Shown here: in pieces, positions 1-64,000 of the stretch | Position numbering within the stretch: the stretch's first letter is position 1 | Layout: each line of letters starts with the position of its first letter | Assembly: GCA_947498935.1 (NCBI GenBank) | Contig: CANMMM010000014.1 | Coordinates: forward strand, 62,001-126,000 | Source of the DNA: an uncultured Aquimarina sp. | GTDB taxonomy: Bacteria > Bacteroidota > Bacteroidia > Flavobacteriales > Flavobacteriaceae | Direction: 5' to 3' | Length of the DNA: 64,000 nucleotides | Notes under the pieces: generated by a model | What the model was told of the DNA's origin: nothing | What the model saw: only the letters and a program-made list of their open reading frames with translations | Databases searched by the model: none | Translations under genes and position numbers: made by a program

Positions 1-492
1 ATCTTTATCTTAATTGATCAAACGGTGCATGTAGGTGATGTGATCGAAATTGATGGAAAGGTAGGCCGTGTAGATGAAATAAAACTAAGAACCACCAGAG
101 CAGTGACGATTGATAATAAGGTGCTCGTGATTCCGAATCATAAATACCTGACCTCTACTTTGTATAACTGGACACAAAACGGGTCTATTACCAGAGAATC
201 CGTACAGATAGGAGTTGCCTATGGCAGTGATGTGCAATTGGTGAAAAATATACTCTTGCAGATCGCTATGGATAATGACAAAATATTGAAAACACCTGAA
301 CCATTGGTATTGTTTCAGGATTTTGGAGGGAGTTCGTTGGATTTTGAATTGATTTTTACGATGAATGATTCGTTTATGGCAGCAATTCCGAAAAGTGAAA
401 TCCGTTTCGAAATCGATAAACAATTTAGAGCACATAATATATCCATTCCTTTTCCACAACGTGAGGTTACTATTATCAATCCTGATAAGTAA
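1..492 (+). CDS. MscS-family mechanosensitive ion channel (C-terminal part)
   Basis: The open frame runs in from the window edge, so the N-terminal membrane helices are missing. What remains reads as the MscS beta domain and C-terminal alpha/beta domain: a DQTVHVGDVIEIDGKVGRV stretch followed by RTTRAV and VIPNHKYLTSTLYNWT. This pattern (FxxGDxI, VxxIxLRxT, VxIPN) is typical of small-conductance mechanosensitive channels, which release solutes from the cytoplasm when osmotic pressure falls. A GTG at position 25 is in frame but internal to the domain, so it is not the start. The next gene begins about 120 bp downstream on the same strand. Confidence 0.85.
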   Translation: MFILIDQTVHVGDVIEIDGKVGRVDEIKLRTTRAVTIDNKVLVIPNHKYLTSTLYNWTQNGSITRESVQIGVAYGSDVQLVKNILLQIAMDNDKILKTPEPLVLFQDFGGSSLDFELIFTMNDSFMAAIPKSEIRFEIDKQFRAHNISIPFPQREVTIINPDK

Positions 493-610
493 TTAGTTGT
501 GAGTCAGTATGGTTTGTAGAGAGGCATCTGTAGATAAAGAATCCGCATCTAAAAATGGCATAAAAGATGTATAGCATAGCAAGTATAGTGCATAAAAAAT
601 TATAAAAAGC

Positions 611-1774
611 ATGGCAAAAATATTAGTAGTAGAAGACGAAGCAGCGATTAGGAGGGTATTGGTAAAGATATTGTCTGAAGAAAGTGATACATACGAGGTG
701 TTCGAAGCAGAAGATGGATTGATAGCGGTGGATATGATCAAAAAAGAAGATTTTGATTTAGTGCTATGCGATATAAAGATGCCTAAGATGGATGGTGTAG
801 AAGTGTTAGAAGCGGTAAAAAAGATCAAACCAGAAATTCCGATGGTCATGATCTCTGGTCATGGAGATTTAGATACAGCGGTCAATACGATGCGCTTAGG
901 AGCATTTGACTATATTTCTAAACCGCCAGACCTAAATCGATTACTTAATACGGTGCGTAATGCGCTAGATCGCAAGGAATTAGTGGTAGAGAATAAACGA
1001 TTAAAGAAGAAGGTGTCTAAAAATTATGAGATGGTCGGTACTTCCGAAGCTATTTCAGACATCAAAACCATCATCGAAAAGGTAGCGCCTACAGATGCTA
1101 GGGTGTTGATCACAGGGCCTAATGGAACAGGAAAAGAACTAGTAGCGCATTGGATCCATCAGAAAAGCGAACGTTCTAAAGGGAATATGATCGAGGTGAA
1201 TTGTGCAGCGATCCCTGGAGAATTGATCGAAAGTGAGCTTTTTGGGCATGTAAAAGGTGCTTTTACCTCGGCAAATAAGGATAGAGCAGGAAAGTTTGAA
1301 GCTGCTAATGGAGGTACGATATTCTTAGATGAGATAGGAGATATGAGTCTTTCTGCTCAGGCAAAAGTGCTCAGAGCCTTGCAAGAAAATAAAATTCAGC
1401 GCGTAGGAAGCGATAAGGATATTAAGGTAAATGTACGTGTGGTTGCTGCGACGAATAAGGATCTACAAAAAGAAATTGCAGATAATAAATTTAGAGAAGA
1501 TTTATACCATCGACTGGCAGTGATATTGATTAAAGTGCCTGCACTAAATGATAGACGAGAGGATATTCCGCTATTGGTAGACTTTTTTACGAAGAAGATC
1601 GCTGGCGAACAGGGGTCTCCTGTAAAGACATTTTCAGAAAAGGCTATCAAGCAGTTACAGCAATACGACTGGACAGGAAATATCAGAGAGTTACGCAATG
1701 TGGTAGAGCGCTTAATTATCTTAGGAGGTAAAGAGGTGAGCGAAGCAGATGTTAAACTTTTTGCGAGTAAGTAA
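611..1774 (+). CDS. Response regulator, REC-AAA+ (NtrC-like) without DNA-binding domain
   Basis: 387 residues. An N-terminal receiver domain (residues 1-120) has the acidic pair E8/D9 and a phospho-acceptor D54 in [14 protein letters not shown] sigma-54-activator type AAA+ domain follows, with Walker A GPNGTGK (169-175), Walker [12 protein letters not shown] and an arginine-rich sensor region. The protein ends at ...[12 protein letters not shown], where family members normally continue into a Fis-type helix-turn-helix. The sigma-54 contact loop reads GAFTSA (216-221) instead of GAFTGA. A classic sigma-54 activator role is therefore doubtful. The ATPase itself looks intact. No sensor kinase is adjacent. 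Confidence 0.85.
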
Positions 1775-1828
1775 GTACCTGCTAGGATTAGCGACTTATC
1801 ACATGTTAGATTGTATGCCCCTTTATAT

Positions 1829-2344
1829 ATGAAGAAGATTATATGTATGGTGAGTGGGTTTTTGATGCTCACGAATGTAATGGCCCAGTATGATCCTGGT
1901 GCTGTGAATTATGGATTGGTAGGTGTAAAAAACCTATCCATTGCAGGAGAGCTAGGTATAGGTGCTAGAATAGAATATGCACATAACTGCTATACGACTT
2001 ACATGGCAGAGTACAACCGATTCTTAGATGTAGATGGTACCGAAGAGGGATATAATGAAATAGCAGTGGGCGTCAATTTAATTTTGTTTAATTGGTATCC
2101 TACTACCATTACTGCGGGTTTTGGGTATATAGCTAATACTTCTGCGGCTTTTGAAGCTATAGAAGAAGATGCGTTTATCGGATTTACAGGAGGTGGACTG
2201 AATCATGGAGCACAGATCAAACTCAGAGCCTTGCACCAAGTATCGATTCCCATCCATATTTTTGCCGAGTTGAATCTAAAAAGTTTAGGTACGCGCTATC
2301 ATACAGTAGCTGTTGGTTTTAGCTATGATTTTAATGCATGGTAA
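1829..2344 (+). CDS. Secreted or outer-membrane protein of unknown function
   Basis: 171 residues from the ATG at 1829; the frame opens upstream at a TTG (1811), but the ATG gives a clean signal peptide (MKKIICMVSGFLMLTNVMAQ). The mature part has alternating glycine and aromatic residues and amphipathic strands (for example GELGIGARIEYAHNC, TITAGFGYIAN) and ends in an aromatic-rich GFSYDFNAW, all consistent with a small beta-barrel or periplasmic beta-sheet protein. I recognise no family. It follows the response regulator gene by 54 bp and may be co-transcribed with it. Confidence 0.6.
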   Translation: MKKIICMVSGFLMLTNVMAQYDPGAVNYGLVGVKNLSIAGELGIGARIEYAHNCYTTYMAEYNRFLDVDGTEEGYNEIAVGVNLILFNWYPTTITAGFGYIANTSAAFEAIEEDAFIGFTGGGLNHGAQIKLRALHQVSIPIHIFAELNLKSLGTRYHTVAVGFSYDFNAW

Positions 2345-2675
2345 CGCTAAACCGCGTTAGGGATAGCAGTGGAAATCCCGCAGCACGACCATAGGAGTGC
2401 GAGGAATTGTAGCGGATAGCCCGCCCGCAGGGAACGCCCAAAAAATTAAGATACGCAATGATGATGTTTGGGAAGCACTCGTAGATTCATAACACGATTC
2501 TTTAAATCGGTCTTATACAACAGGACTTCGTAATGAGGGCGGTACAATCAAAAAAACAGAAGGAAGGTATCTGGTTTTGTAGCAGTTTCAAGACGTAATA
2601 GATTTTCTATTGCATAAAACGGGGCAAAGCCTCATAAACTTTAGTATATTACATAGTATATAAGATAAGCACACA
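2345..2675. other. Intergenic stretch with a family I repeat
   Basis: The first third holds a family I repeat (2354-2439). The rest shows no open frame with coding character. An AT-rich segment just before the PPK2 gene (about 2640-2670) probably holds its promoter, but I could not identify clear -33 and -7 boxes. Confidence 0.5.
2354..2439 (+). repeat. Family I dispersed repeat, copy 1 (subtype A)
   Basis: Begins GCGTTAGGGATAGCAG and ends AGCGGATAGCCCG...GGAACGCCC. The inner part (AAATCCCGCAGC ... GCGAGGAATT) is shared with copy 2 but differs from copies 3-7. Outer arms GCGTT and AACGC can pair, as can AGGG with a CCC run, so the unit can form a long imperfect hairpin. Confidence 0.85.
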
Positions 2676-3554
2676 ATGAATTCAATCGATCACGAATATT
2701 TTAGAGTTGACACTCCCGTACAATTAGCCTCTATACCTACGGAACATGATGTAGCAGCAAGCAAAAAAGAGACGGAAAAGACATTAGAAAAAGTACGAGA
2801 AAAATTAGGCGAGTTACAAGATACATTATATGCCCATGGAAAATATGCAGTCCTGATATGCTTGCAGGGGATGGATACGGCAGGAAAAGATAGCCTGATC
2901 CGAGAGGTGTTTAAAGATTTTAATACCCGAGGGATTGTGGTGCATAGTTTTAAGGTGCCTACAGAAAGAGAGCTAGGGCAGGATTACCTGTGGAGACATT
3001 ATATAGCATTGCCACAACGAGGTAAATTTTCTGTATTTAATAGAACCCATTACGAAAATGTGTTGGTGACACGAGTGCATCCCTCGTATGTACTGTCCGA
3101 AAACTTACCAGATATAACTTCTGTATCGGATGTAAATGATGCGTTTTGGGAAAAACGATTTGAGCAGATTCGCAATTTTGAAAAGCATATTGCCGAAAAT
3201 GGAACGCTGATTTATAAATTTTATCTGCATTTATCGAAAGAAGAACAAAAAAATAGATTGTTACGCCGATTAGAAAAAAAGGAAAAGAACTGGAAGTTTT
3301 CTGCGGGAGATCTTAAGGAACGTAAGCTATGGGTAGAGTACCAGCATTGTTACGAAGATGCTATAAATCAAACATCGCGCCCACATGCTCCATGGTATGT
3401 GATTCCCGCAGACAATAAGCCAGTAGCGCGGTACATAGTAGCGAGTATTCTGTATGAAACCTTAAAGCGTAAAGAGGATATTAAAGAACCAGAATTGGAT
3501 GCAGAAACCAAAGCTAATTTGGCAGCTTATAAATCGCAATTAGAGAACGAATAG
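2676..3554 (+). CDS. Polyphosphate kinase 2 family protein
   Basis: 292 residues, the usual length for a one-domain PPK2. Such enzymes move phosphate between polyphosphate and nucleotides in the cytoplasm. The P-loop reads CLQGMDTAGKDS (near residues 62-73), and the Walker B-like segment FNRTHYENVLVTRVH resembles the FNRSHYEDVLVVRVH of class III PPK2, which phosphorylates AMP and ADP. The lid region (HLSKEEQKNRLLRRLEKKEK) is present. The subclass is inferred from these motifs only. The M28-like gene follows after 29 bp, suggesting one transcript. Confidence 0.9.
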   Translation: MNSIDHEYFRVDTPVQLASIPTEHDVAASKKETEKTLEKVREKLGELQDTLYAHGKYAVLICLQGMDTAGKDSLIREVFKDFNTRGIVVHSFKVPTERELGQDYLWRHYIALPQRGKFSVFNRTHYENVLVTRVHPSYVLSENLPDITSVSDVNDAFWEKRFEQIRNFEKHIAENGTLIYKFYLHLSKEEQKNRLLRRLEKKEKNWKFSAGDLKERKLWVEYQHCYEDAINQTSRPHAPWYVIPADNKPVARYIVASILYETLKRKEDIKEPELDAETKANLAAYKSQLENE

Positions 3555-3583
3555 AAACTCGTATACATAGTAAACAACAGCTT

Positions 3584-4966
3584 GTGAAAAAGATTATTCT
3601 TACCCTATTCTTAATGAGTATAGCCATCAGTAGTGCGCAAAATACTGGAAATGAAGATGCAGCAATACTCGACAAAATTTATAATACAGCCTTGGTCGAA
3701 GGGCAAAGCTACGCGTGGTTGGATCATTTATCGAATCAAATCGGTGCGCGGTTATCGGGTTCGTTGAATGCCAAGCGAGCGATAGAGTGGGCTGAAAAAG
3801 AACTGAAAGCGCTAGAAGTAGATAAGGTATGGTTGCAATCTGTAACAGTGCCTAAGTGGACCCGAGGGGTAACAGAATTTGCATATATAGAAACGAACCC
3901 TGGTGCTACTACCAATGTGCCTATTGCAGCCCTAGGAGGTTCTGTAGCCACTGCTATGGGAGGAACGAAAGCTCAGGTGGTGGAAGTGAAAAGTATAGAG
4001 GAGCTTCGGCAATTGGGTAAAGAAGCAGTACAGGGTAAGATTGTATTTTATAATCAGCCGATGCGTGCAGACCTGATTAATCCTTTTGATGCGTATGCAA
4101 TCGCGAAACCGATACGCTATTCAGGAGCGATAGCGGCAGCCGAGTTGGGTGCCGTAGGAGTAGTGATACGATCGCTGCATCTAGGAGTAGATGATTATCC
4201 GCATACAGGTTCGATGCATTATGGTACGCTGAGCAAGGATGCTAGAATTCCAGCGGCAGCTATTAGTACAAATGGAGCAGATTTACTCAGTTCTATGCTA
4301 GCTCTCAATCCAGCTATAAAGTTCTCGATGCAAATGAATTGTAGAAGTTGGAAAGAAGTACCGTCTTATAATGTAATCGGAGAACTGAAAGGGAGTGAAT
4401 TTCCGAATGAATACATTGTGATAGCAGCACATTTAGATTCGTGGGATCTGGGAGATGGTGCACGGGTGAATGGTGCAGGCGTCGTACAAGCCATGGAAGT
4501 ACTACGATTACTCAAAAAAATAGGATATACGCCTAAGCGATCTATTCGAGTAGCTTTATTGATGAATAATGAAGATGCACAAATAGGAAGCAAGCAATAT
4601 GCTGCTAAGGCCAAAGCAAAACAAGAGCAACATATTTTTGCGCTAGAGAGCAGTGCAGCAGGTTTTATGCCTACTGGGTTTTCATTGGACACAGACGCTA
4701 TACATGCCGAAAAAATCGCTGATTGGAAAACGCTATTCAAGCCTTATTGGGTACACTCTTTTACACAAGGCAGTAGAGGGACTGCTATCAGTGCACTGAA
4801 GAACGACAAGATCGTATTGGCGGAACTGCGTGCAGACTCACAGCGCTATTTTGAGTATCATCATTCTAAAAATGATACTTTTTCGACGCTTAATCAGCGA
4901 GAACTCACACTAGGAGCAGCAGCAATGACGAGTTTTATTTACTTAGTGGATAAACATGGGCTGTAA
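3584..4966 (+). CDS. M28-family (carboxypeptidase Q-like) protein, probably catalytically inactive
   Basis: 460 residues from a GTG start that directly precedes a good signal peptide (VKKIILTLFLMSIAISSAQ). A PA-type insert lies around residues 130-250, followed by the M28 fold. The first zinc histidine is present (AAHLDSWD, H283) and the last histidine pair is present (YHHSKNDTF, near 426). Other active-site positions are changed: the bridging Asp of the usual DDGAG is N296 (VNGAG), the Glu-Glu pair of MNEEN reads MNNED so the general base is N329, and the zinc Asp of ESD is S357 (ESSAAG). By family knowledge this should abolish di-zinc catalysis. It shares an operon with the PPK2 gene. Confidence 0.85.
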   Translation: MKKIILTLFLMSIAISSAQNTGNEDAAILDKIYNTALVEGQSYAWLDHLSNQIGARLSGSLNAKRAIEWAEKELKALEVDKVWLQSVTVPKWTRGVTEFAYIETNPGATTNVPIAALGGSVATAMGGTKAQVVEVKSIEELRQLGKEAVQGKIVFYNQPMRADLINPFDAYAIAKPIRYSGAIAAAELGAVGVVIRSLHLGVDDYPHTGSMHYGTLSKDARIPAAAISTNGADLLSSMLALNPAIKFSMQMNCRSWKEVPSYNVIGELKGSEFPNEYIVIAAHLDSWDLGDGARVNGAGVVQAMEVLRLLKKIGYTPKRSIRVALLMNNEDAQIGSKQYAAKAKAKQEQHIFALESSAAGFMPTGFSLDTDAIHAEKIADWKTLFKPYWVHSFTQGSRGTAISALKNDKIVLAELRADSQRYFEYHHSKNDTFSTLNQRELTLGAAAMTSFIYLVDKHGL

Positions 4967-5048
4967 GTAGTACTGTAGCGAATAGCCTATGCGATAGTGT
5001 GATTTTTTTGTATCTTTTGAGCAGTATCAAAACAAATCACTCACTTTG

Positions 5049-5210
5049 AACTCATCTTTACTTTTTGTTTTTGACCGAAAATGAGAAGAAATTTAACCGA
5101 ATAAAGCACTTTTTTGAAATTCATAGCAGCGCTACGGATAAAAAGAAGTAACGAAATACAGGTGGATTTCAGTCATTTTTTAGGGAAAAGAAAAAGCCAA
5201 AAATGAGTTC
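5049..5210 (+). repeat. Family II MITE-like repeat, copy 1
   Basis: About 160 bp with inverted ends (AACTCATC... and ...ATGAGTTC), an inner TTTTTGTTTTTGACCGAAAA block and a core AATTCATAGCAGCGCTACG. Related copies lie at 25691-25846 (opposite orientation), 61456-61612 and 62101-62258. It fills the gap between the M28-like gene and the esterase gene. Confidence 0.8.
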
Positions 5211-5230
5211 GTTAATAAAATTTATAGGCT

Positions 5231-6229
5231 ATGAAACAATACTTAGAATTATATACGGCACTTATAAAGATTGTCTTTATGGGTGTTTTTTCTTTTTCGC
5301 TAGCGTGTAGTTCAGACGATGCACCTGCTACTACGGCTCCTGATACAGGTATACCTATGCCTGATGCATCGGGTAATTTACAGCAATCCCTGTCACATGA
5401 TGGAGAGGAGCGTAGTTATATAGTACATTTGCCTCCTAATTTTTCAAAAGCACAAACCTTGCCTCTAATGATCAGTTTACATGGTCGAGGAACAACCAAT
5501 ACGGTACATATGCAGTATACGAAGTTGAATGCTGTGGCGGATGCACAAAATTTTGTAGTTGTATACCCTCTGGGATTGGTTCGTAATTTACAATCAGGCA
5601 CCGCCACACATTGGAATGCACAATTTGGCACGGGGGTAGATGATATAGGGTTTATCGATAAACTAATAGATCAGTTGTATACAGATTTTGGTATCGATCT
5701 ACAGAAAGTGTATGTCAGTGGTTTCTCTAATGGAGGATTTATGGCCTATACATTAGCTTGTGAATTATCGGATAGAATTGCAGCCATCGCTCCGGTATCG
5801 GCTTTATTACCTATTAGTCAGCAATCGAACTGTGAATTGCAGCATGCAGTGCCTGTGCTACATTTTCACGGCACGGCAGATGTGACAGTACCAGTATCAG
5901 GTATTCCTAATTTTGCACTATCAGTGGCTGAGTCTACTCGGTTTTTTGCCAAACAATACAATTGCGAAGTTGATCCATTAGTGACTCAGCTTACAGATAC
6001 AGCTCCTGATGATGGATCTACAGTAGCCAAGTTTGAGTATCAGTCCTGCGATGATAAAACTGCAGTAGTATATTATATGGCTACTAATGCAGGGCATACA
6101 TGGCCAGATGCGCTAGAAGCGTCGCAACTGGGAATTACGAATAGAGATATTAATGCTAGTGCGATCATGTGGGAGTTTTTTAAACCCATCACACATCCCA
6201 ATCCCAGAAAAGGAACTCTATTGAAATAA
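5231..6229 (+). CDS. Lipoprotein esterase, PHB depolymerase/feruloyl esterase-like alpha/beta hydrolase
   Basis: 332 residues. The N terminus has a hydrophobic stretch ending in SLACSSDD, a lipobox with the acylated Cys near residue 26. The hydrolase domain begins with RSYIVHLPPNF and LMISLHGRG (oxyanion region), carries the nucleophile in VSGFSNGGFMAY, an acid candidate in HFHGTADVTVPV and the histidine in NAGHTWP. These are hallmarks of the LpqC/PHB depolymerase esterase family, which hydrolyses ester bonds of polymers or plant cell-wall esters. The substrate cannot be told. It is probably anchored in the outer membrane. Confidence 0.85.
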   Translation: MKQYLELYTALIKIVFMGVFSFSLACSSDDAPATTAPDTGIPMPDASGNLQQSLSHDGEERSYIVHLPPNFSKAQTLPLMISLHGRGTTNTVHMQYTKLNAVADAQNFVVVYPLGLVRNLQSGTATHWNAQFGTGVDDIGFIDKLIDQLYTDFGIDLQKVYVSGFSNGGFMAYTLACELSDRIAAIAPVSALLPISQQSNCELQHAVPVLHFHGTADVTVPVSGIPNFALSVAESTRFFAKQYNCEVDPLVTQLTDTAPDDGSTVAKFEYQSCDDKTAVVYYMATNAGHTWPDALEASQLGITNRDINASAIMWEFFKPITHPNPRKGTLLK

Positions 6230-6304
6230 GAAATGCTACTGCTATTTTGTATGTGAAATACCATTAAAGCGTGTTTCATGTATCCAACTTTGCTGTAATC
6301 CTTG

Positions 6305-6312
6305 TATCTTTG
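6305..6312 (+). promoter_or_regulatory. Probable -7 box of rimO
   Basis: TATCTTTG matches the Bacteroidota -7 consensus TAnnTTTG and sits 20 bp before the rimO ATG. A TTTG at the ideal 19-bp distance is absent. Confidence 0.5.
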
Positions 6313-6332
6313 CACACCTTTATCCAAAATAT

Positions 6333-7640
6333 ATGAGAACGAAGACGTTAAAAAAGAACAAGATCAATGTAGTCACTTTAGGGTGTAGCAAGAATGTGTA
6401 TGATAGTGAAGTACTCATGGGACAGCTCAAAGCAAACAATAAAGAGGTTGTACATGAAGAAGAAGGAAACGTAGTCGTAATTAATACTTGTGGTTTTATA
6501 GCCAATGCCAAAGAGGAATCGGTGAATACCATCCTAGAGTATGTACAAAAAAAGGAAGAAGGAACGGTAGATAAGGTATTTGTTACTGGATGTCTGTCAG
6601 AACGCTATAAGCCAGACCTACAAAAGGAAATTCCTGATGTAGATCAATATTTTGGAACTACAGAACTCCCAGGGTTGCTCAAAGCATTGGGAGCAGATTA
6701 TAAGCACGAATTGATTGGTGAGCGATTAACGACTACACCCAAAAATTATGCATATCTAAAGATAGCAGAAGGTTGCGATCGACCGTGTTCTTTTTGTGCC
6801 ATTCCTATCATGAGAGGAAAACATCGATCGACTCCTATTGAAGCATTAGTTACGGAGGCTGAAAAATTAGCCGCAGATGGTGTAAAGGAATTGATTCTGA
6901 TAGCACAGGATCTTACGTATTATGGATTAGATCTTTATAAAGAACGAAAACTAGCTGATTTGCTTAGGGCATTGGTAGCAGTAGAAGGTATTGAGTGGAT
7001 ACGATTGCACTATGCATTTCCTAGTGGTTTTCCGATGGAAGTGCTAGAGGTGATGAAACAAGAACCTAAAGTCTGTAATTATATAGACATTCCATTACAG
7101 CATATTGCAGATCCTATTTTGGCATCTATGCGTCGAGGAACGACTAAGGCTAAAACCACAAAGCTTCTCAAAGAGTTTAGAGCGGCAGTACCAGAAATGG
7201 CGATCAGAACCACACTCATTGTAGGATATCCAGGAGAAACTCAGGAAGATTTTGAAACCTTGCGTGATTGGGTAAAAGAAATGCGTTTCGAGCGATTAGG
7301 ATGTTTTACCTATTCACATGAAGAGAATACGCATGCCTATTCGCTAGAAGATGATGTGCCAGAGGAAGTGAAGATTGAAAGAGCCAATGAAATTATGGAA
7401 ATTCAATCACAAATCTCTTGGGAATTGAATCAGCAGAAAATAGGAATGGAATGCAAAGTAGTGATCGATCGAAAAGAAGGAAATCATTTTATCGGTAGAA
7501 CAGAATTTGATTCGCCTGATGTAGATAATGAAGTACTGATTGACGCCTCTAAATATTATTTAAAAACAGGAGACTTTGCCAATGTGCGTATTTATGAAGC
7601 AGAAGACTTTGATTTATATGCAGAAGTGTTGCCATCTTAA
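6333..7640 (+). CDS. rimO: Ribosomal protein S12 methylthiotransferase RimO
   Basis: 435 residues, normal length. It adds a methylthio group to the conserved aspartate of ribosomal protein S12, using radical SAM chemistry and two iron-sulfur clusters. The UPF0004 domain begins NVVTLGCSKNVYDSEVLMGQL. The radical-SAM cluster motif is EGCDRPCSFCAIPIMRGKHRS, where RimO-type GKHRS separates it from MiaB and MtaB. A TRAM domain ends the protein. The related MtaB is encoded at 57676. Confidence 0.95.
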   Translation: MRTKTLKKNKINVVTLGCSKNVYDSEVLMGQLKANNKEVVHEEEGNVVVINTCGFIANAKEESVNTILEYVQKKEEGTVDKVFVTGCLSERYKPDLQKEIPDVDQYFGTTELPGLLKALGADYKHELIGERLTTTPKNYAYLKIAEGCDRPCSFCAIPIMRGKHRSTPIEALVTEAEKLAADGVKELILIAQDLTYYGLDLYKERKLADLLRALVAVEGIEWIRLHYAFPSGFPMEVLEVMKQEPKVCNYIDIPLQHIADPILASMRRGTTKAKTTKLLKEFRAAVPEMAIRTTLIVGYPGETQEDFETLRDWVKEMRFERLGCFTYSHEENTHAYSLEDDVPEEVKIERANEIMEIQSQISWELNQQKIGMECKVVIDRKEGNHFIGRTEFDSPDVDNEVLIDASKYYLKTGDFANVRIYEAEDFDLYAEVLPS

Positions 7641-7681
7641 CATAACAAATTCTATACATTTTTCATTAAAAAGCTAATTAG

Positions 7682-7750
7682 CTGCTAAAAAGACACTTTG
7701 CAACATTATTGATAGCCGTTGTGCTACTGTCTTCGTGTAAGAAAACTTAA
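7682..7750 (+). pseudogene. Remnant of a lipoprotein gene (signal peptide only)
   Basis: The frame reads LLKRHFATLLIAVVLLSSCK followed by KT and a stop. This is a textbook lipoprotein signal: positive start, hydrophobic core and an LSSC lipobox with lysines after the Cys. It has no ATG, GTG or TTG start (it opens at CTG after an in-frame TAG), and it stops three residues after the Cys. It is most simply the 5' end of a broken lipoprotein gene. A real 22-residue lipopeptide is less likely. Confidence 0.4.
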
Positions 7751-8206
7751 TTTTATCCTAATTATTACCAGCTAAAACCATAGATACAATTCCTTTATTT
7801 GTAGAGGGATGTATCCGACATGCTGTAGATAATAACATACTAAATGTATAGTGTGGATACTTAGTCAGTAACCCGACTTTTTCCCATTGTAATTCATTCA
7901 TGCTATACATAGCAGTTAGTATACTATGGTGTGTTTGTACACAAAACTGTCTAGAAATAGCATACATACACCGTATGACATAGCTATTTTTGGACAGTTT
8001 TTTTAGTAATCAGAAGTCATATAGTATTTTTTAAACTGCATATTCTATTAAGGATTACGTGGTCTAAAGTGTCTACAAGAGAGCATACAGACTAGTAATG
8101 GGTATGCAATGTAGCTTCAGATTAAAGCCTAAAATTAAAAGAGTTGATTAACTAAAATTTAGGAATAACCAATGCAATCTGCCGTATATTTAGCTCGCTT
8201 TATATA

Positions 8207-8365
8207 ATGAAGTGGTTTACACTTTTTGAAATTTGTTATAAAAACGATCTTTTGCAGCCAAATAGTACAATTCTTGAGTTTTCGAGCGTTGCTATGCAAC
8301 AAAAAAATGACTGCATTTGGTCACAACATCTTGCGATGTTCGCTAATCGAAAAGTGTAAACCATT
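8207..8365 (+). repeat. Family III MITE-like repeat, copy 1
   Basis: Terminal inverted repeats: AAGTGGTTTACACTTTTTG at the left and CGAAAAGTGTAAACCATT at the right. The inner part ATAAAAACGATCTTTTGCA and core GAGCGTTGCTATGCAAC match the copies at 49980, 51655 and 54387. About 160 bp, no coding capacity. Confidence 0.8.
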
Positions 8366-8423
8366 TTAATAGTGAATCTATTACTGCTACGAGTTATTAA
8401 TAGTACTAATGTGATGCTACTTT

Positions 8424-8460
8424 TTATTAATTACTATAGCGCTGCTATAATAATTAATAA
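8424..8460. repeat. Perfect AT-rich hairpin with a TATAGCGCTGCTATA loop
   Basis: Arms TTATTAATTA (8424-8433) and TAATTAATAA (8451-8460) are exact inverted complements. Between them TATAGC and GCTATA form a second nested stem. The apical sequence matches the core shared by repeat families II and III. Confidence 0.7.
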
Positions 8461-8625
8461 GAAAAAATAATTCGTATCGTATTTCGAAGCACTATAGTGT
8501 GTAAAGCAGATTTACTAATTCAAATGATGTATACTTGCGTATCATAGTAGTATTTGATACGCATTTGTAGTTCTTTTACAGCGCTACGATGCATTAGACT
8601 AAAACTATAGTTTAAAAAGTAGTAT

Positions 8626-10227
8626 ATGGCAATAGATCATATTTCATTTAGGGATACGAATTATTTTTCTGATTTTATCTGTAATTATATAGAGCAAGAT
8701 CCAGCAATAGCACCCTTTTACCATCGATTTCCTACGATAGAAAATTATAAGGAGCAACTCGTAGAAAAGCAACAGTTTTTTACCACGGATACACGTCAGG
8801 TGTTGACCAATGTACTACAAGAACAGTATGCTACAGTACAAACCTCTGCTGCTACAGCGGCAAATATAGAAGCCTTAGCAGAAGATACCACCTTTACGGT
8901 TACGACAGGGCATCAATTAAACCTATTTACAGGTCCGTTGTATTTTTTGTATAAAATAGTATCCGCTATTAATCTTACGAAACAACTCAAAGAGAGCTAT
9001 CCAACATATAATTTTGTGCCAGTCTATTGGATGGCTACAGAAGATCATGATTTTGCAGAGATCAATTACTTTAACCTGTCTGATAAGAAAATACAATGGA
9101 ATCGACCAGCAGCAGGTGCTGTCGGTAGATTAGATCTAGATGGATTGGATGCTGTTTTAGAGGTTTTTGCAGCTCAAATAGGCATAGGGCATAATGCAGC
9201 CACACTTAAAAAATTATTTAAAGAAGCCTACACCACTCACAATACCTTAGCAGCTGCAACTCGTTTTTTGGTCAATGAACTTTTTGCAGCCTATGGGTTG
9301 GTCATTATAGATGCAGATCACCGAGACCTGAAACAATTATTTATACCTTACATCTCCCAAGAACTCACAGAACAAACAGCGTATCATACAGTAATGCCTG
9401 TTACAAAGCAACTAAAGGATAAAGGGTATAAGGTACAAGTAAATCCAAGAGAGATCAATTTATTTTACCTGGCATCAGGAGTACGTGAGCGTATCATACA
9501 AAATGAAAAAGGCTATTATGTGCATGACACAACTATTGCTTGGGATACATTAGAAGCGTTACTAGAAGAGGTGCATACATTTCCAGAACGATTCAGTCCT
9601 AATGTAATGATGCGTCCTTTATACCAAGAGGTCATCTTACCGAATATATGTTATATAGGAGGAGGAGGAGAACTAGCCTATTGGTTAGAACTCAAAGCAT
9701 ATTTCCAAGCAGTGGCTATACCATTTCCAATATTGTTATTGCGTAATTCGGTTTTATTACAAACCAAAAAACAAGCCCAAAAAGTAGCAAAATTATCAGT
9801 TTCAGATACTGAATTATTTTTAAAACAGCACGAGTTAATCAATCGAAAAGTTCGACAAATCTCGGATGTAGAAATCAATTTTGATGCACAGCGGGAGCAT
9901 CTTAGGATGCAATTTAAAGCGCTATATGAAATGGCAGAACAGACTGATCCAAGTTTTTTAAATGCAGTAAAAGCGCAAGAAAAGAAACAACTAAAAGGGT
10001 TAGATGTATTAGAGAAAAGATTACTAAAAGCACAACGTATAAAATTAAAGGACCATGTGCAGCGATTAACAGCACTTCAGTATGAATTATTTCCGAATCA
10101 AAGCCTTCAAGAACGTACGACTAATTTTGCAACGATGTACTTAGAATACGGAGAGGCGCTAATCCCAATGCTCATCCAGCATTTAGATCCATTAATAGGG
10201 TCATTTATTATGATAAAAGAAGCGTAA
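8626..10227 (+). CDS. bshC: Bacillithiol biosynthesis cysteine-adding enzyme BshC
   Basis: 533 residues, the usual size. BshC adds cysteine to glucosaminyl-malate as the last step of bacillithiol synthesis, so this organism probably uses bacillithiol as a low-molecular-weight thiol. The nucleotide-binding fold begins TVTTGHQLNLFTGPLYFLYKI, with VYWMATEDHDFAEI following (near residue 140). The C-terminal half has the long coiled-coil (AQEKKQLKGLDVLEKRLLKA...) that mediates dimerisation in the family. bshA and bshB are not in the window. A terminator follows at once. Confidence 0.93.
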   Translation: MAIDHISFRDTNYFSDFICNYIEQDPAIAPFYHRFPTIENYKEQLVEKQQFFTTDTRQVLTNVLQEQYATVQTSAATAANIEALAEDTTFTVTTGHQLNLFTGPLYFLYKIVSAINLTKQLKESYPTYNFVPVYWMATEDHDFAEINYFNLSDKKIQWNRPAAGAVGRLDLDGLDAVLEVFAAQIGIGHNAATLKKLFKEAYTTHNTLAAATRFLVNELFAAYGLVIIDADHRDLKQLFIPYISQELTEQTAYHTVMPVTKQLKDKGYKVQVNPREINLFYLASGVRERIIQNEKGYYVHDTTIAWDTLEALLEEVHTFPERFSPNVMMRPLYQEVILPNICYIGGGGELAYWLELKAYFQAVAIPFPILLLRNSVLLQTKKQAQKVAKLSVSDTELFLKQHELINRKVRQISDVEINFDAQREHLRMQFKALYEMAEQTDPSFLNAVKAQEKKQLKGLDVLEKRLLKAQRIKLKDHVQRLTALQYELFPNQSLQERTTNFATMYLEYGEALIPMLIQHLDPLIGSFIMIKEA

Positions 10228-10230
10228 AAA

Positions 10231-10274
10231 AAGAACCCCATACTACAAATGTAGTGGGGGGTGTGGGGTTCTCA
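10231..10274 (+). terminator. Hairpin terminator after bshC
   Basis: AGAACCCCA pairs with TGGGGTTCT around a G-rich inner segment. It starts 4 bp after the bshC stop. The T-tract is short on the plus strand; read from the minus strand it also lies just past the end of the 10306 gene, so it may serve both. Confidence 0.6.
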
Positions 10275-10305
10275 TCAATATACAACAATTAAAAAAACTA
10301 TATTG

Positions 10306-10641
10306 TTAAGCGATCACGGCTTTTATCCATTTAGGACTTCCGATCCACTTCATGCTTTTAGACCAATTTTTTAAAGCCTTATATTTTCTTTTGCGTAAAG
10401 TTGTTTTTTCTTCGAATTGTTCTAGCGGAGAACGCATTATTTTCGTGTATTGTACTGCAGCAATTTTAGTAGTCTCTTGTTTAAAGATACGATCGTTGTT
10501 TGGGGTTACTGTTTGAATACTTTTAGCGATAAGAGAAGTGTGACTCTGATCTGCCATCGCAGGTGTATTTATCAATACAGTAAGTAATACTATTATTTTA
10601 GAAATCCCGATGTAAATTTTAAGTGTAGTGAATGTTTTCAT
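10306..10641 (-). CDS. Small secreted protein of unknown function
   Basis: 111 residues with an N-terminal signal (hydrophobic IIVLLTVLINTPAMA, cleavage likely after AMA). The mature part is short, basic toward its end (TTLRKRKYKALKNWSKSMKW) and has no family I recognise. The promoter shares its layout with the next upstream gene: a TACTTTTA -7 box and, 50 bp further out, a pair of 14-bp direct repeats with 21-bp period. The two genes are therefore probably controlled by the same regulator. Confidence 0.6.
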   Translation of the reverse strand: MKTFTTLKIYIGISKIIVLLTVLINTPAMADQSHTSLIAKSIQTVTPNNDRIFKQETTKIAAVQYTKIMRSPLEQFEEKTTLRKRKYKALKNWSKSMKWIGSPKWIKAVIA

Positions 10642-10724
10642 GGCGTTGTATGGTTTGTTTGTTGATGTAAAAGTACGTAAGAGGTGTTAGTGTATTGGTT
10701 GTAAATCGTTTACTATACGATAAG

Positions 10725-10759
10725 TGTAGACGAATGGTAGTTTCATGTAGTTAATCGGT
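10725..10759 (-). promoter_or_regulatory. LytTR-like direct-repeat operator of the 10306 gene
   Basis: On the plus strand TGTAGACGAATGGT (10725-10738) and TGTAGTTAATCGGT (10746-10759) are repeated with a period of exactly 21 bp. In the sense of the gene these read ACCATTCGTC and ACCGATTAAC, close to the LytTR consensus [TA][AC][CA]GTTN[AG][TG]. The -7 box TACTTTTA is at 10668-10675 with no -33 TTTG, as expected of an activator-dependent promoter. Confidence 0.6.
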
Positions 10760-10790
10760 TTTTAAATTTTTTTAACTTTAATTTTGTAGT

Positions 10791-11483
10791 CTATTTCTTA
10801 ATTAATTGAGCAGCTTCACGTAATTCACTAATATATTCAGTTGGAGGATGGTCGTGCTTGCCCTCAGCTCGTATGAATGTAATGCTACAGCCTAGTGCTT
10901 CTGCGTGTGTAATATTTTTATGCACTTTTTTGATCGGAAAATAACGATCCAAAGGACTGTGTATGATATATAAGGGAGGTGTTATCTTTTGAGTAATGTT
11001 CAGGTTTGTAGCCATCAGTATTACTGACGAAAATAGAAACCCCTTATCCTGTGCAAGTAGTGTAGCTTGATCTGCACCCATACTATACCCGATGAGTGTG
11101 ATTTGCTGTTGGTCTATAGCATATGTATTGCGTGCTACAGAAATAAAGTCAGTGATAATATTATGTAAATCTTCAATATCTGGGCGTATCCACGAGATTC
11201 GAGGGCTAAAAATGATACCTTTTCGTTTAGATAATGCAGGGAATAGTAGAGAATTTCTAAAATGCCCATAATTTCGTTTTCCCACACGACCAGGTAATAC
11301 GATATAGACTGGTAGTTTTTCACCTTCCTGGTGCTCAGGGATAAAAAGATCATATTGTCCCTCATATATAGCAGTAAATGTATTGATTGCTATAGAATTA
11401 TCATCGTTGTAGGCTTGTGTGTATACAGAGAAAAAACAGCACAGTAAACAGGTAATTCGCTGTAAGTTTGATAGGTAGTGCAT
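10791..11483 (-). CDS. Secreted alpha/beta hydrolase
   Basis: 230 residues with a signal peptide (hydrophobic ITCLLCCFFSVYTQA). The domain shows an early YIVLPGRVGKRNYGHF loop, the nucleophile elbow LIGYSMGADQATLLA, an acid candidate in HSPLDRYFPIKK and a histidine in EGKHDHPP. The layout resembles dienelactone-hydrolase or peptidase-like esterases. The substrate is unknown. It has its own promoter with LytTR-like repeats matching those of the neighbouring 10306 gene, and both genes encode exported proteins. Confidence 0.75.
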   Translation of the reverse strand: MHYLSNLQRITCLLCCFFSVYTQAYNDDNSIAINTFTAIYEGQYDLFIPEHQEGEKLPVYIVLPGRVGKRNYGHFRNSLLFPALSKRKGIIFSPRISWIRPDIEDLHNIITDFISVARNTYAIDQQQITLIGYSMGADQATLLAQDKGFLFSSVILMATNLNITQKITPPLYIIHSPLDRYFPIKKVHKNITHAEALGCSITFIRAEGKHDHPPTEYISELREAAQLIKK

Positions 11484-11570
11484 AGTTTTACATTTTTAAT
11501 TGTTTGTTGATGTAAAAGTATATCAGACAAACGCAGTAACAGTTTGTTTGTCGATTAAGCACCATGAAAG

Positions 11571-11605
11571 TATAGACGAATGGTCTTTTTCTGTAGATGA
11601 ATAGT
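11571..11605 (-). promoter_or_regulatory. LytTR-like direct-repeat operator of the 10791 gene
   Basis: On the plus strand TATAGACGAATGGT (11571-11584) and TGTAGATGAATAGT (11592-11605), period 21 bp. Gene-sense half-sites are ACCATTCGTC and ACTATTCATC. The -7 box TACTTTTA lies at 11513-11520, 51 bp from the repeats. The stretch TACTTTTACATCAACAAACA just inside is identical to that of the 10306 promoter. Confidence 0.65.
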
Positions 11606-11680
11606 AGAACTATAAAGTAATAAAAATGAGGAAAAACCGTAATTTTCCCTAAAATTTAGAGTGAATTGCTATTGAATTCA

Positions 11681-12256
11681 TTATGGAGTTAGGAATTTAC
11701 CTTCCCATTTGCCGTTTATTTTATCAAATGCAGCTCTGATATGTTTTGTTCTGGTAAGTTGTAGGTATTCAATATGTATAGGAGTTAAGTCTAGTATAGT
11801 CAAGTGATGCGTTGTGTCTAAATATGATATGGCATCAGGAGTATCGATGCTACTACCAGGGGCAGTTGTTGTAGTGTAATCATTTTTTGCATGTGTGGCT
11901 ATCGTATCCCAAATGGTATGGGTTTCCTGTTCATTATGTATGATGGTCATACTACCTTCCATACTAATTTGTAATTTCTGCACAGGATCATAAAAAAGCA
12001 AACTGGCATGCGCATTTGCTTGCAATTGGGCTACTTTAGCAGATCGGTAATCGGTATAACATCTCAATCCCAGAGAATTCGATACCTCTCTTAGTACCAC
12101 CGTTCGTTGTTTGGGTTGTAGTTCAAGACAAGTAGCCAATACAGGATATCTAAATACATGTTGTTTAGTATCCATGGCTAGTTGTAATTCAGTAGTAATT
12201 TTAGAAAGTATATTTTCTAAGGTTATAATGGGTTTCATAGCAGGATTTCTAGTCAT
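11681..12256 (-). CDS. Pyridoxamine 5'-phosphate oxidase-like flavin-fold protein
   Basis: 191 residues, near the family length. The split-barrel FMN-binding pattern is visible: TVVLREVS in the first strands, YTDYRSAKVAQLQANAHASL (phosphate-binding and helix region), LFYDPVQKLQISMEGSM, and a C-terminal LDLTPIHIEYLQL. The C-terminal substrate-binding segment typical of true PdxH is not apparent, so the specific reaction is open. A second in-frame ATG six codons in (MKPIITL) could be the real start. Confidence 0.7.
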   Translation of the reverse strand: MTRNPAMKPIITLENILSKITTELQLAMDTKQHVFRYPVLATCLELQPKQRTVVLREVSNSLGLRCYTDYRSAKVAQLQANAHASLLFYDPVQKLQISMEGSMTIIHNEQETHTIWDTIATHAKNDYTTTTAPGSSIDTPDAISYLDTTHHLTILDLTPIHIEYLQLTRTKHIRAAFDKINGKWEGKFLTP

Positions 12257-12305
12257 AGATAAATCGATAAAAATACAAAGTATTTATCAGTATATGCAAT
12301 AATGA

Positions 12306-12396
12306 GGGCGTTACCCACAAGGGGTCGGGCTATCCGCTACAATTCCTCGCTCCTCCTACCGTCGGGCTGTGGGATTTCCACTGCTATCCCTAACGC
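12306..12396 (-). repeat. Family I dispersed repeat, copy 2 (subtype A, inverted)
   Basis: Reads GGGCGTTACCC...TCGGGCTATCCGCT...GCTATCCCTAACGC on the plus strand. It shares the AATTCCTCGC and GGGATTTCCACTGC inner blocks with copy 1. It lies between two genes, in the upstream region of guaA. Confidence 0.85.
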
Positions 12397-12506
12397 AGCA
12401 ATCGTAATTCCATATGCAGTTAGGGGTACTACCTAAGCATTGTTTTTAGCTAAGAAATTAAAAAATGATCCACATGTTAGCAAATATGACAAGTACGTTT
12501 TTCAAT

Positions 12507-12537
12507 CTAATAAGAAGTTTAAACCACTTCTTATTAG
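12507..12537. repeat. 12-bp perfect inverted repeat upstream of guaA
   Basis: CTAATAAGAAGT (12507-12518) and ACTTCTTATTAG (12526-12537) flank TTAAACC. There is no T-run. It ends about 50 bp before the guaA -7 box, so it could be an operator or a remnant of a family III end (TTTAAACCACTTC). Confidence 0.55.
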
Positions 12538-12564
12538 AAGTTGAAAAAATTATATGCATTAGGA

Positions 12565-12595
12565 TTTCAGAGGTTATAATTTAATTTTATTTTTG
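12565..12595 (+). promoter_or_regulatory. guaA promoter (transcript probably leaderless)
   Basis: TTTC (12565-12568), 19 bp, then TATTTTTG (12588-12595), a full match to TAnnTTTG. The ATG of guaA begins only four bases after the final G, about where transcription should start. Confidence 0.6.
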
Positions 12596-12598
12596 CCT

Positions 12599-14131
12599 AT
12601 GCAAAATAACGTACTCATTTTAGATTTCGGATCTCAGTATACTCAACTCATAGCAAGAAGAGTAAGAGAATTAAACATATACTGTGAGATCCACCCATAT
12701 AATAAATTACCAAACAACGTATCAGACTTTAAAGCGGTAGTACTATCAGGTTCCCCTTTTTCCGTAAGAGGAGAAGACGCACCCCATCCAGACTTATCTG
12801 CTATTAGAGGTAAAAAACCATTACTAGCAGTATGCTATGGAGCACAGTATTTGGCGCACTTTAGCGGAGGGGAAGTAGCTCCTTCTAATACCAGAGAATA
12901 CGGTAGAGCCAATCTGTCGTTTATAGCATCAGGCGAACAATTTTTCGAAAACATCGAAGTAGGATCGCAGGTATGGATGAGCCATAGTGATACCATACAA
13001 TCTTTACCTACCAATGCCGTTTTATTAGCAAGTACGCATGCCGTAAAAAATGCAGCATACAAAATAGAAGGAGAAGATACCTATGCGATTCAATTTCATC
13101 CAGAAGTATATCACTCTACAGATGGAAAACAATTGCTAGATAATTTTTTGATTAAAATAGCAGGGGTACAACCAGATTGGACACCCAATTCATTTGTAGA
13201 TACCACAGTAGCAGAGCTCAAAGAAAAGATAGGAGATGATAAGGTAGTGCTAGGGCTTAGTGGTGGTGTAGACTCTACAGTAGCAGCCGTGTTATTGCAT
13301 AAAGCTATAGGTAAGAACCTACATTGTATTTTTGTAAACAATGGATTGTTGCGTAAAGATGAATTTTCTTCTGTATTAGAACAATACGAAGGAATGGGGT
13401 TAAATGTAAAAGGAGTAGATGCTTCGGCACGCTTTTTGAAAGCCCTAGCAGGAGAAAGTGATCCAGAAGGAAAGCGTAAGATCATAGGACGCGTATTTGT
13501 AGAAGTTTTTGATGATGAAGCCAACCAAATAAAAGACGCTAAATGGTTAGCACAAGGAACCATTTATCCAGATGTAATAGAATCTGTATCTGTAAATGGA
13601 GGCCCATCTGCTACGATTAAATCGCATCATAATGTAGGAGGATTGCCAGATTATATGAAATTAAAAATAGTAGAGCCACTAAGAATGTTGTTTAAGGATG
13701 AAGTGCGTAGAGTAGGAGCTTCTATGGGGATCGATCCAGAATTATTAGGCAGACATCCTTTCCCTGGACCTGGATTAGCTATTCGTATTCTGGGAGACAT
13801 CACAGCAGAAAAAGTGAGCATCTTACAAGAAGTAGATGCAATCTTTATTAATGGACTGAAAGAAAATAATCTATACAATAAGGTATGGCAAGCAGGTGCA
13901 ATCCTATTGCCAGTACAAAGTGTAGGAGTAATGGGAGATGAGCGTACCTATGAAAAATGTGTAGCGCTTAGAGCAGTAGAAAGTACAGACGGAATGACCG
14001 CAGATTGGGTCAATCTTCCGTATGAGTTTCTTCAAAAAACTTCTAATGATATTATCAATAAAGTAAAAGGGGTGAATAGAGTGGTCTATGATATAAGTTC
14101 TAAACCACCAGCCACTATCGAATGGGAATAA
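12599..14131 (+). CDS. guaA: GMP synthase (glutamine-hydrolysing)
   Basis: 510 residues from ATG 12599; a TTG two codons earlier is in frame but is covered by the -7 box. The enzyme converts XMP to GMP with glutamine and ATP. The glutamine amidotransferase domain has the nucleophile Cys79 ([11 protein letters not shown]) and the His-Glu pair in IQFHPEVYH. The ATP pyrophosphatase domain has the PP-loop [14 protein letters not shown], and the dimerisation domain ends [18 protein letters not shown], the standard GuaA tail. The LysM protein gene begins 44 bp after the stop and is probably co-transcribed. Confidence 0.97.
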
Positions 14132-14175
14132 CACACAGATTCAACCTTTTTTTTTTAAAAATTAAAATAGAACCA

Positions 14176-16368
14176 ATGAGAAAAGCAGTAGTATTTGTTT
14201 TTTTGTTTTTGACCATAGGGTTTACATACAGTCAGCAATACAAAAGTCATACAGTAGCTAAAGGAGAAAACGTATTTAGGATTTCTCAGTTGTACAACAC
14301 AACTGTAGAAGAGATATACAGAGTTAATCCTACCGCAAAAAATGGAGTAAAAGAAGGAGAAATTCTAGCAATTCCTGTAAGTGATGATCAGGAATACAGT
14401 ACACATATAGTAGAAGAAGGTGATACTGTGTTTAATCTATCACAAAAATATGGAGTGACTAAAGAAGCTATCTATGCACTCAATCCAGGAACGCAACAAA
14501 ACATCAATGTAGGGCAAGTTATAAAGATTAAAAAATTGCCCAAAACAAATACTACTGCTAAGGTTCCTCCCACTAAAGAAGTGACTGATGCTATAAAAGA
14601 TACAGCTCAGACAGTTGTTGCACCACCAGCACGGAAAGTAGTGAGTTTTACAACTCATAAAGTAAAAAAGAAAGAAACATTATTTGGAATAGGGAAACAA
14701 TACGGAGTATCTGTAGATGAAATTAAGAAACATAACAAGCGACTGTATTCCGAAGGGATCATGAAGAAAGATAAAATTAGAATACCGATCTACTCTGATG
14801 CAGTAGTAACAGCATTTACAGAAAACACCGCAACGGCTACAGTAGATTCCTCTACTGTGCGTGTGTCAACCACTACAAAGTATATATTGCAGCCCAAGGA
14901 TACAAAATTCAGTATTTCTAGAAGGCATGGAATTACCATATCAGAATTAGAAGCGCTGAATCCAGGATTAGATCCAAATTTTCCTACTGGAGCAGAAATA
15001 ATCGTGCCTACTACAGTTTTTGTGCCATTAGAAGAAGCAATAGATCAAGAAAAGTATGAACTGTATGAGGTAGCACCACAAGAAACCGTGTATGGTATCT
15101 TAAAAAGAACGAATATTACAGCAGATTCGTTGTTTAGTATGAATCCATATGTAAGAAATGGACTTAGAGCAGGAATGGTGATTACACTTCCTAAACAATC
15201 TTCTAACAGAGATTCATTAGCGATTAATTTCAAAGAGACCAAAGCAGATAACTTAGAGAATATGTTGTCAAATTTTCAGACTAAGAAAATAGCAGTAATG
15301 TTGCCCTTTGGTCTAGATACACTAGATATAGGGTCTAGAGCAGCGACAGAAGAATATTTAAAAAGAAACAGTGCCAAAGGAGCTAGAGTAGCATTAGATT
15401 TTTATAAAGGGGTGCGTATAGCAGTAGATTCTGCAAAGACAAAAGGACTTAGTATAGAGCTTTCTGTATATGATACACAAAAGAAAAATAATGCAGCCTA
15501 CATAAAAAATGTAATCACAGCAAATAACTTCGACGAGTTAGATGCGGTTATAGGGCCATTGTACCAAGCAAACGTAGAAGTCGTAGCTTCTGAGCTTAAA
15601 AAGTACGATACCCCTGTATTTTCTCCAATCTCTAGTAAAGAATCTACATTGTATAGTAATTTCTTTCAGACAATTCCTACAAAAGAAATGTTGCAAGATA
15701 AGCTAATGTCGTACATTGCTAAAGATTCTACCGAAAAAAATATCATCATTATTACACAAAGAGGTAAAAAACATGCGGGCATACGACAGCGATTAGTAGC
15801 TAAATTTCCAGCAGCAAAAGAAGCTAAAATTGAAGAAGGGAATTACCTCCATGCTGTGAATTTGGCCAAAGTGTTAGATAAAAATAAACCGAATTGGGTG
15901 ATTTTAGAGTCTGATGATATCGCGATGATTAGTAATGTTTCTACACAACTCAATGCAAAAGTAGAAAGCCATCAAATCACGTTATTTACGACACATAAAG
16001 ATGATGCATTTGATGATGATAGTATAAAAAATGAGTACCTTTCTAAATTGCATTTGCATTATCCATCTATTGATAAAGAATATGATAACTATAGTAATGA
16101 GTTTGTAACTCCATTTGTGGCACGTTATAAAAAGCAAAACGGAATTATCCCTAATAAATACGCAGTAAGAGGTTTTGATATTACCTATGATATACTCATG
16201 CGTTTAGGGACAGCAGATGATTTATATCATGCCGCATCGTTTGAAGGTACTACCGAATATGTAGAAAATAAATTTAATTATGCAAAGAAACGAATGGGAG
16301 GATATTATAATAAAGCCTCTTATTTAATTAAATTCGATGATGATCTAAAATTAACAATTGTAGAATAG
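14176..16368 (+). CDS. LysM-repeat protein with periplasmic binding protein-like domain
   Basis: 730 residues from the ATG at 14176, which starts a signal peptide (MRKAVVFVFLFLTIGFTYSQ). Five LysM modules follow (roughly residues 20-365), each with the G/K-E/D-T-x-x-x-I pattern, for example SHTVAKGENVFRISQLYN, THIVEEGDTVFNLSQKYG and YEVAPQETVYGILKR. The C-terminal half, from about KKIAVMLPFGLDTLD, resembles the type I periplasmic binding fold of amino-acid ABC receptors (FYKGVRIAVDSAKTKGLSIEL, AVIGPLYQANVEVVASEL). LysM modules bind peptidoglycan, so it is probably a cell-wall-bound periplasmic protein. The ligand is unknown. Confidence 0.85.
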   Translation: MRKAVVFVFLFLTIGFTYSQQYKSHTVAKGENVFRISQLYNTTVEEIYRVNPTAKNGVKEGEILAIPVSDDQEYSTHIVEEGDTVFNLSQKYGVTKEAIYALNPGTQQNINVGQVIKIKKLPKTNTTAKVPPTKEVTDAIKDTAQTVVAPPARKVVSFTTHKVKKKETLFGIGKQYGVSVDEIKKHNKRLYSEGIMKKDKIRIPIYSDAVVTAFTENTATATVDSSTVRVSTTTKYILQPKDTKFSISRRHGITISELEALNPGLDPNFPTGAEIIVPTTVFVPLEEAIDQEKYELYEVAPQETVYGILKRTNITADSLFSMNPYVRNGLRAGMVITLPKQSSNRDSLAINFKETKADNLENMLSNFQTKKIAVMLPFGLDTLDIGSRAATEEYLKRNSAKGARVALDFYKGVRIAVDSAKTKGLSIELSVYDTQKKNNAAYIKNVITANNFDELDAVIGPLYQANVEVVASELKKYDTPVFSPISSKESTLYSNFFQTIPTKEMLQDKLMSYIAKDSTEKNIIIITQRGKKHAGIRQRLVAKFPAAKEAKIEEGNYLHAVNLAKVLDKNKPNWVILESDDIAMISNVSTQLNAKVESHQITLFTTHKDDAFDDDSIKNEYLSKLHLHYPSIDKEYDNYSNEFVTPFVARYKKQNGIIPNKYAVRGFDITYDILMRLGTADDLYHAASFEGTTEYVENKFNYAKKRMGGYYNKASYLIKFDDDLKLTIVE

Positions 16369-16689
16369 GAATTATAATTAGTGTTTTTAGAATGTTTTTT
16401 TTATTTTTAACACTAATTTTGGTATTTCAACGATAAAACCATAGTGTCTAAACGAATTTTTTAATGCAGTAAGAGAAGGTGTTGATTGGTATAGAAATTG
16501 ATTAGGATACGTATAGGTCGCCATATGGAGCGATTAGTCAGTTAGATTTAATGATGTGTGCAGCATACATAAAGTTAAATGAAACTTCTTTTTTTCGAAT
16601 GTAATAGTAGGTATTTGCCCCATAAACTACGATTCAACTCCGAAAAAAAATAACAATAACAACTTTAGTAGGGCATAATTACTGTAATT
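16369..16689. other. Intergenic stretch, nothing identified
   Basis: AT-rich with no plausible gene, strong hairpin or repeat copy that I can see. It presumably holds the end of the guaA-LysM transcript and the promoter of the 16690 gene. Confidence 0.4.
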
Positions 16690-17232
16690 ATGAATAAAAT
16701 CTTTACGTTTCTTTTATTACTAATGTTTACAAGTCATGGTTATGTAGAGCGTTTTTCATATGCAGAAAAAAATAAATTGGATTGGTCTGATTTTAGAGGA
16801 GAACCTGATGAAAATAGCGATTTTGACTCTGCAGTGAATACAGGGATTTCTTATCAGTGGACGATCGTTAGTAAAGATGACGAAAGAATAAAACTCAAAT
16901 ACGAAATAGAAAGCTTCTGTTACCCCGCACTTTCTTGGGTAAAAAAAGGACAATCTACAGATTATTTATTAGCACACGAGCAATTACATTTTGATATTTC
17001 GGAATTACATGCTAGAATTATTCGCAAAAAATTTAAAGATTACAAACCCTCTACAGATAAGAACATCAAGAAAGATTTAAATAGAATGTACAAGCGAGTA
17101 GAACGTATGCGCATCAATATGCAAGAAAAATACGATGAGGAGACAGATCATTCTAGAAATCAAGAACATCAAATTCGATGGGAGAAAAAAGTGGAAAACC
17201 TGATGTGGTATTATAGCGAATACGCTAAGTAA
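16690..17232 (+). CDS. DUF922-like putative zinc-dependent protease
   Basis: 180 residues. A short signal peptide (MNKIFTFLLLLMFTSHG) is followed by LDWSDFRGEPDENSDFDSAVNTGISYQW, a typical DUF922 opening. A zinc-binding HExxH motif is present in LLAHEQLHFDISELHARII (near residue 97). The C-terminal third is charged and helical. DUF922 proteins are predicted metalloproteases with no known substrate. The next gene follows after 15 bp, suggesting an operon. Confidence 0.75.
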   Translation: MNKIFTFLLLLMFTSHGYVERFSYAEKNKLDWSDFRGEPDENSDFDSAVNTGISYQWTIVSKDDERIKLKYEIESFCYPALSWVKKGQSTDYLLAHEQLHFDISELHARIIRKKFKDYKPSTDKNIKKDLNRMYKRVERMRINMQEKYDEETDHSRNQEHQIRWEKKVENLMWYYSEYAK

Positions 17233-17247
17233 CTCTTTTATATAGTA

Positions 17248-17472
17248 ATGGAATTAACTCCGCAAAAAGACTTTTTACTAAAGTTGGCACATACCAAAAT
17301 GCCTTTTGGTAAGTACAAAGACACCTATCTTATAGACTTGCCAGAACATTATATCGTATGGTATCATGGCAAAGGATTTCCCAAAGGAACCTTAGGACAA
17401 CAATTACAGACAGTATACGAATTAAAATTAAATGGCTTAGAACACATCGTTCGTACGATTAGAGATATGTAA
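17248..17472 (+). CDS. DUF3820 family small protein
   Basis: 74 residues. The conserved core MPFGKYKDTYLIDLPEHYIVW...GFPKGTLGQQL is characteristic of DUF3820, a short cytoplasmic family annotated in places as a putative quorum-sensing-regulated factor. No function is established for it here. It closes the two-gene unit with the DUF922 protein. Confidence 0.85.
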   Translation: MELTPQKDFLLKLAHTKMPFGKYKDTYLIDLPEHYIVWYHGKGFPKGTLGQQLQTVYELKLNGLEHIVRTIRDM

Positions 17473-17585
17473 GCTTCTTGTTTTACAAGAGTTATTCGAA
17501 CTGGTTTTTTTGTGCCTGTTTATAAAAGTGAAAGCATGGGTTATGCATCGTATCATAATATGATGTGTTTGTAGTATATCATGCT

Positions 17586-17629
17586 AAAAAAAGCTGTTAA
17601 GAAAGTACACTCTTAACAGCTTTTTTTTA
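17586..17629. terminator. Bidirectional terminator between the DUF3820 gene and lysA
   Basis: AAAAAGCTGTTAAGA pairs with TCTTAACAGCTTTTT around AAGTACAC, with A- and T-runs on both sides. It serves the convergent DUF3820 and lysA transcripts. Confidence 0.9.
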
Positions 17630-17647
17630 TTAATTGTCTTTATAAGT

Positions 17648-18874
17648 TTATTCAGAGGCAACTGTATTAAATATATCTACAGAAACTTGCTGTTTTGTAA
17701 GGTCTTCAAACGTTTCACGTTTTCTAATTAGATGTGCCTTATTATCATGCCACAACACTTCGGCAGGGCGGTATCTAGAGTTATAGTTACTTGCCATAGA
17801 AAAACAGTAAGCACCAGCATTTTTAAATGCGATAATATCTCCTTCTGTTAATGCTGCGATTTTTCTATTAGATGCAAACGTATCCGTTTCGCAAATATAC
17901 CCTACTACAGAATAGAAACGCTCTTTTCCTTTTGGATGAGATACGTTAACAATATCGTGATGCGAATTGTAAAACATCGGTCTGATCAAGTGATTTAAAC
18001 CAGTATCAATACCTGCAAAAACAGTAGAAGTAGTTTGCTTAATCACATTTACTTTAGCTAAAAAGTAACCCGCCTCGCTTACTAAAAATTTACCAGGCTC
18101 AAATCCGAGTGTCAATTCCTTTCCGTACTCTTTACAGAAAGCATTGAAACGCTTTGATAATTTAGTCCCTAGTTCTTCGATATCCGTTTCAATATCCCCT
18201 TCTTTATAGGGTACTTTAAATCCACTTCCAAAATCTATAAAATCTAAGTTTTTAAAGTGCTTAGCTGTATCAAATAAAATTTCGCTAGCATGTAAAAACA
18301 CATCGATATCTAGGATGTCACTCCCTGTGTGCATATGGATTCCATTGATATGCATTTGGGTATTTTCTACGATTCTTAGGATATGTGGTATTTGATGAAT
18401 AGAAATTCCAAATTTACTATCTATATGTCCTACAGATATTTTACGATTCCCTCCTGCCATTACATGCGGGTTAATTCTAATGCATACAGGTGTTTTTGGG
18501 TGTTTTGTACCGAATTGTTCTAAAATAGATAGGTTATCTATATTGATTTGCACCCCCATTTTAGCGACTTCTTCTATTTCTTCTATAGATACACCATTTG
18601 GGGTGTAGATAATATTTTCGGGTGCTACACCAGCTAATAACCCTAATTTTACTTCTTGTATGGATACGGTGTCTAACCCTACACCAAGAGAATTCATTAG
18701 TTTTAAAATCGCAAGATTAGATAATGCTTTAACTGCGTAATTTAGTTTTACATGTTTGACTTTCTTAAAAGCACCAGATAGACGCTTATATTGTGATACA
18801 ATTTTTTCGGAGTCATACACGTATACTGGACTCCCAAACTGAGCTGCGATTGCTAATAAATTCGAGTTTTCCAT
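17648..18874 (-). CDS. lysA: Diaminopimelate decarboxylase
   Basis: 408 residues. It makes L-lysine from meso-diaminopimelate with PLP. The PLP lysine lies in KLNYAVKALSNLAILKLM (near residue 48), the fold type III barrel shows INPHVMAGGNRKISVGHIDSKFGI, IDFGSGFKVPY and FEPGKFLVSEAGYFLAKV, and the substrate-contact region has CETDTFASNR and NAGAYCFSMASNYNSRYRPAEVL. It appears to be a single-gene unit. A TAATTTTG -7 box lies at 18896-18903 upstream. Confidence 0.95.
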   Translation of the reverse strand: MENSNLLAIAAQFGSPVYVYDSEKIVSQYKRLSGAFKKVKHVKLNYAVKALSNLAILKLMNSLGVGLDTVSIQEVKLGLLAGVAPENIIYTPNGVSIEEIEEVAKMGVQINIDNLSILEQFGTKHPKTPVCIRINPHVMAGGNRKISVGHIDSKFGISIHQIPHILRIVENTQMHINGIHMHTGSDILDIDVFLHASEILFDTAKHFKNLDFIDFGSGFKVPYKEGDIETDIEELGTKLSKRFNAFCKEYGKELTLGFEPGKFLVSEAGYFLAKVNVIKQTTSTVFAGIDTGLNHLIRPMFYNSHHDIVNVSHPKGKERFYSVVGYICETDTFASNRKIAALTEGDIIAFKNAGAYCFSMASNYNSRYRPAEVLWHDNKAHLIRKRETFEDLTKQQVSVDIFNTVASE

Positions 18875-19034
18875 TTTTTTAAAAATTTAAGCTCACAAAA
18901 TTATTAATAAAATCATTCATATCATCACAAAGTGCCAATAAATCAGAAGACTCATTGTATTTTTGTTGATTTTGTTTTTTTAACTTGTGTTTAATAGGTA
19001 AGCACTATGTTTATTGGTATTTTTAACAATAAAA

Positions 19035-19670
19035 ATGCTACCATTATTTCCTTTAGAGCTAGTTGTATATCCTGGAGAGCAGTTACCATTACATATTTTT
19101 GAAGATCGATATCAGCAATTGATACGAGATTGTAAAGCAGAAGGCATTCCTTTTGGTATACCTGCATATATAGATAAGAAACTAGCATATGGTACAGAAC
19201 TTACCCTTACTTCTATAGAAAAAGAATACCCTTCTGGCGCCATGGATGTACTGTGCCTAGGGAAGCGCGTTTTTAAGATCGAGACATTCTATCCAGAATT
19301 GTCAGGTAAGTTGTATGCAGGAGGTAAGGTCACTTATTTCGAAGAAGATGCTAACACTGCCATGTCATTACAGGAAGAGTTGCTACAGCATATCACTACA
19401 CTATATACAGAACTTACAATTGAAAGGCCTCCTGTATTTCATACGCCCTTTACAAGCTATCAAGTAGCGCACAAAGTAGGGCTTTCGATAGCGCAAGAAT
19501 ACTATTTACTTACCATACATAATGAACTAGAGCGATTGATGTATTTGATAGGTCATCTAAAAGGAACAATTCCTGTGGTTAGAGAAATGAATAGAACCAA
19601 AGCTGTGATTCAAATGAATGGACATTATAAAAACTTCGATCCATTAGATTTTGAGGATTACCATTTGTAG
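19035..19670 (+). CDS. Lon N-terminal (LON substrate-binding) domain protein
   Basis: 211 residues from ATG 19035; an earlier in-frame start at 19014 would add a poor N terminus. The opening MLPLFPLELVVYPGEQLPLHIFEDRYQQLI is diagnostic of the stand-alone LON-SB domain family. It has no ATPase or protease domain, so it is not a protease itself. Such proteins may bind substrates or partners. The gene appears monocistronic, and sucC follows with its own promoter. Confidence 0.85.
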   Translation: MLPLFPLELVVYPGEQLPLHIFEDRYQQLIRDCKAEGIPFGIPAYIDKKLAYGTELTLTSIEKEYPSGAMDVLCLGKRVFKIETFYPELSGKLYAGGKVTYFEEDANTAMSLQEELLQHITTLYTELTIERPPVFHTPFTSYQVAHKVGLSIAQEYYLLTIHNELERLMYLIGHLKGTIPVVREMNRTKAVIQMNGHYKNFDPLDFEDYHL

Positions 19671-19718
19671 TACTGGTTTAAATGATGTAGTATAGTTGAT
19701 TTTTTTAAGTCAAAAAGA

Positions 19719-19750
19719 TTGGCACAATACTTTCACTTTTCCTATTTTTG
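19719..19750 (+). promoter_or_regulatory. sucC promoter
   Basis: TTG (19719-19721) and TATTTTTG (19743-19750) resemble the Bacteroidota -33 and -7 boxes, with a spacer about two bases longer than ideal. It gives a leader of about 30 nt. Confidence 0.5.
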
Positions 19751-19783
19751 GAATTCCTATTTAAAGGCAAAACAATTAAAATT

Positions 19784-20977
19784 ATGAATTTACACGAATA
19801 TCAGGGTAAAGAAATACTAAGCAGTTTTGGTGTGCGTATCCAACGCGGTATTGTAGCTCAAAATGCTAAAGAAGCAGTCGCTGCTGCAAAACAACTAACA
19901 GCTGAGACCGGTACAGGATGGCATGTAATCAAAGCGCAAGTACATGCTGGTGGTCGAGGAAAAGGTGGTGGTGTAAAACTAGCCAAAAATTTACAAGAGG
20001 TTGAGGAGATTTCAGGACAAATTATAGGAATGAATTTGGTGACTCCACAAACTTCTGCAGAAGGAAAAAAAGTACATCAAGTTTTAGTAGCCGAGGATGT
20101 GTATTATCCTGGTGATAGTGAGCCAGACGAATTTTACATGTCTGTGTTATTAAATCGTACTACAGGTCGTAATATGATTATGTATTCTACAGAAGGTGGA
20201 ATGGATATCGAAACGGTAGCAGAAGAAACACCACACTTAATTTTTACAGAAGAAATAGATCCTGCTACAGGATTATTGCCTTTCCAAGCTAGACGTGTAG
20301 CTTTTAATTTAGGATTAAGTGGAGCAGCTTTTAAAGAGATGACTAAATTCGTAATGGCATTGTATACTGCTTACGTAAAGTCAGATTCTTCATTATTTGA
20401 AATCAACCCAGTTTTAAAAACTAGTGATGATAAAATCATGGCAGTTGACGCCAAGGTAACGATAGATGATAACGCATTGTACCGTCATAAGAACTATGTG
20501 GATATGCGTGATATTCGCGAAGAAAATCCAATCGAAGTAGAAGCTAATGAATTAGGATTAAACTATGTAGATTTAGATGGTAATGTAGGATGTATGGTTA
20601 ACGGTGCTGGATTAGCAATGGCGACTATGGATCTTATCAAGCAGGCTGGTGGTGAGCCAGCAAACTTCTTAGATGTAGGAGGTACTGCAGATGCAAAACG
20701 AGTAGAAGAAGCGTTTAGAATTATCTTAAAAGATGATAATGTAAAGGCTATCTTGATCAATATCTTCGGTGGAATTGTTCGTTGTGATAGAGTAGCACAA
20801 GGAGTAGTAGATGCTTATAAGAATATGGGAGATGCTATTAAAGTGCCAATCATTGTACGTCTACAAGGAACGAATGCTGATATCGCAAAAGAATTAATTG
20901 ATTCTAGTGGATTGGATGTGCAAAGTGCTGTACAATTCCAAGAAGCAGCAGATAAAGTACAAGCTGTATTAGTATAA
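19784..20977 (+). CDS. sucC: Succinyl-CoA ligase (ADP-forming) beta subunit
   Basis: 397 residues from ATG 19784; the frame is open 12 codons further but covers the -7 box. The enzyme interconverts succinyl-CoA and succinate in the TCA cycle. The ATP-grasp domain opens MNLHEYQGKEILSSFGVRIQRG and contains HAGGRGKGGGVKLAKN and LFEINPV. The C-terminal CoA-ligase domain has GNVGCMVNGAGLAMATMD, FLDVGGTADAKRVEEAF and INIFGGIVRCDRVAQG. The alpha subunit gene sucD is not adjacent, as is common in Flavobacteriia. Confidence 0.96.
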   Translation: MNLHEYQGKEILSSFGVRIQRGIVAQNAKEAVAAAKQLTAETGTGWHVIKAQVHAGGRGKGGGVKLAKNLQEVEEISGQIIGMNLVTPQTSAEGKKVHQVLVAEDVYYPGDSEPDEFYMSVLLNRTTGRNMIMYSTEGGMDIETVAEETPHLIFTEEIDPATGLLPFQARRVAFNLGLSGAAFKEMTKFVMALYTAYVKSDSSLFEINPVLKTSDDKIMAVDAKVTIDDNALYRHKNYVDMRDIREENPIEVEANELGLNYVDLDGNVGCMVNGAGLAMATMDLIKQAGGEPANFLDVGGTADAKRVEEAFRIILKDDNVKAILINIFGGIVRCDRVAQGVVDAYKNMGDAIKVPIIVRLQGTNADIAKELIDSSGLDVQSAVQFQEAADKVQAVLV

Positions 20978-21006
20978 TATATTATAGCGTATAGTTATAA
21001 GTTATG

Positions 21007-21037
21007 GCGATCTCTTTTATAGGGGTCGCTTTTTTTA
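21007..21037 (+). terminator. Terminator after sucC
   Basis: GCGATC...GGGGTCGC hairpin followed by seven T residues, about 30 bp after the stop. Confidence 0.75.
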
Positions 21038-21052
21038 TGAAATTAAAAAACA

Positions 21053-21559
21053 ATGAAGATGGATAGAGTAGATGAAATCGTCAGTACTTTAGAAATGCAG
21101 CCGCATCCAGAAGGAGGGTTTTATAAAGAAACCTATAGAAGTGAAGAAATAATACCTAAAGGAAGTTTACAAACCGTTTTTTCGGGAGACCGAAATTGTG
21201 CTACAGCAATTTATTTTTTGTTAACCTCAGACAATTTTTCGGCATTCCATAAGATACGACAGGATGAGGTATGGCATCATTATGAAGGGGAAACCATAGC
21301 GGTACATGTGATTAATACAGCAGGTAAGTATACAAGACATTTGGTAGGTAAGGATTTAGAGCGTGGTGCGTTTCCTCAATTAGTAGTCAAGGCAGGGGAT
21401 TGGTTTGCATCGAGTGTGGTGGCTGAAAAAGGATATGCTTTGGTGGGGTGTACTGTAGCTCCAGGATTTGATTTTGAAGATTTTGAATTAGCAGAAAGAA
21501 CAAACTTGATTCAGCAATATCCAGAACATACAGCTGTGATTACAAGGTATACACGCTAA
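21053..21559 (+). CDS. DUF985 cupin-fold protein
   Basis: 168 residues. Characteristic motifs: MQPHPEGGFYKETYRS, TAIYFLLTSDNFSAFHKIRQDEVWHHYEGE, APGFDFEDFELAERTNLIQQYPEH. These define the DUF985 branch of the cupin superfamily, with the histidines of FHKIRQDEVWHHYEG as likely metal ligands. Function is unknown; some relatives bind sugar or nucleotide ligands. It starts 16 bp beyond the sucC terminator. Confidence 0.85.
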   Translation: MKMDRVDEIVSTLEMQPHPEGGFYKETYRSEEIIPKGSLQTVFSGDRNCATAIYFLLTSDNFSAFHKIRQDEVWHHYEGETIAVHVINTAGKYTRHLVGKDLERGAFPQLVVKAGDWFASSVVAEKGYALVGCTVAPGFDFEDFELAERTNLIQQYPEHTAVITRYTR

Positions 21560-21832
21560 TTACGTAGTGCTTAAAATACGACCTTATTACGACTAAGGGA
21601 AGTATGTTACTAAATCGTTTTTGTGAAGTATTTGTTTGATGTAGATGGGGAGCAACATTTAATACTGTTTTGAATCGTAGGGAAATTATAGTAAAGATGT
21701 TAATAAAATGTTTGTTTTAAAACACTAACTATTGATTGTTAGTTTGTTAAGTAGTGTTAAAACTCTTAAAAAGCTGTAACAAAATAAGGACGATCGTCGT
21801 CCTATAGGTGTAATCAATAAAAAACGAACAGA

Positions 21833-22180
21833 ATGAAAAAATTAAATCTTATGCTATTAGCAGTAGCATTAACTATTGCTAATTTCGCATCGGCAATGGG
21901 TAGTACACAGCCTACAAAATTAGAGATGCATTTGACCAAAGAAGTGGGATTATTGCTTAAAAAACCGTCTTTTAGAATTACGAAAGGAAAGGAATTGAAA
22001 GCAATGGTAACAATCACACTGAATGAAAACAAAGAGATTGTGGTTTTATCGGTAGATTCAGAAAGTGAAATGGTAGAGCGTTTTATCAAATCACGTTTGA
22101 ATTATCAAAAGATAAAATCTAAGTTGCAGTCTACTACTATCAAGTATTTTAAAATTCCTGTGCGAGTTGTAGCATCATAA
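21833..22180 (+). CDS. Small secreted protein of unknown function
   Basis: 115 residues with a clear signal peptide (MKKLNLMLLAVALTIANFASA). The mature segment, ITKGKELKAMVTITLNENKEIVVLSVDSES followed by ERFIKSRLNYQKIKSK, resembles the beta-alpha-beta pattern of small TonB-C-like periplasmic domains. The similarity is weak. It has about 270 bp of upstream space and its own terminator. Confidence 0.65.
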   Translation: MKKLNLMLLAVALTIANFASAMGSTQPTKLEMHLTKEVGLLLKKPSFRITKGKELKAMVTITLNENKEIVVLSVDSESEMVERFIKSRLNYQKIKSKLQSTTIKYFKIPVRVVAS

Positions 22181-22225
22181 GACTTAATGTATACAGGGCA
22201 GCTACTGCTGCTTTTTGAATTAAAA

Positions 22226-22258
22226 AAAACCTAGGCTCATCACCTAGGTTTTTTTTTT
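22226..22258 (+). terminator. Terminator overlapping the end of the convergent DUF1456 gene
   Basis: AACCTAGG (22228-22235), loop CTCATCA, CCTAGGTT (22243-22250), then a run of T. The right arm and T-run are also the last codons of the minus-strand DUF1456 gene. Confidence 0.85.
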
Positions 22259-22527
22259 GATGTGGTATTTGGTTTCGTCGCGGAAGGCTTATTTTTCTTA
22301 GCTGGCATTGGCCCTCTAAGATGAATGATCAGACCATTGAGGAAATTGCGAAGGATTTGATCTCCGCATTCCATATACTTAGGATGATCTTCACTTCTGA
22401 AAAACGCACCTAATTCACTTTTAGTCACTTTAAAATCGACCAGTGCACAGATTTTTACAATATCGTCATCTCGTAGTTTATGTGCTACTCTTAGTTTTTT
22501 AAAAATATCATTATTCGTTAGTCCCAT
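22240..22527 (-). CDS. DUF1456 (YehS-like) family protein
   Basis: 95 residues with a single DUF1456 unit; the E. coli relative YehS carries two. Motif: MGLTNNDIFKKLRVAHKLRDDDIVKI and TKSELGAFFRSEDHPKYMECGDQILRNFLNGL. Function unknown. A -7 box TACATTTG ends only four bases before the ATG, so the transcript may be leaderless. The basic tail (KKKPR) is encoded by the terminator stem and T-run of the convergent gene. Confidence 0.85.
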   Translation of the reverse strand: MGLTNNDIFKKLRVAHKLRDDDIVKICALVDFKVTKSELGAFFRSEDHPKYMECGDQILRNFLNGLIIHLRGPMPAKKNKPSATKPNTTSKKKPR

Positions 22528-22908
22528 AGTGCAAATGTACTTTTTTTGAACTGATTTGCTATGGAAATGATCTTTTGTGTTTAAACTTTATATGCAAGTG
22601 GTGCCCCCTTTTTTGAATTTTGTAGTGTTACTGATCAAACAAACATATGAGTTGGTTACAAAATCTTTGATTTGTGCAGAAATTAAAAGGTTTGCACCGC
22701 TTCACTCAAAAAATGACGATGTGATGTTTTGTGTTGCTATTCGTTTGTATGATATTTGCCGCTGTAACTATGCGACCTCTCCAAGTGTAAAGGGTAGTCA
22801 GCATCAAGTATGTGGTACGCTATTGTACTTATTTGTTTGCGAATAGGTGGTGTTGGGTAGTAGGTTTTTATAGTGCTAGATAAAAGGGATAAATTGTAAG
22901 AGAAATAT
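22528..22908. other. Intergenic stretch without a supported gene
   Basis: A plus-strand frame of 89 codons (22577-22846) exists but has no signal, motif, family resemblance or start context. Beyond the DUF1456 promoter at its left end I see nothing functional. Confidence 0.45.
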
Positions 22909-23310
22909 ATGTATAAAAAGTCAGAGAAATTGAGTTTGATTTCTGAAATGATTGAGTTTGCAAAGGCTGATCATAAGATAAAGGATGAAGAGTATAATTT
23001 TATTATTGCGGTAGCAGCGCAATTGGAAATTACAGAAGAAGAGGTTGGTTTTTTGATCCGAGAAAAAGCAGAAAAGAAAGTGTTAAAGCCAGAATCTCAG
23101 CGGATTTTGCAATTTCATAGATTGGTATTGTTGATGAATATTGATCAGGAAATTAGTCCAACGGAGTTGCACACGATTAAAGATTTTGGATTGCAGATGG
23201 GGTTGCGACCAGAGGCTATAGATACAGTGCTAAAACAGATGCATACATATCCAAATAAAGTAATTCCTCCAGATGAGTTGATTACAATTTTTAAAAGATT
23301 CTATAATTAA
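22909..23310 (+). CDS. TerB-like (tellurite resistance fold) protein
   Basis: 133 residues, all helical. The pattern LSLISEMIEFAKADHKIKDEEYNFIIAVAAQLEI followed by VLLMNIDQEISPTELHTIKDFGLQMGL matches the paired acidic-loop helices of TerB-like domains (D-x-K/E-I-x-x-x-E). These bind metal or act as scaffold in stress responses. It is not in a ter operon, so a tellurite role should not be assumed. It ends at a strong terminator. Confidence 0.75.
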   Translation: MYKKSEKLSLISEMIEFAKADHKIKDEEYNFIIAVAAQLEITEEEVGFLIREKAEKKVLKPESQRILQFHRLVLLMNIDQEISPTELHTIKDFGLQMGLRPEAIDTVLKQMHTYPNKVIPPDELITIFKRFYN

Positions 23311-23343
23311 TAGTTTTCTTTAAGGTTTAAACCACTTCAGAGT

Positions 23344-23383
23344 GAAAAAAGCATTTAATCCATATGGATTAAATGCTTTTTTT
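23344..23383 (+). terminator. Terminator after the TerB-like gene
   Basis: AAAAAAGCATTTAATCC and GGATTAAATGCTTTTTT form a nearly perfect 17-bp stem around CATATG-like centre bases, followed by T residues. Confidence 0.9.
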
Positions 23384-23425
23384 ATTACAAACAAAACAGT
23401 TTGTCAGTTATATAAAGCACTTTTT

Positions 23426-23470
23426 TGACATATTGTCATTATTTTTAAATGTGAAAATGACAAAATGTCT
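23426..23470 (+). promoter_or_regulatory. Twin TGACA-N3-TGTC palindromes upstream of hsp20
   Basis: TGACATATTGTCA (23426-23438) is a perfect palindrome. TGACAAAATGTCT (23458-23470) is the same motif with one change. Their starts are 32 bp apart, about three DNA turns, 80-120 bp before the hsp20 start. This looks like a two-site operator. Confidence 0.6.
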
Positions 23471-23547
23471 CTTTTTTATCAGTGGAATTCTATTTGCTAT
23501 ATACTAACTGAATCTGAAAATATATATAACCTTTAAAAAAATATAAT

Positions 23548-23979
23548 ATGAGTTTAGTAAAAAGAAGAAATAGTTTCCCTTTTATTTTAGAAGATATTCT
23601 TGGTGCAGATTGGTTAGGTGGTACAGCAGCTAATGTACATAAGATAGGGTTTAATACCCCTGCTGTAAATATAAGAGAGCGTGATCAGGCATTTGTATTA
23701 GAAATAGCAGCACCAGGTTTGCAGAAGAGTGATTTTAATATCGAGTTGGATAATGAGGTGTTGACCATTTCAGCTAGTGTAGAAAAGGAGGAAGCAGCTA
23801 AAGAGAAATATTCGAGAAAAGAGTTTAGTTATACAAACTTTAAAAGAGTGTTTACACTACCTGATACAGTGAATAGTAGTGAAATTTTAGCTTCTTATGA
23901 ACAGGGTATCTTATTGGTACAACTACCTAAAAAAGAAGAGGCACAGGTGCAACCTAAGCGCTTGATAGAGATCGCATAG
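23548..23979 (+). CDS. Small heat shock protein, Hsp20 family
   Basis: 143 residues. The alpha-crystallin domain runs from about residue 38: NTPAVNIRERDQAFVLEIAAPGLQKSDFNIELDNEVLTISA, with the FxRxFxLP-type segment YTNFKRVFTLPDTVNSSEILASYEQGILLVQLPKKE. Family members are ATP-independent holdases that keep unfolding proteins soluble. The C-terminal I-x-I/V-like end (PKRLIEIA) is present. The twin palindrome upstream suggests stress-responsive control. Confidence 0.95.
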   Translation: MSLVKRRNSFPFILEDILGADWLGGTAANVHKIGFNTPAVNIRERDQAFVLEIAAPGLQKSDFNIELDNEVLTISASVEKEEAAKEKYSRKEFSYTNFKRVFTLPDTVNSSEILASYEQGILLVQLPKKEEAQVQPKRLIEIA

Positions 23980-24009
23980 ATTTGATTTATGGGTTTTGAG
24001 TTAATTGTG

Positions 24010-24042
24010 AAAAAGAGCTGTCTTGGAGGACAGCTCTTTTTG
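24010..24042 (+). terminator. Terminator after hsp20
   Basis: AAAAGAGCTGTC, loop TTGGAG, GACAGCTCTTTT, then T; an intrinsic terminator about 30 bp after the stop. Confidence 0.9.
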
Positions 24043-24085
24043 TATCAGATAGTATTGCTGTTATGCAGTGTTTTTGTATCGAGAT

Positions 24086-24631
24086 TTAGTTGGTCCAGGT
24101 TAGGGAATTGATGCGTATACCGCTAAAACAATCATCCTCGCAATTGTTGGGTACAAATCCACAAAGGGATAGCAGACCGTTTGCTGCTGTTTCTAGGTAT
24201 ATGGTGTTTTCTTTTGGATCTACCTGTAGGTATTCTTGTGCACAAGAAGTGTATAATTGGTCTATAGATACAGGTTTGGCTCCTCTAGTGTCTCGTCCTA
24301 TATTCTCTGCTGTTTCGGTATAAATATCCGTAATTTCAGTAGTACCATCTGTTTCATTGGTGTTGGATTCTTGGTATTTTCTACTGGTTACGATTCCTTC
24401 TGTTATTTGAAGTGTAGTGATATGGCCAGCACCGGTCCAGGATGTAAAGGTAACTTGATAGGTGTATGAGTTACCGTTTTCTTCTTTTACTGTTTGCCAT
24501 AGCTCAGCACTTTTCTGTAATGTAGTTTCATTTTTGCGAATGTTATTGGTTGTTGTACTTGTGTCATCTGAGTTTTCGCATGCAATAGCGCATAGGGTGT
24601 ATACAGCTATTCCTATTATTTTTTTAATCAT
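24086..24631 (-). CDS. Lipoprotein of unknown function
   Basis: 181 residues. The signal MIKKIIGIAVYTLCAIACEN has a lipobox (CAIAC) with Cys18. The rest is threonine-rich, and four cysteines occur near the C terminus (LYTSCAQEYL, LSLCGFVPNNCEDDCFSG), probably paired as disulfides. No family recognised. It likely sits in the outer or inner membrane leaflet facing the periplasm. Confidence 0.6.
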   Translation of the reverse strand: MIKKIIGIAVYTLCAIACENSDDTSTTTNNIRKNETTLQKSAELWQTVKEENGNSYTYQVTFTSWTGAGHITTLQITEGIVTSRKYQESNTNETDGTTEITDIYTETAENIGRDTRGAKPVSIDQLYTSCAQEYLQVDPKENTIYLETAANGLLSLCGFVPNNCEDDCFSGIRINSLTWTN

Positions 24632-24785
24632 ATGAGTTATTTATATGTAGATGAATAATGAGTTGATTGGCTGCGTGTTCTGAATATATAAATTTATAAA
24701 AATATATTGCCAGTGTGTTGTAAAATTGAGATATAAAGAAGATCGCGTAAAAGAACTATTATGGAAATAAATAGTTGAGTCTAAA

Positions 24786-24827
24786 AAAAAGCGCAAATGA
24801 GATATGGAGATTTCATTTGCGCTTTTG
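24786..24827 (-). terminator. Terminator after the 24842 lipoprotein gene
   Basis: AAAAGCGCAAATGA pairs with TCATTTGCGCTTTT around GATATGGAGAT. It lies directly downstream of the minus-strand stop. Confidence 0.85.
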
Positions 24828-24841
24828 TAAAAAAAGAAGTA

Positions 24842-25258
24842 TTATTCTTGCTCAGCGTATACTACGTCTGTTTTCTTGTCATAAGTTACTTTCTTTCCTT
24901 GTAACCAGTTTTGGTAACCTGCTTCTCCAAGCTTGTTTTTCATAGCTCTAGAGCTTACAGCAGTTCCTTCTACAGTTACTGAGATTACGAATGGGTAGTT
25001 ACCGTATCTTACTACTCCGTCAACAAGTAAATCGTATTCTTTTCCTGCGCTTTCTAATGCTTTGTCCATAGCGTCTTTGATATTCCATCCGAAACCTAAA
25101 AAGTATCCTTTGGTTCCTTTTACTTTCTTTCCTTGCGCTCTGTCGATGTCTAAACTTACATTTTTAGAACTGATTACAGTGAAGTCTACTAATCTGTAAG
25201 AACAGCTTGATAAAGAAAATACGATCATGGTTAATAAAAGTAAGCTTTTAATTTTCAT
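24842..25258 (-). CDS. Small lipoprotein of unknown function
   Basis: 138 residues from the ATG at 25258. The frame extends 50 codons upstream, but the ATG at 25258 begins a textbook lipoprotein signal (MKIKSLLLLTMIVFSLSSCS; LSSC lipobox). Mature motif: GTKGYFLGFGWNIKDAMDKALESAGKEYDLLVDGVV, which resembles the short lipoproteins in which a glycine-rich loop precedes an amphipathic helix (TRL-like proteins). The family assignment is a guess. Function unknown. Confidence 0.65.
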   Translation of the reverse strand: MKIKSLLLLTMIVFSLSSCSYRLVDFTVISSKNVSLDIDRAQGKKVKGTKGYFLGFGWNIKDAMDKALESAGKEYDLLVDGVVRYGNYPFVISVTVEGTAVSSRAMKNKLGEAGYQNWLQGKKVTYDKKTDVVYAEQE

Positions 25259-25503
25259 TGTTAGTTTATTTTGAATTGATTGCCTACGTAAGGTTTTTCG
25301 GCTTGACCCCGTTTTGAATAGTTTCTGGACTCTATACATTGATAATTGTCTGTATATATATGTCAAAACAAGGGAAAATGTTACCCCCCTTTTTTGACTT
25401 TTTTTCAAAAAAAATTATCAGCTATAGAAAGGGAAGAAGCTATTTTTGGTGATGTGTGTTTTTAAGTTGTTGTTTTTTAGTATTTTGTGTTGTTTTTTCT
25501 TCT

Positions 25504-25591
25504 GCGTTAGGGATAGTAGCGGCATCCTTTTTTATTTTCTTAAAAAAATAAAAAAGATATAGCGGATAGCCCGACCCTTGTGGTAACGCCC
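25504..25591 (+). repeat. Family I dispersed repeat, copy 3 (subtype B)
   Basis: GCGTTAGGGATAGTAGCGGC, an inner T-rich/A-rich stem (ATCCTTTTTTATTTTC / AAAAATAAAAAAGAT), then AGCGGATAGCCCGACCC and AACGCCC. Subtype B differs from copies 1 and 2 only in the inner stem. Confidence 0.9.
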
Positions 25592-25690
25592 AAAAAATTC
25601 AATAAAAAAACCGCCTCAATCCCCAACAGAAAAAGACGGTTTTAAATCAAAATTAAACAACTTTCCTAGTTTCAATCCTTAGGAACGGAT

Positions 25691-25846
25691 TAGAACTTAT
25701 CTTGACTTTTTTTCTGAAAAATGCCTGAAATTCACCTGTATTTCGTTACGTTTTTATTCGTAGCACTGCTATGAATTTCAAAAAGTGCCTTATCCAGTCA
25801 AATTTCCTCTCATTTTCGGTCAAAAACAAAAAGTCAAGGTGAGTTC
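25691..25846 (-). repeat. Family II MITE-like repeat, copy 2
   Basis: Terminal inverted repeats AGAACTTATCTTGACTTTTT and AAAAAGTCAAGGTGAGTTC. The core CGTAGCACTGCTATGAATTTC is the complement of copy 1. It ends 10 bp from the stop of the acyl-CoA dehydrogenase gene. Confidence 0.8.
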
Positions 25847-25855
25847 CTATATAGG

Positions 25856-27667
25856 TTATGAAAAGCAGTATCCGTTTTCGGCGGCTACTTTATCTGCAAT
25901 TTTAGTTCTGAGAGCGACTACGTTTGGCTGATTTGCGTATTTCGTAAATCGTTTGAGTCCCATAAGCATCATGCGCTGTTCATCTCCTTCTGCAAATGAA
26001 ACAATGGCTTCTTTTCCTTTTCTAATCACGATGTCTACGGCATTGTATAGGTATAATTGAGACATGGCGATTTGTATTTCTTGTGCGTCTTCTCCGAATC
26101 GCTTGGCATTCTTTTCGGTTCTGAGGATGGTGGATTCTGCCATGTAGATTTCGATAAGAATGTCTGCAGCAGCTATCAATAATTGTTGGTGTTCTTCTAA
26201 TTGTGGGCCAAATTTTTGTACGGCAGCCCCCGCAATCATTAAAAATACTTTTTTGAGCTTGGCTACAATTTCTTTTTCCTCTGAGAATAATACGGAGTAA
26301 TCTGGTGTGTCAAAAGAAGGGATGCCTGTGAGCTCGTCTGCTACTTTCATGGCGGGCCCTAGTAGGTCTACATGTCCTTTCATTGCTTTTTTGACTAGCA
26401 TACCTACGGCTAGCATACGATTGATTTCATTGGTTCCTTCGTAGATACGAGAGATACGTGCGTCTCTCCAAGCAGACTCCATAGGGGTGTCGGCAGAGAA
26501 TCCCATGCCCCCAAAGATTTGGATACCTTCATCTGTAGTGTTTTGTACGTCTTCAGACACGGCTACTTTTAGGATAGAACATTCGATGGCGTATTCTTCT
26601 ACACCTTTTAACTCTGCTTCTTGGTGGGAGTTACCTTCTGCTTGGCGAATCGAGATGCGATCTTCTATGTTTTTAGCGGCTCTATAACTTGCGGATTCAT
26701 CGGCATAGGTATTGGTGGCCATTTCTGCTATCTTGGCTTTGATGGCGCCAAAATTCATGATAGGAGTCTTAAACTGAATACGCTCATTGGCATATTTTGT
26801 GGCTTCGTCAATCACTCTACGCTGTGCGTCTAAACAGGCAGCTGCTAGTTTGATACGTCCTACGTTTAGCGCATTCATCGCGATTTTGAATCCATTACCT
26901 CTTTCTGAAAGCATATTTTCTACAGGGACTTTGGTGTCGCTAAAGAATACTTGTCGGGTAGAGGAGGAGTGGATACCTAGTTTTTTTTCTTCGTCTCCTA
27001 GGGAGATTCCGTTGCTTGGGTCGTTTTCTATGATAAATCCTGTAATGTTTTTATCGTCTTCAATACGGGCAAATACGATGAATAGGTTACAGAATCCTGC
27101 ATTGGAAATCCACATTTTTTGTCCAGAAATAGTGTAGTAAGTACCATCGTCGGATAAAACTGCTTTGGTTTTTCCTGAGTTGGCATCGGATCCTGCTCCT
27201 GGTTCTGTAAGACAGTAAGCGCCAAACCATTCTCCTGTGGCTAACTTGGGTACGTATTTTTTCTTTTGTTCTTCGTTTCCGTATAGGGTAATTGGCATGG
27301 TGCCGATACCTGTATGGGCTCCAAAGGCGGTACTGAATGAGCCTGTAGCACCAGAGATATAGTCACATACGAGCATGGTGGATACAAATCCCATGCCTAG
27401 CCCGTCGTAGGCCTCTGGAACGGCAACACCGAGTAAGCCTAGTTCACCAGCTTTGCGCATACAGGCTTCGGTATAGGCGTAGTCCTTGTTTTCGAAGCGT
27501 TCCCAGTGTGCCCAAAGCTCACGGTCTACAAATTCTTTGGCGCTATCGCGCATCATTTTTTGCTCCTCGGAAAAATCTTCTGGAGTAAATACATCTTCTG
27601 CTTTTGTTTCTTTGACAAGGAATTGACCTCCTCTAAGAATATCTTTGTTGGTAGTTTCGGTACTCAT
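25856..27667 (-). CDS. Acyl-CoA dehydrogenase (VLCAD-like)
   Basis: 603 residues, longer than short-chain members (about 380) and like very-long-chain forms with an extra C-terminal domain. It catalyses the first, FAD-dependent step of fatty-acid beta-oxidation. Motifs: GLLGVAVPEAYDGLGMG, AYCLTEPGAGSDANSGKTKA, MWISNAGFCNLFIVFARI, and IQIFGGMGFSADTPMESAWRDARISRIYEGTNEINRML near residue 400. The catalytic glutamate is probably the one in EEYAIECSILKV. It is the last gene of the marR-fadB-fadA unit, after a 94-bp gap from fadA. Confidence 0.92.
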   Translation of the reverse strand: MSTETTNKDILRGGQFLVKETKAEDVFTPEDFSEEQKMMRDSAKEFVDRELWAHWERFENKDYAYTEACMRKAGELGLLGVAVPEAYDGLGMGFVSTMLVCDYISGATGSFSTAFGAHTGIGTMPITLYGNEEQKKKYVPKLATGEWFGAYCLTEPGAGSDANSGKTKAVLSDDGTYYTISGQKMWISNAGFCNLFIVFARIEDDKNITGFIIENDPSNGISLGDEEKKLGIHSSSTRQVFFSDTKVPVENMLSERGNGFKIAMNALNVGRIKLAAACLDAQRRVIDEATKYANERIQFKTPIMNFGAIKAKIAEMATNTYADESASYRAAKNIEDRISIRQAEGNSHQEAELKGVEEYAIECSILKVAVSEDVQNTTDEGIQIFGGMGFSADTPMESAWRDARISRIYEGTNEINRMLAVGMLVKKAMKGHVDLLGPAMKVADELTGIPSFDTPDYSVLFSEEKEIVAKLKKVFLMIAGAAVQKFGPQLEEHQQLLIAAADILIEIYMAESTILRTEKNAKRFGEDAQEIQIAMSQLYLYNAVDIVIRKGKEAIVSFAEGDEQRMMLMGLKRFTKYANQPNVVALRTKIADKVAAENGYCFS

Positions 27668-27761
27668 AACTATTTGTTTGTTTTTAGACTAAAAGATTCA
27701 TACAATAAGGGCATGTATCATCTTCATTTTTGGAATCATTTTTAGTGTTGATACGTTATAA

Positions 27762-28952
27762 TTAATTAAGGAATTCAAATATACCAGCGGCACCTTGCCC
27801 TGTTCCTACACACATGGTCACCATACCGTATTTTCCTTGCATGTTTCGCTTGCGCATTTCGTCAAACAATTGAACGGATAGCTTGGCACCGGTACATCCT
27901 AGCGGGTGGCCTAAGGCGATGGCACCTCCGTTTACATTTACAATATCTTGGTTGATGTCGAGTTCGCGCATTACGGCGAGTGATTGGGATGCAAAGGCTT
28001 CATTGAGCTCTATGAGTTCTATGTCCTTTTGTTGTAATCCTGCTTGCTTTAGTGCTTTAGGAATAGCTTTTACGGGGCCGATACCCATAATTCTAGGTTC
28101 TACGCCTGCGGCTGCATAGTTTACCAATCGTGCGATGGGTTCTAGGTTGAGTTCTTTGACCATGGCTTCGCTCATAATCATTACGAAGGCAGCTCCATCA
28201 CTCATCTGTGATGAGTTTCCTGCGGTAACACTTCCTCCTGCTGCGAAAACAGGTCTGAGTTTTCCTAACACTTCTTTGCTGGTGCCTGCACGTGGTCCTT
28301 CATCTTTGGTAACGGTATAGGATTTTGTGGCTTTTTTTCCATTTTCATCTACATAGATTTGTTCTACATTGATGGGAACGATCTGATCTTGGAAGCGATT
28401 TTCGGCTTGTGCTTTTAGCGCTTTCATGTGTGAGTTGTAAGCGAACTCGTCTTGGTCTTCGCGAGATACATCGAATTGATTGGCTACCGCTTCTGCGGTA
28501 TTACCCATGCCCCAGTAGTAATCTTCGTGCCCTGCTTTGGCTAGATCGTAGTTTAATTCTGTTTTGTAGCCTGTCATTGGTACGGAGCTCATGCTTTCTG
28601 CGCCTCCTGCAATGATACAGTCTGCCATTCCTGCTTGTATTTTTGCGGTAGCGATACCGATGGTCTCGATACCTGATGAGCAAAATCTATTAACAGTTAC
28701 TCCAGGTACGTCTATAGAATTGAGTCCCATTAGAGAGATAAGACGTGCCATGTTTAATCCTTGTGATCCTTCGGGCATGGCGTTTCCTACGATGACATCG
28801 TCGATACGTGCTTTGTCTAGTTGGGGGAGTTCCTTCATCATATGCTGAATGGTCTCTGCAGCCAACTCATCTGTTCTTTTGAATCTAAACACTCCGCGGG
28901 GTGCTTTTCCTACGGCTGTTCTGTATGCTTTTACGATATATGCTGTTTTCAT
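27762..28952 (-). CDS. fadA: Acetyl-CoA acyltransferase (thiolase)
   Basis: 396 residues, standard thiolase size. It cleaves 3-ketoacyl-CoA with CoA at the end of each beta-oxidation cycle. The acyl-accepting Cys91 is in VNRFCSSGIETIG, the His is in GGAIALGHPLGCTGAKL and the second Cys is in TMCVGTGQGAAGIFEF. The neighbours encode the other activities, so a degradative (FadA) rather than biosynthetic role is inferred. It follows fadB after 87 bp. Confidence 0.93.
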   Translation of the reverse strand: MKTAYIVKAYRTAVGKAPRGVFRFKRTDELAAETIQHMMKELPQLDKARIDDVIVGNAMPEGSQGLNMARLISLMGLNSIDVPGVTVNRFCSSGIETIGIATAKIQAGMADCIIAGGAESMSSVPMTGYKTELNYDLAKAGHEDYYWGMGNTAEAVANQFDVSREDQDEFAYNSHMKALKAQAENRFQDQIVPINVEQIYVDENGKKATKSYTVTKDEGPRAGTSKEVLGKLRPVFAAGGSVTAGNSSQMSDGAAFVMIMSEAMVKELNLEPIARLVNYAAAGVEPRIMGIGPVKAIPKALKQAGLQQKDIELIELNEAFASQSLAVMRELDINQDIVNVNGGAIALGHPLGCTGAKLSVQLFDEMRKRNMQGKYGMVTMCVGTGQGAAGIFEFLN

Positions 28953-29039
28953 TGTTTTTTTGTATTAGTAGCTATTAGATTGAGATAGTGTCTCGAAATG
29001 GATACTTCTTTTCATGGCTCTTGGGTCTCAATACGTAGT

Positions 29040-31445
29040 TTAATTACGTAATGGTTTTCCTTTTTTGAGCATGTGTTCTATACGTTCGAGCGTTTTTCGT
29101 TCTGTAGTTAGTGAAAGAAATGCTTCTCTTTCTAGATCTAATAGGTATTGTTCGGATACCATAGTGGGTTCTGAAAGGTCTCCACCAGCCATTACGTATC
29201 CTAGTTTATTGGCTATCTTTTGGTCGTGTTCGGAAATATACTTACTGGCTTCCATAGCATCTGTACCTACTAAGAACATCCCTAGGGCTTGCTTACCGAG
29301 TACTTTTACGTCTTTGCGTCTTACGGGCTGTGTATATCCTTGTTCAGCCATTAATTTTGCATAGGCTTTGGCAGTGGCGATTTGTCGGTCTTTATTTACG
29401 ACTACGATGTCCTTGCCTTTTTGTAGGATGTTGGTGTCATAGGCTTCGTAGGCAGAAGTGGATACTTTGGCCATTCCTATGGTTAGGAAATGCTCTTGTA
29501 GTCTATTTAGTTCTACATCATTTTTCTGAAAGGTATCGGCTGCTCTGAGTGCCATTTCTTTGGAACCTCCACCGCCTGGTATCACACCGACTCCAAATTC
29601 TACAAGTCCGATGTAGCTTTCTGCAGCGGCTACTACTTTATCGGCATGTAGTGTCATTTCGCATCCTCCTCCTAGGGTCATTCCGTGCGGAGCAACGATG
29701 GTAGGGATAGAGGAGTAACGAAGTCGCATACAGGAGTCTTGGAAATATTTTACGGCCATATTTAGCTCGTCATATTCTTGTTCTACTGCCATCATAAAGA
29801 TCATCGCGATATTGGCTCCTACAGAGAAGTTAGCCCCTTGATTCCCTACGACAAGTCCTTGGAAATCTTTTTCGGCAATGTCTATTGCTTTATTTAATCC
29901 TGCGAGTACATCGCCTCCAATAGAATTCATTTTACTTTGGAATTCTACATTGAGGATACCGTCTCCTAAATCTTCTACAACTACGCCACTATTTTTAAAT
30001 ACTTCGGAAGATTTGCGAATATTATCTAGGATGATAAAGGCATCTTGACCAGGTACTTTTAGTGTTGTTTTTTGTGGGATATCATAGTAGTAGGTAGCTC
30101 CTTCTTGAACAGTGTAAAAAGAGGAGTGACCTGCATCGATCATGTCTGTTACCCAAGCAGCAGGTGCTAATCCTTCTGCTTGCATCATCTCGATTCCTTT
30201 GGCGACTCCTATAGCGTCCCAGATTTGAAAAGGACCGTGTTCCCAACCAAAACCAGCTTTCATGGCATCATCTATTTTATATACATCGTCCGAGATTTCT
30301 GGAATACGATTGGATACATAGGCAAATAATGCGGCGAAATTTTTTCGGTAGAATTCTCCAGCTTTATCCTTGCCAGCTACGAGTACTTTAAAACGGTCGA
30401 TAACTTTGTCAATCGTTTTGGTCATTTCTAAAGTGGCAAAAGAAGCTCTTTTCTTTTCGCGATATTCTAGCGTATCTAGATCTAATGATACGATTTCTTT
30501 TTTACCTTCTGCGGTTACTTGTTTCTTATAGAATCCTTGCCCAGATTTACTTCCTAGCCATTTGTTTTGCATCATAGTGTCTATAAATGCAGGTAGTGTA
30601 AATAGGGGTAAGCGTTCATCGTCTTTGCAGTTTTCTGCAATACCATTGGCTACATGTACTAGGGTATCTAGTCCTACGACATCTACAGTACGGAAAGTAG
30701 CGGATTTAGGTCTACCGATCACAGGGCCTGTAAGTTTGTCTACTTCTTCAATAGTGAGTCCCATTTCTTTGACCATATGAAATAAACTCATGATACTGAA
30801 AATCCCAACTCGGTTTCCGATAAATGCGGGAGTATCTTTAGCTACCACAGAGGTTTTGCCTAAAAATTGTTCTCCATAGCCATTGAGAAATTCGATTACT
30901 TCTGGAGCTGTGTTGGGTCCTGGAATGATTTCGAATAACTTTAGGTATCTTGCAGGATTAAAGAAGTGTGTACCACAGAAATGCTTCTGAAAGTCCTCGC
31001 TTCTGCCATCATTCATAAATTTAATAGGGATTCCAGAGGTATTGGAGGTGATTAAGGTGCCTGGGGTGCGATGTTTTTCAAGTGTTTCGAATACACTTTT
31101 TTTGATGTCTAGTCTTTCGACTACCACTTCTATGATCCAATCTACATCTGCTACTTTGGCGATATCATCTTCTAGATTTCCTGTAGTGATGCGATCTGCA
31201 AATTTTTGATGATAAATCGGAGCGGGTTTGGATTTAAGAGCGGCGGTCAATGCATCATTGACCAATCGATTACGAACTATTTTATCTTCTAGGGTCAATC
31301 CCTTTGCTTTTTCTTTGTCATTGAGTTCTCTAGGTAGAATGTCTAGTAATAATACTTCGACTCCAATATTGGCAAAGTGGCATGCGATACCGGAACCCAT
31401 GATTCCTGATCCAATGACGGCAACTTTTTTAATGACTCTTTTCAT
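29040..31445 (-). CDS. fadB: 3-hydroxyacyl-CoA dehydrogenase / enoyl-CoA hydratase fusion (FadB-like)
   Basis: 801 residues. The NAD-binding dehydrogenase comes first (KVAVIGSGIMGSGIACHFANIGVEVLLLD; then SNTSGIPI and CGTHFFNPARYLKLFEIIPG) and the enoyl-CoA hydratase domain is C-terminal (GANFSVGANIAMI, TIVAPHGMTLGGGCEMTLHADKVVAAAESYIGLVEFGVGVIPGGGGSKEMALRA). This is the reverse of the E. coli FadB order and is common in Bacteroidota. It performs steps two and three of beta-oxidation. It starts 20 bp after marR. Confidence 0.93.
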   Translation of the reverse strand: MKRVIKKVAVIGSGIMGSGIACHFANIGVEVLLLDILPRELNDKEKAKGLTLEDKIVRNRLVNDALTAALKSKPAPIYHQKFADRITTGNLEDDIAKVADVDWIIEVVVERLDIKKSVFETLEKHRTPGTLITSNTSGIPIKFMNDGRSEDFQKHFCGTHFFNPARYLKLFEIIPGPNTAPEVIEFLNGYGEQFLGKTSVVAKDTPAFIGNRVGIFSIMSLFHMVKEMGLTIEEVDKLTGPVIGRPKSATFRTVDVVGLDTLVHVANGIAENCKDDERLPLFTLPAFIDTMMQNKWLGSKSGQGFYKKQVTAEGKKEIVSLDLDTLEYREKKRASFATLEMTKTIDKVIDRFKVLVAGKDKAGEFYRKNFAALFAYVSNRIPEISDDVYKIDDAMKAGFGWEHGPFQIWDAIGVAKGIEMMQAEGLAPAAWVTDMIDAGHSSFYTVQEGATYYYDIPQKTTLKVPGQDAFIILDNIRKSSEVFKNSGVVVEDLGDGILNVEFQSKMNSIGGDVLAGLNKAIDIAEKDFQGLVVGNQGANFSVGANIAMIFMMAVEQEYDELNMAVKYFQDSCMRLRYSSIPTIVAPHGMTLGGGCEMTLHADKVVAAAESYIGLVEFGVGVIPGGGGSKEMALRAADTFQKNDVELNRLQEHFLTIGMAKVSTSAYEAYDTNILQKGKDIVVVNKDRQIATAKAYAKLMAEQGYTQPVRRKDVKVLGKQALGMFLVGTDAMEASKYISEHDQKIANKLGYVMAGGDLSEPTMVSEQYLLDLEREAFLSLTTERKTLERIEHMLKKGKPLRN

Positions 31446-31465
31446 TTTTTGAAACTTCTAGTTGT

Positions 31466-31921
31466 TTAAGATGTTATAGATTCTTTTTTAGTGTAAATTT
31501 TCTTTGTAGAAATTAGGTCGTTTATTATTTGGAATACTTCCAAGAAGGTGTCTAGCTTTTCTTTGGGAACGTGTTTTCTAACAGCGTGATCAAAGGTAAA
31601 AACTACTTCTTTAGAGAAGTCTCTCATTTCGATACCAAAAGGGGTGAGGTGTATTAACACGCCACGACCATCTTGCGGATTTTTCTTTCTAAAGATCAAT
31701 CCTTTTTCTTCCATAGTTTTGAGGGTACGGGATAAGCTGGTAGCTTCCATGCCCATTTTAGGACCCAACGAAGTAGATGGGGTGCCTTTTTCAGGATCAA
31801 TACTTAGTAAAGCAAATCCTGTAGACATGGTACTTCCTTTTTTACCTGCTTCTTCATTGTACATTTTGGCAACTGCCATCCATGTGGCTCGAAGGGCATA
31901 ATCAATTGTTTTTTCTCTCAT
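31466..31921 (-). CDS. MarR-family regulator of the beta-oxidation operon
   Basis: 151 residues. The winged-helix core is recognisable: MEATSLSRTLKTMEEKGLIFRKKNPQDGRGVLIHLTPFGIEM, the usual MarR recognition helix and wing with the DxRxxxxxLT-like segment. It is the first gene of the unit that continues with fadB, fadA and the acyl-CoA dehydrogenase, so it probably represses its own operon and responds to a fatty acyl-CoA. A perfect 18-bp palindrome lies 41-58 bp before its start. The ligand is an inference from gene order. Confidence 0.88.
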   Translation of the reverse strand: MREKTIDYALRATWMAVAKMYNEEAGKKGSTMSTGFALLSIDPEKGTPSTSLGPKMGMEATSLSRTLKTMEEKGLIFRKKNPQDGRGVLIHLTPFGIEMRDFSKEVVFTFDHAVRKHVPKEKLDTFLEVFQIINDLISTKKIYTKKESITS

Positions 31922-31961
31922 TGTAGGAACTATATCTTGTATAGTACAATGTACAAAAAAA

Positions 31962-31979
31962 TATTATGCATGCATAATA
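31962..31979. promoter_or_regulatory. 18-bp palindrome, probable MarR operator
   Basis: TATTATGCATGCATAATA is a perfect inverted repeat centred on GCATGC. It lies in the marR promoter region between marR and the fadD terminator. Confidence 0.65.
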
Positions 31980-32040
31980 AAAAAAGTATAAATTTTAAAG
32001 AAAGTCTATCTAATATAGTTTTTTTTAGTATATAAACAAA

Positions 32041-32067
32041 AAAACTCCTCGTATAATGAGGAGTTTC
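32041..32067 (-). terminator. Terminator between fadD and marR
   Basis: AAACTCCTC, loop GTATAAT, GAGGAGTTT. It separates the fadD transcript from the marR operon promoter. Confidence 0.8.
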
Positions 32068-32117
32068 TTAAATTACAGTAAGGCTTAAGAAGCTTGTTTT
32101 GTAATTTTGAAGTTGAA

Positions 32118-33890
32118 TTAGCCATAAATTTTGCGATACAAATCTTCGTATTTAGCTTTGATGATTCGTCGTTTTAATTTCATAGTTGGAGTAAGATGTT
32201 CTGCTTCAATACTCCATTCGTCTGGTGTAAGTTCAAAGCGTTTGATACGTTCCCACTTTCCGAATTTTTCGTTATGTTCATCAATTTCTTCTTGTATACG
32301 ATCTATTAATGCTTGGTGCGCTATAATCTCTTGATTAGTCGTACCTAATAGGATTCCCTTTCGTTGTGCCCATTCAGCTACGAATTCGAAATTAGGTTGA
32401 ATAAACGCAGCAGGCATTTTTTCTCCATCTCCAATCACCATGATTTGTTCTATAAACCGTGATTGTTTCATGATATTTTCAATAACTTGTGGAGCAATAT
32501 ATTTTCCTCCAGAGGTTTTAAACATCTCTTTTTTACGATCAGTAATACGTAAAAAACCTTCATGATCTACTTCTCCAATATCTCCTGTATGAAAATATCC
32601 GTTTTTCAGTACTTCACTTGTTTTTTCTGGATCTTTGTAGTATCCCATCATTACTAAGGGGCCTTTGATTAAAATTTCTCCATCCTCTGCTATTTTGACT
32701 TCTGTTTGTGGGATGGGTCTTCCTACAGTACCTATTTTAAAGCCTCGTTCTCGCGTATCATTTACAGAAACTACAGGAGATGTTTCTGTAAGACCATATC
32801 CTTCCATTACATTCATGCCTGCGGCATTATAGATACGTGCTAATCTGCTTTGTAATGCAGCACTTCCTGAAGCGATGATTTTTAAATTACCTCCTAAGGC
32901 TTCCTGCCATTTGCTAAAAATCAACTTTTGGGCTATACTTAGTTTTTTTTCATACCACCATCCATTGGCTCCATAGGGTTCGTATTGAAGTCCTATTTCT
33001 ACAGCCCAAAAGAATAAAGCCTTTTTTAGACCAGTAAGGCTCGTCCCTTTGGCGATAATCTTATCATATACTTTTTCTAATAAGCGAGGTACAGCAGTCA
33101 TTACATGTGGTTGAACTTCTTTTAGATTATCGCTTATAGTTTCTAGCGATTCTGCAAAGTAAATGCTGACACCGCGGTATTGGTATAAGTACATAATCAT
33201 ACGCTCATAAATATGGCATACAGGTAGGAAACTCAGTGCTTTTGCTTTACCATCATCGATAGGAAATCGAGAAGCGCTATTGATTGAATTACTTACGATA
33301 TTTTTATGACTAAGCATGACACCTTTAGGTCTTCCAGTGGTACCAGAAGTATAGATAAGTGTAGCAAGGTCATTTTCATTGACATTGGCCATTAGAGTTT
33401 CTACTTCCTGTTGGTTACTATCATCTTTACCTAACTCTAAGATCTTTTCCCAGCTATCGCAGGTGTCAATCTTATCAAAGCCATAAACCCCTTTGAGTGT
33501 AGGAACGTCTTTTTGGATGTTTTTTACCTTTTGTAATACTTCTTCATCGGATACAAAACAATAAGATGACTCGGAATGATTCAATACATATGCATAATCT
33601 TCTTGCGTAATAGTAGGGTAAATCGGAACGTTTTGTGCGCCAATTTGCAATACACCTATATCTACAATGTTCCACTCCGTTCTATTACTAGATGATATGA
33701 TAGCAATTTTATCATTGGGTTTAACGCCTAGTCGAAGTAAACCTCGACTGATTTGATTTGCTTTTTCTACATACTCTTTGGTGGAGGTTGCTACCCATTT
33801 TCCATTGTATTTAGTAACTAAAGCTTTTTCTAAATTAAACTTTTTTAATTGGTAATGAGGAAAATCAAATAATCTAGTAATTGTATTCAT
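32118..33890 (-). CDS. fadD: Long-chain fatty acid-CoA ligase
   Basis: 590 residues. It activates free fatty acids to acyl-CoA with ATP, feeding the adjacent beta-oxidation genes. The AMP-binding motif is LATLIYTSGTTGRPKGVMLSHKN, followed by MEGYGLTETSPVVSVN and the hinge/A8 region YFHTGDIGEVDHEGFLRITDRKKEMFKTSGGKYIAP. It resembles eukaryotic-type long-chain synthetases (590-660 residues). It has its own terminator, so it is a separate transcript. Confidence 0.9.
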   Translation of the reverse strand: MNTITRLFDFPHYQLKKFNLEKALVTKYNGKWVATSTKEYVEKANQISRGLLRLGVKPNDKIAIISSSNRTEWNIVDIGVLQIGAQNVPIYPTITQEDYAYVLNHSESSYCFVSDEEVLQKVKNIQKDVPTLKGVYGFDKIDTCDSWEKILELGKDDSNQQEVETLMANVNENDLATLIYTSGTTGRPKGVMLSHKNIVSNSINSASRFPIDDGKAKALSFLPVCHIYERMIMYLYQYRGVSIYFAESLETISDNLKEVQPHVMTAVPRLLEKVYDKIIAKGTSLTGLKKALFFWAVEIGLQYEPYGANGWWYEKKLSIAQKLIFSKWQEALGGNLKIIASGSAALQSRLARIYNAAGMNVMEGYGLTETSPVVSVNDTRERGFKIGTVGRPIPQTEVKIAEDGEILIKGPLVMMGYYKDPEKTSEVLKNGYFHTGDIGEVDHEGFLRITDRKKEMFKTSGGKYIAPQVIENIMKQSRFIEQIMVIGDGEKMPAAFIQPNFEFVAEWAQRKGILLGTTNQEIIAHQALIDRIQEEIDEHNEKFGKWERIKRFELTPDEWSIEAEHLTPTMKLKRRIIKAKYEDLYRKIYG

Positions 33891-34148
33891 ACGGTTTTTA
33901 GATGTTTTTGTAATACTGCTTCGTTCTTATGTCATCTAGGTCGTTACTATTCTTTCTATCAATCATACAAACCAAACAGGGGGTATTAACTCGATATTGT
34001 CTATAATTTTGGGCAATAATTTAAAGATTATTATGCTTGCATAGCTTTGCAAATTATAAAAAATAAACTAATGTACAACTTTAAATATATAAAAAAAGCA
34101 GCGATTTTTTAGCAAATATTCGTTATAAGTGTGATAAAATTGTTTTTT

Positions 34149-36563
34149 CTAGTTTTTTAGTATTTTAAAATTTTGAGTAGTATTTCCTGTTTTTATAGTT
34201 ACAAAATAAATACCTGTACTTACTGTAGAAAGCGGAAATGATTGGATGCCAGACTGATTGCGACGATCTGCTATCGTAGTTCCCAAGATGTTTGTAATCA
34301 CAATATCAAATAGTGTCATATTAGACGAGGGGAGGATATTAATAGTGTTTTGTGTCGGGTTTGGAAAAATACTAAAATTACGAAGTTGCTGTTCTGGTAC
34401 TTCTAAAATAGCAGTAGAAGAGGTGTATACTACTAGATCATCGAAGTAAAATCCGTCTTTTTCAATTCGATTATCAGATTTTAATAAGAATCTTAATTTA
34501 ATGGTTTCTCCTAGGTATTCATTGATATCGATGTATTCTTGTACCCAATTCGTACGTGATCCATCATATAGAGGTTCTGCTGTAGGTTGTGTAGTGTTTT
34601 CCATACCTAATGTTGTGTACTTTCCGCATTGTGCTACCCAATTCTGACCATTGTCTGTAGATATTTGGAACTGAACATAGTCCCAGTTTTTTTCGATATC
34701 CCATTGTGCAGCAAATTCGATATGCGCATGATTAGCAGTACGTAAGTCAATAGCTTCTGATAATTCTATAGTGGTAGTTTGATTACTCGTATATGTACCG
34801 TTTGGAGAATCAGTGATTGCTGTTGGAGCTGAGGTATATTTGATATCCGTAGTACTCCATCCGCTATGTGTATATGTAGTTAACGAACTAGCATTGTCAT
34901 TTATCGTAGGCGTTAATGCTCCGAATATTTTTTGTACTGTAGTAGTACTAACTATATTTCCTCCGTTTACTTCTATAGCATAAGCAATCTTAGCCCCTTT
35001 AGGGGTATCGGCAGCTAAAGTAATAGAAATAGCATCTGTTTCTGTAGTACCAATAGCTGTGTTGGTGTATGTTTTAGGAGCACCAGTACCGATGATATTG
35101 GCACTGATAGGTGTAATCGTTACAGTAAAGTTACCATTTCCACTAATGCCTAAACGACGCAATTCATAAGAAGCAGCAAAGGTGGTAGTCTCTCCAATGA
35201 AATACGGTGTGGTATCGGTAGCATGCGCATAATTATGCGTCATTTTAGCGGCAGAGAGATTTAGGTGCATCATATTTTTGCAGATGCCATCAATTTCGTT
35301 AGCAGGTGGCCAGAAAGCTTGTCCGATTTCTGGAGTAAAGGCAAATATTTTTTGATGTGGTTGTGTAGTACCTCCATACATATAATCATCGCTATCACCC
35401 GCAGCAGGGTATAGTCCTGCAGAAATCATATTGCTAAACCCGTTTTCGCTTACCATGGCTTTAGAAATGGTCTGATAGATCACATGATCTGGTGTAGGTT
35501 TATCAGCATCATAACCGTATGGATATAATAATAGGTCACCAAAGGTATGATTATTCAAAGCGATACTAAAATTATGCTGTGCTACAAACCATTTCATGGC
35601 CTGCGTTTCTATTTCCGAAAAGGCGCCCGTACCAGCATATACATCCGAGTTCGTAAATGTAGAGGTACCTAAACCACCCCATACGCTGGAGGCACTAGTA
35701 CCATCGGTATAATGATCATAATTACGATTGAGGTCTACCCCATGTGTATTAAATCTGTTTTTTCGCCAATTCCCACCTCCATCCGGCGCAATGAGTTGAT
35801 TGTATAGATATCCATCAGGGTTTACTACAGGTACGAAATAGAGTTCTGTGTGGTCTACGATTTGTCGTACTTCTGGATCTGTATCATAATTTTCTAATAA
35901 ATACCACATGTAATAGATTAATTGAGACAATCCCGCAGGTTCTCTTGCATGGTGTATAGCATCGTATAAGATTTCGGGTTTGTCAGTATCTACTGTAGGA
36001 TTATTAGAAATGCGTACCCATTGTAGCGCATTGTCTCCTATCGAAGGAGTAACTGATGTATTAAGAGTGCCATTAGTACGGAAGTTGCCAATAGGAGCTC
36101 TAGCAGAGATGAGCGATGGATATGCGCTATGCATAGCATCTAAATTGTCGAGTACTTCTTGGTAGGTCAGAAAGCCACCCATACTACCCAAAGAAAAATT
36201 AGTAGGCGTAGGGTATTGTTTTATAGGAGTATTAGTGGTGGTACAGCTCGTAGGTTGTGTAGCATTATTTTTTGGAGTAATCTGCTTATTACGCTGTATG
36301 AAATCGGTATAGCTATCTTTTATGAGGGTGGTTACTTCTATACCTAATGCTTTGATAGTAGAAAGTTCTTGTGCAGAGAATTCAGAGATAAAGAACACGC
36401 CTCTTTTATGTAGTCCATGATCCATTGGGATACCTGCTGCTATAAGTTTTTGGTAGTTAGCAGCGGTATTATAGTGGATTTTAGCTTTGCTATAGTTTCT
36501 ATTTTCTTGCGAAAATACAGCAATACTACAGATACATATCAGAAATGATAAGAACTTATTCAT
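34149..36563 (-). CDS. Secreted M14 zinc carboxypeptidase with type IX sorting domain
   Basis: 804 residues. A signal peptide (MNKFLSFLICICSIAVFSQ) precedes an N-terminal region and the M14 domain. Zinc ligands H205 and E208 are in DAIHHAREPAG; VDLNRNYDHYTDG gives the substrate-binding Asn-Arg; the third ligand is likely in ALNNHTFGDLLLYPYG; the catalytic Glu is in FTPEIGQAFWPP. After it comes a beta-rich MAM/discoidin-like region (IEFAAQWDIEKNWDYVQFQISTDNG..., FYFDDLVVYTS). The last ~75 residues (FSIFPNPTQNTINI...GIYFVTIKTG...FKILKN) form a T9SS type A sorting domain. The enzyme is therefore exported across the outer membrane to digest proteins. Confidence 0.92.
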   Translation of the reverse strand: MNKFLSFLICICSIAVFSQENRNYSKAKIHYNTAANYQKLIAAGIPMDHGLHKRGVFFISEFSAQELSTIKALGIEVTTLIKDSYTDFIQRNKQITPKNNATQPTSCTTTNTPIKQYPTPTNFSLGSMGGFLTYQEVLDNLDAMHSAYPSLISARAPIGNFRTNGTLNTSVTPSIGDNALQWVRISNNPTVDTDKPEILYDAIHHAREPAGLSQLIYYMWYLLENYDTDPEVRQIVDHTELYFVPVVNPDGYLYNQLIAPDGGGNWRKNRFNTHGVDLNRNYDHYTDGTSASSVWGGLGTSTFTNSDVYAGTGAFSEIETQAMKWFVAQHNFSIALNNHTFGDLLLYPYGYDADKPTPDHVIYQTISKAMVSENGFSNMISAGLYPAAGDSDDYMYGGTTQPHQKIFAFTPEIGQAFWPPANEIDGICKNMMHLNLSAAKMTHNYAHATDTTPYFIGETTTFAASYELRRLGISGNGNFTVTITPISANIIGTGAPKTYTNTAIGTTETDAISITLAADTPKGAKIAYAIEVNGGNIVSTTTVQKIFGALTPTINDNASSLTTYTHSGWSTTDIKYTSAPTAITDSPNGTYTSNQTTTIELSEAIDLRTANHAHIEFAAQWDIEKNWDYVQFQISTDNGQNWVAQCGKYTTLGMENTTQPTAEPLYDGSRTNWVQEYIDINEYLGETIKLRFLLKSDNRIEKDGFYFDDLVVYTSSTAILEVPEQQLRNFSIFPNPTQNTINILPSSNMTLFDIVITNILGTTIADRRNQSGIQSFPLSTVSTGIYFVTIKTGNTTQNFKILKN

Positions 36564-36692
36564 AGGGAGTTTTGTTAAGTGTATGATACTAAAATACCTT
36601 TAGCAAAGTTGGTTTGTTTGCTAAAGGTATAACAGTTTTATGATGATTTACCCTAATTATTTAACTTTCTTTTTTTTTAAGAAAGTAGTTTG

Positions 36693-39600
36693 TTATAGGT
36701 TTTCAATCCATTTTCTAGCATTTACAAATGCTTCTAACCAAGGCGATACTTCGTCTTGTCTATCTGCAGGATAATTGGCCCAGTTCCATTGAAAGATAGA
36801 ACGTTCTATATGTGGCATCATTACCAAATGACGTCCTGTAGTATCACTCATCATCGCGGTGTTATACGCAGACCCATTAGGATTGGCTGGATAGCTATCG
36901 TAGCCATATTTAGCAGCAATATGATATTGATCTTCGGCTAATGGAAGGTGGAACTTACCTTCTCCATGAGAAATCCAAACTCCTAGCGTGCTTCCTGCTA
37001 GCGAGGATAGCATTACAGAATTGTTTTCTTGAATAGTTACAGAAGTGAATCCACTCTCGTGCTTCTGAGAGTCATTATGATGCATTTTGCCATGTATTTC
37101 ATGGGTAGGATTTATTACTCCTAATTCCATGAATAATTGACATCCGTTACAGATACCGACAGATAAGGTATCTTCGCGCTTAAAGAAGTTTTGTAAAGCT
37201 GTATTTGCTTTTTCATTGTATAAGAACGCACCTGCCCATCCTTTAGCAGACCCTAGTACATCACTGTTAGAAAATCCTCCTACAGCACCAATGAATTGAA
37301 TGTCTTCTAGGGTTTCCCTACCAGAGATAAGGTCGGTCATATGCACGTCTTTTACATCAAAACCTGCTAAGTACATTGCATTGGCCATTTCTCGTTCGGA
37401 GTTACTTCCTTTTTCTCGGATAATGGCTGCTTTTGGTCTTTTGATACCTTTAGTATCAGGTAGTTTTCCTGTAAATTGAGCAGGGAATGTATATTGAAGT
37501 GGTTGTTTAGCGAAATTTTCGAATCGATCTGTAGCTAGTCCATTTGCTGTTTGTTTTTGATCTAACAAGTGGGAGGTTTTAGCCCATACTTGCCTGTAAT
37601 TAGCAATGTCAAAATCATAGTGCTCAGCTCCATTTTTTATCGCTAAAGTAGCTGTGTCATTTACACTACCTATTTTAGAAAATTGTATATTATTAGCAGT
37701 TAGTACAGCTTCTACATCACTATCAGCAGCACTTTGGAATACGATTCCTGCATTTTCTGCAAAGAGTACCTGGATACTGTCTTGTGCAGCTGCTAAGCTA
37801 GTAAGATCGATAGTGGCTCCTACGCTAAGCTCTGCGAAACACAGTTCTAATAGGGTAGTAATCAATCCACCCGATGCCACATCATGTCCTGCTACAATCT
37901 TACCTTCTTTAATCAGTTGCTGTAGTGTATTGAATGTATTTTTAAAATTAGCAGGGTTCTGAATACTTGGCGTTTCTGTACCAATCTTATTCATCACCTG
38001 AGCAAAAGAAGATCCTCCTAGTTTATAGCTATCCTCAGACATATTGATGTAGTAGATTGCTCCTTGGTTCGCCTGTAATACAGGTTCTACTACTTTGGTA
38101 ATGTCATTACAGTTTGCTGCGGCAGAAATAATCACAGTACCCGGAGCAATTACTTCCTCGTTAGGGTATTTTTGCTTCATGGATAGCGAATCTTTTCCTG
38201 TAGGGATGTTGATTCCTAATTCGATAGCAAAATCAGATACAGCTTTTACAGCTGTGTATAGTCTGGCATCTTCGCCTTCGTTTTTACAAGGCCACATCCA
38301 ATTGGCAGATAAAGACACAGAATGTAATCCATCTTTTAGCGGCGCCCAAATGATGTTGGTTAATGCTTCTGCTATAGCATTTTGACTTCCTGCCTTTGGA
38401 TCAATCAATCCAGAGATAGGAGAGTGCCCAATAGAAGTAGCGATTCCTTCTGTAGAAGTATAATCAAGTGCCATCACACCACAGTTGTTTAGCGGCAATT
38501 GCAATGCTCCTGCACACTGTTGCTTGGCTACTTTTCCTCCAACACATCGATCTACTTTATTCGTTAACCAATCTTTACTGGCTACGGCTTCTAATTGCAG
38601 TACTTGTGTTAGGTATTCGTGTATATTTTCTGAGGTATATGTAACTTTTTTATAATTTCTAGTTACAGTTTGGTCATTCATGATTGTTTTTGGAGAGCTT
38701 CCAAACATATCATCTAATGCTAAGTCCATAGGAGTATCTCCTTTGGTTTTAGACTGAAAAGTAAAACGATGATCGCCTGTTACATCTCCTACGCGATACA
38801 TAGGAGCGCGTTCTCTTTCGGCGATTCGTTCTAGAGTATCTATATTTTCTGATCCAATGACCAGTCCCATTCGTTCTTGGGATTCATTACCGATAATTTC
38901 TTTTGCAGAAAGCGTAGGATCTCCTACAGGCAATTGGTCTAAATCGATATTTCCTCCTGTTTCTTCTACCAATTCAGATAAGCAGTTGAGGTGTCCACCT
39001 GCTCCGTGATCATGAATCGATACGATGGTGTTTATATCGCTCTCTACCATACCGCGAATGGCATTGGCAGCACGTTTTTGCATTTCTGGATTAGAACGCT
39101 GTATTGCATTGAGCTCAATACCGCTACTAAATGCACCTGTATCTGCAGAAGAAACAGCTGCTCCTCCCATACCGATTCTATAATTTTCACCTCCCAGAAT
39201 CACGATCTTGTCGCCTTCATTAGGCGTATCTTTTAGCGCTTGTGGCGCTTTTCCATATCCGATACCTCCTGCTTGCATGATCACCTTGTCAAAACCAACT
39301 TTTCTGGCATCTTCTTCATGTTCGAACGTGAGAACAGACCCTGTGATGAGGGGTTGTCCGAATTTATTTCCAAAATCAGAAGCTCCATTAGAAGCTTTGA
39401 TCAATATATCCATTGGAGTTTGGTACAGCCATTTGCGCTCTTCTACTGCTTGTTCCCATGGTCTGTTAGCTTCTAATCGGGAATAAGAGGTCATATATAC
39501 AGCAGTACCTGCTAGCGGTAATGACCCTTTACCACCTGCGAGTCGGTCTCTGATTTCTCCTCCTGCTCCTGTAGCAGCACCATTAAATGGCTCTACAGTA

Positions 39601-40358
39601 GTAGGGAAGTTATGCGTTTCGGCCTTTAATGAAATTACACTGTCAAAATCACTTTCCTCATAGAAATCAGGTTTATCCGCACTTTTAGGAGCGAATTGAG
39701 TGATTTTAGGTCCTTTGATAAAGGCTACGTTATCTTTGTATGCAGAAACAATATCATTAGGGTGTGTTTCAGACGTTTTTTTGATCAATTTAAATAAGGA
39801 AGTAGGTTGCTCTTCATTATCTATGACGAAAGTACCATTGAAGATCTTATGCCTACAATGTTCTGAATTCACTTGCGAGAATCCAAATACTTCCGAATCG
39901 GTGAGCTTTCTACCGATTTTAGTGGCTACACTTTCTAGGTATTCGATTTCTTCATCACTCAGTGCTAATCCCTCTTGTTTGTTATAAGCGGCAATATCTT
40001 CGATCTCTAAAATCGGCTCTGGTGCTATGTCTATCGTATAGATCTCTTGGTCTAACGATGCATATTTCTGAGATAACATCGGATCAAAATCTGAAAAATC
40101 TTCTGCTATAGCTGTAAATTCTTCGATTCTAATGATGCCTTCGATCCCCATATTCTGGGTGATTTCTACAGCATTGGTACTCCAGGGAGTAATCATTGCG
40201 GCTCTTGGACCAACAAAAAAAGCGTCGATAGACGCTGTAGCTAGTTGTGGTTGGTCTCCAAATAACCAAGATAGTTTCTTACTGTTTTCAGATGAGATTT
40301 CGCCAGTAGTTTGTACTGCGAATACTTTTTCTTTTTGGTTTCCGAAAAAATGGATCAT
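36693..40358 (-). CDS. purL: Phosphoribosylformylglycinamidine synthase
   Basis: 1221 residues from the ATG at 40358, giving the usual MIHFFGNQ start; an ATG seven codons earlier (40379) would leave a leader of only about 8 nt after the -7 box at 40391-40398. This is the large single-chain type (PurS-like, PurL and PurQ parts together). It makes FGAM in purine synthesis. Motifs: SVNSEHCRHKIFNGTF-like segment FSQVNSEHCRHKIF, ETHNFPTTVEPFNGAATGAGGEIRDR, and the glutaminase SVGICNGCQLFMELGVI with Cys and a WISHGEGKFHLP region. Likely monocistronic. Confidence 0.95.
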   Translation of the reverse strand: MIHFFGNQKEKVFAVQTTGEISSENSKKLSWLFGDQPQLATASIDAFFVGPRAAMITPWSTNAVEITQNMGIEGIIRIEEFTAIAEDFSDFDPMLSQKYASLDQEIYTIDIAPEPILEIEDIAAYNKQEGLALSDEEIEYLESVATKIGRKLTDSEVFGFSQVNSEHCRHKIFNGTFVIDNEEQPTSLFKLIKKTSETHPNDIVSAYKDNVAFIKGPKITQFAPKSADKPDFYEESDFDSVISLKAETHNFPTTVEPFNGAATGAGGEIRDRLAGGKGSLPLAGTAVYMTSYSRLEANRPWEQAVEERKWLYQTPMDILIKASNGASDFGNKFGQPLITGSVLTFEHEEDARKVGFDKVIMQAGGIGYGKAPQALKDTPNEGDKIVILGGENYRIGMGGAAVSSADTGAFSSGIELNAIQRSNPEMQKRAANAIRGMVESDINTIVSIHDHGAGGHLNCLSELVEETGGNIDLDQLPVGDPTLSAKEIIGNESQERMGLVIGSENIDTLERIAERERAPMYRVGDVTGDHRFTFQSKTKGDTPMDLALDDMFGSSPKTIMNDQTVTRNYKKVTYTSENIHEYLTQVLQLEAVASKDWLTNKVDRCVGGKVAKQQCAGALQLPLNNCGVMALDYTSTEGIATSIGHSPISGLIDPKAGSQNAIAEALTNIIWAPLKDGLHSVSLSANWMWPCKNEGEDARLYTAVKAVSDFAIELGINIPTGKDSLSMKQKYPNEEVIAPGTVIISAAANCNDITKVVEPVLQANQGAIYYINMSEDSYKLGGSSFAQVMNKIGTETPSIQNPANFKNTFNTLQQLIKEGKIVAGHDVASGGLITTLLELCFAELSVGATIDLTSLAAAQDSIQVLFAENAGIVFQSAADSDVEAVLTANNIQFSKIGSVNDTATLAIKNGAEHYDFDIANYRQVWAKTSHLLDQKQTANGLATDRFENFAKQPLQYTFPAQFTGKLPDTKGIKRPKAAIIREKGSNSEREMANAMYLAGFDVKDVHMTDLISGRETLEDIQFIGAVGGFSNSDVLGSAKGWAGAFLYNEKANTALQNFFKREDTLSVGICNGCQLFMELGVINPTHEIHGKMHHNDSQKHESGFTSVTIQENNSVMLSSLAGSTLGVWISHGEGKFHLPLAEDQYHIAAKYGYDSYPANPNGSAYNTAMMSDTTGRHLVMMPHIERSIFQWNWANYPADRQDEVSPWLEAFVNARKWIENL

Positions 40359-40390
40359 GCTCCCAGACTTAGTGTTCATATAATAAGCCG

Positions 40391-40398
40391 CAAATTTA
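40391..40398 (-). promoter_or_regulatory. Probable -7 box of purL
   Basis: TAAATTTG on the minus strand matches TAnnTTTG. It supports the ATG at 40358 as start. The -33 position is not a clear TTTG. Confidence 0.5.
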
Positions 40399-40478
40399 CT
40401 GTTTTTATATAAAAGAGCTTTAAAAATACGGCATAACTCTATCGTTATTCATAAATTAATGTTGTGTGATGCATAGTA

Positions 40479-40566
40479 GGGCGTTACCACAAGGGTCGGG
40501 CTATCCGCTATATCTTTTTTGTTTTTTAAGGAAAACAAAAAAGGATGCCGCTGCTATCCCTAACGC
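40479..40566 (-). repeat. Family I dispersed repeat, copy 4 (subtype B, inverted)
   Basis: GGGCGTTACCACAAGGGTCGG, inner stem with TTTTTTGTTTTTTAAG / AAAACAAAAAAGGAT, then GCTATCCCTAACGC. It lies in the gap between purL and the nuclease gene. Confidence 0.9.
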
Positions 40567-40587
40567 AGCAGCTATCGTATCTAAAAA

Positions 40588-40614
40588 AGAAAAGCGACTT
40601 TCTAAGCCGCTTTC
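40588..40614 (-). terminator. Terminator after the T9SS nuclease gene
   Basis: GAAAAGCG and CGCTTTC arms with an imperfect centre, just after the minus-strand stop at 40620; the stem is short. Confidence 0.5.
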
Positions 40615-40619
40615 TGTAT

Positions 40620-42452
40620 CTATTGTATAATGATTTTTTGGATTTGAATTCCCTCATTAGCTTCTATCACTACCAGTAGCATCCCTTTGGGGAGTCCCGA
40701 GAGGGGAGTAGGCTGTGTGATTTCTTTTTGGGATTGTAATAGTTTTCCTGTCATATCATACACGAGTACTTTTTCAATACCATTGGCGGTAAGGGGGCGT
40801 ACCCAGATCGTATCGGTACTAGAAGGGTTAGGATATATTGCTACAGTAGCTTTTTGGATAATAGCTCCTATACTCAGCGTACTTACAGTATGCGATCCTA
40901 TATCAGCCACTTCGTTTCTAGGGTATTCATCCCATTCTCCAGCAATGTCAAAATTGGTGTTTGGAGTCGTTACAGTAGATTTTCTACGAAGTGTAATATC
41001 TTTTGCAAAATTAGCGCTTCCTCCATTTAAGGTTCCTACAATATCGATCAGGGTTCCATCTTTAAATAATCCTACAGGATCATTTCCATTAAAGGTCATC
41101 GGTGTCTCATTGGCGATCAATACATCTGCTTCTGATAGTAAGGTAGTGTCGGAGGTATCATCATTAATGATTACAATTACATCTCCGTTTTCGATGGTAC
41201 CTGATAGTGCTAAAGGGGTTTCCCAGTCGCCAGCTCCACTTCCTTGTCTACTGACTGTGTATGGAGTTAAATCGATGGCCTGTCCTGTAAAATTAGCAAT
41301 TTCAATTGCTTTATTGAATCCAGAACCTTCTACATATTCAGAAATAAACAATTCATTGCCTCCTGTAGGTATTGCAGTGGTAGTACCTGAAGCCGGAGTA
41401 CTCTGAGCAGAAGTGTTTCCTGCTACATCTTTTGCAGTTACAGTAAATGCATAGGTGGTTTCTGCTGCTAAATTAGTAATCGTAGTACTGGTAGTGGTTG
41501 CTGTACTATTTAGTACGCCATCTACATAGATTGTATATTGAATCACACCTACATTATCTGTAGCAGCTGTCCATGCTAATTGGATACTATTCGCAGTAGG
41601 AGTACTGGTCATAAGATTGGTAGGTGTTGTAGGTGCTTCTGTATCTGGTGTAGCGATGCCCCAACGGTCTTGTGCAGTAGGACCTCCCCAAATACGTGTA
41701 GCTAAATAAGGATTGTCTATAAAAGGATTTCTATTCCCTTGGGCATAGGTGTCATTGCTGTCGTGATAAGCATTTCTATTATCTTCTAGGGTAGATACAG
41801 GATCTTCTGCATTCCATGCTAATAATAGGTCTACCATATCTGGGTCTACCTCATTAGTAGTCCCTATAGCGACATTACGTGGTAGGCATCTAGCACCGTA
41901 TCTTATATACATATAGAGTACCATTCTGGCTACATCTCCTTTCCATTCGTCTCCAGGGTACCAATCCCCCTGTGCTGTAATACTAGCATTTCCATTACCA
42001 TCTGCAAATTTGCGATTTCCTCTATTACTATTCTCTTGTACATCGGCAGGTCGTAGGTGGTGAGCATCTGCTCCAGGACCTTCAGAGCCTAAGTTAGGGA
42101 CGCCTAAGGATCTGGGATAAGTGTGTTCTCTATTCCAATCGCCATTAGCACCACCATTACTGTTTTTGCTTCTGCTACGATCATTCGTGCCATTGCCATC
42201 AGATCCGTCTTCCCAACCATAAATAAGGAGCACGTTATTAGCGTTATTGGGATCTTGGTCAGTGATTTTACTAGCTTCCCAAATACCAGGAGTGTAGGTT
42301 AGAAAGTTGGTGTGCGTATTGGTTACTTTTAGACCCAGCTCATCTCTGAGGGCAGTTCCTACTTTGGTAAGATCTACATCATTATAATAGGATTGTTGGG
42401 CAATACCTAATGCAGAGATTGCAAGACATAAGAATAATAATTTAGTTTTCAT
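40620..42452 (-). CDS. Secreted endonuclease I-type nuclease with FN3, lamin-tail and T9SS domains
   Basis: 610 residues. After a signal peptide (MKTKLLFLCLAISALGIAQ) comes an endonuclease I domain (to about residue 260) with GDWNREHTYPRSLGVP (His general base) and ADAHHLRPADVQENSNRGNRKF (metal site). Next is a fibronectin type III module (PTTPTNLMTSTPTANSIQLAW... to about 350), then a lamin-tail domain (ELFISEYVEGSGFNKAIEIANFTG...). The C terminus (IYPNPSSTDTIWVRPL...LPKGMLLVVIEANEG) is a T9SS sorting domain. It is thus a surface or secreted nuclease that may scavenge DNA or RNA. It follows the RsmB-like gene by 16 bp. Confidence 0.9.
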   Translation of the reverse strand: MKTKLLFLCLAISALGIAQQSYYNDVDLTKVGTALRDELGLKVTNTHTNFLTYTPGIWEASKITDQDPNNANNVLLIYGWEDGSDGNGTNDRSRSKNSNGGANGDWNREHTYPRSLGVPNLGSEGPGADAHHLRPADVQENSNRGNRKFADGNGNASITAQGDWYPGDEWKGDVARMVLYMYIRYGARCLPRNVAIGTTNEVDPDMVDLLLAWNAEDPVSTLEDNRNAYHDSNDTYAQGNRNPFIDNPYLATRIWGGPTAQDRWGIATPDTEAPTTPTNLMTSTPTANSIQLAWTAATDNVGVIQYTIYVDGVLNSTATTTSTTITNLAAETTYAFTVTAKDVAGNTSAQSTPASGTTTAIPTGGNELFISEYVEGSGFNKAIEIANFTGQAIDLTPYTVSRQGSGAGDWETPLALSGTIENGDVIVIINDDTSDTTLLSEADVLIANETPMTFNGNDPVGLFKDGTLIDIVGTLNGGSANFAKDITLRRKSTVTTPNTNFDIAGEWDEYPRNEVADIGSHTVSTLSIGAIIQKATVAIYPNPSSTDTIWVRPLTANGIEKVLVYDMTGKLLQSQKEITQPTPLSGLPKGMLLVVIEANEGIQIQKIIIQ

Positions 42453-42468
42453 CTGTATTTACGTTGAG

Positions 42469-43677
42469 TTATTTTTTTTCTAACAAAGCCATATAGAATC
42501 CATCAAACCCAGAGGATGCACTCAATATTTTTTTGTCCCGTACAAAAGTAAACCCTTTCCCTGTATCTGTTGTTAAGAAACGTTTAACTTGTTCTTGATT
42601 TTCAGAGGGTAATATAGAGCAAGTAGCATATACCAGTTTTCCTCCATCTTTTACCATTTTGGCATAATTTTCTAGAATATCGGCTTGTGTTTGTTTGATG
42701 GTGTCTAGAAAATCGGGTTGTAGCTTCCATTTCGCATCGGGATTACGGCTTAGTACACCTAATCCACTACAGGGCGCATCGATGAGTACGCGATCTGCTT
42801 TGGCATGTAATTTTTTGATGTCTTTAGTGCTTTGAATTACTCGTGGCTCTATGTTGTGTGCACCTGCACGTCGGGCTCTTCTTTTTAATTCTTTGAGTTT
42901 ATTGCCATAAATATCCATGGCTATGATTTGTCCTTTGTTTTGCAACAAAGCGGCTAGGTGTAGTGTTTTTCCTCCTGCTCCTGCACAGGTATCGATAATT
43001 CGCTGTCCTGGGGCAACATCTAGAAAAGGTGCTACTAATTGCGAGGATCCGTCTTGCACCTCGAAATACCCCTCTTTAAAGGCTTTTGTAGCGAATACAT
43101 TAGCTCTTTCGGTAAGTTGTAGTGCATCAGGATATCCTTTTACATATTCGGTATCGATGAGTTCATCTTCTAAGATACTTCGTAATTTATCTCTAGAGAT
43201 TTTGAGTGTATTGGCTCTAAGTACTACAGGGGCTTGTTGGTTTAGTGCTTTGATTTCGGCATCCCACGCGTCTCCTAGTTCTGTAGCGCCTAGTGTGTCT
43301 AACCAATCTGGAATAGATTCTCTGAATTTACGTATTTTACTGAGTTCGTCGAATCGACCTTTGATCCGTCTGGAGGGGGTAGGACCAATTTGTTTCCAAT
43401 CGGGTAATGTAATGCCGCGTAGGGTAGCCCAAACGGCAAAGATACGCCATAGGTTTTCGCGAGAGTAGGGAGCTTTTACTTCTGCAATTTCTGCATAAAG
43501 GCGTTTCCATCGTACGATCTCATATGTGGTTTCAGCTACGAAACTACGATCGCGAGCTCCCCATCTTTTATCTCGTTTGAGTAACTTCTGAACTACTTTA
43601 TCGGCATAGGCTGCTTCGTTAAAAATTTCATGAAGTCCATCGATTACGGCAAAGACTAGATTTCTATGTAAACGCAT
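42469..43677 (-). CDS. RsmB/NOP-family RNA cytosine-C5 methyltransferase
   Basis: 402 residues. It likely methylates cytosine in rRNA with SAM. The SAM-binding region is IIDTCAGAGGKTLHLAALLQNKGQIIAMDI; the two catalytic-cysteine motifs are RVLIDAPCSGLGVLSRNPDAKW and LVYATCSILPSENQEQV. The N-terminal RNA-binding domain resembles NusB. RsmB (m5C967 of 16S rRNA) is the closest named enzyme, but the target base is inferred. It lies upstream of the T9SS nuclease gene. Confidence 0.85.
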   Translation of the reverse strand: MRLHRNLVFAVIDGLHEIFNEAAYADKVVQKLLKRDKRWGARDRSFVAETTYEIVRWKRLYAEIAEVKAPYSRENLWRIFAVWATLRGITLPDWKQIGPTPSRRIKGRFDELSKIRKFRESIPDWLDTLGATELGDAWDAEIKALNQQAPVVLRANTLKISRDKLRSILEDELIDTEYVKGYPDALQLTERANVFATKAFKEGYFEVQDGSSQLVAPFLDVAPGQRIIDTCAGAGGKTLHLAALLQNKGQIIAMDIYGNKLKELKRRARRAGAHNIEPRVIQSTKDIKKLHAKADRVLIDAPCSGLGVLSRNPDAKWKLQPDFLDTIKQTQADILENYAKMVKDGGKLVYATCSILPSENQEQVKRFLTTDTGKGFTFVRDKKILSASSGFDGFYMALLEKK

Positions 43678-43930
43678 TGTTGTTGTTTTTTAAAAGGGGT
43701 GCAAAGGTAATTCTTTGCGATATAAATCATTCAATTTTTGACCAAAAATATTGAAGATGAGTTTTTTAGTCACTTTTTTTATATATAGTATAGTCCTATG
43801 ACTGATGATTAGCTAAGGGAGATAGAAGTGGTATTGGTTTAATATATAGTGATTTAAGTTTTATAGGTTCTTTAGGGATTCTTTTTATCATACCTAGTTA
43901 GGTATAGGTGTTCTGAGTATGATTGTCACA

Positions 43931-44368
43931 TCAGTGATGAGGTTGCTGGCGTAATTGTCGGAGTAATTTCTTTTTAAAACTTCCTTCTGCAAGGATAAGC
44001 AATACCACTTTTTTGGGCGGGAGGATATTTTTTAATTCGAGAAGTTGTTTTTTACGAATGGCTAGTTTTTCTTGTTCAATGCTGAGGTGCGTATCTATAA
44101 AGTCCTGTGCTTCTTGTGTATTCATCATTGTAGCGTTGGTGTTTTTTTTGAGTTGACGCATGGTTTGTCGATGCTGTTTTTTTAGTGATTCTAGTGCTTG
44201 CTGATGTGTATTATAAATTGGCCAGAATTTTTCAGCTTCTTTACTACTTAGGTCAAGTTGCTCAGTGATGTAAGCAATCTTGAGCGTTTTAATCTTTTCT
44301 TTAGGGCCTTTTTGTGCTATGACTACAGGAGTAATAAGGATACATAGTAGGATTATAAATGTTTTCAT
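43931..44368 (-). CDS. Spy/CpxP-like periplasmic protein of the ECF operon
   Basis: 145 residues with a signal peptide (MKTFIILLCILITPVVIAQ). The helical mature part (YITEQLDLSSKEAEKFWPIYNTHQQALESLKKQH...) has the LTxxQ-like LDLSSKEAEKFWP motif of Spy/CpxP proteins, which sense or buffer envelope stress. In flavobacteria such proteins are often annotated as sensor of ECF-type sigma factor. It is the third gene of the sigma/anti-sigma unit, separated from the second by a family I repeat. Confidence 0.75.
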   Translation of the reverse strand: MKTFIILLCILITPVVIAQKGPKEKIKTLKIAYITEQLDLSSKEAEKFWPIYNTHQQALESLKKQHRQTMRQLKKNTNATMMNTQEAQDFIDTHLSIEQEKLAIRKKQLLELKNILPPKKVVLLILAEGSFKKKLLRQLRQQPHH

Positions 44369-44403
44369 ATTTTTTCTGTTGTTAATTTATAGTGTTTTTG
44401 GTG

Positions 44404-44492
44404 ATGCGTTAGGGATAGGAGTGGCATCCTTTTTTGTTTTCCTAAAAAAACAAAAAAGATATAGCGGATAGCCCGACCCTTGGGGAACGCCC
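44404..44492 (+). repeat. Family I dispersed repeat, copy 5, inside the ECF operon
   Basis: GCGTTAGGGATAGGAGTGGC, an inner T-rich/A-rich stem, AGCGGATAGCCCGACCC and GGAACGCCC. It lies between the anti-sigma gene and the Spy-like gene, which are probably one transcript. Confidence 0.9.
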
Positions 44493-44529
44493 TTATGATA
44501 TAGAGGATATTGATTCATGAGTTATTGTT

Positions 44530-45051
44530 TTATTCTGGGTATAGGGTGTCTATATCGGTATCTGATAAATAGTCGATCAATGATTCTTGCGCTGGTATGT
44601 CTGTCGCTAGGGATGTAAAAGTGGCATCCTCATCAAATAGAGTTGCGATTTCTGTATCCGTAAGCTCGATATAACCATCATTTATATAGGTGTGTACATC
44701 GGTAGCAGTTACTAATAGAGGTTCTGGAGTTGGTTTTTGTACTATATATATAGTAATTATAATGGCTATCATGGCTGCTAAGCTAGCAATGAGTTGTATT
44801 TTTTTGGGCGTATATAACGGGATTATAGTTGTTTTTTCTTTGGGGGTTTCGGTCGGTAGTTGCTCGAATATTTGATCTTCTATGCGATCTAAATAAGCAG
44901 GGGGTAGCGTAAAACCACTTTCGATACGCTCAGGTAGGGGATTCACACTATTTTCTTGCTCTAGATGATGCAGCAGCTTTTCTTCGAAGGTATCGAAGTA
45001 GTCAGGTGGAGTATTAAACCCTGATGGGATATGTTTTTTATCTTTTTTCAC
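44530..45051 (-). CDS. Probable anti-sigma factor
   Basis: 173 residues. An N-terminal cytoplasmic domain (SGFNTPPDYFDTFEEKLLHHL and SGFTLPPAYLDRIEDQIFEQL; the pattern P-x-x-Y-x-D is repeated) is followed by one membrane helix (IQLIASLAAMIAIIITIYIV, about residues 92-112) and a short periplasmic tail. Its position 31 bp after the ECF sigma gene fits an anti-sigma role. The zinc-binding HxxxCxxC motif of classic ZAS domains is absent, so the assignment rests on topology and context. Confidence 0.65.
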   Translation of the reverse strand: MKKDKKHIPSGFNTPPDYFDTFEEKLLHHLEQENSVNPLPERIESGFTLPPAYLDRIEDQIFEQLPTETPKEKTTIIPLYTPKKIQLIASLAAMIAIIITIYIVQKPTPEPLLVTATDVHTYINDGYIELTDTEIATLFDEDATFTSLATDIPAQESLIDYLSDTDIDTLYPE

Positions 45052-45082
45052 TATAAGTTAGACGCTATGAATGGTCAAAGGT

Positions 45083-45628
45083 TTAATGGTTTTTTAAAAA
45101 TTGTTCAATTTTTTTAGTTGCTAAGTGATAGGAGGCTTTTAGTGCACCTTCACTCGTTTGCAGAATGGCTGCTATTTCTCGGTATTTGAGTTCTTGGAAA
45201 TACTTCATATTGAATACCTGTTGCTGTTTTTGAGGAAGGGTAGCAATAGCTTGTTGGAGTTTTAACTGTATTGTATTTCCATCATAATAGGCATCTGCTT
45301 CGAGGTTTTCTATCAGTTGCTGTTGCAATTGTTCTAAACTGATGTTATTTTTTTTAGCTTTTTGATTTAGAAAGGTAATCGCTTCATTGGTAGCAATTCT
45401 GTATAACCATGAATAGAGTTTGCTATCGCCTCTGAATTGATGTATGCCTTTATAGGTTTTAATAAATACGTTCTGAAGGATATCATCTGTATCATCATGG
45501 TTTTTTACCATATGTCTGATATGCCAGTATAGGGGGTGTTTATACTTAGCTACTAATTGACGAAAAGCAGCATCGCTATTATCATTATTTTGTAATGCAT
45601 GAATAATGTCTTCGTCTTGTATTTTCAA
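45083..45628 (-). CDS. ECF RNA polymerase sigma factor
   Basis: 181 residues from a TTG at 45628 (EDIIHALQNNDNSDAAFRQLV follows at once). The frame is open to another TTG at 45703; no ATG exists. Region 2 contains HIRHMVKNHDDTDDILQNVFIKTYKGIHQFRGDSKLYSWLYRIATNEAI; region 4 contains LPQKQQQVFNMKYFQELKYREIAAILQTSEGALKASYH. It heads the operon with the anti-sigma and Spy-like genes. It is transcribed away from the small RNA array, whose first unit begins about 160-230 bp away. Confidence 0.9.
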   Translation of the reverse strand: MKIQDEDIIHALQNNDNSDAAFRQLVAKYKHPLYWHIRHMVKNHDDTDDILQNVFIKTYKGIHQFRGDSKLYSWLYRIATNEAITFLNQKAKKNNISLEQLQQQLIENLEADAYYDGNTIQLKLQQAIATLPQKQQQVFNMKYFQELKYREIAAILQTSEGALKASYHLATKKIEQFLKNH

Positions 45629-45830
45629 AATAAGTAGTTCTGTTGTATTATTTTTGTTAGTAACAGCTAGTACACCTTGTGTATCTTTTTCTAAGATACG
45701 CAAAAGAGTTAAACAAGATGCTTGTCAGAAGATGATAGTTTAAAATGTAAGAATTTTGTTAAATTGTAAGAAAAAAAATGATTTATACTTGATGAAAAAC
45801 ACAAAATATAGTTGTTTTACTTATTGATTA

Positions 45831-45860
45831 TTGTTTTTTATAAAAAAAGTAGTATATTTA
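45831..45860 (+). promoter_or_regulatory. Promoter of array unit 1
   Basis: TTG (45831-45833), 19 bp, TATATTTA (45853-45860). Same layout as in the other units. Confidence 0.6.
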
Positions 45861-45863
45861 TAT

Positions 45864-45997
45864 TATGATAATATACTAATAATTAATACCTTATATGGTT
45901 AGGTGTTTTTATTAGTGATGAGTTTTATAATTTTAGAATTAGCCACTAGATTTAAAACTATTTGTGTGAAGAAAAAGAGTGTTTATACACTCTTTTT
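45864..45997 (+). ncRNA. Tandem small RNA array, unit 1 (diverged)
   Basis: Outermost left copy. It keeps GAGTTTTATAATTTTAGAAT, TAGCC-CTAGATTTAAA and TTTGTGTGAAG but lacks the GTCCCCAAAGG segment. It ends in its own terminator AGAGTGT-TTAT-ACACTCT followed by T. Compared with units 2-7 the terminator stem has changed base pairs on both sides, which keeps the pairing. Confidence 0.65.
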
Positions 45998-46149
45998 CTA
46001 TTTTAAAGGATATTAATTTTTTAATTATGTTAAAAAGAATAACAAGAAAAAGATTACTTAATATATTATTGATTAACGATTAAAAGTCTATAAAAAAAGA
46101 TAAAATGCAATATTATTTGTTTAACTGTAAAAAAGTAGTATATTTACGG

Positions 46150-46288
46150 TATAAGAATAGATAAGCACTTTTATTGTCCCCAAGATAGAAGTAATTATAA
46201 ATTTGAGTTTTTTAATTTTAGAATAAGCCCCTAAATTTAAGATGATTTGTGTGAAGAGGAAGAGCGCTAGTATAGCGCTCTTTTTTTT
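46150..46288 (+). ncRNA. Tandem small RNA array, unit 2
   Basis: Promoter TTTG (46116-46119), 19 bp, TATATTTA (46139-46146). Body contains GATAAGCACTTTTATTGTCC followed by CC, the hairpin AATTTTAG-loop-CTAAATTT and TTTGTGTGAAG. Terminator GAGCGCTA (46262-46269), GTA, TAGCGCTC (46273-46280), then eight T. Confidence 0.8.
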
Positions 46289-46412
46289 ATACTACTTTTA
46301 TAAAAGTAGTATAATTCTTACTCTAAATATAATATTTACGACAAAAACAACAAAATATCAGATAAAAAGCATTTTTTGTTTGTTTGATTCAAAATTTATT
46401 GTATCTTTATAG

Positions 46413-46544
46413 TGTAATAATTAAAGAACTACTCTTATCACCCCAAAGTAAAAGTAGTTATAAGTTTGAGTTTTTATTTTATATTAAGCCCTAAATTTTA
46501 AGATGTTTTGTGTGAGTAAAAGAGCGTTGAAAGACGCTCTTTTT
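46413..46544 (+). ncRNA. Tandem small RNA array, unit 3 (diverged)
   Basis: Promoter TTTG (46379-46382), 19 bp, TATCTTTA (46402-46409). The 5' part reads TTAAAGAACTACTCTTATCA then CCCC; the core has TATTTTATATTAAGCCCTAA. Terminator AGAGCGT, TGAAAG, ACGCTCT, then T. Stem bases differ in parallel on both arms from those of units 2 and 4-6. Confidence 0.75.
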
Positions 46545-46686
46545 ATTTTTCAGTGCTTATATATGTTGTGTAGGATTAATCTTATTTATTTTCTATTTAA
46601 AACATGATTTAACCTATAAAAAGCTTATTTTTTAGATAAAATACATTTTTTATTTGTTAGATTGTAAAAAAGTAGTATCTTTACAG

Positions 46687-46823
46687 TGTAAGAAAAGATA
46701 AGCACTTTTATTATCCCCAAGGTAAAAGTAATTATAAATTTGAGTTTTTAATTTTAGAATAAGCCCCTAAATTTAAGATGATTTGTGTGAAGAGAAAGAG
46801 CGCTAGTATAGCGCTCTTTTTTT
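46687..46823 (+). ncRNA. Tandem small RNA array, unit 4
   Basis: Promoter TTTG (46653-46656), 19 bp, TATCTTTA (46676-46683). Nearly identical to units 5-7; TATCCCC replaces TGTCCCC. Terminator GAGCGCTA-GTA-TAGCGCTC (46798-46816) plus seven T. Confidence 0.8.
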
Positions 46824-46969
46824 GTTTATTACTTTTTGAAGACTATTATATTTGTAGGATAATTCTTTTTAATTAATGTATTTGTATTTTTAAAACCTTT
46901 AAAATGCAATTTTTTTAGATAAAAAGCATAATTTGTTTGCTAGATTGTAAAAAAGTAGTATCTTTACAG

Positions 46970-47107
46970 TGTAAGAATAGATAAGCACTTTTATTGTCCC
47001 CAAAGGTAGAAGTAATTATAAATTTGAGTTTTTAATTTTAGAATAAGCCCCTAAATTTAAGATGATTTGTGTGAAGAGAAAGAGCGCTATACTAGCGCTC
47101 TTTTTTT
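46970..47107 (+). ncRNA. Tandem small RNA array, unit 5
   Basis: Promoter TTTG (46936-46939), 19 bp, TATCTTTA (46959-46966). Core hairpin: AATTTTAG (47034-47041), loop AATAAGCCC (47042-47050), CTAAATTT (47051-47058). Terminator GAGCGCTA-TAC-TAGCGCTC (47082-47100), with a different loop triplet from the neighbours but an intact stem. Confidence 0.82.
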
Positions 47108-47254
47108 GTTTACTACTTTTTGAAGACTATTATTTTTGTAGGGTAATTCTTTAGTATTAGTATATTTTCATTTTAAAACATCTTTAAAACGCAATTTTTT
47201 TAGATAAAACACATAATTTGTTTGCTAGATTGCAAAAAAGTAGTATCTTTACAG

Positions 47255-47392
47255 TGTAAGAATAGATAAGCACTTTTATTGTCCCCAAAGGTAAAAGTAA
47301 TTATAAATTTGAGTTTTTAATTTTAGAATAAGCCCCTAAATTTAAGATGATTTGTGTGAAGAGGAAGAGCGCTAGTATAGCGCTCTTTTTTT
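47255..47392 (+). ncRNA. Tandem small RNA array, unit 6
   Basis: Promoter TTTG (47221-47224), 19 bp, TATCTTTA (47244-47251). Body as in unit 5 with GGTAAAAG for GGTAGAAG. Terminator GAGCGCTA-GTA-TAGCGCTC (47367-47385) plus seven T. Confidence 0.82.
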
Positions 47393-47539
47393 GTTTACTA
47401 CTTTTTGAAGACTATTATCTTTGTAAGATAATTCTTTATTTTTGGTGTATTTGTATTTTAAAATATCTTTAAAATACAATTTTTTTAGACAAAATACATA
47501 ATTTGTTTGCTAGATTGCAAAAAAGTAGTATCTTTACAG

Positions 47540-47674
47540 TGTAAGAATAGATAAGCACTTTTATTGTCCCCAAAGGTAGAAGTAATTATAAATTTGAGTT
47601 TTTAATTTTAGAATAAGCCCCTAAATTTAAGATGATTTGTGTGAAGAGAAAGAGCGCTAATACAGTGCTCTTTT
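47540..47674 (+). ncRNA. Tandem small RNA array, unit 7
   Basis: Promoter TTTG (47506-47509), 19 bp, TATCTTTA (47529-47536). Body identical in the core to unit 5. The terminator is slightly decayed: GAGCGCT...AGTGCTC pairs through one G-U, and the T-run is only four, so it may be leaky. Confidence 0.78.
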
Positions 47675-47810
47675 GCTTTTTAAACGCATCATGAGACTAT
47701 TTAAAAGCGAGGACTTCATTTTACTTAAAAAAAAACAGATAAAATGAATGATTTTTAAGACTAAGTGTGTTAATTTTTTTGTAGAAGATAAAAAAGTAGT
47801 ATCTTTATAC

Positions 47811-47939
47811 TATTAAAAAAGAAGCTTCTTTCATGTAGTTAATGAAAAAGCTTTAAAATAAAGTGAGTTTTAATTTTAGAATAACCCTAAATTTAAGATG
47901 GTTTGTGTGTAGAAAAAGAGCGTGGAGACGCTCTTTTTT
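47811..47939 (+). ncRNA. Tandem small RNA array, unit 8 (diverged)
   Basis: -7 box TATCTTTA (47800-47807); the -33 is TTTG with an 18-bp spacer. The 5' half is unrelated (AGAAGCTTCTTTCATGTAGT region), but the 3' core TTTTAATTTTAGAATAACCC, TAAATTTAAGATGGTTTGTG and the terminator AGAGCGT-GGAG-ACGCTCT plus six T are kept. Confidence 0.7.
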
Positions 47940-47965
47940 GTTTTTAAACCACTTAATATGAAAAT

Positions 47966-48011
47966 AAAAAGCTGTCTAGAGATTATGCGTAAATAATCTA
48001 GACAGCTTTTT
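47966..48011 (-). terminator. Terminator of the phosphosugar mutase gene
   Basis: AAAAAGCTGTCTAGA and TCTAGACAGCTTTTT form a 15-bp stem. It separates the mutase gene from the small RNA array and could stop both strands. Confidence 0.9.
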
Positions 48012-48040
48012 GGTTAGCTAGCGGTTTAATATGACAACTT

Positions 48041-49771
48041 TTAGCTAATATGTAGATCTCTTTTAATTTGATCGATTTTTGTCACTAATTGTTGCTCTAC
48101 AGCATTAAAATCATCTACTGTAGGTAATGGCTCAGATACACTGATGTAGAATTTAATCTTAGGTTCTGTACCACTAGGACGTGCAGCTATTTTACTACCT
48201 GCTTCTGTATAAAAGATAAGTACGTTTGATTTAGGAATTTCGATAGCTTGCTCACTATCATCCTGTATGTTTTTAGCAATACTAGTTTGATAGTCTTCAA
48301 TCAATACAATTTTTTCATTATTAAAATGTGTTGGAGGATTGTTTCTAAGATCAATCATTGTTTGCTTGATTTCTTCAGCGCCTTTAATACCTTTTTTGAC
48401 CAGGGATACTAAGTTTTCTTTAAAAAATCCATGTGTTTGGTACAATGCTAATAGCTCTTTATAAAAGGAGGAACCTTTAGATTTTGTATGTGCTACAATC
48501 TCACAGGCCAGTATGGTAGAGGTAACAGCATCTTTATCTCTTACAAAATCTCCTACCATAAATCCAAAACTTTCTTCTCCACCACCAATAAAGTTTTCGT
48601 TAGGATAATCCTTGATCAGTTTTGCGATCCACTTGAACCCTGTTAGTACTTCTTTATAGGTTACTCCAAAGGCATCGGCTAGATTCTTCATCATTGGTGT
48701 GGATACAATAGTAGATGCGATAAACTCATTGCCTTGGAAACCTTTTGTGTCTTTATAGTATTGTAGTAGAAACCATGTCATGACAATCATGGTCTGATTT
48801 CCATTGAGTAATTGTAATTCTCCATCGTTATTTCTGACAGCGATTCCTAATCGGTCGCAATCAGGATCTGTACCAATTACGATGTCTGCTTGTACTTCTG
48901 CTGCAAGTTCCATAGCCATGGTCAGGGCTTCTGGCTCTTCTGGGTTTGGAGATACTACTGTAGGGAAGTTACCATCTGGTTTTTCTTGCTCCTTAACAAT
49001 GTGTACATTGGAATATCCTGCTTTTTCTAATGTCGCAGGAATAGCAGTAATCGAAGTACCGTGTAGTGATGTAAACACGATAGTCGTATCATCTTTGGCC
49101 GCTTGCGAGGCGATAAAACTTCCGTTTTCTACACAATTAGCGATAAAAGGAGTGTCAATCTCTTGATCTATTTTTTGAATAAGCTCAGGATTGGTATCAA
49201 ATTTTATATCGGCATAATTAAGTCCGTTGATTTCTGCGATGATTGCTCCATCTTGCGGCGGTACGAGTTGCCCTCCATCTTGCCAGTATACTTTATATCC
49301 ATTATACTCAGGCGGATTATGACTCGCTGTAAGTACAATACCGCAGTGGCATCCTAGTTCTTTTACTGCAAAAGATAATTCTGGTGTAGGACGTAAGCTG
49401 GTAAATAAGTATACTTTAATCCCATTTGCAGAAAATACATCGGCTACTACTTGCGCCAGTGTATCACTATTATTTCTACAATCATAAGCAATCACTGCTT
49501 TTGGCTGTTCATTAGGGAATTGCTGTAGTAAGTAATTGCTCAGTCCTTGCGTACTTTTTCCTAAGGTATATTTATTGATTCTATTGGTGCCCACGCCCAT
49601 GGTACCTCGCATACCTCCTGTACCAAATTCTAAATCTTTATAGAAACTTTCTTTTAGGTACTCTACATCTGTTTGCTGTAGTGTTTCAATTTCTTTTCTA
49701 GTATTTTTATCAAAAACGGGAGTTAACCATTCTGCTATTTTGGTGTCTATCAGAGAATCTGTGATTTGCAT
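48041..49771 (-). CDS. Phosphoglucomutase/phosphomannomutase family phosphosugar mutase
   Basis: 576 residues, typical of the phosphopentomutase/PGM2-like long form. It moves a phosphate between C1 and C6 (or C5) of a sugar. Motifs: LEFGTGGMRGTMGVGTNRINKYT near the N terminus, the phosphoserine loop GIVLTASHNPPEYNGYKVYWQDGG, the metal loop GTDPDCDRLGIAV, the sugar loop GGGEESFGFMVGDFVRDKDAV and the phosphate loop ARPSGTEPKIKFY. Sugar specificity is not decided by these. It is probably monocistronic and ends at the terminator facing the small RNA array. Confidence 0.92.
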   Translation of the reverse strand: MQITDSLIDTKIAEWLTPVFDKNTRKEIETLQQTDVEYLKESFYKDLEFGTGGMRGTMGVGTNRINKYTLGKSTQGLSNYLLQQFPNEQPKAVIAYDCRNNSDTLAQVVADVFSANGIKVYLFTSLRPTPELSFAVKELGCHCGIVLTASHNPPEYNGYKVYWQDGGQLVPPQDGAIIAEINGLNYADIKFDTNPELIQKIDQEIDTPFIANCVENGSFIASQAAKDDTTIVFTSLHGTSITAIPATLEKAGYSNVHIVKEQEKPDGNFPTVVSPNPEEPEALTMAMELAAEVQADIVIGTDPDCDRLGIAVRNNDGELQLLNGNQTMIVMTWFLLQYYKDTKGFQGNEFIASTIVSTPMMKNLADAFGVTYKEVLTGFKWIAKLIKDYPNENFIGGGEESFGFMVGDFVRDKDAVTSTILACEIVAHTKSKGSSFYKELLALYQTHGFFKENLVSLVKKGIKGAEEIKQTMIDLRNNPPTHFNNEKIVLIEDYQTSIAKNIQDDSEQAIEIPKSNVLIFYTEAGSKIAARPSGTEPKIKFYISVSEPLPTVDDFNAVEQQLVTKIDQIKRDLHIS

Positions 49772-49979
49772 TCGTGTGGGTTTTGGTAAAAATTTTATTA
49801 TTTTTTGAGATCATTACTACTGATGTGATCTAATTACAGTTGTAATTACTGTCGGGTTAATTCAATACTATATTTAGGAACGTATTCTAAATTGTATAGC
49901 AATTCCATTATAGTAGTAGCACCTATCAGTAAGTGTTTTATACACTAGATAAATGTAATAAATTCCTTGTTTATATGTA

Positions 49980-50140
49980 GAAGTGATTTAAACTTTTTTC
50001 AATTTACTATAAAAACGATCTTTTGCACTCAAATTTTGCAGTTTTTGAGTTCCGTAGCGCTGCTATACAACTAAAAAATCGCTGTATTTGATCACAAAAT
50101 CTTGGTTTTTCGCTGAAATCAAAAAAGTTTACATCACTTC
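49980..50140 (+). repeat. Family III MITE-like repeat, copy 2
   Basis: Terminal inverted repeats GAAGTGATTTAAACTTTTTT and AAAAAAGTTTACATCACTTC are nearly exact complements. The core is TTCCGTAGCGCTGCTATACA. It fills most of the 405-bp gap between the mutase and glycosyltransferase genes; nothing else was seen there. Confidence 0.85.
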
Positions 50141-50176
50141 GTATTATCTTTTTGTTTTTAATTAGCGATACCAGTG

Positions 50177-51121
50177 TTAATGAATCGTTGTTGCGATATG
50201 GTATCGTTGTTTATCTCTTTTGGTAGTGAGTATAATTTCTCCTATGAATCCCGCTAGAAAAAATTGTGTTCCTAGTACCATCGCGGTTAGTGCGATATAG
50301 AACTCTGGGCGTTGGGCAATCAATCGGCCACTAGTATCGATAAACAATTTATCGATGCCTAGGTAGGTAGCGCATATAAACCCAATCATAAAAAGTAATG
50401 TGCCAATCAACCCAAAGAAATGCATCGGTCTTTTGCCAAAATGAGACATAAACCAAATGGTGATTAGGTCTAAAAAACCATTGATAAAACGGTTCATTCC
50501 GAATTTAGTAGTTCCATATTTTCGAGCTTGATGCAATACTACTTTTTCTCCTATATTAGAGAACCCTGCATTTTTAGCTAATACAGGGATATATCGATGC
50601 ATTTCTCCGTGTACATCGATATGCTTTACGACCTTTTTTTTGTAGGCTTTAAGCCCGCAATTAAAATCATTTAACTGCACTCCAGAGGTGGCTCTAGCTG
50701 CCGCATTAAATAGTTTAGAAGGTAAGTTTTTAGCTATTACAGAATCATATCGTTTCTTTTTCCAACCCGATATCAGATCGTATCCGTCGGTAGCGATCAG
50801 TCGGTATAATTCGGGGATTTCTTCTGGATTGTCTTGCAAGTCTGCATCCATCGTGATGACTACATTGCCTTCTGCTTTGGCAAATCCAGCGTGTAGTGCT
50901 TGGGATTTTCCATAGTTTTTTAGAAATCGGATACCTTTTACAGCAGGGTCTTGTTTAGAAAGCGTAGTAATGGTATCCCAAGATTGGTCGGTACTGCCAT
51001 CATCTATAAAAATGATTTCGTATGTATACTCCTCTTTGTGTACTACTTGGTAAATCCAGTTGTACAATTCTGTAAGCGATTCCTCTTCATTCAATAATGG
51101 TATGACTATAGAAATATCCAT
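50177..51121 (-). CDS. Family 2 glycosyltransferase, polyprenyl-phosphate type
   Basis: 314 residues. The GT-A domain opens MDISIVIPLLNEEESLTELY with the nucleotide-binding EIIFIDDGSTDQSWD and the DxD-like VVITMDADLQDNPEEIPEL. Two membrane helices follow at the C terminus (MHFFGLIGTLLFMIGFICATYLGI and FYIALTAMVLGTQFFLAGFIGEIIL). This layout matches DPM1/GtrB/ArnC-like enzymes that load a sugar onto a lipid carrier at the inner membrane. The donor sugar is unknown. It is 2 bp from the DUF4199 gene upstream, so they are co-transcribed. Confidence 0.9.
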   Translation of the reverse strand: MDISIVIPLLNEEESLTELYNWIYQVVHKEEYTYEIIFIDDGSTDQSWDTITTLSKQDPAVKGIRFLKNYGKSQALHAGFAKAEGNVVITMDADLQDNPEEIPELYRLIATDGYDLISGWKKKRYDSVIAKNLPSKLFNAAARATSGVQLNDFNCGLKAYKKKVVKHIDVHGEMHRYIPVLAKNAGFSNIGEKVVLHQARKYGTTKFGMNRFINGFLDLITIWFMSHFGKRPMHFFGLIGTLLFMIGFICATYLGIDKLFIDTSGRLIAQRPEFYIALTAMVLGTQFFLAGFIGEIILTTKRDKQRYHIATTIH

Positions 51122-51123
51122 TC

Positions 51124-51633
51124 TTATTTTTTTAGATCTTTGTTAGCCAATACGCCTCCAGTAATTAATGAAATAACTGCACCGAGGAATAAGAACCAAA
51201 TGGTATACATGATTACTCCTAAATAGGATTGACTCGTGTTTTGCGCTTCGATACTCGCTTTTACTTGATCTAGTTGCTCTGGCGTATATTTTTCGGTAAA
51301 CGCTAATCGTAGGTTGGTCTGAAAATCTGGATCGATATATATATCGTATACATATGCCATGGTACAATAGCAGAGTCCAATACATCCCATAATACCGATT
51401 CCTACTTTTAAAGCATCTACGATGGTGAGTGATCCTCGAATACTTTTGTATTTTTTGGTGGCATAGATGATAATGATTATCTCTGCAATAAAAGCGATAA
51501 AAAAAGTGAGGTAATAGAATAGGGGAGGGAATGCTAATAATCTCGCCGTATAATCGATTGCTACTCGCCCAATACCAGCTACTAATGCAATTGTAGTACA
51601 AAGGGTAAAAAGCTTATTTTGCAGTATTGCCAT
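51124..51633 (-). CDS. DUF4199 family membrane protein
   Basis: 169 residues with four predicted membrane helices (about 12-32, 38-58, 76-96 and 142-164), and a charged loop TEKYTPEQLDQVKASIEAQN between helices three and four. The layout is that of DUF4199, common in Bacteroidota and of unknown function. A second DUF4199 gene lies upstream at 51893, separated by a family III repeat. It sits directly before the glycosyltransferase gene. Confidence 0.8.
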   Translation of the reverse strand: MAILQNKLFTLCTTIALVAGIGRVAIDYTARLLAFPPLFYYLTFFIAFIAEIIIIIYATKKYKSIRGSLTIVDALKVGIGIMGCIGLCYCTMAYVYDIYIDPDFQTNLRLAFTEKYTPEQLDQVKASIEAQNTSQSYLGVIMYTIWFLFLGAVISLITGGVLANKDLKK

Positions 51634-51654
51634 GTTCTAAAAATCAGAATTAAT

Positions 51655-51780
51655 GATGAAAAAGTGTACACTTTTTGCAATTTTGAGTTTCGTAGCGCTG
51701 CTGTGCCACAAAAAAATGACTGTATTTGGTCACAAAATCTAGCGATGTTCGCTTAGATCGAAAAAGTTTACACCATTTCT
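51655..51780 (+). repeat. Family III MITE-like repeat, copy 3 (shortened)
   Basis: GTGTACACTTTTTGCAATTT at the left, core TTTCGTAGCGCTGCTGTGCC and AAAAAGTTTACACCATTTC at the right. About 30 bp present in copies 2 and 4 (the ATAAAAACGATCTTTTGCAC block) is missing from the left half. Confidence 0.8.
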
Positions 51781-51892
51781 ATAAGGTAGCAAATATAGGT
51801 ATTACATCTAAAAAATAGACAGATTCAAAAAAAGGATCACTGCATATTGCGAATGATCCTTGTATACAAATAAATAGAATAAGAGTGTCTAT

Positions 51893-52420
51893 TTAAAATT
51901 CAGGTTGCTTCTTTTTAATGGCTAGCGCTGCTATTAAACCAATAATGATGTAGAAGATCATTCCTTTAAACCAGTTAAATATTTGTGATCCTACAGAGAG
52001 TGGATTTTCTTCTTCCATTTTGGCGATCGCTTGTTCGACAGCTTCTTTAGGAGCATTGAATTTTTCCATCATACTTACTGCCATTTCGATACTTTTTTCT
52101 TTAATAGCAATGGCTGCTTCTGGATCTACTACAGTATATATGATGATACTTACTACAGTGCTGATAGCAGTACCAATGGCTAGTGTAATAAAATAAGAAG
52201 TAAATGCATCTTTGAATGAGATAAAGCCTCCTAATATTTTTTTGCTACGTATCGCTGAGACGATGCCGTATGCAATCACAAAAACAAATAAAAAGATCAA
52301 AAATCCCCAGTTGGTAAATAAATCTGGATATACAGCATAGCTAATCACTGTCATGAGCGATAATACGCCTCCTAAGATCATTCCCCTGTTAATCGCATTC
52401 GATTTTATAGTGTTGTCCAT
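51893..52420 (-). CDS. DUF4199 family membrane protein
   Basis: 175 residues, four predicted helices, with the family-type loop KSIEMAVSMMEKFNAPKEAVEQAIAKMEEENP before the last helix and FISFKDAFTSYFITLAIGT in the middle. It is a divergent relative of the 51124 protein (same topology, modest identity), so an old duplication is likely. Function unknown. Confidence 0.82.
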   Translation of the reverse strand: MDNTIKSNAINRGMILGGVLSLMTVISYAVYPDLFTNWGFLIFLFVFVIAYGIVSAIRSKKILGGFISFKDAFTSYFITLAIGTAISTVVSIIIYTVVDPEAAIAIKEKSIEMAVSMMEKFNAPKEAVEQAIAKMEEENPLSVGSQIFNWFKGMIFYIIIGLIAALAIKKKQPEF

Positions 52421-52536
52421 AAGATGATGTTGTTTAGTTTATCTATAGTATAAGTATATGTTTTGTTAAAAATGTTACATTGCGATGTGTAAAAAGTAAA
52501 GCAACTAAATAAAAATAAGAAAAAAAGAAAATTACA

Positions 52537-52567
52537 CTTGTGATTTTATAAAATATCATTAAATTTG
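52537..52567 (+). promoter_or_regulatory. rpmE2 promoter
   Basis: CTTG (52537-52540), 19 bp, TAAATTTG (52560-52567), a near-perfect Bacteroidota promoter 27 bp before the ATG. Confidence 0.75.
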
Positions 52568-52594
52568 CAGCTCGAAAAATGATAAGTTAAAACG

Positions 52595-52846
52595 ATGAGA
52601 AAAGATATTCACCCAGAAAATTATAGACTAGTTGCCTTTAAGGATATGTCAAACGATGAAGTTTTCTTAACTAAATCTACTGCGAATACTAAAGAAACAC
52701 TTGAGGTTGATGGTGTTGAGTATCCGTTAGTGAAGTTAGAAATCTCTAGAACTTCACATCCTTTTTACACAGGTAAATCTAAACTTATTGATACAGCAGG
52801 ACGTATCGACAAGTTCAAAAATAAATATGCTAAATTCAAAAAGTAA
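52595..52846 (+). CDS. rpmE2: 50S ribosomal protein L31 type B
   Basis: 83 residues. [20 protein letters not shown], then [31 protein letters not shown] identify L31. The zinc-binding cysteines of type A L31 are absent, so this is the type B (zinc-independent) form. It has its own promoter and terminator. Confidence 0.97.
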
Positions 52847-52867
52847 TTTAGTAGTTATACTATATTA

Positions 52868-52903
52868 TAAAAAGCCTTTCGAAATTATCGAAAGGCTTTT
52901 TTT
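52868..52903 (+). terminator. Terminator after rpmE2
   Basis: AAAAAGCCTTTCGA, AATTA, TCGAAAGGCTTTTTTT. Confidence 0.92.
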
Positions 52904-53025
52904 ATGTCTTGATACTTCTACAAAATTTTAGGAGGACTTAGGGGATTTGTCAGACAAGCTCTTTATTTTTGCGAACGTATATTGATCGACTTTTGTAGAA
53001 AACCATAGCAATTAAAAAACACACA

Positions 53026-54204
53026 ATGAATTACATACTTTTTGATGGAGAGGCTAGAGATGCGTTGTTGCCTTTTACCTATACCAGACCTGTAGCGGAT
53101 ATACGCATAGGGATTCTAACGATTAGAGAAAAATGGGAACGTTATCTGGGGTATACCACCTCTACTGTTACAGAAGAATATCTGAGTGATAAATATCCAA
53201 TGGTAGAGTTGGATGAGAATATTATGATTCATGCTTCCTATCTACCTACGGCAGCATTGGTAGCTATGATCCAAAAGTTACAACCCAATCAGGCGATTGT
53301 AGATGGAGACCTGCCAATTGCATTTTATACCATAGCGGATCAAGAGGTGGATTTTGATACGTATGAAAAGATAGTTTATAATGAAGCTTTGCTGACTGTA
53401 AAGCATACGTGGGATATTTTTTCTAAAAATGGGGAAGCGATTCAGCAAGATTTTACAATGCTTACAGCAGGAAGAGAAAGCCAGCCCATATCCTCCAGTA
53501 ATCAGGTGATCGCACCAGAGCATATTTTTATAGAACCAGGTGCTAGTGTAGAATGTGCTATTCTAAATGCATCTTCTGGACCTATCTATATTGGCAAAGA
53601 TGCGGAAATCATGGAAGGAAGTATCATACGAGGGCCTTTGGCATTGTGTGATCATGCGACGCTAAAATTAGGTGCTAAGATCTATGGACCTACCACTGTG
53701 GGGCCGTATTCTAAAGTTGGTGGCGAGGTGAATAATTCCGTGCTATTTGGGTATTCTAATAAAGGACACGATGGATTTATAGGAAATACTGTGATAGGTG
53801 AGTGGTGTAATTTAGGTGCTGATACGAATACTTCTAACCTAAAAAATAATTATGCACCAGTACGTTTGTGGAGCTATGAGACAGAAGGATTTGCAAAAAC
53901 AGGATTGCAGTTTTGTGGTCTGATGATGGGAGATCATTCTAAATGCGGTATCAATACGATGTTTAATACAGGTACTGTAGTGGGTGTAAATGCGAATATA
54001 TTTGGTAGTGGTTTTCCGAGAAATTTCGTGCCTAGCTATAGTTGGGGAGGGAGTAATGGGTTTACGACCTATCTCACCAAAAAAGCATTTGAGGTCGCTA
54101 AGGTAGTTATGGCTAGACGAAAAGTAGCGTTTACGGAACAAGATGAGCAGATACTAACACATGTATTTGAAGCTACAAAAGAATGGCGAAAGAGTTATGA
54201 ATAA
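53026..54204 (+). CDS. Alternative GlmU-type sugar nucleotidyltransferase/acetyltransferase
   Basis: 392 residues. The N-terminal half (MNYILFDGEARDALLPFTYTRPVADIRIGILTIREKWE) is the Bacteroidota-type nucleotidyltransferase in which the usual GxGTRM loop is replaced by a PFTYTRP segment. The C-terminal half is a left-handed beta-helix (IYIGKDAEIMEGSIIRGPLALCDHATLKLGAKIYGPTTVGPYSKVGGEV) of hexapeptide repeats with NYAPVRLW-like acceptor residues. The family is proposed to make UDP-GlcNAc from GlcN-1-P for wall and LPS synthesis. The role is inferred from the family. Confidence 0.82.
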   Translation: MNYILFDGEARDALLPFTYTRPVADIRIGILTIREKWERYLGYTTSTVTEEYLSDKYPMVELDENIMIHASYLPTAALVAMIQKLQPNQAIVDGDLPIAFYTIADQEVDFDTYEKIVYNEALLTVKHTWDIFSKNGEAIQQDFTMLTAGRESQPISSSNQVIAPEHIFIEPGASVECAILNASSGPIYIGKDAEIMEGSIIRGPLALCDHATLKLGAKIYGPTTVGPYSKVGGEVNNSVLFGYSNKGHDGFIGNTVIGEWCNLGADTNTSNLKNNYAPVRLWSYETEGFAKTGLQFCGLMMGDHSKCGINTMFNTGTVVGVNANIFGSGFPRNFVPSYSWGGSNGFTTYLTKKAFEVAKVVMARRKVAFTEQDEQILTHVFEATKEWRKSYE

Positions 54205-54230
54205 ATGAAATTCATTAGTAAATAGATATA

Positions 54231-54262
54231 GAAAAAGAGGCTCGTAAAAAGCCTCTTTTTTT
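54231..54262 (+). terminator. Terminator after the alternative glmU
   Basis: GAAAAAGAGGC, loop TCGTAAAA, GCCTCTTTTTTT. Confidence 0.9.
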
Positions 54263-54286
54263 ATGATGATGCGTTTAAAGTGATTT

Positions 54287-54373
54287 GGACGTTACCCAAG
54301 GGTCGGGCTATCCGCTGTATCTTTTTTATTTTTTTAGGAAAATAAAAAAGGATGCCGCTTCTATCCCTAACGC
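54287..54373 (-). repeat. Family I dispersed repeat, copy 6 (subtype B, inverted)
   Basis: GGACGTTACCCAAGGGTCGG, inner TTTTTTATTTTTTTAG/AAAATAAAAAAGGAT stem, CTATCCCTAACGC. It is only 14 bp from family III copy 4. Confidence 0.9.
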
Positions 54374-54386
54374 ATTATTAGTTCAT

Positions 54387-54547
54387 GAAGTGGTTTTAAC
54401 TTTTTTGATTTCAGCGAAAACCGAAGATTTTGTGATCAAATACAGTAATTTTTTAGTTGCATAGCAGCGCTACGGAACTCAAAAATTGCAAAATTTGAGT
54501 GCAAAAGATCGTTTTTATAGCAAATTGAAAAAAGTTTAAACCACTTC
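54387..54547 (-). repeat. Family III MITE-like repeat, copy 4
   Basis: Inverted relative to copy 2: GAAGTGGTTTTAACTTTTTT at the left and AAAAAAGTTTAAACCACTTC at the right, core TTGCATAGCAGCGCTACGGA. Confidence 0.85.
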
Positions 54548-54563
54548 AATATCAAAAGTGCCA

Positions 54564-55652
54564 TTATTTTTTATTGAAGAAAAATGTACTAATTTCTGCT
54601 ATATATTCGTCATCAGTTATTTTTAGTGTACTGGTGGTTATTTCATCTAGTTTTATAGAAAAAACTTCTCCATTCTCAAACGTTTCTTTAAATGTACCCT
54701 GGTCATTACTATAAGAATCTTTGAAGGTAACAAGAGTAAGTATTTTTTCTTCTTCGTCATAGGCCCAATTTCCTGAAGAGTTATAGCTTTCTTCTTCCAG
54801 ATCTTCGTATATAACTTCACATGCATCTTTAGAAGCTTGACGGTCTATATCTTTATCAATATCATCAGATGATTGAGAAAAAGTACCGTCTGCATTGAAG
54901 GTCACTTCTGCTTTTGTTGTTGTGTAACAATATGCGTCATCAACTACTAAATCATTTCCGTTTTCACATGTGATTGTAGTGCTTTCATCACATTGTTCCT
55001 CGCCAATGGCTATTGTTACTGTTTTTCCATCCTCGATAATTTCTTCTTTGCTGAGTGTCCATGTGCCTATTAGATTAGGATTTCCACCCCATGCTTCTAC
55101 TTCTACACATACTTCTACGGGTTCACTAATGTTGCCATCAGCATCATAAATACAGATTTCGTAGCAGAAAGTACCTGGTTGTACAGCGTCTTTAAAATCT
55201 ATATCAATTTGTGTATCATAGTCATCGTTTTTAGTGGTGGTACGGAAAATGGTTCTTTTAGAAAATTTGGAAGATGTAGCATTGGATTTTTTAGAACTTG
55301 AAATATCCCAATATTCACCCACGGCAGTTCCATCGTTATTTTTTAATTGGATATAAGCTCCGGCATAATCAGAAGGTGCATTGAAATTAATATCAAATCC
55401 ACTTTTCTGAAAACCAGATTGCGTAGTTTCATCAAGCGTAAAGGGCATTGTCCCTGTTGGCGAGGGCGCATTTCCTGATTTTTTAGTTCCGTTGCGTATG
55501 AGTAAGCTCTCAGATACAGTAGCGGAGTTGAGGGCTACTTCTTCTGTAGGATCTGGTGTAACGTTTACGAGATTATTTGTTGTGTCGTCTTCGCTACATG
55601 AAATTGCTGCTAAAAAAGCAGCGGCAATGAAGCATACATGATGTCTTTTCAT
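54564..55652 (-). CDS. Lipoprotein with lipocalin-like C-terminal domain
   Basis: 362 residues. MKRHHVCFIAAAFLAAISCSEDD gives a lipobox (AISC). A beta-rich middle (SDYAGAYIQLKNNDGTAVGEYWDIS...FKDAVQPGTFCYEICIYDADGNISEPVEVCVEV) is followed by GTWTLSKEEIIEDGKTV ... EVTFNADGTFSQSSDD ... GNWAYDEEEKILTLV, the W..T and F-x-x-D-G-T-F pattern of lipocalin-like domains. It resembles large surface lipoproteins of flavobacteria. The ligand is unknown. Confidence 0.65.
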   Translation of the reverse strand: MKRHHVCFIAAAFLAAISCSEDDTTNNLVNVTPDPTEEVALNSATVSESLLIRNGTKKSGNAPSPTGTMPFTLDETTQSGFQKSGFDINFNAPSDYAGAYIQLKNNDGTAVGEYWDISSSKKSNATSSKFSKRTIFRTTTKNDDYDTQIDIDFKDAVQPGTFCYEICIYDADGNISEPVEVCVEVEAWGGNPNLIGTWTLSKEEIIEDGKTVTIAIGEEQCDESTTITCENGNDLVVDDAYCYTTTKAEVTFNADGTFSQSSDDIDKDIDRQASKDACEVIYEDLEEESYNSSGNWAYDEEEKILTLVTFKDSYSNDQGTFKETFENGEVFSIKLDEITTSTLKITDDEYIAEISTFFFNKK

Positions 55653-55769
55653 CTATATTAAGATTTAGGTTAATAAGTTATTACTTACGAATATAGTTAA
55701 AAAGAGTTAAAAAATCGTTGTTTTGAATTTTTTTATCGTTAAAGTGTGGTTTTTTGATTTTGACATGAT

Positions 55770-55856
55770 GCGTTAGGGATAGGAGCGGCATCCTTTTTTA
55801 TTTTCCTAAAAAAATAAAAAAGATACAGCGGATAGCCCGACCCTTGGGGAACGCCC
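55770..55856 (+). repeat. Family I dispersed repeat, copy 7 (subtype B)
   Basis: GCGTTAGGGATAGGAGCGGC, T-rich/A-rich inner stem, AGCGGATAGCCCGACCC, GGAACGCCC. Confidence 0.9.
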
Positions 55857-55912
55857 TACTTATTAGCATGGAGTAAAAGGATAGGAAATGTGTGCTATTT
55901 ACCCAATGGGTG

Positions 55913-57556
55913 TTATTTTTTTTCTTTCCAGACTTTTTTGAGGACTAAGAAATTTTGAGGGTTATTGGTCAGTCCTTTTACATTTTTATGGACAAAACGT
56001 GTGGCTTGATCATAATATAGCGGTACTATCGGAGCGTGTGCAATGATGATAGAATCCATTTGGATATACAGTTGTTTGCGGATTTCGGGATCGGTTACCG
56101 TAAAACTTTGCTCGTATAATTGATCATAGGTTTCGTTTTTAAAATGTGTGTAATTGGGACCATTGGGGGTAAAATTCTTACTGTAATAGGGGGATAAGAA
56201 ATTTTCTGCATCTGGGTAATCTGCAATCCAACTGGCTCTAAAGGTGTCTAGTTCGCCACTCCATTTCTTTTTTCGTATGGTAGCAGGGGTCATGACATCT
56301 ACGTGTATGGTGAGTCCTACTTTTTCGAGTTCGCGCTGTATGAATTCGAATAGACTCTGGTAATTGTTATCGGTAGCGATACTAATGGTGGGGTGCGAAT
56401 TGCCGCTTTGTTTTTTATATTCCTCAATGAGTGCTGCTGCTTTGGTGGGATTGTATTCATACCCTTTTTGTTGGTTGTAACCAGCAAGCCCTTGAGGGAT
56501 AAATCCACTATTGGCAGGAGTGCCGACACCATTTTTGAGATAGGTGATCATTTTTTGCCTATCGAAACCATAGTTAATCGCCTTGCGAATTAATGGCGAT
56601 TTTACTTCGTCTTTTGTACCGTCTAGATAAAATCCTAGGTATTCAGAATTGAGGTAGGGGCTTTTGGTAAATTGGATATGATCCTTGAATTTGTCTCTCA
56701 ATTGTCCGCTAGGGGTTAGTAACTCGTCTTTATAGGATGCATCTAGACTGTTTAGTAAATCAATTTTTTCTTTGGCGAATTGGAGGAATTCCGTTTGTTT
56801 ATCAGGCAGAAATGTAATGGCTACTGCTTCTAAGTAGGGGAGTTGTCTGCCTTGTGCATCTTTCTCGAAATAGAGTTCGTTTTTGCGCAATACTAATTTT
56901 ACATTTTCTTCCCATAATTTAAACTTAAAAGGGCCTGTACCTACAGGGTGTGCTCTGAAATCACTACCATAGAAATTTACGATTTCGTGAGGTACGACAG
57001 AACAGTAACGCATGCTCATCAATCCTAGAAAGGCAGGAAATGGTTTTTTTAGTGTTACTACAAAGGTGGTGTCATTCGTAGCGGTGTAGGAAGCTACGTT
57101 TTTTAATACCCAATTCCCAGGAGAAGCTACTTTGGGATCTACCAATCGATCAAAACTGTAGGTAAAATCATCGGCAATCACCGTACGACTACTATCTAGG
57201 GTGTTGAACTGTGGGTGTTTGTGGAATTTAACGTCTTTGCGAAGCGTAAATGTGTAGGTGAGGTTATCGTCGGTAATCGTCCAGTGTTTGGCTATATCGG
57301 GTTGTACATGTAGTGAATCGTCTAATTGTACCAGGCTATTAAATAGTTGGTTGGTAGGCCAAATAATAGGTGGATTTCTGGCAAAAGCAGGGTCTAGTGT
57401 CAGGATATTACCGTATTCATTATATCTAAATACTTGATGTTCTCGCTCTTGTAGCGAAGTATCTGTACAGGCACTGCATAGAATAAAGATGTAAAATATT
57501 GCTAAGTAGTGAGTTAGGAGAAGAGGAGAGCTGTTTTTAGATTTTAGTAAACGGAT
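55913..57556 (-). CDS. Peptide-type ABC transporter substrate-binding lipoprotein (orphan)
   Basis: About 547 residues if it starts at the ATC at 57556. It is a family 5 extracellular solute-binding protein: ILTLDPAFARNPPIIWPTNQLFNSL, FTLRKDVKFHKHPQF, HPVGTGPFKFKLWEENVKLVLRKNELYF and IRKAINYGFDRQKMITYLKNGVGTPANSGFIPQGL. The lipobox FILCSAC is clear. No ATG, GTG or TTG lies between the divergent mtaB start and the lipobox; the nearest in-frame ATGs (57694, 57700) are inside mtaB. An ATA/ATC start (57559/57556) would give a normal signal peptide. No permease or ATPase gene is adjacent. Confidence 0.82.
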   Translation of the reverse strand: MRLLKSKNSSPLLLTHYLAIFYIFILCSACTDTSLQEREHQVFRYNEYGNILTLDPAFARNPPIIWPTNQLFNSLVQLDDSLHVQPDIAKHWTITDDNLTYTFTLRKDVKFHKHPQFNTLDSSRTVIADDFTYSFDRLVDPKVASPGNWVLKNVASYTATNDTTFVVTLKKPFPAFLGLMSMRYCSVVPHEIVNFYGSDFRAHPVGTGPFKFKLWEENVKLVLRKNELYFEKDAQGRQLPYLEAVAITFLPDKQTEFLQFAKEKIDLLNSLDASYKDELLTPSGQLRDKFKDHIQFTKSPYLNSEYLGFYLDGTKDEVKSPLIRKAINYGFDRQKMITYLKNGVGTPANSGFIPQGLAGYNQQKGYEYNPTKAAALIEEYKKQSGNSHPTISIATDNNYQSLFEFIQRELEKVGLTIHVDVMTPATIRKKKWSGELDTFRASWIADYPDAENFLSPYYSKNFTPNGPNYTHFKNETYDQLYEQSFTVTDPEIRKQLYIQMDSIIIAHAPIVPLYYDQATRFVHKNVKGLTNNPQNFLVLKKVWKEKK

Positions 57557-57565
57557 TATTGTTGG

Positions 57566-57573
57566 TATCTTTG
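57566..57573 (+). promoter_or_regulatory. Probable -7 box of mtaB
   Basis: TATCTTTG, full match to TAnnTTTG, about 100 bp before the mtaB start. It overlaps the start region of the divergent lipoprotein gene. Confidence 0.45.
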
Positions 57574-57675
57574 CAGCCTTGAAAATGATTCTAGAAGGAT
57601 TCAATAGTCTTGAATTTGATTTTGAAGGATAAATATAAAGAGATTTCTGCCTATGCGGAAATGACTTAGGATAAT

Positions 57676-58986
57676 ATGAGAAAAAAAGTAGCATTTTATA
57701 CATTGGGCTGTAAACTGAATTTTTCGGAAACATCTACGATTGCTAGAGATTTCGTGAATGAGGGTTTTGATCGTGTTGATTTTTCTGAACATGCAGATAT
57801 TTATGTGGTGAATACGTGTTCGGTAACGGAGAATGCAGATAAACGATTTAAGACTATTGTCAGGCAGGCCCAGCAGGTCAATCCAGATGCTTTTGTAGCA
57901 GCTATCGGGTGTTATGCGCAGCTAAAACCACAAGAATTGGCGGCGGTAGATGGAGTGGATTTGGTATTAGGTGCTACCGAAAAGTTTAAAATCACAGATT
58001 ATATCAATGACCTGTCTAAGAATGATTTTGGCGAAGTGCATTCGTGCGAGATTGAAGAAGCGGATTTCTATGTAGGGAGTTATTCTATTGGCGATCGTAC
58101 CCGAGCTTTCTTAAAGGTGCAGGATGGTTGTGATTATAAATGTACGTATTGTACAATTCCACTGGCACGAGGGATCTCTAGGAGTGATACGCTGGAGAAT
58201 GTGCTGAAAAATGCCAAAGAGATTGCTGAGCAGGACATCAAAGAGATTGTACTCACAGGGGTGAATATTGGTGATTATGGAAAAGGGGAGTTTGGAAATA
58301 AGAAGCATGAGCATACTTTCTTGGAGTTGGTGCAGGCGTTAGATCAGGTGCCGGGTATTGAGCGATTGCGTATTTCCTCTATAGAACCCAATTTATTAAA
58401 GAATGAAACGATCGATTTTGTGTCGAGTTCAAAGACGTTTGTACCGCATTTTCATATTCCTTTGCAATCTGGGAACGATGAGATTCTAAAAATGATGCGT
58501 AGACGGTATCTGACAGATTTATATGTAGATAGGGTGCAGAAAATAAAAAGTGTGATGCCACATGCTTGTATCGGGGTAGATGTGATTGTAGGATTCCCAG
58601 GGGAAACGGATGCACATTTTTTAGAAACGTATCAATTTTTATCTGAGTTAGATATTTCATACCTACACGTATTTACGTATTCTGAAAGGGATCGTACTGT
58701 AGCAGCGGACTTAGAAGGCGTAGTGCCGATGAATGTACGTAAGAAAAGAAGTAAGATGCTCAGAGGATTGTCTGTAAAAAAGCGTAGGGCGTTTTATGAG
58801 AGTCAATTGGGTACTCAGCGAACCGTTTTATTCGAATCCGAAAACAAAGAAGGGTATATTCATGGATTTACCGAAAATTATGTAAAGGTAAAAATGCCTT
58901 GGAATCCATCGTATGTCAATACATTGCATACGGTACAATTGACACAGATCGATGAAGATGGTATGGTGCGATTCGAACTGTTATAA
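57676..58986 (+). CDS. mtaB: tRNA (t6A37) C2-methylthiotransferase MtaB
   Basis: 436 residues. It converts t6A37 to ms2t6A in tRNAs reading ANN codons, by radical SAM. The UPF0004 domain has VAFYTLGCKLNFSETSTIARDF and VVNTCSVTENADKRFKTIVRQA; the cluster motif is VQDGCDYKCTYCTIPLARGISRS, the MtaB signature distinguishing it from MiaB and RimO. The C-terminal TRAM domain is present. It shares a divergent promoter region with the substrate-binding lipoprotein gene. Confidence 0.92.
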   Translation: MRKKVAFYTLGCKLNFSETSTIARDFVNEGFDRVDFSEHADIYVVNTCSVTENADKRFKTIVRQAQQVNPDAFVAAIGCYAQLKPQELAAVDGVDLVLGATEKFKITDYINDLSKNDFGEVHSCEIEEADFYVGSYSIGDRTRAFLKVQDGCDYKCTYCTIPLARGISRSDTLENVLKNAKEIAEQDIKEIVLTGVNIGDYGKGEFGNKKHEHTFLELVQALDQVPGIERLRISSIEPNLLKNETIDFVSSSKTFVPHFHIPLQSGNDEILKMMRRRYLTDLYVDRVQKIKSVMPHACIGVDVIVGFPGETDAHFLETYQFLSELDISYLHVFTYSERDRTVAADLEGVVPMNVRKKRSKMLRGLSVKKRRAFYESQLGTQRTVLFESENKEGYIHGFTENYVKVKMPWNPSYVNTLHTVQLTQIDEDGMVRFELL

Positions 58987-59009
58987 ATAACTTCAATATA
59001 TTTCTATAA

Positions 59010-59041
59010 TAAAAAAACTGCATCATGATGCAGTTTTTTTG
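59010..59041 (+). terminator. Terminator after mtaB
   Basis: AAAAAACTGCATC and GATGCAGTTTTTTT with a tight AT loop; bidirectional with the convergent gene at 59071. Confidence 0.9.
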
Positions 59042-59070
59042 TTTCTATGGTATAATCTGTAAGCGTTTTA

Positions 59071-59382
59071 CTAAATGTTGATGCCTACAGGTAATAGATT
59101 TTTGTATTTACGTCTGTTTTTTCGCATAAATTTAGCGATAGTAGGGCTTGTAGGTACGAGTCGTATATTTCGATCTTCGATGATGTTGAACACTGCTATG
59201 ATGAACTCTTCAGAATGTCCCTTTTCGATGAGCTCTTCGCTCATTACTAATTTGGTGAGAAAAATTTTGCGTTCTTGCAATGCGTACTCAATCTTCACTT
59301 TTTGGCCTTCGATAGTGGCTTCGAATTGTCTTAAGAATTCGTTATCCACTATTTCTAATGCCACTTCACTCATTTTTTCCAT
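59071..59382 (-). CDS. Small GNAT-like acetyltransferase fold protein (COG2388 type)
   Basis: 103 residues, the size of the YjdJ-like short GNAT group. EVALEIVDNEFLRQFEATIEGQKVKIEYAL is followed by a helix region EKGHSEEFIIAVFNIIEDRNIRLVPTSPTIAKFMRKNRRKYKNL, where the terminal IRLVPTSPxIAKFMRKN matches the typical VxPxCPFVxxYIxxH segment. The CoA-binding GxG loop is not conserved (EKGHSE), so activity is doubtful. The family call is tentative. Confidence 0.55.
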   Translation of the reverse strand: MEKMSEVALEIVDNEFLRQFEATIEGQKVKIEYALQERKIFLTKLVMSEELIEKGHSEEFIIAVFNIIEDRNIRLVPTSPTIAKFMRKNRRKYKNLLPVGINI

Positions 59383-59620
59383 AGTTTTTTATTGCTTTGT
59401 GTTTTGTAAAAGTTATTCGCGGGGTAGTATTTATGTCTTTATTAAAAAATAGTGTCGATTCATAAAAGAATGAACTTGTATAAAACTCCCCTGCTAACTA
59501 AGATTTGTTAGTTTTACTTTTATTTAACAATTCAATTACTTTTTTGTAAAAAGTATTCCTATTATTTTGCGATGCAAAGATACGTAAAATAATATCGTAG
59601 AATTTAAAATCATTGTTAAA

Positions 59621-60289
59621 ATGCTTAGAAAAGAGGAGGTTATACATGTTTACTTCGTGCCGGGGATGGCTGCGGATGTTTCGATTTTTGAATTTATCAG
59701 GCTACCTGAGGATCGATTTACGATGCATATGATTCCTTGGAAAATTCCAGAAAAAAAAGAAACGATGGAGGCGTATGCAAGGCGAATGAGTGCAGCAATA
59801 AAACATCCGAACAGCGTGTTGGTAGGCGTTTCTTTTGGTGGTATTATGGTGCAGGAAATGAGTAAATATGTACCGCTAAAAAAAGTGATCATCATCTCTA
59901 GTGTAAAAAGTAAGCATGAACTACCTGCGCGTATGAGATTTCTGGCAAAAACCAAGGCGTATAAATTGATGCCTACAGGAGTCGTATCTAAAATTGATAA
60001 TTGGGAAAAACTAGCCTTTGGGGAATTTGCTAAAAAAAGAGCTGCTATGTATCAAAAATACCTGTCAGTCAGTGATAAAACATATTTAGATTGGGCGATA
60101 GAACAAATAGTATGTTGGAATCAAGAACAGTCGATGGAAGGGGTGGTGCATATTCATGGTGATAAGGATATTGTATTCCCTATAGAACACATAGAAGAAT
60201 GTATTACTATAGAAAATGGAACGCACGTAATGATTATCAATAGGGCAAGATGGTTTAATACGTATTTACCAGAAATAATTGATAATTAA
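59621..60289 (+). CDS. Alpha/beta hydrolase
   Basis: 222 residues, no signal peptide. HVYFVPGMAADVSIFEFI gives the oxyanion loop, VLVGVSFGGIMVQEMS the nucleophile Ser, HIHGDKDIVFPI the Asp and NGTHVMIINRA the His. All triad positions fit a small cytoplasmic serine hydrolase. No substrate is suggested by neighbours. Confidence 0.8.
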   Translation: MLRKEEVIHVYFVPGMAADVSIFEFIRLPEDRFTMHMIPWKIPEKKETMEAYARRMSAAIKHPNSVLVGVSFGGIMVQEMSKYVPLKKVIIISSVKSKHELPARMRFLAKTKAYKLMPTGVVSKIDNWEKLAFGEFAKKRAAMYQKYLSVSDKTYLDWAIEQIVCWNQEQSMEGVVHIHGDKDIVFPIEHIEECITIENGTHVMIINRARWFNTYLPEIIDN

Positions 60290-60362
60290 CACATAAAAAT
60301 TCAATTTTTTGTGTTAAATTGTGAAATTATAACATATTTCCCCAAATTAAAACACATTCATA

Positions 60363-61310
60363 ATGAGGACGATAAGAAGAGTGCTAGTTTTTTTAGGAGT
60401 ACTATTTACTTTTGGAATACTAGTCAATGCTACGATTGAACAACCCAAAAAATCACAAGAACAAGAAGTATTAGAAGAAAAACTGGTAAACGACTACAAT
60501 GTGTATGCCGTACCGATGCCAGAGAACATTAATTTTGCAGGAGAATTAGTACCTGTAGAGAATCCCGATATACGAGAGCGTATGGATAGAGAACTATTGG
60601 TGAATACCTATTGGCAATCCAATGGTTTATTATTATTCAAGCGTGCTAATAAGTATTTTCCAGTGATAGAACCTATCTTGAGAGAAGAGGGTGTGCCAGA
60701 TGATTTTAAGTATTTAGCCGTTATAGAAAGTGGGCTTACACAAGCGGTGTCTCCTGCTAGAGCTACTGGTTTTTGGCAGATACTAAAAGGTACAGGTAGA
60801 GAGTACGGTCTAGAGGTAAATGAAAATGTAGATGAACGCTATCACATCGAAAAATCGACTAGAGTAGCATGTAAATACCTAAAGAAAGCAAAGAAAAGAT
60901 TCGGAACATGGACATTGGCTGCCGCGGCATATAATGCTGGGCCAGGAGGTATCGGAAGACGCTTAAAGCAGCAAAACGTAGCTACCTATTATGACTTATT
61001 GCTAGGTCAGGAAACGGGGCGCTATGTGTTTAGAATAGCTGCAGTAAAAGAAATATTAAGTAATCCTAAGCGTTACGGCTTTAATTTTACAGAAGCAGAC
61101 TTGTACGATCATATTCCTACGACCAATATACTGATAGATGAACCCATAACAGATTTTAATGCCTTTGCGGCCAAGCATCATATCAATTATAAGATATTAA
61201 AACTACATAATCCTTGGCTTAGACAAACGCATCTAAATAATGCATCTAGAAAAGAATATATCGTTAAAATACCTAAAGAAGGGTATTATAAAACCGCAGT
61301 AGCACCATAA
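60363..61310 (+). CDS. Lytic transglycosylase, MltD/Slt type
   Basis: 315 residues. An N-terminal hydrophobic helix (VLVFLGVLFTFGILVNA) exports or anchors it. The SLT domain has the catalytic Glu in DFKYLAVIESGLTQAVSPARATGFWQI, then YGLEVNENVDERYHIEKST and TWTLAAAAYNAGPGGIGRRL. Such enzymes cleave the glycan strand of peptidoglycan. LysM modules that accompany MltD elsewhere are missing. It has its own position after the hydrolase gene (73-bp gap), so co-transcription is possible. Confidence 0.9.
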   Translation: MRTIRRVLVFLGVLFTFGILVNATIEQPKKSQEQEVLEEKLVNDYNVYAVPMPENINFAGELVPVENPDIRERMDRELLVNTYWQSNGLLLFKRANKYFPVIEPILREEGVPDDFKYLAVIESGLTQAVSPARATGFWQILKGTGREYGLEVNENVDERYHIEKSTRVACKYLKKAKKRFGTWTLAAAAYNAGPGGIGRRLKQQNVATYYDLLLGQETGRYVFRIAAVKEILSNPKRYGFNFTEADLYDHIPTTNILIDEPITDFNAFAAKHHINYKILKLHNPWLRQTHLNNASRKEYIVKIPKEGYYKTAVAP

Positions 61311-61419
61311 TAGGTGTCTGCTACAGTTCGGTGTGTTATGAAACCATTGAGTAATTTCTGATTACTTTTATAAGTGAATAACGAATAGTTGGTTAAAGAT
61401 ATGTATCTTGACCATTGCT

Positions 61420-61444
61420 AACCCTGTTTTTTTAAGCAGGGTTA
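61420..61444 (+). terminator. Hairpin after the lytic transglycosylase gene
   Basis: AACCCTG and CAGGGTT arms around a T-rich loop. Only a weak T-run follows; it may be an inefficient terminator. Confidence 0.5.
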
Positions 61445-61455
61445 TGTTTTATACA

Positions 61456-61612
61456 AACTCTCATCTTGGCTTTTGTTCTTGACCGAAAATGAGCAGCAAT
61501 TTGACTTAATAAGGTGTTTTTTGAAATTCATGGCAGTGCTATGGGGCAAAAAAGTAACGATATATAGTTGAATTCAAATCAATTTTTAGAGGACAGAAAA
61601 AGTGAAGATGAG
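61456..61612 (+). repeat. Family II MITE-like repeat, copy 3
   Basis: CTCTCATCTTGGCTTTTGTT ... core AATTCATGGCAGTGCTATGG ... GTGAAGATGAGTGC. Same orientation as copies 1 and 4. It lies directly upstream of the half-size TauE/SafE gene. Confidence 0.75.
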
Positions 61613-61648
61613 TGCTACAAAAAAAACAATCAGAACAGTACTTAGGAT

Positions 61649-62017
61649 ATGGATACACAAACAGTAATTTCACTGATCATTATTGGATTATTAGCAGGGT
61701 TTTTAAGCGGTACAATGGGGATTGGCGGTAGCGTGGTGATGATCCCTTTATTGATTCTATGGGTAGGTTTTTCGCAGCATGAAGCTCAGGGAACCAGTCT
61801 GGCGGTATTATCTATCCCTGTTACCTTATTGGCAGCCTTTAATTATTATAAAGAGGGCTATGTAAACTGGAAATACGGATTGATTATAGCCATCACCTTT
61901 ATTGTAGGTGGCTACCTAGGCAGTCAAGTAGCGATTTCTATGAACCAAGGGCTCCTTAAAAAAGTGTTTGGAGGTGTATTGCTACTAGTAGCGCTAAAAA
62001 TGATTTTTGGAAAGTAG
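61649..62017 (+). CDS. Half-size TauE/SafE-like membrane protein
   Basis: 122 residues with four predicted membrane segments. LAGFLSGTMGIGGSVVMIPLLILWVGFSQHEAQGTSLAVLSIPV is the N-terminal TauE/SafE repeat motif (GxxSGxxGxGGGxxxxP). Full TauE/SafE exporters of sulfite or sulfonates have about 250 residues and two such repeats; this one has only one, so it would need to dimerise. Family II repeats lie on both sides. Confidence 0.8.
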   Translation: MDTQTVISLIIIGLLAGFLSGTMGIGGSVVMIPLLILWVGFSQHEAQGTSLAVLSIPVTLLAAFNYYKEGYVNWKYGLIIAITFIVGGYLGSQVAISMNQGLLKKVFGGVLLLVALKMIFGK

Positions 62018-62100
62018 ATAGCTTGTCAAGCGGCAAGCATAATTGCTGTTTAGTGAAAGAATCATGCTAATTACTAAATGTGGTAGGGCGCAGCTGTATA

Positions 62101-62258
62101 TGAACTCAGCTTGACTTTTTGTTTTTGACCGAAAATGCAAAGAAATTAGGCTGTATAAGGCGCTTTTTGAAATTCATAGCAGCACACTACGATAAAAGAA
62201 GTAACGGAATACAGGTGAATTCAAATCATTTTTAGGGAAAAGAAAAGGTGAAGATCGA
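62101..62258 (+). repeat. Family II MITE-like repeat, copy 4
   Basis: GAACTCAGCTTGACTTTTTG, TTTTTGACCGAAAATGCAAA, core AATTCATAGCAGCACACTAC, ending AAAAGGTGAAGATCG. Same orientation as copy 3, on the other side of the TauE/SafE-like gene. Confidence 0.8.
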
Positions 62259-62272
62259 TTCTGTGTATCTAA

Positions 62273-63091
62273 CTACTGATTGTTATTGATAGAATCTCTT
62301 TCTTTTTGGCGTCTGTATTCCTCGTATTCCTCATCAATTCTTCTTTCTTCTTCCGTTCTAGTATCTTTTTTGTCTTCCTTTTCTTTTTCGTCTGCATCTA
62401 CGGCTAATGCTCCTTTGGCATCTAGGTCGGCGATCAGTAAAGATACGCCCTTGGATAAGGAATTGTAGTGGATAGAGTAGGAGTTGCTTAAGGTTTCACT
62501 AGAATGGTGGGTAACGATCTTACGAATGTCTAATACTTGGTTTTCGCTATCCATAAAGTACATCATCGGAAATCCCAAAGAATGCTTTAGGTTGTTGATG
62601 ATATAGCTAGCTCTGTTGTTTTTCTCATCTACATAGTATAGCTCTATGTTTTCACTATACTCTTTTGATTTTTCTTTTAAATTTTCTTTTTTGTCCCAAA
62701 ATAGTACGACGAATTCGATTTGATCATGGAATTTATCGGCTAAGTCATTTAAAGCTGGTATTTCTCCAATCCCTGGGACACACCAACTCGCATAGGTGAT
62801 TAAGAATATGGGTTTGTTTATGGATTCAAAAGTAATAGGATCTCCCTTTAGGGGGTACATCTTGAAATTATCCATATACGTACCCTTTAGGTAATTATTT
62901 ACCAAAGAATCGAATAAAAAACTTGCGTATTCTAGGTCTTGATCCTTGTAAGCGTCATTACTCTTAGAGTTGTATTTATTGATGTGGGCAGCAATAGCTA
63001 CAGAAAAAGGAACTTTTTGCTCTTTCTGCGATTGTCCTACCATAGATCCGATACACATCCAGAGAATTCCTACTACTAAGATTTTCTTCAT
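62273..63091 (-). CDS. Thioredoxin-like (TlpA/ResA fold) periplasmic protein lacking the second Cys
   Basis: 272 residues. A signal peptide (MKKILVVGILWMCIGSMVGQ) precedes a thioredoxin fold around residues 85-210: PIFLITYASWCVPGIGEIPALNDLADKF. The active-site CXXC is reduced to WCVPG, so only one Cys remains and disulfide exchange of the normal kind is not possible. SLGFPMMYFMDSENQVLDIRKIV gives the cis-proline segment (GFPMMY). The C-terminal tail is strongly charged (EKEKEDKKDTRTEEERRIDEEYEEY). Role unknown. Confidence 0.75.
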   Translation of the reverse strand: MKKILVVGILWMCIGSMVGQSQKEQKVPFSVAIAAHINKYNSKSNDAYKDQDLEYASFLFDSLVNNYLKGTYMDNFKMYPLKGDPITFESINKPIFLITYASWCVPGIGEIPALNDLADKFHDQIEFVVLFWDKKENLKEKSKEYSENIELYYVDEKNNRASYIINNLKHSLGFPMMYFMDSENQVLDIRKIVTHHSSETLSNSYSIHYNSLSKGVSLLIADLDAKGALAVDADEKEKEDKKDTRTEEERRIDEEYEEYRRQKERDSINNNQ

Positions 63092-63240
63092 TGCAAATAA
63101 ATTAGAGAAGCTAAAGTACTATAAACTCTTTAATTATAACAATTTTAACTATCTAAAAGATGTTTTTTTGCTATGAAATAAGTAATAAAACGGTGTTTAG
63201 CTATTAATTACAACGTATAAAAGGTCAGCAATAGTATGTG

Positions 63241-63756
63241 TTACATTTTTTTCATCTGCTGTTTCATCATATTGATCTGATCTTTGAGCATGTTATGCTT
63301 GTCTAATTTTTTAGCCTCAGTCAATAATGTTTGTGCCTCTCTTTTTCTTCTTTTGGTCATAGCGATACCCGCCAAGTTTAATTTAGCTACCGCCAAGTCT
63401 TGATCCATAGACAATCCAAGTTTGACCGCTTTTTTTAGAAATTTCTCTGCCTGAGTGATATTGGTTTGGGATAGCATAATCCCTTGTAAATAATTGTAGT
63501 ATCCTTGTTGTTTTGTAGTAAGCGCTGTTTCAGGAGTTTTAATTTTGTCTAACCAAGCCTTTGCGCCCTCGAAGTTTTGTTTACGAAGCTGTAAAAAGGA
63601 AAGCAGTATAAATTCATTTTTGAAATAAAGAAAGACAAAAAACAAAGCCAATAAAATAAACATAATTCCATTACCGATATTCCCTTCAACCATTTGCCAT
63701 ACAGCTACTCCCAGAATTAATGCTGCAATTACTAACTTGATATTTTTATTGTACAT
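63241..63756 (-). CDS. Membrane-anchored TPR-like protein
   Basis: 171 residues. Two membrane helices near the N terminus (VIAALILGVAVWQMVEG and GIMFILLALFFVFLYF) are followed by helical pairs that resemble TPR repeats: QNFEGAKAWLDKIKTPETALTTKQQGYYNYLQGIMLSQTNITQAEKFLKKAVKLGL and LAVAKLNLAGIAMTKRRKREAQTLLTEAKKL. Probably an inner-membrane scaffold with a cytoplasmic TPR part. It is transcribed away from rpmH. Confidence 0.7.
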   Translation of the reverse strand: MYNKNIKLVIAALILGVAVWQMVEGNIGNGIMFILLALFFVFLYFKNEFILLSFLQLRKQNFEGAKAWLDKIKTPETALTTKQQGYYNYLQGIMLSQTNITQAEKFLKKAVKLGLSMDQDLAVAKLNLAGIAMTKRRKREAQTLLTEAKKLDKHNMLKDQINMMKQQMKKM

Positions 63757-63820
63757 ATATAGGTATTATTTTTGTCGGGCAAAGGTAATAAAAACAATTA
63801 AAAATATTTTTAAATTTAGG

Positions 63821-63851
63821 TTTGTCAAAGTAAAAAGTCTTCGTATATTTG
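63821..63851 (+). promoter_or_regulatory. rpmH promoter
   Basis: TTTG (63821-63824), exactly 19 bp, TATATTTG (63844-63851). It is the best match to the Bacteroidota consensus in the window and calibrates the boxes used elsewhere. Leader about 75 nt. Confidence 0.85.
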
Positions 63852-63930
63852 CCCCCAGTTTTGTGAGTACACTACAAGACGATAACAAACAGAGATTTTA
63901 AGAAGTTACATATATAAAGTATAGATAGTA

Positions 63931-64000
63931 ATGAAAAGAACATTTCAACCATCGAAGAGAAAGAGAAAAAACAAACACGGTTTTAGAGAGCGTATGGCTT
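63931..64000 (+). CDS. rpmH: 50S ribosomal protein L34 (5' part)
   Basis: The first 23 codons read MKRTFQPSKRKRKNKHGFRE then RMA, the invariant start of L34. The gene runs off the window edge. Too short to appear as a long open frame, but unmistakable. Confidence 0.95.
   Translation, partial: MKRTFQPSKRKRKNKHGFRERMA

Follow-up and report, generated by a model that had tools for sequence, protein, structure and literature searches.

Eight tandem units of a predicted small RNA gene in Aquimarina, from a multicopy family that looks specific to the genus

Described multicopy small RNAs and the Aquimarina array

Multicopy sibling small RNAs (sRNAs) are known; for Bacteroides the literature consulted gives two families of this kind, each linked to the RRM protein RbpB. 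The FopS/GibS sRNAs of Bacteroides thetaiotaomicron are described as 14 paralogs with canonical housekeeping promoters, FopS being about 65-70 nt long, binding RbpB and repressing susC (PMC11697453). LhrC1-5 of Listeria monocytogenes are presented as sibling sRNAs of 111-114 nt with C-rich target-binding stretches, whose UCCC pairs with AG-rich Shine-Dalgarno sequences and whose target contact is said not to require Hfq (PMC6794450). Rfp18 of Flavobacterium psychrophilum, which is reported to affect metalloprotease mRNA levels, is described as a structured sRNA that forms three or more stem-loops and is conserved across its genus (PMC9723704).

In the window (the whole 64-kb stretch of Aquimarina DNA that was analysed) we find eight tandem units of a small-RNA gene at 45.83-47.95 kb, each consisting of a -7 box, a structured RNA of ~130-140 nt and an intrinsic terminator. 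They represent a well-conserved RNA gene family outside Rfam, in a long tandem array, of an already known kind, the multicopy sRNAs. The Rfam covariance search proposed with the original prediction gave no gathering-score match to any family in the array; at a lax threshold nine matches appeared there, all far below gathering, and none fits. Flavo-1 (RF01705) shares the window with the array, but its five matches by covariance model, at 25495-25580(+), 40490-40577(-), 44395-44482(+), 54297-54380(-) and 55757-55846(+), all lie outside 45.8-48.0 kb. These five Flavo-1 RNAs in 64 kb score 58-65 bits.

Like FopS/GibS, the Aquimarina family belongs to Bacteroidota, is multicopy and has housekeeping-type promoters; unlike them, its RNAs are ~135 nt long and largely in tandem, and a search of the genome for RRM_1 proteins came back empty (0 matches, a Bacteroides genome being among the positive controls). 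Hfq likewise gave no match in this genome, with five of 14 control genomes positive, which speaks against placing the RNAs among Hfq-dependent sRNAs; the failure to find either protein sets the family apart from the RbpB-FopS circuit. The original prediction had likened the units in principle to LhrC, and the likeness holds as an analogy, the array being several sibling units (eight, ~135 nt) of similar size with loops that may be comparably C-rich: CCC occurs in the roughly placed H2 hairpin region of 81 of 93 family copies and in the H1 region of 73, units 1 and 8 lacking the H1 C-run. Membership is not supported, the array belonging to another phylum and having no gathering-score match to the families that Rfam covers. 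The array RNAs look most like LhrC and FopS, as comparable rather than demonstrably homologous families. Rfp18, compared by description only, is also a structured, genus-conserved RNA and comes from the same bacterial family; the covariance model of the array RNAs (R1, below) found nothing strong in other genera of a sample of that family, which bears indirectly on homology to Rfp18. Type III toxin-antitoxin arrays are tandem RNA units adjoining an endoribonuclease toxin gene; this candidate was rejected, the present units having their own promoters and a sigma factor gene and pgm as direct neighbours. No description of an Aquimarina sRNA was found in the literature searched, which was thin on subscription journals and had outside it PMC9426491, a paper naming Aquimarina and sRNA.

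Promoters, structure and conserved core

Promoters, start sites and RNA ends of the units are predictions from sequence, and the ends are estimates. The -7 boxes were found again at the predicted starts, 45853, 46139, 46402, 46676, 46959, 47244, 47529 and 47800, giving box-to-box spacings of 286, 263, 274, 283, 285, 285 and 271; Tandem Repeats Finder reports for the array a period of 285 with 5.6 copies and 82% matches. Bacteroidota housekeeping promoters have the layout TTTG-N19-TAnnTTTG. The box of every unit is TATATTTA or TATCTTTA, and in seven of the eight a TTG stands exactly 19 nt before it, as had been claimed, satisfying TTG-N19-TAnnTTTA. The TAnnTTTG part is also named in PMC9723704. 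By their sequence the unit boxes, seven with TTG, are predicted promoters of this housekeeping type. The whole window has 12 matches to TTG-N19-TAnnTTTA, against 2.8 in 100 shuffles (sd 1.7, largest 7); seven are the unit promoters and five are other sites. The bare pattern is no proof of a promoter, because two non-promoter matches fall within the array region too, at 46324 (minus) and 47442 (plus). Among 93 family copies from 21 genomes the promoter box is present in 91 and TTG at exactly 19 nt in 75, counts that lean upward because the promoter was itself part of the profile by which the copies were detected and positioned.

The consensus of these 93 copies consists of a variable 5' leader, hairpin H1 (CUUUCAU, a CCCC-containing loop, AUGAAAG), a short spacer, hairpin H2 (UUUUAAUUUUAG, an AAGCCC-containing loop, CUAAAUUAAGA), the linker UGAUUUGUGUGAAGA, and a terminator of variable sequence. 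Exact matches to GAUGAUUUGUGUGAAG occur in 85 of the copies and to UUUGUGUG in 91.

All eight units lie on the plus strand, their promoters located by pattern match. Unit 1, with promoter TTG-N19-TATATTTA at 45831-45860 and predicted sRNA at 45864-46003 (fold z -5.4), is divergent, having a different H1 stem and the H2 loop GCCAC. Unit 2 has its promoter at 46117-46146 and its sRNA, predicted by fold (z -4.9) and core search, at 46150-46288; the divergent unit 3 follows with promoter at 46380-46409 and sRNA at 46413-46546 (z -2.7). For unit 4 the promoter is at 46654-46683 and the sRNA, by fold and core search, at 46687-46823. The fold of unit 5 (promoter 46937-46966, predicted sRNA 46970-47107) places H1 at about 46981-47019, H2 at about 47030-47062, the linker at about 47063-47074 and the terminator hairpin at about 47075-47107. 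Fold and core search also identify the sRNAs of unit 6 (47255-47392, promoter 47222-47251) and unit 7 (47540-47675, promoter 47507-47536). Unit 8 has the box TATCTTTA at 47800-47807 without TTG at 19 nt, and a predicted sRNA at 47811-47939 (z -5.5) with its own H1 stem and a shortened H2 loop.

The units fold better than their own shuffles (z -2.7 to -5.5); the weakest test is that of unit 3, where three of 200 shuffles were as good, and the other units had no more than that. A GC-rich hairpin and T-rich tail end all eight units, most weakly in unit 7, and a simple terminator scan called four of them only (units 3, 4, 7 and 8). A search with the 41-nt core, allowing up to three mismatches, gave five matches, all exact, and none in 100 shuffles. 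Folds, terminator hairpins and core search thus bear out the expected conserved units of ~130-140 nt with a core and an intrinsic terminator.

Between units, transcripts are better conserved than spacers, though two spacer pairs are also fairly alike. The transcript pairs U2-U4, U4-U5, U5-U6 and U6-U7 are identical at 130-133 of 138-139 positions, and the spacers that follow them at 57/109, 94/110, 96/110 and 50/113 respectively; two fairly alike spacer pairs are as expected from recent whole-unit duplication. Units 1, 3 and 8 are the more divergent members of the array. Compared with unit 5, the transcript is identical at 89/141 positions in unit 1 and 105/139 in unit 3, and the spacer at 51/114 and 70/121. 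In these three units the parts closest to unit 5 are H2 (79-91%) and the linker (75-81%); the promoter is at 65-78%, and H1 (40-63%) and the terminator sequence (48-56%) are the parts that differ.

For covariation the 93 copies were reduced to 53 by clustering at 93% identity, after removal by hand of two copies with the 3' part only, one cut by a contig end and one divergent copy from G011. The aligned 53 rows (A3) differ from the clustered 53 by three swaps: G003:4281187 and G013:10034, which diverge in the direction of the 5' end, were omitted together with G019:203926, and window unit 5, G001:2080469 and G020:2920657 were added; this choice of rows favours the structure, because divergent rows were omitted. 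RNAalifold gave no pairs on the 53-row alignment, we think on account of misaligned outlier rows, and we therefore drew up the structure manually, using the folds of individual family members, before pairs were counted, a procedure that favours that structure. On this alignment both-sided changes occur in seven of eight H1 pairs and eight of ten terminator pairs, and on each of five measures the alignment scores above every one of 500 shuffles and every slid version, the 53 rows being related and the shuffles ignoring that relatedness. H2 has no both-sided pair changes in the 53 rows, because its sequence hardly varies, and so rests on folding only. Conservation is 94-99% in the H2 arms, 91% in the H2 loop and 98% in the linker, against 71% in the 5' leader, a pattern suggesting that H2 and the linker are used in a sequence-specific way. 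R1 was built from 41 of the 53 rows; unit 1 was missed and the rest were omitted as near-duplicates.

Mode of action

Our best reading is of eight tandem genes for sibling trans-acting sRNAs of a genus-specific multicopy family (probability roughly 0.6). That the units are real sRNA genes we regard as almost certain: the prediction of independently transcribed siblings gains support from the promoter and terminator of each unit, from covariation in H1 and the terminator, from transcripts better conserved than spacers, and from strong family scores in 65 of 66 genus genomes. Each unit would be transcribed separately from its own predicted promoter. The RNA would act in trans, using its conserved H2 loop and linker to base-pair with mRNAs, possibly ones that serve the envelope or cell surface, and having several copies would raise the RNA dose. 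Trans base-pairing is slightly favoured, and for a dose effect of the multiple copies the balance is even. Nearly the whole genus keeps an sRNA family that is missing from Rfam, with as many as 13 copies in one genome, and in the window's genome neither Hfq nor RRM_1 was detected; the conserved core and the array offer a tractable system for studying how sRNAs act in this phylum and why they are duplicated.

Pairing of the linker, H2 loop and H1 loop was examined at the starts of 1598 genes, located in 2.08 Mb or about 44% of the genome. At -14 kcal/mol or better, 27 genes paired with the linker, against a mean of 14.1 for 25 shuffled linkers (sd 3.6, max 21), an excess that is weak and not specific to start regions, because the scaled count for gene interiors, 21.8, was almost as high. 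At -12 kcal/mol the H1 loop paired with 95 genes (shuffles 63.5, sd 15.7, max 101; inside genes 196) and the H2 loop with 28 (shuffles 23.1, sd 2.7, max 29; inside genes 61); in the 1598 genes neither loop shows a clear excess at Shine-Dalgarno/start regions, with more pairing inside genes than at starts. Three of the 12 best linker candidates (ranks 1, 3 and 12) were followed into orthologs, and for none of them is the pairing kept: the means are -8.5 for an enoyl-CoA hydratase (26 rows including its own gene), -7.3 for odhB (26 rows) and -9.2 for an outer-membrane-like protein (10 rows), and the best ortholog pairing besides the own gene is -13.0 for the three. Genes beside family copies gave no convincing conserved pairing; nearest was the bkd E1 leader, at -7.5 to -12.2 in six loci, without a matching background. 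The sigma mRNA leader reaches -16.8 in the window, yet -8.2 to -12.3 in the other 16 of 17 loci. With these three candidates not kept in orthologs and the sigma leader pairing well only in the window, no target is supported.

The lack of a conserved mRNA pairing in these comparisons leaves some room for RNAs that chiefly bind protein, the H2 hairpin and UG-rich linker forming a protein site and the many copies titrating the protein. This is a doubtful alternative, though the best of those considered: conservation is highest over an entire hairpin and the adjoining linker, not over a short seed, and titration fits the high copy number, but neither RRM_1 nor Hfq, the two kinds of RNA-binding protein searched for, was found in the genome. 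The trans-acting sRNA reading can also be widened, to a genus-defining RNA regulator free of Hfq and RRM, with tandem copy number tuning its dose and its loci tied to ECF-sigma surface signalling. The basis for that tie is the sigma operon that the main array faces and the FecI-FecR-TonB-lipocalin clusters flanked by dispersed copies in several species; the extended version as a whole seems to us unlikely.

Distribution, neighbourhood and copy history

A covariance-model search of Aquimarina gave a match at E <= 0.01 in all 66 genomes, and at 3.5e-9 or better in 65; the other, G351 (89% complete), has E 0.0063 only, no better than weak matches outside the genus. The genus total is 282 matches, one to 13 per genome, with at least two in 51 genomes. 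The window's genome (4.77 Mb) holds the most, 13 copies, being the eight of the array and five elsewhere, on contigs C9, C44, C27 (cut by the contig end), C10 and C22. Dispersed copies retain the same core as the array units; those on C10 and C22 keep mainly linker and terminator. The window's array is long, yet not the sole long one, because G348 has 11 copies, at least seven of them within 2.8 kb.

Outside the genus, strong scores in a family sample of 299 genomes came only from the window's own genome and one genome of the same genus. Four other genomes there have weak matches (E 0.001-0.008; about three expected by chance), none with TTG-N18-20-TAnnTTT[A/G] within 200 bases upstream, and an order sample of 395 genomes added one weak match (L321, E 6.5e-4); both large searches used stricter filters, with some weak matches lost. 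Among 80 pgm loci, strong R1 copies are present in three only, those of Aquimarina sp. AU58, an uncultured Aquimarina and A. spongiae, whose pgm proteins are the nearest named relatives of the window's (77-81% identity). No R1 copy was found at the pgm locus labelled A. agarivorans (68%) or at that of an Aquimarina-labelled MAG (67%), both of which may lie outside the genus as defined by the genome set. With no convincing match outside Aquimarina in these samples, the family looks genus-specific.

In a tree of 90 of the 93 copies (33 of 87 inner branches weakly supported, bootstrap unsettled), copies cluster by genome in G003, G010, G012 and G016, as do seven of the ten own-genome copies included, and close relatives (G001, G002, G004 and G020; G006, G014 and G018) group their copies by position; it follows that, over longer periods, lineages expanded or homogenised their own arrays. 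Such multiplication within genomes, some of it at new places, would also be expected of a spreading repeat without cellular function, REP-like or like a small mobile element, that carries promoter and terminator along, and in one genome (L036) a protein that we take to be an IS transposase lies between copies. That origin is very unlikely, given that almost every genome of the genus carries the family, in many cases next to the same sigma gene, that core, promoter and compensatory pairs are better preserved than spacers, and that the family was not found in viral contigs searched with two exact core words or in phages and plasmids searched by blastn with unit 5.

The sigma gene, of ECF type (45083-45703, minus strand, start codon unsure; Pfam Sigma70_r2 and Sigma70_r4_2), diverges from the array and is followed by a putative anti-sigma factor gene (44530-45051, minus), named by position with no Pfam hit; the third gene of the operon resembles Spy/CpxP-type proteins (LTXXQ, Metal_resist), below curated cut-offs only. 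As originally noted, no plus-strand gene follows the array: a perfect 15-bp inverted repeat with 16 nt between its arms (47966-48011), probably the pgm terminator, closes the region, and the next gene is the convergent phosphoglucomutase-type pgm (48041-49771, minus; Pfam PGM_PMM_I/II/III). In at least 16 of 21 genomes a family copy sits no more than about 1.5 kb from an ortholog of the sigma gene, a lower bound because only part of the copies were retrieved, and in the loci inspected the copies are divergent from it. Downstream of sigma-linked copies comes pgm, or what we take to be an ABC-transporter-like gene and then pgm.

This proximity could reflect an action of the array in cis on the sigma gene, such as transcription interference or supercoiling, but dispersed copies at other loci keep the same core and pairing with the sigma leader is not conserved in the 17 loci, making a cis effect more improbable still than a spreading repeat. 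The idea that every unit codes for a very short peptide, read as GTG-SFNFR[I/V/L]SP-stop in H2, is rejected as the least credible of all: 74 of 93 copies have GTG where the frame would start, 55 of these with VSFNFR[I/V/L]SP, but that position is TGA in eight copies and TAA in two, a recognisable H2 arm is missing in five, a 2-nt deletion shifts the frame in G003, and the conserved hairpin enclosing the frame can account for its conservation.

The loci read for dispersed copies were chosen, not random, and Pfam was run on the G009 proteins only. In G006, G009, G010, G014 and G018 such copies adjoin genes for a 2-oxoacid dehydrogenase E1 and a lipocalin-like lipoprotein, with TonB-receptor, FecR and FecI genes nearby and, in four of the five, a Band_7 gene. 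At L037, L040, L045 and L046 family copies flank a TonB receptor-FecR-FecI-lipocalin cluster on both sides, about 6-9 kb apart. Upstream of the ECF sigma gene a conserved ATTAAACCTTTTTTATGTA-like stretch and then TTAGTC were seen in most of the 17 loci read (L007, L008, L009, L011, L013-L015, L018-L020, L029, L079 and others), in altered form in the window; the stretch may be an autoregulated ECF promoter.

Three copies, L038:3350-3533, L044:445-628 and L176:11200-11293(-), keep linker and terminator (altered in L176) with another 5' half, the first two without a promoter box of the family type; they are possibly chimeric or decayed siblings. The dispersed copies at L044:430-760 (contig C10) and L042:4450-4700 (contig C9) share the terminator and the DNA behind it, and a repeated CACAGCAGGGTTT element lies near the copies on both contigs, which hints at copying of the 3' part.
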